From the NCBI RefSeq assembly GCF_040054535.1, contig NC_090785.1, forward strand, positions 17,312,501-17,376,500: 64,000 nt of DNA, given 5' to 3'. This stretch comes from Antennarius striatus. Lineage: Eukaryota; Chordata; Actinopteri; Lophiiformes; Antennariidae. The notes beneath the pieces are model-generated. The model made no database searches, was not told where the DNA came from, and was given only the letters and a program-made list of their open reading frames with translations. The position numbers and the translations under genes were made by a program. Each line of letters starts with the position of its first letter. The first letter of the stretch is position 1. This document shows positions 1-64,000 of the stretch, piece by piece.

Positions 1-404
1 CAAGAATCCATCAGTGGGATTTTACAAAAACACACATTTCCATACGGGTTCTGTGAGAAAAAGGCCTGAAGGGAAGCAGAACCGCCCCTGGACGGGGTGA
101 AACTCCCCTGGAAACATCACGAAGCCACAACTTTCAACTGTATGCCTCATGTGTCAAATTAGGTTAAAATACTTGTACCTCTCTGAGCATGCTTTTTTTT
201 TTTTCCTTTTCTTTTTTTAATGCATGCTAATGTGTGAATAAGGAATTGTCTGCTTTCATTTCCATAACATGAGTCATGGATTTGCCTTAGATTTGCTTGG
301 TTGATTTTCAGTTATGCTTGAATACAAAATCCATCTCTGGAACTGTAAAAAAAAAAAAAAAAAAAAAAAAAGGACGAAGATTAGTGCTACAAGGTAGTCA
401 GATT

Positions 405-446
405 ACACACACACACACACTGTGGAGGACACACAAGCATGATCCG

Positions 447-516
<70 letters not shown>

Positions 517-520
517 ACAC
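405..520. repeat. (CA)n microsatellite, interrupted
   Basis: Runs of AC dinucleotides from 405-420 and again 449-520, separated by a short unique piece. The His-Thr-rich open frames across it are artefacts of the repeat. Confidence 0.95.
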
Positions 521-1700
521 TTTTCATAGGCCATTGCTTTGTGAAAGAGTCCTATGATTGTGAATTACTTCACCAAGACTGTTTTGATGAAAATGTATTG
601 CCTTGCCCTTGGAAATGTGGCACAGCAGTCGATATGGCTCTACAGACTCTCCGCTGAGAAGGCAGCAGACTAAAGATGGTGTTGGACTGAGGAAACAATA
701 GAGGAGAGTCGTTGGGGGGTGGGGGTGGGGGGTATTCTTTTGCAGAGTCGACTGTATTGGATTTGGATTGTAACATAGTAAGATCAAGTTAGGCTGAGAG
801 GAGCCGGTAAATATTACGTCGGAATCACAATAGACATGAGCCGATTGTTATTGCACCATTCTCACATTAATAATTCAATCATTTGACCTATGACATGATT
901 TCCCGTAAAACAATCTGATCCTCTGTGGTCAGATAGAGATATTTGAAATCTATGAGTGTGTGCTCTGGACGTCTGTGAATGTGTCTGTTTTGACCTTCCC
1001 AGAATGACACAGACCTGATGCCGCAGGCTAGAAGTATAATATTTAGAGGAGAGCAGAGAATAGATATCAGAAAGTGTGTGTAGCAGCTGAAATGGGCTAC
1101 AGCATTATCCGAGCTAAAGACGTAGCTCGCCCCAAGGGTGCTCCTATAAACGTGCCACAGAAATGTAAGGCCTTACTTCAGCTATGCTCTTAAAACTACG
1201 CAGCGCACTGGAAGAAGAGGCAGAAAATCAGTGTAATGTACACAGAGTGGATTAAATAGGAAAACAGCTGGTGGAAAGAGTGGAAACAAAGCTCTGTAAT
1301 ATTCTAACACATTGTTTAAAAGATCAATCCTGACAGAGGGAACATCACCATTCCAAGATGAGTAAATCTGCGGTTGCATGAACACACACGAAATAACAAC
1401 ACTTGCATGCATGTGCAGGGAAAAAAAAAAGCTGGGGTGCCATCCATCAAGCTGCAGACGGGAGCCTTGGAAGAGGGAATCTGTTCTGTGATGGCTGCAA
1501 ATGAGGACTGTGGCGGCGCTGTCACATTGCGTTTGGCTCGGACACGGGAGCCACCGGGGGCCACGAGAGGGGCGGAGGGCACGGACACAGTGTACAGATA
1601 TAATGAACTTGGGAGATGGCTGCAGCATGGCCAGACACTGTGATTCTGTCACAGCTAGTGGCGTGCTATTGCTGGTGCTGCAGGAAAAAAAAAATAAAAG

Positions 1701-1730
1701 GGAGGAAGGAAGGAAGGAAGGAAGGAAGGA
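1701..1730. repeat. (GGAA)n tract
   Basis: Tandem GGAA/GAAG tetranucleotides in a purine-rich block. GGAA repeats can bind ETS-family factors; nothing here shows that this one is used. Confidence 0.8.
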
Positions 1731-2567
1731 GGCGGGAGGGGAGAGGAAGTAAATTGAGTGCAGAGAAGAAATGAGTGAGGAAGGAACACAGGCGGTGATC
1801 AAGACTGGAAAACCAGAGGAGAAAGAGACGAAGATGGGGGGAATGCATGAGGAGCCCGGCAGAAAAGCAAGCCGCTAATCGCTGTTGGATTGTTGAGGCA
1901 AAACCAGAAGAATATTTGCTCTAATTAGAGCCAGCTAATGTGTCTCCAGGTATAAATGCTGTCAGCACTTTCCAGAGAATAATTAGAGGTGCGTTGTCCA
2001 AGAGAGCGGCGTGGCTCTCCCTTTGTTCATCATTAACAGTTCACTGACAACAAAAGTGGTGTTAATAGAATGTAATGTGGTCTCCTCACAAATTCGTTTG
2101 TTAAAATGGTCATCAGGGTAATGCAGAATAATTCCTTCCGTCTGTGCTCGTACCCAGAATTCCATGACTCCTCTTGCCTCCCTTGTGTCCCCCCTGCAAT
2201 TTCTTTCCTAATGTCCCGCATCGATTCCGGTCTGAGTTTTCTCCACAGCCTCTTTCTCTCTCCCCAACCCACCCCCCCTATCAGAATGACAAACATGATT
2301 TCATTGTGCGTTACAATCATCAGTCTTTGTAAAACACAAAAAAAAAAAAAAAATCCACTAGAAACAAATTAATTCAGCTTCAGAGACAAAGACAAATGTA
2401 TAGATTTATAACACCACACTTGAGTTCCCCATTGTGTTTTAATGCATCATAAACACTTGGTGTTTTTTGGTCTCTGTTCCAATAAAAACAGAGAGCGCGG
2501 GGGTGTAATATCTGGAGCTGGGGGAAATTAAAGCTGAAGTTCCTCTCCTCCTCAGTGCACCCACAGC

Positions 2568-2614
2568 GCACACACACACACACACGCACGCACGCACACA
2601 TACACACATGCACA
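2568..2614. repeat. (CA)n / CACG microsatellite
   Basis: Alternating purine-pyrimidine tract of CA with interspersed CG steps. No gene association seen. Confidence 0.85.
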
Positions 2615-4858
2615 CACACGCACAGTTAATCAGCAGCCTACAGAGAAATCTAAGACCACATCTACACCCAGTGGAGGGAACCTGATACAACCACATCTCT
2701 ACCCCCCCCCCTCCCTTCCCACATTCCCCTCTTTCTCTTAATCATCAACACACACATACTCCCGAAGATAAATTGGACGTGAGGTTCAGTATGATTAACT
2801 AAACTTAATGAAGACTGAAAGTGATCTCAAACAAGGTAACCATAGAAGGGAAGTCTTTGAGAAAACCCTTTTTTAAACGTCTGTCCTCTGATGCCATTTC
2901 CAAAAGTCCCCCCCCCCCCCCACCCCCTTTTTTTTTTCCATCCCTGCTTTCTATAATGCTATTTCCAAAAGTCTATTCAGTGTGTGGTGACAAACATAAA
3001 CCTTCTGACTGCTGGAAAAATAAATCATATTTTCAAGTGAAGACAAATGCCTTATCCGTTGGGAGTAGCCTCAGGCTACAGTCATAATGGCCTCCTTCTA
3101 TTTCTTTCTGCCTCCCTCTTTCTCGCTTTCTTTCTTTCTTTTGGTCTCCAGGCGGGGACTTTCCTAAACCAGCGTTATGTCCAGAAGCCTTTACACAACA
3201 CAAAGCTCCGGGCAATTCAGGAGCAACGTGGTGCATTCTTGTTTTAAGACTTATTTTAGGATAAACTCAAGGGCGGTGAATGGCGCTTTGTGTTCCAGTC
3301 ACACCTCTGGAACAGAATTATACTCCACGCTCTGCACGGAGTTGTTGTTCATGTGTGATCTGGTGTCACAGCCATAAAATCATGGATTTCCTAACGTCGC
3401 AGTCCCGGTGTGTGTTATGCCCGGGTCGGGCTCGGCCCGGCTCAGGGCCAGGCCAGCTGCAGAAGTCTGTCTCCTCTCCTCTCTCGCCTCCTCTGCTCTC
3501 AGTGCTATCAGGTTGCCACTCCTCCTCCTACAGCCCATTACACAGGCCTCTTTATGCTGCGCTAAAAGCTGCTCATGTTCAAACACTCCTGGGAAAAGCT
3601 CCTTAAAACATGTCAGGATGAGAGGCCCTGTCTGGTAAAATATTAATAGGAAGTTAATTGGTTGTTAATGGACTGGTGCTTGGGTAGGAATCGCCCTCCA
3701 TTAGATCGGCCACAGAACGGCCCATTCAGACGGGGTCATCTTACCACCTCCTCAGTTTAATTGTTTTCCGGTCACTGTAGCCGTTAGTTGTGGTAGCCTG
3801 GTGTTTAAGACATTACTGATGGTGTTTTATGGAAGGTCTTTCAAAGAAGTGTCAGACTCGTGCCGACCTCATTTGTATTGTGAGGGCTCGCTTTAGTTTG
3901 GCCATTCTTCCTCCCCTCTGGTTCAGTTTGAGGTAATCCTCTCACCTCCACAGTAACCCTTCCATACAAAAGTCACTCCTCGTGTTTTTTTTTTCAAATA
4001 CAAGGAAAGAGTTTGAACTTTTGTTGTTCGGGGCCAAGCGTGTTTGTTCTTTCTGCGGTTGTTGTTTCCCAAGAAAAAAAAAATCCCTCTTCTGCAAGGG
4101 TAGACATGTAATATTGATGCAGAGCAGACTCACAGAAACAGAAATCAAATGGAATCCAAACTGAGTTCAAATGTCGACATCAACACATACATTTTTGATC
4201 GTCGAAAACCTCAAGACGCCATTCCTTTTAAGGAAAGCCGCAAGGGCATGCCAGTGTAAATTTAGAAATAAGTGATATTTCAATCCCAACTTTCAATTCC
4301 AACTTTGTTCAGCTCCAATTCATTTATGAGAGAGACAAATTCTTGTTCAGGGAGGCTATTCAGGAAATGGGAGTCGAACAGCGGTCGAGGTTACGCTAAC
4401 TTTTTACAGTTTAGCCTTTTTAAATCCACCGTGTAAAAATAAACCAGCTCTCAGCGATGTGTCATTGTCTCACTGGCCTTTACTGCTTTTGTTAATATTG
4501 TGGGGGGAAAAAAAGGTCATACTTTTCATCAACATATATACATTTCTATATAAGTAACATAAAATAAAACCTGATCTAGTTGACTTTGTTAGACTCCAAT
4601 CAGCTGAAGCTTTTCTTTCTAATCAGCAGTTGTCACACTTTAATCCTGCATTGCACCTCTGATTAAAATGTGTTCTCTATTTACTCCCTTTTACTACCGT
4701 GAACTCCCTTTTTTGTGACTCTGGCTGCTTAATGGTAACCGTGTTCAAACGCTGACTGACTCCGTGTCCAATTACATTACGAAGCAAATGTCAATGTATC
4801 CAACAGATGTTGTTTTACCAAAGTGTTGAGCTGGTTTACGGCTGCAGATCGACACGCC

Positions 4859-4872
4859 GCCACTAGATGGTG
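4859..4872 (+). promoter_or_regulatory. CTCF-like motif downstream of ar
   Basis: Plus-strand sequence GCCACTAGATGGTG resembles the CTCF core CCACNAGRKGGC, preceded by CpG-containing bases. Motif similarity only. Confidence 0.35.
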
Positions 4873-5210
4873 ATGTTTCTCATAGGAACAGCCCCAGATG
4901 AGCTGCAGCCAGACCTACAGCACGACTGTGAGCTCTGGTTTCTGGCTGTGATCCATCACCTGGCTGGGTGGAGATGCACATGATTGTGGGGCTGAGTAAT
5001 GCGGTATGAGAAAATTCTTGTGTGTTTTGCTGTTGTCTGAAGCCGTCTGCCAACTTTACTGCATTTCAAAACCGAATGAGACAAGGAACACAATGACGCC
5101 ATTGTATTAATATTAGCAGGCAATCAAAAGACATGTTTGTACTATAACACTGTGCACGTCTCTCACCTTGCTCTCATCAGCCACAAACAGATACAGACTC
5201 ATGCCTCAGT

Positions 5211-5216
5211 TTTATT
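5211..5216 (-). terminator. candidate ar poly(A) signal
   Basis: TTTATT on the plus strand is AATAAA on the minus strand, about 1 kb beyond the ar stop codon. It would give a roughly 1-kb 3' UTR. Other weaker signals are possible, so the exact 3' end is uncertain. Confidence 0.35.
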
Positions 5217-6205
5217 ACACATTAATGTTGCATCGACTGAACAGATTAATCACTGGACTTCTTAACGTTCAGCAAACTTGTCAGGAAGAAGAAGCGAACA
5301 CATGATTCACAACAAGCACTTAAAAAGAACACTTTAGGAAACAGTAGAAAAGTTTGAAATGTGCACTATGGAAATGTTGGACTTCATTTTTGACACTCTT
5401 AAACACGAAAAACATATTTTAAAAAAATGGTACCTATTGTGTTAACTGTCTAATAAATCATTCTAGTGCTTTTGTTTGTTATTTTGCAAATTTTTTCTTC
5501 ATTGTTTTTGGTGTGACCTTTTCGAAGTCGAGCGATTCATGAATATACATTTGGGTTTTGCAGTCACTTGCAGTTTAAAGGTGTATTTGTTGTCTTGACA
5601 CCTGAAACCACTGGTCGGTCATAAGGTGTGAACAGCTTAAAAAAATTTTTTTTTTTGCCTTTTGGCAAGACGTGTTTTCTTAGGATGCGTGCCAACACCG
5701 AGTATTAACTGTCAATCAACACCTTTGTTCATCTCAGGTGCATACAATAACATTCATTGTGGAACGAGCTCGTCCAAATGTCACTGTACTGTACAGACGA
5801 GCTACGGTTGATGTGAAGTCTGGAAATGTGTCAAAGACACGCAATGCCTTTATATCAGAGTGAAGATGTCTGCATGCTGTGCAGATGGCCAGCTTGTGTA
5901 GAGAAATGCATGCTAAAAGGTTTCTTAATCAGCTCCAGAAACATTGTTTTTGTGTGATACAGGTAACAGGCAATAAGAGCAAGAGAGTAGATGCAATTAC
6001 AAGACTAAAAGAATGCACTGTATGTCCTTATTTTAATGTCCACGCCTCATGTTTAATGCCTCACTACCTCCCTTTGTGACCCTAGGTACAAAGAAGTGTG
6101 TTTGGTGTCAAACCGTAAGCCTTCACCAGCTTTAAAAGAAAGAAAATGCCCAACACCTGGCGGCGGAGCTCGAGTGACATAAACAACAATCACAGAGGCT
6201 CCTCT

Positions 6206-9200
6206 CTAAGCTGTGTTGTGGAAAAGGATGGGCTTGACCATGCCGGACAGGATCTTGGGCACGTGAACGCTCACGATCTCGGAGATCATCTCTGGGAAGT
6301 TGACCCGCGTTTGCAGGGACTGAGCTTGGATGAACAGATCGTAGGTGAACTGGTGTAACTTCCTCACAATCTGAAAATAAGAAATATATGAGAGAGGAAG
6401 ACGAGATGATACATGGGATTATGATGAAGACAGGTGACACACCTGACTGTGTGCGGCCTTTAAAAACAACACAGGATAGATGAGAGGGGCAATAACAAAG
6501 GGCACTGAAGCCTGTCTGTGAGCTCTAAGAGGTGATTTGAACAGATGACACTGATAGAGATGCTCCAAGCTCCACAAGCTAAAAGGACTGAACTTCCAAG
6601 TCTTGATCAAGTGTGGTTTTCTGCTTAAACGGCTCCGTCAGACAATCCCCGGCTGCCCTCCGGCTCATGAGGCATTAGAAGGTGAGTGGGACAAAGACAG
6701 CCGAGCCTTTAAGGATAAACCCACAGTGAAAGACTGCTGCAGCGGGAAACTTTACTGCTCTGGCAACACCTAAATCACTGATGTCAGGAGTTTTACTTTG
6801 GCGTATGTTTGTTCTCACCAGCATTAAAAGTTCTATTGAGGAAAGTAGATTATCTGCGCCCTCTAGTGGTTGTATATCTAACAGCAATATATCTAAAAAG
6901 CAAGACATACTTCTGATTGAAATTTTCTTTTACAATAATAAATATTTAATTTTAGCTTTTTATTTAATTACAGCTTTTCAGGTTTTATCTTTGTTTTATG
7001 TTTATATGTAAAAAATTTAATTATGCTTTGCATATACAGCAAAATACCTTGTTGTGGGTTTTCATCGAGAGTCACCTGTATATCTGTTATTTTCTTTGTG
7101 TCAAATCCTTTGATTCGAATTTAATATAACCTAAATCCAAGCTAAAATGAAAACAGCTTTAAAAATCAACATAATATTCTAGTGGATATAAAAAGATCAA
7201 ATATAAATGCAATTCATTGTGTGCCGGCAAAAGGACATTTATGACTCAGCCTTAGCATCTGACAGGTAAATTATTTACTTGCTATTTATCTTTAACCACG
7301 GTGAATTGTGTAAAGTGAGGTTTTTGCCAAGGAAAAAATTCTCTAAAGTAAAATAATAAAATATTGTATTACTTCAATTTGCATATCATTTGGATAAATA
7401 AATGCTGGTATTTCCTTTCCAAAAAAACAACAACAAAAAAAAACAAGCATAACAAAGGTCACAGCTGTAATTTAAATAAAAACAGAAAAAGGTTTTAAAT
7501 GTAATAATTAGTTGCCATTAAGTGAACTAATCCACTCATGTAATGATCCAAAAACCTCCATTAAGTTTGTTAGTAAATGAATACTGTATTACTCAGAGCT
7601 GGGTGTGGTGTGTGCTCACATCAGTGAGAACAGCTGTGAGGCACTAAAAAAAGAAAACAATAATTTTTTTAAATTGTGGATGACATGAGAAGAGAAAGAA
7701 AAAGGAAACGACCACGTAGAAAGTCACCAGCACCACATTCATAAGCCAAACCCTGAGGCAGCCCTTAGGGGTCAGCAGGCGGTGATGGGACCGCCGTTTC
7801 ACACAAAAACAGAAACTTTTTATTGTGTTCTAGTCTACTGTTTACTTTACCGTTGTCTTATTAACGGGCAAAACACCACTCTATTGAAGATGATGATATC
7901 ATTTGACTGTGTCAAGCATGTCTTTTGTTGTTCCTGACAGCCTTTATCATGGAAACAGACACAGACAGCCTGCTAATGCCAAAAAAAACAGCCAAATAAT
8001 GACGTTGGACTGTCTGGTTTTTTTTGCACTGCAGACTGTTGACTATATCAACGCTCCTCTGATGCAGACTCGCTAAACCACTACTGCGATCTTCTTCTGT
8101 GGTTTTTACTAGGAAAAGTTCAAGCAACTACTTAACTGTGGAACAGGGAACATTTTAAAAGTCAAAGAAATTCCTTTGCAGTGTAAATGAGGCCTTTGTG
8201 TCCAAGAAAAACATTACTTACAAATCTATACCGCACTTTGAAAAAAAAAAAAAATTGTTCTTTCTTGCTAAACACTTTGTGCTGTTACAAGAAAAGTGAA
8301 ACATGATCCTGTTGCAACTTCAAATTGAGAAAGATATGATATATATTAAATATCTTGTCAGAAGGATTGTCCCGTCGTCGTTTTTATAACAGTAACCGGA
8401 GGTACGTGATGTCTTTGAGAGCTGCACTGTGTCTCTTACCGACTGGAGGGAGTCCAGGAGCTGTGTGAGCTGAAACAGCCTCTGAGTCCGGGTGGTCTCT
8501 CCACAATGGCTGGCCAAGCGGTCCAGCTCCTTGATGTAGGAGGTCCGTAGTTCATCGAAACATCGCTGGCTCTTCAGGCCCTCTATTGGCACTGTGACCA
8601 CAAAGCCAGAGCAAAACAATAACTCCATCCCTCCCACCAGTTCTCTAAAGTAGGTCTGCACGTTATTGTGGTCATGTTTCATTTGTTGAGCGGACATCTG
8701 GTTTTTTTTTTAAATATATTTTCGGATTACTCACTGATGCTGAAGAGAACCAGGGCCTTCATGCAGAGGAACTCCTCCTGGGTGACCTTCAGCATACAGA
8801 ACCTTTGGGAGAGCAGCTTCATCCTTACACAGTGTTCATACATACTCGACACATGCATCCTCTCGCTGTGAGACGGGTGGGGGGGGGGGACAAAAAACAA
8901 CAACAAAAAAACAGCATGAGAGGAGGAAGAAGGAGCTCATGATGCGACAAAACAGAGATGTGCGAAATCGAGAGAGGGTCGGTCAGGAGGGAGGAACATG
9001 GAAAGGTAAAGGGCAATTAGTGGTGTCAGAAGTAAGAGCAAATGGAAAAGAAGAAAAAGAAGTGGAGGTGAGAAAAACGAGCAAGACGGATGATGGAGAA
9101 AGGAATGACAGAGAGGCAGAGGAAAATGAAGGTCGGTAGTAAGGGCAGGCTTATCCATTACCATGCAGGTCAGGAGCAGTGTGACAGTATGACAGAGGTC

Positions 9201-12200
9201 TAATATAGACCGAATAAGTTTTGCTAATGTTGCACGAAATGCCAGCCAAGTAAAAACGATTCTGAGGGCCTTTGGCTGGATTTAATATTCTTAACAACAT
9301 CCTCCTTCAGCACTGACGACTTTTCACTGATAAGCGGAGGTGGAATTCTTCCTTATATATATTATATACAATGATTTCTTTCAGACTCTTGTGTTTAGCT
9401 TTTTAGACGGTGAAAGAAGAAATAAATCGCGGCAGCTAAAGGGCCGAAAGAAGTTTCAGTGCAAATGGAAACTTGTCAAAGTGTAAAAAGAAGCAGCGCA
9501 ATGTTGCAGAAGGTCTAACAGCGAATTGGCAACGACGAGGGAATAAATCAAGATGGTGATCTGTCTGTATCTGCAGCTGTTTATGTCAGATGCAAAATAA
9601 AGTAGTGAGAACGGAACAAATATATTCACTCTCCTGTCTACAATAGACAAAACTTGTTGTATTATGTTAACATTTTCACCCAGTGATACAATAATAATCA
9701 CAGTTTTAGCAAAACAAATTTCCCTTATTTTGTCAAGGTTTGACCAACTTTAGTTAACTTCCGTGCAGAACTCCACAGACGAGTATTTTACTGGACTTAC
9801 TCATTGAAGACCAGGTCTGGAGCAAAGTACAGCATAGAGCTGTTGGTCAGGGTGTAAGACCTCCATCCCAATGCAAACACCATCACCCCCATCCATGACA
9901 ACTGAATCACTGACATCTGATCATCCACATGCAGGTCACGGAAACCTGTTAACAACACAGTTTAATCACGCAGATGCTTGTGAGAATCGCTTACATAAAA
10001 ACATTGGAACCGCAGGGGTCATAAAAACAAAATTCTGGCCGCTTTCCACGTTTTTCTTTTGTCTAAAATAATGAACACAGCCCCCTCTAGCGGTCAATAC
10101 AGGAACTGGCTGATTGACGTGTCAACGGATTGGTTGCTCTACCAAGTTTTTCTGGAAGAAAACTTTCAAACTAACCAGTTTCTTATTTGTTTTCCTAATA
10201 GCTTTAAAGTTTTCTTAGATTAAAGTGATGTTGGAAGAACTCAGGTGAGGCTCCTTAGCTACTGACTCATCCAGTGTTTTCCACTCCCTAGCTCAATGTG
10301 TTTTATGTTTTCCTTCACACCAAGTACAAATATTTGGGCAAGTACAGTGGTACCTCTACTTACGAAATTAATTGGTTCTGGAAGAAATGACGTAAGTAGA
10401 AAATGACGTAAGTAGAGACGCGTTTTCCATGCAAACGCCCTAATCCGTTCCAAGCCCCGACATAAATGTTTAATTAAGCATAAAAATGCATCAAAACATG
10501 TAACAAATACATGTTCCGATTAGATTATTGCACAATAAATAAGAGTTGTGCATAATGTAAAAAAACAAAGATTAAAGAATAAAAACGACGGTCATTTACC
10601 TTTAAACTGCTGTCCTCATTGTTTTTTGCCCTCTTTGGTTCATGCGCTCTTGCCTAACGATGTCGAACAACAGAGTGAATTCCAGTCCTCCTTTTAAACT
10701 TCTCCAACCACCCACGTGATGCCTTAAACTCCTTAAACTCCCCTTTGTTTTAATAACGTGGCGATTGAAGATACATTACGGCCATATTCTTTGGCGAGAT
10801 CAACCAAACGCATCCCTTTCTCATGCTTTTCATCTCTTGCTTTGTTTGTACAGACAAAAAAACTCTTTTCCTCATCTTTTCTTTTCCTCTTTTTTCCGTC
10901 ACTTTCTTGGGGTCCATAGCGAATACTCAAAAAGTTAATATATTTACGTAAAACTATTGGAACACTTCATGGGTCGAGGGTCGAATGACAAGGACCCTGC
11001 ATAAACAACGATCTAGCTCCACACAGAGGTCCCTCTTAGCCAATGGGATGCCAGGAAGAAGGAAGATACTAGTTAATAGCCAATGGCAGATCAGCTATGA
11101 GAATGTTGCGTTCAGGAACCTGTGGGAGCTGCGAGTATCAACCCATACTGTATTTTTACCTTTCGTAAGTCGAAATTTCGTTCCTAACTAGAGGCAATAT
11201 TTTCCTGCTGAGAAATTTCGTAAGTAGAAAATTTCGTAAGTAGAGACATTCGTAAGTAGAGGTACCACTGTATTACAAAAAAATCCAAAACACAAATATG
11301 ACTGCTATTGCAGACATTCAACAGCCCTAATAGAAACGCCTATAAGCAGCACGGACTTGTCTGCAGAGTGTAACCTTGGCCTAGACGGCTTTACCTGGAA
11401 TCGCCTTGGCCCAGCGCACCACGGTTACCAGCTGTCTTTCCCCCAGCTCATTGAGGCTGGTGAGCAAGGACGCTGGGCTGTCTGGCAGCGCGTGGTCATG
11501 CCCGGCATTGACCATAGCCGGCTCGATGGTCTGCAAGATGCTGAGCAGTGAGAGGCAGGAGCGCAGGGTCGGAGGGATGCCTAGAACGGCTTGAGATGCT
11601 GTTCAAGACATAGACCGGACAAATGAACAGAAAAATCACACCTTTAGCATTTGGCAGTGATACGTGTGCTTCGTGACAACCATTCCTCACTTTGAGCCAC
11701 AGACGCTGTACTTGTGGACTCACAGGGGATGTCTTTCTTTCTGGTTCGTTCGCCCCACTCTCCGGAGCTCCAGGGAGCCACAGGTTGCTCCTCCTCTCCG
11801 TTCCTGACTTGCGCTGCTCCCTTCAGCCTGCGACCTGGAATCCACAGAGACACGGTCAAAAACAAGAGGGTGAAAAGGATTTCAGACGTTTCTACCCTGA
11901 GGGATCACACAGCCGATAGCCATACAAATCTAGAATTAAAACGGGGACAGAGTTTAACAAATGATTCCAGATTTACAGTGTTCAAAATATTTCATTAATT
12001 TCCTGAAATACATTTCTAACACTGTATTTAAGCTGAAACATTTGCTTATTACATCCTGCTCCAGTATATGCCATGTGTCTGACCACCCTGACTTTCCAAA
12101 ACACACACCACGCATATTTTCCCCTCCATATCGGTGTCTGATTCATCTCTTATTTTTGCTTCCTCACCTTTCAGGCTCATTCCCGACATGAAGCAACGCT

Positions 12201-12476
12201 TCAAACGACAAGAGGCGCAGTTTTTCCGCCTCAATTTGTCGATGGTGCAGTCGTTCCGGCTGGCGCACAGGTGGTTCTGCTTACCTGTGGCACACAAAAA
12301 GTTCTGGGGAATGATAGAGGACTCCAACAATGCCTCTAATTCCACTCATAGCAACGACATGTGGGTGTTTGCTGCTAACAAATAACTCACAATACCTCTT
12401 AATGTCAGGTCACTGTGCCCTGCTTCCACGAATGAGGGAGTGGGTGTAAGAAATTAAATCAGCAGACGGGTAATTG

Positions 12477-12523
<47 letters not shown>

Positions 12524-12667
12524 CACCCACCTGCAGCCGCCCTTTTGAAGAATACTTTGCAGCTGCCACAGGTGACTGCTCCATAGTGACAACCAGAGGC
12601 GTCGTCGCCGCACACCTGACACACTCTCCTGTCTGACAGGTACACACCAGGAAACAAATCATCATGC

Positions 12668-12716
<49 letters not shown>

Positions 12717-14419
12717 AACATACACTAATGGGAATTCATACAGTTAGGTTTGCCTGCGTTATCATTTGCAGCACTAATTTCATTTGCAGCGCTTTTATTC
12801 ATTGACATTTCAATAAAAATACAATAAAGAGTTAAAACACATCTAAAACACAAGAAAGCCTTTGAATAAGAGCTTTAACACTTTCACTTAGCAGTCCAAC
12901 ACAAAGAGAATATTTCTTTCGGTCATGAGCACAGAACCAGCAACAGGTGCTGTATCTCCTGTTTACAGTAGCGCTGATATTTTCACTTGTATTTTGCCTT
13001 CTTATAGTCACAGCAAAAAGAAAGACAGCTCTGGAAAGTTAAGGAGAGGGTGAACTCCAATTGAGTCAGGCTACATGAAGAAACACAACTTGGCCAAGGC
13101 CGAGGGGCTCATGTGAGCCAAGAGGACAGACATCCAGCTGCTTCTGCAGAACAAGTGTGTATTATTCAAGCAGCGACAGGGGACTGCAATTAACTCTACA
13201 AAAACAGCCATGCTTAGAGGGATTGATTCAGTTGTGCTGCCTCATGGAGAGTCGTGAATCATCAATAAACAAGTGTAGGGCAGTGTAGATGTGATATAGT
13301 GGATTAAATAATGCATCAACTCATAACACTCTTGTAAAATAAGATGGCAAAGCCAACAAAAAACTCATTTAGCATACAAAATGAGACAGACTGACGCTTG
13401 GCTGTTTTTGTATGGTTGCATCTGTCCTTCTGATTCTAAATGAGTCTGGATGAGTGAACGGATATAACGCATCACAATCTCAGGATGTGGCCCCGCTCGT
13501 TCACAGGACATGGAATTCCGGTCAGAATAAATCACTGTTATTATATTATTTACCTTAAACTGCGATCCGTGCAATCCGCCCAGACAGAAGACTCGGTCTT
13601 TATTGTGGAGAAAGTCCCATTCCCTGGAGGATTGGCGCTTTGGTAACTTTCCATTTGGTTGTACTCTTGTGACATGGCCGGTCGTGAGGCACCTTTACGC
13701 TCCTGCTCTCCGTTGCCGTGCCACACACACCGACAATCTTCAGTGGATCCGTGAGAGGCTTGCCCGTAATTACAGTATTTACACACCAACGCACGCCCGC
13801 CAGGTACGACTTTCTCCGGCTCGGATGATTCGTTGTACGCGCACCAAACGCTCGGGGGATCTCGGTATAGGTTCGGACCGGCACCGTAAGAAGGGTAGGG
13901 TTTCAAAGTTAACAGCTCGGACACTTGGGAAGACGCAGCCAGCTCTGCTGCCGGGAGCATGAACAAGTTGGACTCCTTCACGTAGGTGGATATGACCGGG
14001 CCGCGCGTCACCGTTTGCGCGCCGTCCTTTTCGCCCGATCGGAGGAGATCCATGCAGCTCACCTGTTGGACTTCATGGCATACCTCTTCCAGGTCGTCAT
14101 CTCTCGGGTTGGTGTCGTTCAGCAGAAGCCCATTCCCTTCTGAGTTCATATTTCGAGCGGCTCCTAACTTCGTCACTCCCCGGGAGATGCTCTCCGACGC
14201 GGACTCGACCAAGTCTGGAAACGCGCTGCCGGAGGCGCACTGGTTGAGGTTGGTGGGTGAAGACACCGCGTCCAACCCCAGAGACACGGACACTGCCTTA
14301 CTGAGCTCAGCTGTCGTCGGACACGCACAGGTGTCCGCAGTCCCCGATCGACCCCGTTCATTCATTACAAAAGAGTTTGCAGTTTCTTCCAAACCAGACA
14401 AGCTTGAGTGAAAATCCAT
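6206..14419 (-). CDS. ar: androgen receptor (NR3C4), nine coding exons
   Basis: Ligand-activated steroid receptor that binds androgen and regulates genes through androgen response elements. Exons in transcript order: 14419-13554, 12667-12531, 12284-12168, 11834-11691, 11598-11395, 9945-9801, 8865-8735, 8591-8440, 6370-6206; total 2061 nt, 686 residues. Residues 1-304 are the N-terminal domain without a polyQ run. The DNA-binding domain has all eight zinc cysteines (C305, C308, C322, C325, C341, C347, C357, C360), the P-box GSCKV and the D-box ASRND, marking the AR/GR/PR/MR subfamily. The ligand domain keeps the steroid contacts N471, Q477, W507, R518 and T641 (human N705, Q711, W741, R752, T877), and the AF-2 helix [11 protein letters not shown]. 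Exons of 117, 145 and 131 nt equal the mammalian AR sizes. The hinge carries an extra intron, and the receptor is shorter than many fish ARs. Teleosts often have two AR copies; I cannot assign this one firmly, though its divergent hinge suggests the faster-evolving copy. Confidence 0.95.
6371..8439. other. last ar intron, mostly AT-rich
   Basis: 2.1-kb intron between the penultimate and last coding exons of ar. It is AT-rich with several A/T homopolymers. Apart from a CTCF-like motif at 6854-6869 I see nothing coding or structured. Confidence 0.7.
6854..6869 (-). promoter_or_regulatory. CTCF-like motif in last ar intron
   Basis: Minus strand reads CCACTAGAGGGCGCAG, a near-consensus CTCF core. 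Position-specific bases match well, but occupancy cannot be judged from sequence. Confidence 0.55.
8866..9800. other. ar intron with purine-rich block
   Basis: 935-bp intron between two ligand-domain exons. It begins with a G/A-rich region (about 8876-9130, including a run of nine or more G) and then becomes AT-rich. No exon or element recognised. Confidence 0.65.
10078..10093 (-). promoter_or_regulatory. CTCF-like motif in ar intron
   Basis: Minus strand reads CCGCTAGAGGGGGCTG, similar to the CTCF core. It lies 250 bp from the Tigger-like insertion. Confidence 0.4.
10345..11270 (-). mobile_element. Tigger/pogo-like DNA transposon, internally deleted
   Basis: 926-bp element in the ar intron between ligand-domain exons. 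Both ends carry an inverted repeat beginning CAGTGGTACCTCTACTTACG, and a TA dinucleotide flanks each end (10343-10344, 11271-11272), as expected for the Tc1/mariner/pogo target site. Subterminal repeats of CGTAAGTAGA occur on both sides. Inside, on the minus strand, is a remnant resembling the N-terminus of a Tigger transposase. At this size it cannot encode a whole transposase, so it is non-autonomous. Confidence 0.85.
10733..10930 (-). pseudogene. Tigger transposase N-terminal fragment
   Basis: A short open frame within the transposon. It starts with a basic stretch (GKKRKRK) and contains [18 protein letters not shown], the CENP-B/Psq-like helix-turn-helix seen in Tigger transposases, then stops. 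The DDE catalytic domain is absent. It is a relic, not a host gene. Confidence 0.7.
12475..12522. repeat. (TG)n tract in ar intron 2, (CA)n on transcript
   Basis: TG repeat on the plus strand with one C interruption (12483). On the ar transcript it reads (CA)n and begins 8 nt after the exon 2 donor border. Confidence 0.97.
12531..12667 (-). CDS. ar: ar exon 2: first zinc finger, flanked by dinucleotide repeats
   Basis: This 137-nt exon encodes residues 289-335, including the first zinc finger and the P-box that reads the DNA half-site. Its acceptor TAG (12670-12668) directly follows a (TG)n tract on the transcript strand, and its donor GTGGGT (12530-12525) is followed 8 nt later by a (CA)n tract. 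A second AG at 12630-12629 would also splice in frame, removing 13 residues before the first zinc finger. I chose the outer acceptor because it restores a length close to the 152-nt mammalian exon and keeps frame. Skipping this exon would shift the reading frame. Confidence 0.8.
12670..12714. repeat. (CA)n tract in ar intron 1, (UG)n on transcript
   Basis: Uninterrupted AC dinucleotides. On the transcript this is (UG)n abutting the TAG acceptor of ar exon 2, where a polypyrimidine tract would normally sit. Confidence 0.97.
12715..13553. other. ar intron 1, remainder
   Basis: 839 bp of unique-looking intron between ar exon 1 and the (CA)n tract before exon 2. No coding or repeat feature recognised. 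Confidence 0.65.
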
Positions 14420-15038
14420 AATCAGGTGGTTTCGTTTGGGAGTTGTTTTTTTTTAAAAGAAGTGCGCTGCTTGTAGGGAACAAGTAAAACAACACTTTCA
14501 AGGCGAGGAGACGCCTACCCAATCAGAATCCAGTCTTAAAAGCCTCAGCCCAAGGGAAATTAAAGCATGTCGTCGACGCAGGGCTGCTACAGACAGGGGC
14601 GAAGTTTATCATAAAGTCGCCTCAAGACTTTCCCCCCCTAAAATCCTGAATCCACTTCATGAGTGTGTGTCCTCCATGCGGGACTTCGTACCTGACCCTG
14701 GCACGCTGACCGTCGCGCCCTGAACAACAGATCTTAATGTAACTTCTAATCTCAGTGGAATCCCAGCGCCGTGCCTCCCGTTATTTGCTTGCAGAAAAAC
14801 AAAAAAACAATCCGCAGTTCTCGCGAGGATTAAAGGCTGTTTTAACACGATAAGGAGCGTCTCCTCACGGTGAGGTCTGAGCGCGTTTCAGCGTCCTGCA
14901 ACCAGCACACACGTCTGAAATAACGCAATATTTACAATTTGCAAAAAAAAAAAAAGAAATGAAAAGAAAAAGAAAGTAAAATGCGAATCCTTTTTTTTTT
15001 TTTTATATATATATAAGAGTGGAATCATTTTTCATCCG
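14420..15038 (-). promoter_or_regulatory. ar 5' flank and presumed promoter
   Basis: Region directly upstream of the ar start codon. It contains a moderately CpG-rich stretch (about 14560-14900) fitting a promoter/5' UTR and then A/T runs and (TA)n near 15003-15015. No TATA box could be assigned with confidence. Only about 1.5 kb separates the ar start from the moesin stop, so the two genes lie in tandem with little spacer. Confidence 0.45.
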
Positions 15039-15044
15039 TTTATT
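15039..15044 (-). terminator. candidate moesin poly(A) signal
   Basis: AATAAA on the minus strand about 0.9 kb after the moesin stop. A further candidate lies at 15287-15292. Either would place the moesin 3' end within about 900 bp of the ar start codon. Confidence 0.4.
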
Positions 15045-15652
15045 TGCGGGCAGCATGAAGTGGAACAACAGAAGGATGGAGTTACAAAGGTTAACAGCTG
15101 CAGAGACAGAATTCAAATCAAACGCAGTTGTTTTAACGTTGTTGCTTTTATAAAGGAATACAGTAGGAAAAAAAAAAAAGAGGATGAGCAATAATTGCTT
15201 GTTCCTTATTGCAGTTGGGTTGTTTCACATGAGCTGAAGCAGTATAACAGAAGAAAAATTAACTTTTTTTTTTTTTAAATTTCACTTTATTTATTTTGGA
15301 TAGACAAACATCTACTTGAAGGTGATAATTGGATTTTACTTTTCATTGCAGTTCATCTTGTTTTTCTTCTTTTTTTTTGCTCAACAACAGTTTGTCTGTT
15401 TTGGCACAGTGAAGGTGACGCTTTCAAATGAATCTGGAGGTGGATGCACACACAGCACACCAGTATTAGTGTTGTTTCATTTCTGGGGCAAAGAATAGGG
15501 GGTTTTAGGGGGTTAACACACCTGGAGCGATAGCACATGTCTCAAGAAAAAACATTACATGTCTTTTGTCAATATTAATGAGATTTCAAATAATTTTCCT
15601 GCCATGGGTGTATTTAATAAACCAGATGCTTCATCACTATTGCTGAATTTTT

Positions 15653-15775
<123 letters not shown>

Positions 15776-15945
15776 CATATAATCATTCCAGTGAACACAG
15801 TTTAATCATAGATATTGAAGTAAAGAATTTAATTTATTGTCTGTGCAATCATCTGCACCTACACTACAAAGATCTGTCTGCCTGTCTAATTTCACAATCT
15901 ATTGTTATCTTGTCAGCGGTCTGACTGGGCCCACCGCAGCATCTC

Positions 15946-23439
<7,494 letters not shown>

Positions 23440-23448
<9 letters not shown>

Positions 23449-23463
23449 TTGGAGTTTTTTAAT
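23440..23463 (-). CDS. msn: tentative moesin start micro-exon
   Basis: On the minus strand GGTTACAG precedes 15 nt of leader, then ATG TCA ACT and a perfect GTAAGT donor. It joins in phase 0 to the exon starting ATA AAT GTC, giving MSTINVRV where other ERM proteins have MPK(T/P)I(S/N)VRV. I searched 22.7-24.5 kb for an ATGCC-type start on this strand and found none with a usable donor. The exon would be only 24 nt with 9 coding nt, so it could be chance. Confidence 0.4.
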
Positions 23464-23875
23464 CTGTAACCGAAACACTTCTTCACCGAGGTGCATGTAG
23501 TGGCCTTTCCTCTGCAAAGTCATATGAAAGTTCTTGCAATACCTACAAGGATTACATTGGATGAGAATGGACCATTGTATTGTTCCTGGTGTTTTCTGGT
23601 TAATCCAATGGCAGCATGGGGCCCATGTGTTTCATAAGGGCAGTCTTTATTTCTGCGAAGAGTTTTCCTCTTAAATGCATTATGTTTGAAGTGTATTTCA
23701 TTTATTGAAGGTTTGCATTGAACCCATTGTCTCCAAAACCTATTTATAGATGGACATGAGCCAACAGCAGCTCTTGTAACAGCAGCAGTGAAAACAGTGT
23801 CGCAATAAAGTAATCTGATAATCCTTTCACTTTCTGTGCTTTTACGTGCAATAATTTGGTTTAAGTGAAGTTATT

Positions 23876-23876
23876 C

Positions 23877-23923
<47 letters not shown>
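23876..23923. repeat. (ATT)n microsatellite
   Basis: Pure ATT trinucleotide run in the presumed first moesin intron. Confidence 0.95.
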
Positions 23924-23924
<1 letters not shown>

Positions 23925-24159
23925 TTACTGTGTGTTATCTCAACCTAAGAATAGAACATCAAGATACTGCTCAGTAATTCAACAGTGATCCGAATTAAAA
24001 TATTACAATTGACCAGTATCACATTGAATACTAGAAAAAGAGCTACCATTAACTTTGATGGAACATTATGTAAAGTATATTTTCTTATACTGTATAGTCT
24101 TTTTTACCTGTACACTTTTGATTTTGGTGGACAACTGATTTGAATTCTGCTTGTATAAT

Positions 24160-24506
24160 CATCCACGGTGCTGTCACGTTAAGTGAACAGCACAGGAGGA
24201 GTTCCCGTTCCTTCAGTTTTAGGTTTGTTGTTTACGTGAGTGTCGTTTATTTACTGCTGTGTTTCATGTTAGGTTGCGGTGCTGTTGTTTCCATCGCGTC
24301 GTAAAGCAAGTTTGAAGGGGGCGGGCCTTCGTACCTGAAGTTTAAAGCCGGGCTGTGTGTGGCTGAGGGCTCGCGCTGCTCTTAACCATTGTCGCGCGTG
24401 CTCGTGAGCGCGCTCACACCGGCTATTGTGTTTTTATCAACAAGGAGACCACCGCAGCTCTACGGGACCCGAGCTGGACGGCTGAGAGACAGGCTACTGC
24501 CAAACC
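24160..24506. promoter_or_regulatory. presumed bidirectional moesin/zc4h2 promoter
   Basis: CpG-bearing segment between the divergently transcribed moesin and zc4h2. It has a GC box (GGGGGCGGGCC, about 24317-24327), several CG-rich words near 24390-24410 and no clear TATA box. On the minus strand ACTTCAG|GTACGA at 24335 could be the donor of a non-coding moesin exon 1. This is inferred from gene orientation and base composition. Confidence 0.6.
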
Positions 24507-35491
<10,985 letters not shown>

Positions 35492-36041
35492 GCTTTACCC
35501 CGTCAGCTTCAGTGCAGTTTAAAGGGACCTGTCCTCTGAACTGATCTGAGATCAGCCGTCCACGTCCAAGTTCTGCAGCTGAAATAACAGAGCCGTGCTC
35601 CTGGACAGCTTCCAAAAACAGTTCTCGCTTAAACAGGTCGTCTTAGCCCCCCCTTGTCATGAACTGTAAGAATCGATGGAGGATCTGGTGATGTCATTGT
35701 TTTGGATGTGTTTATATGTAACTGTATGACTTCTATAGTAGGTTCACTAGCCCCTAACCGTGTAACTGCAATAATGGAAACATTTTGAAATAATTGTTTA
35801 TATGTTATGATTTGTTACATTAGATCTAGTACTGTATTTAATTTTTTAATGCATGCTTGCTTCCATAGCTGTCTGTTGTGCATTTTTGTGCCAATATGAA
35901 AGTCCAGTAGGCTTAATTATGAGGTTAAACAGTTTGTTGTCTCAATGTTTACGGTGCTTAAGTGACCACAAACTGGAGCTAAAAAACAAAAACAGAATCA
36001 TGTTCTGAATAGTTCTGTGTTTGACTTTAATACAGCGATAA

Positions 36042-36047
36042 AATAAA
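36042..36047 (+). terminator. zc4h2 poly(A) signal candidate
   Basis: AATAAA about 550 nt after the zc4h2 stop, followed by T-rich sequence (36078-36090). It implies a short 3' UTR. Confidence 0.6.
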
Positions 36048-36949
36048 TGGCTGTTTTGTAGAGACCTTGTTAGCATGTCCTTTTTTTTACACTGGCTACG
36101 AAGGCTAGACATTTCTTTCTGTTATTTAGTGGTGTGAACAAAAACACAGCTGCAGCTCAGCAGAACAACCGAAGACACCACCATCATCATATGCTCACTG
36201 TTTACCGGGCAAATGGGTGGGTTCTTCCTGTGTGTAAAAATAAAGAGGTAGGAATATGTTTGACTCCACCACAACACTGTCCCTTTGAGTGCATTAATAC
36301 CGTGGCCGTCATGTCTGCAGCTATCTGTCTGAAAAAGGACAGCGAGGCCTTGCTAAATGAGTTCCTGTAGCGTTTTTGTCAGGGTAACCCCTCATTTCAT
36401 CTGTTGCCAGGGCAACTTGAGTTCCTTAGCTGTTGCTATGGCAACTCCAGGTTGCTGTGACCCGCACATGTTCCTCCCAAATCCAGTGAGGGGCATCATT
36501 GAAGGGCTTTGGGAGATTTTGCACAAACTCCCCCAATGAGCACACTCCTGTAACAGAAAGAATTGTTAATCCTGTGAATAATCAGCTGTAGCAGAAATGT
36601 TATGATGGTGAAGAAATAAGTAAAGATAAAAGTTGTGAAAGTACTCCCTCTGACTGGTCAGAATATTATGTAATTGATTTACAACTGAAAAGGAAATCAT
36701 TCAGATGCCACATCTTAAACTTGCTGCTGTTCAGATTTAGTTTTACAACCTAGAAGTGGATATAGAAAAATATCTACTATACATATAGAATAATTATATT
36801 ACATAATTATTTAGTTATTTTTTTCAAACTAATTATCTGAATCTGCTAAGTAAAGCTGCCAAATAAATGTTGAGAGTACAGTTAGTTCTTTAATTGCTGG
36901 GGTAATTTATTTCTTTTAAAAAAAAACACTTTTGAGTCTTATCAATCAA

Positions 36950-37500
36950 TTGGATCAATCCCTGCAGACACGTGTCTTGCAGGTGCTCATCCTTCGGGCC
37001 AGCCTCCCCACAGCTCGGTGTGTGTTTAGTCTGGCCGCCGGGTTGGGATCCTCAGTTGTGTCTCTCCTTCCTGATAAAACCCGTCAAGGCCGGAGGAGCC
37101 CGGTCCACGGCGGGCAGCGGGATCAAGGAGCTCCACCTCCACGGCGGCGTGTCGAGGAGGATACAGCGGGGGAAACAAGATGCTTTTTTTTTTCTATTTT
37201 TTTTTCTATCGTGGTGACTACGTGACAGCTGAGCGTCTCATCTCCTCCTTGAAGGTCTTGTGCCTCAGCATTGAACGGACTGGACCTCCAACCTTGACCC
37301 GCATCTGGTCTCTCATCTATCCGCTCGTACCCCGGCTCCACCTCGCCGCTCACGCCCGGAAGAGAGTCCCTCCCTCTGGGTCTCTGGTGTCTGCGCCTCC
37401 GCTGGTCTCCTGGAGACTCGAGCTGATGTTCAGATCCGTTCTCCTCAGGGCTTCCTCCTGTTTTTGGTTTACTCTCATCGGTGTGACCTCAGGCTATAAC
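36950..37500. other. GC-rich block of unknown role
   Basis: Clearly richer in G+C and CpG than its surroundings, with open frames on both strands of 76-107 codons that match nothing I recognise. A T-run interrupts it near 37185-37206. It could be a promoter or non-coding first exon (for asb12 or a non-coding RNA), or a relic of a lost gene. Confidence 0.4.
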
Positions 37501-37653
37501 TGATGTTAACCTGCATAAACAGCCGGGTGTGTTAAAATTAAGCAAGTTATTTAGATAAAAAAAAGAGTCGATTAAAGTCTCTCCACTAGTAAAATATTTT
37601 CTCACCCTACTGTAATCACCATGGTCACGTTTGTGGCTGTCGGCGCGTCACTA

Positions 37654-37667
37654 CCGCCATCTGGTGG
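37654..37667 (-). promoter_or_regulatory. CTCF-like motif between zc4h2 and asb12
   Basis: Minus strand CCACCAGATGGCGG is a strong match to the CTCF core. It sits just beside the GC-rich block. Confidence 0.55.
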
Positions 37668-38089
37668 TCGATAGGGGCACGACATGACACAACACGCTTC
37701 CGTTTACTCCTAGAGTGGGACCAGATATACTATTTCTCAGCCAATGCATCTCATTCAAAATGTTTCCACATTCAGTACATGATGACACTTCATCATTACT
37801 TCAGTCTACAAAATATTCAAACCCTTGAATAATTCTTCTCTTATGACGATAAATGTGCAAATCACATGTTCCAACATTGTGCCAATCCTCATAGAGGTAC
37901 TTAAGTGGAGGAATCCCCAAGTACTCTGTTTGAATCTAAATTTTAAAACTCCATATCTAAAGTCCCACGACGTACACCACTGCAGACCCAAAAGTACGAG
38001 AAAAGTCAGCTGCAGTAGCTCAAAATCATGTAGAAGACACAGAAGTTTGGGATGAAAACTAAGACATTTGGGGCCTATAGATCACGGTT

Positions 38090-38620
38090 ATGTCTGGAGG
38101 ATGAAGGATGAAGCACATGTTAAAAAGAGTTCTACCCACAGTGAAGCATGTGATGATCTGGAGATGCTTTTCTTCCTCAGGCAGTGGAAACCTGCAGTGT
38201 GTAGAGGGTAAGATGGATCCCATCAAGTATTAGAGAATCTGAGAAGAAAAAAAAACTTGCCACCTGTGAGGAAGCTTAAGTTTGGACATAATAGGACATT
38301 TAAAAAAAAGATCAGTGATTTTGGTCTTATTTCAGAGTCCAGGTAAAATTAGAGAAGATTGAAAGACGTCCTGGACCTCTCTTGTGTGGTGGTTACAGAC
38401 ACCTGATTCAAATCCAAAAAGACTTTGGACTACCACGTCCAAAGTCGTTAAGAAGTGAACCCAAGAATATTCCAGAACTGGATGCCTTTCCTACGAGGAA
38501 TGGGCTGTGACTCGTCGGCAACACTGCCAGAAGCTGGTGTCTGGATATGCATCGTATTTGCAGCAGGCTGCAGCAGCAAGCGGTCTGTGGAGATTCTCAG
38601 CCATCCAGGTTGTGGTAGAT
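38090..38620 (+). pseudogene. decayed Tc1-like transposase fragment
   Basis: DNA-level resemblance to fish Tc1-type transposase genes. TGGAGGATGAAGGATGAAGC and CACAGTGAAGCATG correspond to the middle of the catalytic domain; GAACCCAAGAATATTCCAGA and CCAGAAGCTGGTGTCTGGAT correspond to the C-terminal end. The frame is broken many times and part of the middle is missing, so it is inactive. Confidence 0.7.
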
Positions 38621-39105
38621 CTGTTTTACATAAAGTCAGTTGTGAAGAAACCTTTGGGATGAGATTTCAAATGTTACCAAGCTCTTCTAATAAGTCGTAC
38701 AAGTAGGATAACTTCATTCCACGCAGATATCTGCAGCAGCAAAGAGCCTCTACACCGAACTGAGAGTGAGGGGTTGACAATAATTGTCATTAAGGGGAAG
38801 ACTTATTTAGAGTTGCAGCAGTCAGTAGAAGCAGTTATTTTGGGGTATATTTTTCAAAAAACAAAAACAAAACTTGTAATATCTGCTACATTAAGCTTTT
38901 TAAACTGTTAAAGAAAGTTATTGCAAACTGAATTTTAATAATTTAATAACTACATGATATGAATCATTTTGTCATGTCAACATTTACCTTCACATAAACA
39001 TGACGATCTACACTGAAATGTGACAAGAATCTCCAAAATCTGGTGAAAAGTGTGTAAAATTCTACTACTCAAGAGTAGTCTTAGTTTTGTATCTTTATCT
39101 GTGTA

Positions 39106-39106
<1 letters not shown>

Positions 39107-39152
<46 letters not shown>
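39107..39152. repeat. (ACT)n microsatellite
   Basis: ACT trinucleotide run, followed by AAT-rich sequence. Confidence 0.95.
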
Positions 39153-40256
39153 AAAATAATAACAATAACAATAATAAAAAAATGTAATAAAAACATGTGA
39201 GCTATGTAAAATATTGTGTACCTACAGATGATTGTTATGAACAATAATAACAAAGATAGGAAATGGAATTCATTGGTCTGATTGTGTAACTGTTCAGGAT
39301 TCCAGGCGGTTTACCTTCAGCTATCCACGCTACGTTGTTCCATGTCTGCATGCACAAAATAAGAAATAAAATTTCCTCAGCTATCCGCACAATGCCTGGA
39401 ATCTGGTGCCATCTGTGGAGTCCCAGCCTCTAAACGTGGGTCAGTGTGAAGTCGTGGATGGCTCTGGCGGAGGGACAGCTGAATCGCTGACAGTCACACA
39501 GTTGACACTTATGAAAATGGCTTCCCTGGTGTGAACGAGGAAAACAGGAGACGCTGCAGCAAACTAGCTACTCGGGTCACGGTTACTAGTCTCTGTAGTC
39601 TCACGGGGGGAAACCAGCGACACCTCCGTGGTCTCTTCTTCTACCTGTCATCTAAGCTGAGATGAAATGATGGCTCCAGTTCACGTTTGCTTTGGGGAAC
39701 AGTGAAATAATCACCTCCCCCCAGCTGAGTGTCCCACTCCTGTCACCTTTCTAATTATAAACCTGAGTCTGGCCCGTCCAAGAATGGAAGTCTGGCCAGG
39801 CCCATCTGTGGCCTAAAATTATCCCCCTACCCCCCAGAAATGAGCTCTGACCCCCCTGCACACACACACAAACATCATACTGCACATTTCACAACGTGCA
39901 GCTCCTGTAGAAGCGTAACACACTTTTTGGAGAACCTTTCTTTCCTTCATGTGATGTCAGTGGTTTATCTTCTCTGATGTTTTGGGGAATAACTCCAGCC
40001 ACTTCCTGGTTGAGGTAACTGCTCTGCTTGATGAATAACACCCTTTGTTTCTGATTAATTAATAATTGTGTGGAGCATGATGAACAAAGCATTTGTTTAT
40101 GAGTAAAAATGGCTTTAATGCCACGCTGTTATTTAGATGTATACGCAGTACTTTTGTCAGTCCATTGTGATCTTTGCCTTTTTGTCGTTGTAGCCGGCCC
40201 GGCTTCGCCTGTCAGCAGCCCAGAGCACCATTGTGGTTCTAGGCCAAGCTGTCAAC

Positions 40257-40658
40257 ATGAGTTTGATGGACATTTCTAAGATCTTCTCCCTGCTGCAGCC
40301 TAAGGAGGAGGATGAGGACAATGAGCCGTGTCAGGCCTTGAACAATGCTGTTAGCAGCGACAACGTGACTCTTCTCTCCAAGCTTCTGTCTCAGGAGAGT
40401 TACAGCAGTTCTATCAACGCTCGCAGTGGCTGGGGGGTGCCGGTGACCCCGCTGCGCACCGCCGCTGCTCTGGGACACCTGAAGTGCTTGGAGCTGCTAC
40501 TGGAGCACGGTGCAGAGGTAAGATATATACGTGTGGAGGGGGTGGGGGTGGGGGATACAGCTGTGCCTGGTGCTGGGTGCATGTAAATAAGTGTCCCATT
40601 TAACGCTCAACATTATACACTGCACTCAGCCATCATATATTCCTCGGGATTAATAAAG

Positions 40659-40713
<55 letters not shown>

Positions 40714-41989
40714 TACACTTATAGCTGTAGAAGCTTGCTGCATCCAATGTGACATTTAACCTCCTTGTCTAAACTTCCTTTAGCTTTTTATTTTTGATTC
40801 CTTTCCTGCAAACTGTGTGTTCATCAATGCCTCCAGAGACAGAAAGCAGCGTTGCAAAACAACAAAGAAAAATGTCAGAGGGATTAAATAGCGAGTTTTA
40901 TACTTAAATACATTTTTGGCTTTCCTGGTTTGTAGTGTCCCCTGGCTCTCGCCAGTAGTCAGCTGGGATAGGCTGTAGCAGCCCTGCAAAGTACACTCGC
41001 AAAGTAGAGGAAGCGTCTGTAGACGAGAGGATTACTACAAGACAATGGATGGATGGATGGATGGATGGATCAATAAAAAATGTCAGAATTGTGTTTCCGT
41101 GAAAAGAAAGCAGCTGTAGTTCAACTGCAAAAGCCACTCAAGTGTTTGGATCTCTAAAATCCCACCGTCTCAGGAATGTGTTATCTCCAGCTCCAACACG
41201 TTGCTGTTCTGTGTTTGAGTCCAGATCGACAGCCTGGACGTGAAAGCCCAGACGCCCCTGTTCACAGCTGTCAGTGGGAAACATCTGGACTGTGTGGCCG
41301 CCCTGCTGAAGGCCGGAGCCGATCCTAATGGCAGCCAGTACAACAGCAGCACCCCGGCGCTGACCGCCGCCCGGGAGGGCGACGTAGACGTGCTCCGAGA
41401 GCTGCTGAGGTTTGGGGCCGAGGTAGATGTCAGACCCAAAGTTCCAGAGTGGGCCTCCAATACCACAGCCTGCAGGGGGGCCCTGTACATCTCAGCGGTT
41501 TATGGACACTTCAACTGCTTTAAGCTGCTCCTGCTCCACGGGGCCAACCCCAACTACAACTGCACCGATGTGAAGATGCTGGCCAGGATCAAACAGCCAA
41601 AGACTGTTCTGGAGGTGTGTCTCCGCTATGGCTGTGGGCTGGAGTACATCCAGCTTCTCATAGACTTTGGAGCAGACGTCTATCTACCTACGCTCATCAT
41701 TGACAAGACCACCAAGCAGAACGAAGCTGTGGTTATGCTGCTCAAGCAGAGAGGTGAGACCGACTATCCTGAAGGTTATCCTCAAGTGAAGCAGGTCTCA
41801 AAATGTTCATGTTGATCCATTTATTTGTCTGTTTGTGCTCCAGTTGTGCCAAAAACACTGATGTCACAGACCCGACTAGCAATACGAAGATTCCTCCCCC
41901 CCGCTGATAAGGAACCAGCCATTGACAGTTTGGACCTTCCCTTGATCCTGAGGAGGTACCTGAAACACGACACCTCTGAACTTAAATGA
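40257..41989 (+). CDS. asb12: ankyrin repeat and SOCS box protein 12
   Basis: Substrate-recognition subunit of Cullin-5/Elongin ubiquitin ligases. Coding exons 40257-40517, 41225-41753, 41844-41989; 936 nt, 311 residues, close to the mammalian length. It begins MSLMDISKIFSLLQP, matching the ASB12 N-terminus, which fixes the start; an in-frame GTG upstream at 40233 is not the start. Ankyrin repeats span about residues 65-255 (TPLRTAAALGHLKCLELLLE, TPLFTAVSGKHLDCVAALLK, GALYISAVYGHFNCFKLLL, EYIQLLIDFGADVYLP). The C-terminal SOCS box has the BC-box-like TLMSQTRLAIRR and a Cul5-box-like LDLPLIL. The phases 0 and 1 at the two introns are consistent. Its targets are unknown; mammalian ASB12 is mostly muscle-expressed as I recall. 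Confidence 0.95.
40640..40712 (+). repeat. retroposon 3' end with (TCTA)n tail
   Basis: The sequence before the tetranucleotide run is a recurrent fish retroposon terminus; 12-13 copies of TCTA follow. Confidence 0.7.
40920..41070 (+). repeat. retroposon 3' fragment with (GGAT)n tail
   Basis: CAGCTGGGATAGGCTGTAGC, a decayed middle, then ATGGATGGATGGATGG. It is the same kind of element as at 26985-27075. Confidence 0.65.
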
Positions 41990-42066
41990 GGCCCACTCTG
42001 GATCAGATGAGTGGACGGGGACTTTTCTTAACTTTTTAGCTGTACATAACTATGCAAACTGTTACG

Positions 42067-42072
42067 AATAAA
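42067..42072 (+). terminator. asb12 poly(A) signal
   Basis: AATAAA 78 nt after the asb12 stop, giving a very short 3' UTR. Another AATAAA occurs near 42252. Confidence 0.6.
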
Positions 42073-42089
42073 TTGATTTTTAACTCAAC

Positions 42090-44683
42090 AACGCTTACTA
42101 AAGAGTTTTTATCACAAAGACAACCATCCTAATGGGCTCCATGTTAGGAAGTCTGTCCTGCCCTTGGGAAGTGCACCACCAAGGTTGACCACTAGGGACT
42201 GCAGTAACACTGTTTATTGCTCTTGTCAGAACTTCTCAGTGTTTTATTTCAATAAAACATATAATTTATTCTTAGATTAGCAAGAATCCGCTAGAAACAC
42301 ACAGCGTGATACTATCTGTATCCCACCACTGCTTTAGATTTTAGAAAACCTTGTATCTTCAGAACATGGGAAAGCAAAGGTTATATTCAGAGGCCAACTG
42401 GAGCAGAATATTTATAGATGTCACATCTTAATGCTTACAGAGAAGTTATTTGCATGCTAACATTTCACCATCCTCATGTTATTATCTCATTGTTACATGT
42501 GTGTGAGACCTTAACTCTTTCTTCTGCAGCACAAAGAGGAATTAGTGAGTCACTGCTAGGAACAGGGCCCACAAATAGGAAATGATGTCACACAACAGGA
42601 AACCACAGCACAATGCTCTCACTCACACACTGACGCCTCCATATGCAGGTTCTGTAGAGGTTTTATTTTCAACAAAAGTACAGCTATATCAGATATGGAT
42701 TTATTTTTTACAGCAAAGTACAACATATTCCCAGTGCTTCTGATTACATCAAAACATATAATGTACATACAGCTGACATCTCCACTCTTCCATTCACAGT
42801 TTCTGGATTGAATAGGCATTATTTTTCAGGTTTTTCATTTCTACAACAAATAATAAAACTCAAAAGGCCAGCAAGAAAGAAAATGACAAATGTTTGCATA
42901 TGGTGACAAAGGATACTGTGAGTAAAAGTTTCTGCGATAAGCAAAAATCCATACCTCAAACTAGATGGTAATATACAATGAAGAGATTACAGAAGTGGGA
43001 TGTCTGTCTTCTGTTAACCTTCCTGTCATTGAACACCACATCAACATATGGCTCATTGAAGATTCGGTTGTACCCTGACTATTCTGAAACAACACAGGAC
43101 TGAATAACTAACTGCAGGATCTCCGTTAAACGTGAGTGAACGACTCATGCACACCCAGGAATAGAAGGATCTATTTAAATCTGAGCGGCCTCTGATTGAC
43201 AGGCTGCTAACTTGGCTGTCATGGTTTTGTGATCAGAATGAGGAAAAAAAAACCTTCAGCTGCAGAGAAAGCTGTCCTCTCTGCTCTCTGCACAAGGTCA
43301 GGATGGTATGAAAAAATGAAACAGATATGTACACCCTTTAAGGAGGTGGCCAAGATGGTCAGATTTAATACTACATTCAATGATTACAAGTGAGGAATTA
43401 ATTTGTACTGTCAAGTTATTATACTGTAAAGAATCATTTCTTAAATAGAAACAAGAGCACGACATGAATTGAAAGTGTGTATGTGTGTTTCTGTGTGTGT
43501 GTGTGTGTTCGGGATTATGTTTATTTTTAACTCATCCCTAGAGTTTTCGCATTTATTCAGCTCTTCTGCATGACTACAAATCTATACACTCCCATGATCA
43601 TCGCTAACTCTTATTTGGTTCACCGATGTCGTAGAAAAATGATACCCGTTTTGTCTCAGCAGTTAATGGATTCCAAAGAACAATTCTGAGCCATGACAGT
43701 GTTGGCTGGAGTCAAAGAAAAGAAATTAAGATTTGAAATAATATATGCGCATTAATTATAATGTTACACTTTAAAGTACCCATTATATTTGGGCAAAGCG
43801 AGCGTCAGTGCCTTTAGGTTCACCGATCAAGGGTTCAGTCTTTGATTGAGCTGGAGGAAAGACGTTCCGCTCTACGTGAGAATAAATAAAACCAGAAGCT
43901 ACAGTAACTGTAATGCACAGTGAGCAGGAGACAGGTGGACAGAGAAAGGAGCTCCCTTCAGTGAGACGGTGTGGGTTCACAAATGGGTGGTTCAGTGTTG
44001 TGGAAAAAAAATCCCATTTGAAGTGAATTGAAACTGAACAATCTGATAAGAGTCTTAAGTCTCATGCAAAATATTTGGATGCCACAAGCATGCATTTACC
44101 TGGTACTGAGGTCTACCGCACGCTAGAACTGGAACAACATTCGTCTCCAACGCAAAATACCAATATCCAAATATATGATCTGTTCTTTTTACACTATTTA
44201 CAGTGTGTAGCTGACAAAGGTAAAATAGAAGATTCTTCTGTTGATTCGTAACTCACTGTTAATAATATACTGTATTTGTGAAACCTAGCTTCACTAAAGA
44301 AAATCTCCTCTTTTTATATATATATTTATATGTAAATTAAATATTTCTGAGTTTTAAATAGATAACAATAAAGGACTTCTATGTAGATTCTAAATGTCTG
44401 AAATTAGAATGATTTCTTTCTTTTTTTTGCAATAAAATTACTGTGATGTGTGATATAATATAGCTAGGTGTTTTCTAAGTGTTTCAGTCAGACAGCACAG
44501 TATCTACTCATATGGAAAAGGCCTGACCTCTATAAGTTCCTTTCCTAGTGGATCTCATGCACTGGGGACCGAGGAATTCCCAGTGTGCATGAAAAACAGA
44601 GATAAACAGAGACAGACAGAGAGAGAGATATAGATAGATGGAGAGAGAGGAGAGAGAGAGAAGGAGAGATAGAGAGGAAGAGA

Positions 44684-44738
<55 letters not shown>

Positions 44739-47097
44739 AGGGACGGAGAGAGATGCCCACACTGAAGGGAAAATACATGACTAATTCAAATCTGCCTGTG
44801 AAACTGAATAGATAATCACTAGTGGAATGCTGGAAGGCACTGTTAGATAGCATCTCTCCTCTCTGCAGCAGAACGGGCCAGCAAAGTGTGCATGCTTATT
44901 TTGTGTGTGTGTGTGTGTGTCTGTGTGTGTGTGTGTGTGTTTGCCTGCATGCTCGCGTCTGTGTGTCGGTACTGGCGGTGGCGACATGGAGTTTGGGAAT
45001 GGGGGTGGGCGTAGCTCGGGACCTGAGGTTATCGTGGCCTGGGAACCGATATGTTTTCGCTGTGCAAGACCAGGGAGTTATCTTCCACAACAATCTCACT
45101 GGGAGCCGTCTCTACACACACCAGCAGCCAACTCACCCGTTTCTCAACTGTCTTTACTGAAATAAAACATAAATTACACAACATACAAAAGCAATTCTAA
45201 GGTGTTTTCTCCAGCAGGTTATAAGGCCCATAAGAAGGCCAACAAATGACATAGAACGATATATAACTCTTTCATATCACATTGTAGTGAATAGTGAAGA
45301 TATATAATGATGTATCACATTGCACAAGTTGTCATACTGTATATGTACTGTCCATTGGGTGATATAAATCAACACAAGAAGTAATTCTGTATTGGTGGTT
45401 AGAAATATGATCACAAACCAAGGACAGGTGTGTCACTTACATTCCAGCTGCAGAAAAGAAGACACCTTCATCATTTTTGTAAATCAGTCGTCTGTCCTCC
45501 TAGAGCTTCTCGTTTTGAACACTGCTGCTGACGTGGGATCAGACTTCACTCAGCTAAATCAATCTGATGTCAGTTCTCTGTGAAAGTGCTGAGTAACTGC
45601 CAGAACACGGATCACACGCGGAAAAAAAAACAAAAACATGATGAGGAAAGAGGGCTGTGATTTTGAACCTCAGAGATGCACGAATCTGTCAGAGGCCACC
45701 TGTATGCCGCGCATCAACTCCCCCTCCTGCCTCCCTCACACCTCAGCAGCGTGCTCTGCTTCAGCACAGACTCCAAACCAGATGACAAGGTGGTCCTGTT
45801 TACTTCTAATTTCTATCATTTTTGGACCATTCCCCCTTGTGCTGGTTGGGAATCTCACACTAAGGCCTCCCATGTTTGCACTGCTGTGATGCGAATGAAG
45901 AAAAAAGAAGAGATCAGACAGAATAGGTGATGTGCTTTTTACGGAAGCGCACCATAATTAAGTCAGCTGCGGAATTATTTTGCAGCTGTCATGAAAACGA
46001 GATATAATTTTAGTCCTTGGCCAATGTATGGATTTCCCTTTCAGCTCCCACTGAATGTTTTCTGAAGGTGGGCTGTACTCTTTCCAAAACACCCAACGAG
46101 CTGCCAGCACAGTGCTACAGGGGTGGTCTCTGTGGGGGAAGGGGAGGTGGGTGTAGAGGGGCTATGAAAAAAGGTAGGCAGACCATAGCCAGCCTATCTC
46201 CTGCTCTCAGCTGTTTCATCTGATTCACAAAACCTCTGACAAATGCATCCCCCAGCCCCTGTGCATGATGGGTTATGAATACCCTGTCAGACGTGATGTG
46301 GTGAAAGGATGTGAATATTCTATTGATGTTACATCTACTGATTTATTGCCTGACCCATTGTATCGCCACCAATGGCAGGTTTCCAGAAGATTGAGGCTCG
46401 TCCTCTGAGAGCTGCACAGGATGAGCAGGTGGAACGGCAGATAGAGGGACCAGAAGAAGGATGTTAAGAGATCGAGGAAAGCACAGAAAGCTAAACGACG
46501 GCGATGGACAGGGCGGTGAAACAGTGATAGTGGAGAGGTCCAGATGCAGACGTCGGCCTGATCGCTCGGCGATCGGAGGTCAAACGGTGTGGAGCGTCAC
46601 AGGTCGTTCAGATGACCAAATCTGGCAGCTGAGCCCCCCACCATTAATCAAATGCACATACAGAAGAATGCAACGCGCAATAATCAGACAGTAGCACTGC
46701 GAGATCTCAGCACTACGGATGCCCTCACTTGGCCTTGAGCTTTTCTCCAGACGATTGATTCACAATGAATTAACAAAATAATCTCAGTAACTCCAGGACA
46801 TTCAGATGGTGTGAATATGCAGAATTCAAGGGAAAGAGTTCATGACAGTAGACTCAGCTGGAAAAGCATGATAACTAAGACTGTTATTAACATATATGAA
46901 TTGTCAAGTCTCACTTTTTTCTTAAGTCTTGAGTCCTCTTGCTGCTTGCAATCACTTTCTATATTATGGTTGGTCCTTATCGAAGTCTCTTGCGTATGTG
47001 TGTTGTTTTGGGGATTCTCTTCATTATGGAACATGATCATCCAGTGTGTAGTGCTTCTAAGAAAAATAGCAGGTCCTTCAGAAGAGTCTGTGTATCT
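42090..47097 (-). other. presumed arhgef9 3' UTR and convergent intergenic DNA
   Basis: 5 kb between two genes that end toward each other. Mammalian ARHGEF9 has a long 3' UTR, so part of this is probably its minus-strand 3' UTR; minus-strand AATAAA candidates lie near 42659 and 42694. It contains a (GT)n tract near 43480-43507, a (GA)n tract at 44617-44734 and a (GT)n tract near 44900-44941. Open frames here are low complexity or unrecognised. Confidence 0.5.
44617..44734. repeat. (GA)n polypurine tract
   Basis: Nearly pure GA/GGA purine run of about 115 nt on the plus strand. Ser-Leu-rich frames across it are artefacts. Confidence 0.95.
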
Positions 47098-61021
<13,924 letters not shown>

Positions 61022-61084
61022 CTGAGTGCGTGTACACGCGCACACACACGCACACACACATACACACAAACACGGACACACACG
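61022..61084. repeat. CA-rich tract at arhgef9 splice acceptor
   Basis: Imperfect (CA)n with CG steps. On the transcript it is a (UG)n-like tract ending within about 10 nt of the CAG acceptor (61024-61022). Shorter CA repeats lie at 61195-61216. Confidence 0.9.
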
Positions 61085-62302
61085 CATGCACTTTAAAAAC
61101 TGAGCTTGTGAAAGTGGTAAGTCTATGAAGTTGATCAAGACATACAAATAAATAAATTCTTTGACACTTAAACTTGTGAGCATGAATCCACATAAACACA
61201 CACACACACACACACCACATTTATAGTACTTACACATAGAGCATTACACAAAGGGTCTCTGGTAGTTTGGACAATGTTGGTTTAGTATGTTTGTGGAAAT
61301 TGTGGAACCAACTGCCAAACTTCAAGGTTTAAAAAAAGCCTCTATCTGAGATCCTCTGATGCCCAGAGGATATTCAATAGCCAACTTCAGTGCTATGTGT
61401 GACTCAAACTCTCCCCCTCACTCACTAAAACACACAGAGACACATCCAGACACAGTGTTCTCCACTCTTGCTCATAGAAAGGGCCAAGTGACCGTGGTTT
61501 CAGATGTCCAGCAGCCAACACCTGATGACACACAGTTTGCCAAGAGAACATCAAAGAACTGACGGGTAGAATGCCAAACACAAGATGGGAAATGCAGCGC
61601 CACAGACAAGCAGAGTGACAGGTGGTAGAGCACTGACTGTAGACGTGAAATACCAGCGCAGCATTACGGCTGAGGAAAAGTCAGAGTCAATAGTAAACAG
61701 AGTGCTGAAAAAAAAAATTCTTTCCAGGTAGGAATAAAGATGACTGTTAAGAGAAATGATCATTCCAAAATTTATCTAATTGCAAAAAATGTAGAATTTA
61801 AAACTTATGAATACATTTAATATTACTTTACTTTTGACTCATCAGTTCTGACTTTCTATCGAGGTCACTGCAATGATGTGAGAACGCCATGGGATAGTTA
61901 ATGTTTGGTAATGTTGAGGGTACACTGTGTGGACAGACTGGAGAGGGCGGGCAGGCTGGATGGGTGGATGAAGCTGGGAAAACGCACCTTTGACGTGGTG
62001 TTTTGGAACCGTGGAGTTGCTATAGGGTTGATATAGAAAACCTGTTTTGTTTGGGGCTGAGGAGGGTGGGGTTCCACCTTGGAGAAAGAGAATGACAGAA
62101 AAGAAAGAAACCTTTGGTTGACCGTCAGTCAGCCTCTTTGCCCTGCCCTCTTAGAAGTGAATATGGAAGAGTAGACAGGTGGGGATGGCCATGAGGACTG
62201 TCTGGGGATTGGGGGGGAAGGGGGAGGGTTCTGCTCTAGAAAGTTTTCTGTCTACAACAAAGATCTTTCATCAATAGTAAAGATGGAGTTGTAGAATACA
62301 TG
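61085..62302. other. arhgef9 upstream intron, window part
   Basis: Presumed intron between the SH3 exon(s) beyond the window and the exon ending at 60821. Searched for a tryptophan-rich SH3 exon on the minus strand and found none. A G-rich patch lies at 62200-62229. Confidence 0.55.
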
Positions 62303-64000
62303 TGCATCTAAAAAAAAAATCAGAATATCATGGAAAAGTACATTTCCCTCCATAATGTAAATTGAAATACTGAAACTGTATTATATTCTAGATTAATTAA
62401 AAATTAACTGAGACATTTGAAGCCGTTCTTATTTTAATTTTTATAATTTTGGTTTACAGCTCACAACATTCTCAAATCTGGTATCTCAAAAAAAATATTA
62501 GAATATTTCATAAGACCAGCCAAAAAAATTATAATATAGATAAGTTAAACTTCTAAAGTATGCTCATCAATGTATACAATACTTTTACAGGCTTTCTTTT
62601 GCACAAAATGACTGCATCAATGTGGCGCAGCATGGAGGCGATCAGCCTGTGACACTGCTGAAGCCCAGGTTGTTCTACTGCCCAGGTAGCACAGTAACAC
62701 CAGACCATTGTCAGCAAATCAATTCCATTTTTAGGTTTTTACAATGTGGTCACATGCACAGTCTTGCTGGAAAAGGACTTCAGCATCTCCAAGAAGCTAG
62801 TCAGCACACAGAAGCATTAAGTGCACTAAAACCTCCTAATGGAGGCTGTGTTGACTTTGGACTTGATAAAACAGAGTGAACCAACGTCAGCGGTTAACAT
62901 GGATTCCAAACCTTCAATGACTCTGACACTTTACACTGGACTTAAAGCATCATGGATTCTGCATCTCTGCTCTCTTTCTCCAGACTCTGGGACCTTGAAT
63001 TCGAAATAAATACAAAACTTACTTTCATCTCAAAAGGAAACTTTGGACCACTGAGCAATGGTCCACTTTTCGCTCTGCATGACCCAGGTAAGAGGCTTCT
63101 GGTGTTGTCCCTAATTCTGCAATGGCTTGACACGAGAAAGGCGATACTTGTCAATTTGCTGGACACGTCTTTGTGTAGCGATTCTTGATGTTCTGAATCC
63201 AGCTGCATTCCACTCCTTGTGACGTACCCTCAAGTTACTGAATCAACATTGCGTAACACTCCTCTCAAGGCAGTGGTCATCCTTGCTGCTTGTGCACCTT
63301 TTTTCTTTTTTAACCACATTTCGCCCTTCCAGTTAACGTTCTACGAACATGCTTTGATGCAGCACTCTAAACAGCCAGGCCTCCCAGCAATTTTCTTCCC
63401 TCTTTGCGGAAGGACTCAGTGAATGTCTTCTGGACAACTGTCAAATCTGTGGTCTTTCCCATGATTGGGGTACTAAAAAAATTGCATTTATACTGCAGAA
63501 ATAATGACTTACATTATCCTAAGACATTTAAATCAGTCGACTGGACTTGTATTAAGTTCCTTGGAGATGTTTCCCCTCTCATCCAAGAGGCTTCTTCAGT
63601 TCTGGTGGTGTTTGGTGTTGTTAAAATTTGTATTTGACGACCACTGACAGTCCCTGGCACTCCCAACAACCATCGTTGGGGCAGCCAGGCGGGTCTTGGC
63701 AATGATCATTGGAATATGAATTGCACTGACCACACCTTATAGAGGTTGGAACCTCAGGCAACACAAACCTCTACCAGAACTGAAGAAGCCTCTTAGATGA
63801 GAGGTGAAATGTCTCCAAGAAACTATCTCCATGTCCTGTGGATTGATTTAAGTGACTCTGGGTAACAATGACCTGGATGAAAGAGACCTTTCACAGATTC
63901 AAATTAAATATTCTAATACTTTGAGACAGACTTTTTTGTATTCTTTTGAGATAATATGACGTGATTAATAAAAAAATAGGTTTGCTTGAAATATTTTAGT
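62303..64000 (-). mobile_element. decayed Tc1/mariner-type element, cut by window edge
   Basis: The DNA follows a widespread fish Tc1-type element end to end: the left terminal A/T-rich part (CAGAATATCATGGAAAAGTA), TGTGGCGCAGCATGGAGGCG (transposase C-terminal region, minus strand), GGATTCTGCATCTCTGCTCT, GACTCTGGGACCTTGAATTC, GTCTTCTGGACAACTGTCAA, and CCCATGATTGGG at the transposase start. Many small indels and stops break the reading frame, so it is inactive. The right terminal part is interrupted by a foldback element (63528-63851), resumes at about 63888, and runs off the window. Confidence 0.8.
63528..63851. mobile_element. foldback (inverted-repeat) element nested in the Tc1 relic
   Basis: Two arms of about 79 nt (63528-63606 and 63773-63851) are inverted copies of each other, sharing GAAGAAGCCTCTTRGATGAG-type sequence, with a spacer of about 166 nt. 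This arm motif is common in fish genomes. It contains no meaningful coding frame and separates two parts of the older Tc1 element. Confidence 0.8.

Follow-up and report, generated by a model that had tools for sequence, protein, structure and literature searches.

Fish introns reportedly contain intron-bridging structures of the form (AC)m..(GT)n that permit U2AF2-independent splicing, an observation credited to Lin et al. in Genome Research in 2016. At individual splice sites, CA-repeat elements near donors are bound by hnRNP L, and the acceptor of CFTR exon 9 carries a T run between its UG repeat and the AG. Two papers describe UG and CA repeats at opposite ends of fish introns that pair and thereby replace the need for U2AF2 (PMC12962679), and dinucleotide repeats at opposite ends of zebrafish introns that do the same (PMC9198270). 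The second paper also describes circular RNA exons that lie between complementary flanking introns, for example those derived from Alu elements (PMC9198270). TDP-43 binds UG repeats and promotes the skipping of CFTR exon 9, as stated in PMC6965497. Furthermore, PMC12962679 indicates that the pUG fold requires 12 G residues, that the absence of competing secondary structure is a likely prerequisite for this fold, and that UG tracts in fish are accompanied by CA partners.

The locus considered here lies in a window (the whole stretch of DNA that was analysed) of 64,000 nt from Antennarius striatus (NC_090785.1:17,312,501-17,376,500; C10:17312501-17376500), and the genome that contains it, which was also searched for comparison, comprises 548 Mb in 42 contigs. 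The window carries an androgen receptor gene (ar) on its minus strand with a complete reading frame. Our model joins nine coding exons that encode 675 residues plus a stop codon, with the frame unbroken across the joins and with introns of 886, 246, 333, 125, 1449, 935, 143, and 2069 nt in order. The identification of the gene as ar in the original prediction was borne out by structure database matches for both domains. The top PDB match for the DNA-binding domain is 1r4i (androgen receptor, E = 8.7e-36), and that for the ligand-binding domain is 7rae (ancestral androgen receptor, E = 1.9e-113), with the best progesterone receptor chain (1.7e-87) behind 7rae. The features of the gene, in transcript order, are as follows.

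14419-13554, minus strand, 866 nt: coding part of ar exon 1, with donor AAG/GTAAAT placed by frame and phase
13553-12668, minus strand, 886 nt: ar intron 1, whose 5' end is without a CA tract
12714-12670, minus strand, 45 nt: uninterrupted (UG)n tract that abuts the UAG acceptor of ar exon 2
12669-12668, minus strand: acceptor AG of ar intron 1, read directly, with phase kept
12667-12531, minus strand, 137 nt: ar exon 2, first zinc finger of the DNA-binding domain (Pfam zf-C4, E = 1.9e-12)
12530-12285, minus strand, 246 nt: ar intron 2, which close to its 3' end has no more than a GUGUG remnant
12530-12523, minus strand: donor of ar intron 2, CAG/GTGGGTGC, read directly, with phase kept
12522-12475, minus strand, 48 nt: (CA)n tract, read directly, with G in place of A at 12483 and 39 nt pure
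12284-12168, minus strand, 117 nt: ar exon 3, second zinc finger (Pfam zf-C4, E = 1e-9)
11834-11724, minus strand: ar exon 4a, part of the hinge and ligand-binding domain (exons 4a through 8 span 11834-6206)
11598-11395, minus strand: ar exon 4b, part of the hinge and ligand-binding domain
9945-9801, minus strand: ar exon 5, part of the hinge and ligand-binding domain
8865-8735, minus strand: ar exon 6, part of the hinge and ligand-binding domain
8591-8440, minus strand: ar exon 7, part of the hinge and ligand-binding domain
6370-6206, minus strand: ar exon 8, part of the hinge and ligand-binding domain

The number of coding exons reaches nine by the presence of a 125-nt intron (11723-11599) that interrupts hinge exon 4; the 3' border of exon 4a has two candidate donors in the same phase, one of which was chosen for the model. 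A figure legend of PMC10014959 gives the last exon of medaka ara as 9 and that of arb as 8, and the gene is ara-like because its nine exons, with the hinge exon split, match this ending of medaka ara. A ligand-binding exon of a second AR-like gene is located at C13:8201684, where 54 residues align at 69% identity. Within ar, the intron that separates exons 4b and 5 holds an element (10344-11270) with inverted ends and repeated 16-base units, and it includes a piece of reading frame that we take to resemble a Tigger/pogo-type transposon. Across 6206-62150 the order of genes, presumably ar, moesin-like, asb12-like, and arhgef9-like, appears to us to resemble the human Xq11-12 block around AR.

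Direct reading of the sequence upheld the layout claimed for exon 2, namely a 45-nt (UG)n tract touching the acceptor TAG, a 48-nt (CA)n tract beginning 8 nt past the donor, and a 137-nt exon within a loop of about 147 nt. The loop between the tracts spans 12669-12523 (147 nt), the repeats sit 2 nt (UG) and 8 nt (CA) from the splice sites of the exon, and the phases of its acceptor and donor keep the ar reading frame. The tracts had been called perfect complements, which is true of the pure UG tract but is too strong for the CA tract, where the single G at 12483 could form a wobble pair with U. The two repeats are the only pure UG/CA tracts of at least 12 nt in the part of the transcript that begins at exon 1 and ends 6 kb beyond the exon 2 start, and the next pure tract upstream, 104 nt in length, is located before the exon 1 start codon. 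We considered the possibility that the tracts form an intron-bridging structure and rejected it, as intron 1 has only UG and intron 2 only CA; a search of these two introns for other pure UG/CA tracts of at least 12 nt yielded none. The pyrimidine share of the exon 2 acceptor is 0.50, and exon 2 is not the only ar exon with a weak acceptor, because those of exons 3, 4a, 4b, and 5 are likewise pyrimidine-poor (0.50-0.60). Upstream of the UG tract there is a branch-point-like CCUAACU (12748-12742), and after it comes a UUAG whose last base is 12725. Splicing to this AG would extend exon 2 by 57 nt in frame, adding mostly alternating Val-Cys encoded by the UG tract. Among the papers listed in searches on the splicing of fish ar and on circular RNAs flanked by dinucleotide repeats, we recognised none that describes a repeat-flanked ar exon 2.

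The ability of the two tracts to pair was evaluated with ViennaRNA folds of naked RNA in three wider contexts (516, 633, and 1453 nt). In all three, the 45 UG bases are predicted to pair with nucleotides 12477-12521 (44.7 of 45 pairs expected), and the best fold lies 63-66 kcal/mol below the best fold in which pairs between the tracts are penalised. These predictions agree with the earlier proposal that the tracts could pair, and describe a strong 45-bp helix over the 147-nt loop. With the helix in place, bases of the UG tract are predicted to be unpaired with a mean probability of 0.006 (0.37 without it), and those of the CA tract with one of 0.04 (0.49 without it). The helix would not simply bury the splice sites, because the donor bases are predicted to be largely paired whether the helix is present or absent and the acceptor A is predicted to be more exposed when the helix forms (unpaired probability of 0.88 with the helix versus 0.36 without). 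In these models, the helix conceals both tracts more than it conceals the splice sites.

Loss of exon 2 shifts the reading frame, as the original prediction stated and as the joined frame bears out. Exon 1 ends with AG and exon 3 starts with GTAAG, which creates an AGG TAA junction carrying a stop codon directly at the junction, after 289 residues and with six junctions still downstream. A premature stop upstream of later junctions is expected to cause mRNA decay. The further claim that skipping would give a receptor with neither DNA- nor ligand-binding domain is formally right, but mRNA decay is likelier than a stable truncated product because the stop lies six junctions upstream of the last exon. 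Exon 2 skipping is therefore likelier to serve mainly as an off switch for ar than to generate a working variant.

Our preferred reading, to which we assign a probability of roughly 50%, is that two ordinary microsatellites face exon 2, pair across it, and modestly tune its use according to their length. The UG tract would stand where a pyrimidine tract usually would at the exon 2 acceptor, with the CA tract positioned just inside the donor. Once made, both tracts would pair across the exon, masking the UG and CA repeats and leaving the exon in a 147-nt loop. Most likely the tracts would pair with each other because each is the only long partner of the other in this part of the transcript, and, with both made within 240 nt, they should pair quickly relative to the pace of transcription. 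The helix would form in only part of the transcripts, in competition with UG- or CA-binding proteins, and either the helix or proteins that hold the UG and CA repeats open would shift exon definition modestly, to an extent that depends on repeat length. Most transcripts would thus include exon 2, and the product of its loss would be a switched-off mRNA rather than a working variant. Note that formation of the helix in cells, its influence on splicing, and the identity of the proteins that bind are what we infer here, and that in cells the helix would compete both with proteins and with splicing itself.

How such a layout might arise was assessed by randomly placing the eight pure tracts of at least 28 nt found in the window and scoring exons with UG within 15 nt upstream and CA within 15 nt downstream. 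Under this model, the probability for any of the seven internal ar exons is approximately 6e-6, and about 0.18 such exons would be expected genome-wide per 200,000 exons (an assumed number). The repeat layout of ar exon 2 is not the result of random placement. A fair null is instead the reported preference of UG and CA repeats for the ends of fish introns, and the likeliest origin of the layout is a coincidence of two such intron-end preferences. Fish introns are rich in repeats, and the layout probably arises from them in the ordinary way, with an effect on splicing possible.

The layout recurs at coding exons of this genome and is not special to ar. A search for (TG)6TAG, 120-150 nt, GT, 2-20 nt, and (CA)7 returned 172 raw matches (31 forward and 141 reverse, the latter inflated by repeated ends), compared with 62 for the reversed control (54 and 8). 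At least 36 distinct places, ar included, are represented among 100 matches listed of the 172. Apart from ar, the listed places comprise 35 matches in 32 loci, and an open frame runs through the putative exon in 21 of them. Fourteen of these 21 candidates were submitted to Pfam, leaving out six judged unlikely to be exons and L042. Five of the 14 scored above the curated cut-off (RBBP4/CAF1C, carboxylesterase, LRRNT, CCCAP, and MA3 families), two fell below it (one TPR match with E = 5e-5 and one weaker match with E = 0.045), and seven had no Pfam match. A short exon that lacks a Pfam match is not thereby non-coding, because parts of ar exons 7 and 8 submitted alone also had no match. At one locus, L052 (G000:C8:2567811-2567997), the UG-exon-CA pattern matches on both strands.

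The strongest competing explanation is that the arrangement is a neutral by-product, in which the introns of this genome accept UG ahead of acceptors and CA behind donors and the pairing makes no measurable difference to exon 2. We regard this as a serious possibility with odds short of even, and complete neutrality is almost as likely as a modest effect of the helix. Two neighbouring genes, which we take to be moesin and arhgef9, are consistent with it. The moesin-like exon (18572-18480, acceptor at 18573) is preceded by a UG-rich tract (18741-18588) that ends about 15 nt before the exon, and direct reading past its donor revealed no CA tract. The arhgef9-like exon, which begins at 61021 (acceptor at 61022), has an interrupted UG-rich tract upstream (61083-61041). 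With two other genes in the window showing it, UG close to an acceptor is not rare there, and ar exon 2 is set apart by its CA tract rather than by the UG at its acceptor. Inverted TG..CA pairs at the ar spacing are also common genome-wide (36,636 raw matches versus 29,323 for CA..TG), which favors neutrality, as does the presence of at least one additional tract of at least 16 nt in the examined flanks of 11 of the 15 other exon cases, where local repeat density may explain the pairs. In the other four (L036, L040, L044, and L051), as in ar, the pair represents the only tracts of at least 16 nt over about 2 kb, which argues against a neutral origin.

Counts of UG acceptors and CA donors, together or apart, bear on the same question. 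Fifteen raw matches at six distinct places (reversed control, 1) combine a UG acceptor with a GTRAG donor followed by CA; all six appear exon-like by eye and two are supported by Pfam. The ar gene is absent from this set because its exon 2 donor is GTGGG. In contrast, requiring UG on both sides of the exon, again with a GTRAG donor, yielded 43 raw matches that fall into nine places; six of these are TG arrays, and no exon was recognised by eye at any of the nine. This difference (0 of 9 versus 6 of 6) speaks against neutrality, with the reservation that selection may disfavor UG just past the donor on other grounds. In favor of neutrality, a UG acceptor with a GTRAGT donor shows no exon excess because its 63 raw matches do not exceed the 65 of the reversed control. 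Among the 63, the 39 picked by eye as not being plain repeats include 34 with an open frame over 65 bases, a length too short to prove coding. When the acceptor was pyrimidine-rich instead, with GTRAG and CA kept, there were 21 raw matches in seven distinct places (control, 8), and a strict version with a T7CAG acceptor gave three matches (control, 0). The pyrimidine acceptor with GTRAGT cannot be used as a denominator because its 987 raw matches fall below the 1218 of the control. A CA acceptor with a CA donor gave 23 raw matches versus 47 in the control, and the exon status of these matches is not classifiable.

Regulation of the type known from CFTR exon 9, wherein TDP-43 on the UG tract would lower exon 2 use more strongly as the tract lengthens, seems unlikely. 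In its favor, the 45-nt UG tract ends at the acceptor, and binding of UG repeats by TDP-43 with skipping of CFTR exon 9 is described in PMC6965497. The original prediction drew this analogy, and it is apt insofar as a UG repeat lies directly upstream of the ar exon 2 acceptor, as in the (TG)m(T)n arrangement of CFTR. It is nevertheless incomplete, since the T run between UG and AG is missing and the ar repeat runs straight into UAG. Also unlike CFTR, the ar UG tract has a CA partner beyond the exon, and if the two pair as predicted, proteins would have to compete with CA for the tract.

It is highly improbable that exon 2 is back-spliced, via the flanking inverted repeats, to form a single-exon circular RNA. 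Both introns around exon 2 carry complementary sequence, as do the introns beside some circular RNA exons, with 45 bp of predicted complementarity within 10 nt of both splice sites, but a helix so near the splice sites may hinder both reactions. Furthermore, the dinucleotide repeats of ar, unlike Alu-derived flanks, lie very close to the splice sites (2 nt and 8 nt away) and enclose one short exon, and a single exon of 137 nt is short for a circular RNA. Least credible of all is a pUG quadruplex formed by the UG tract alone at the acceptor, for which the 22 G residues of the 45-nt tract exceed the 12 required according to PMC12962679, but which is likely disqualified by a competing structure, in that fish UG tracts have CA partners (PMC12962679) and the CA partner of the ar tract takes 45 of 45 UG bases in the model.

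If the helix proposed in our preferred reading matters, then two fast-mutating repeats would set the amount of working androgen receptor, which would offer a testable link between microsatellite length and fish sex traits. The reported pairing of UG and CA across fish introns would then extend to pairing across exons, with an expected result opposite to that of intron pairing because the exon would be looped out, whereas intron pairing brings the ends of the intron together. If the helix is without effect, then fish exons can accommodate a potential 45-bp duplex in contact with both of their borders, which would place a useful limit on the power of RNA structure over splicing. A much broader proposal, which we consider quite improbable, is that exon-bridging UG/CA helices form a real class in fish, in which single constitutive exons are looped by microsatellites at their own borders whose length sets exon use, such that the androgen response would depend on repeat length through an exon 2 off switch.

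Like the CA elements bound by hnRNP L, the ar CA repeat is located close to a donor, 8 nt inside it, but unlike those elements it is predicted to be paired. The closest resemblance is to the intron-bridging AC/GT structures of fish, as ar also has UG at the 3' end of an intron and CA at the 5' end of an intron, and its predicted pairing is likewise long and near-perfect. In those structures both repeats reside in one intron, whereas the ar repeats reside in two introns and enclose an exon. The ar pair therefore lacks the defining feature of an intron-bridging structure even though the same parts are used, and the arrangement at exon 2 is best described as a single instance of a layout that recurs in this genome and as a geometric variant of a phenomenon already reported in fish.
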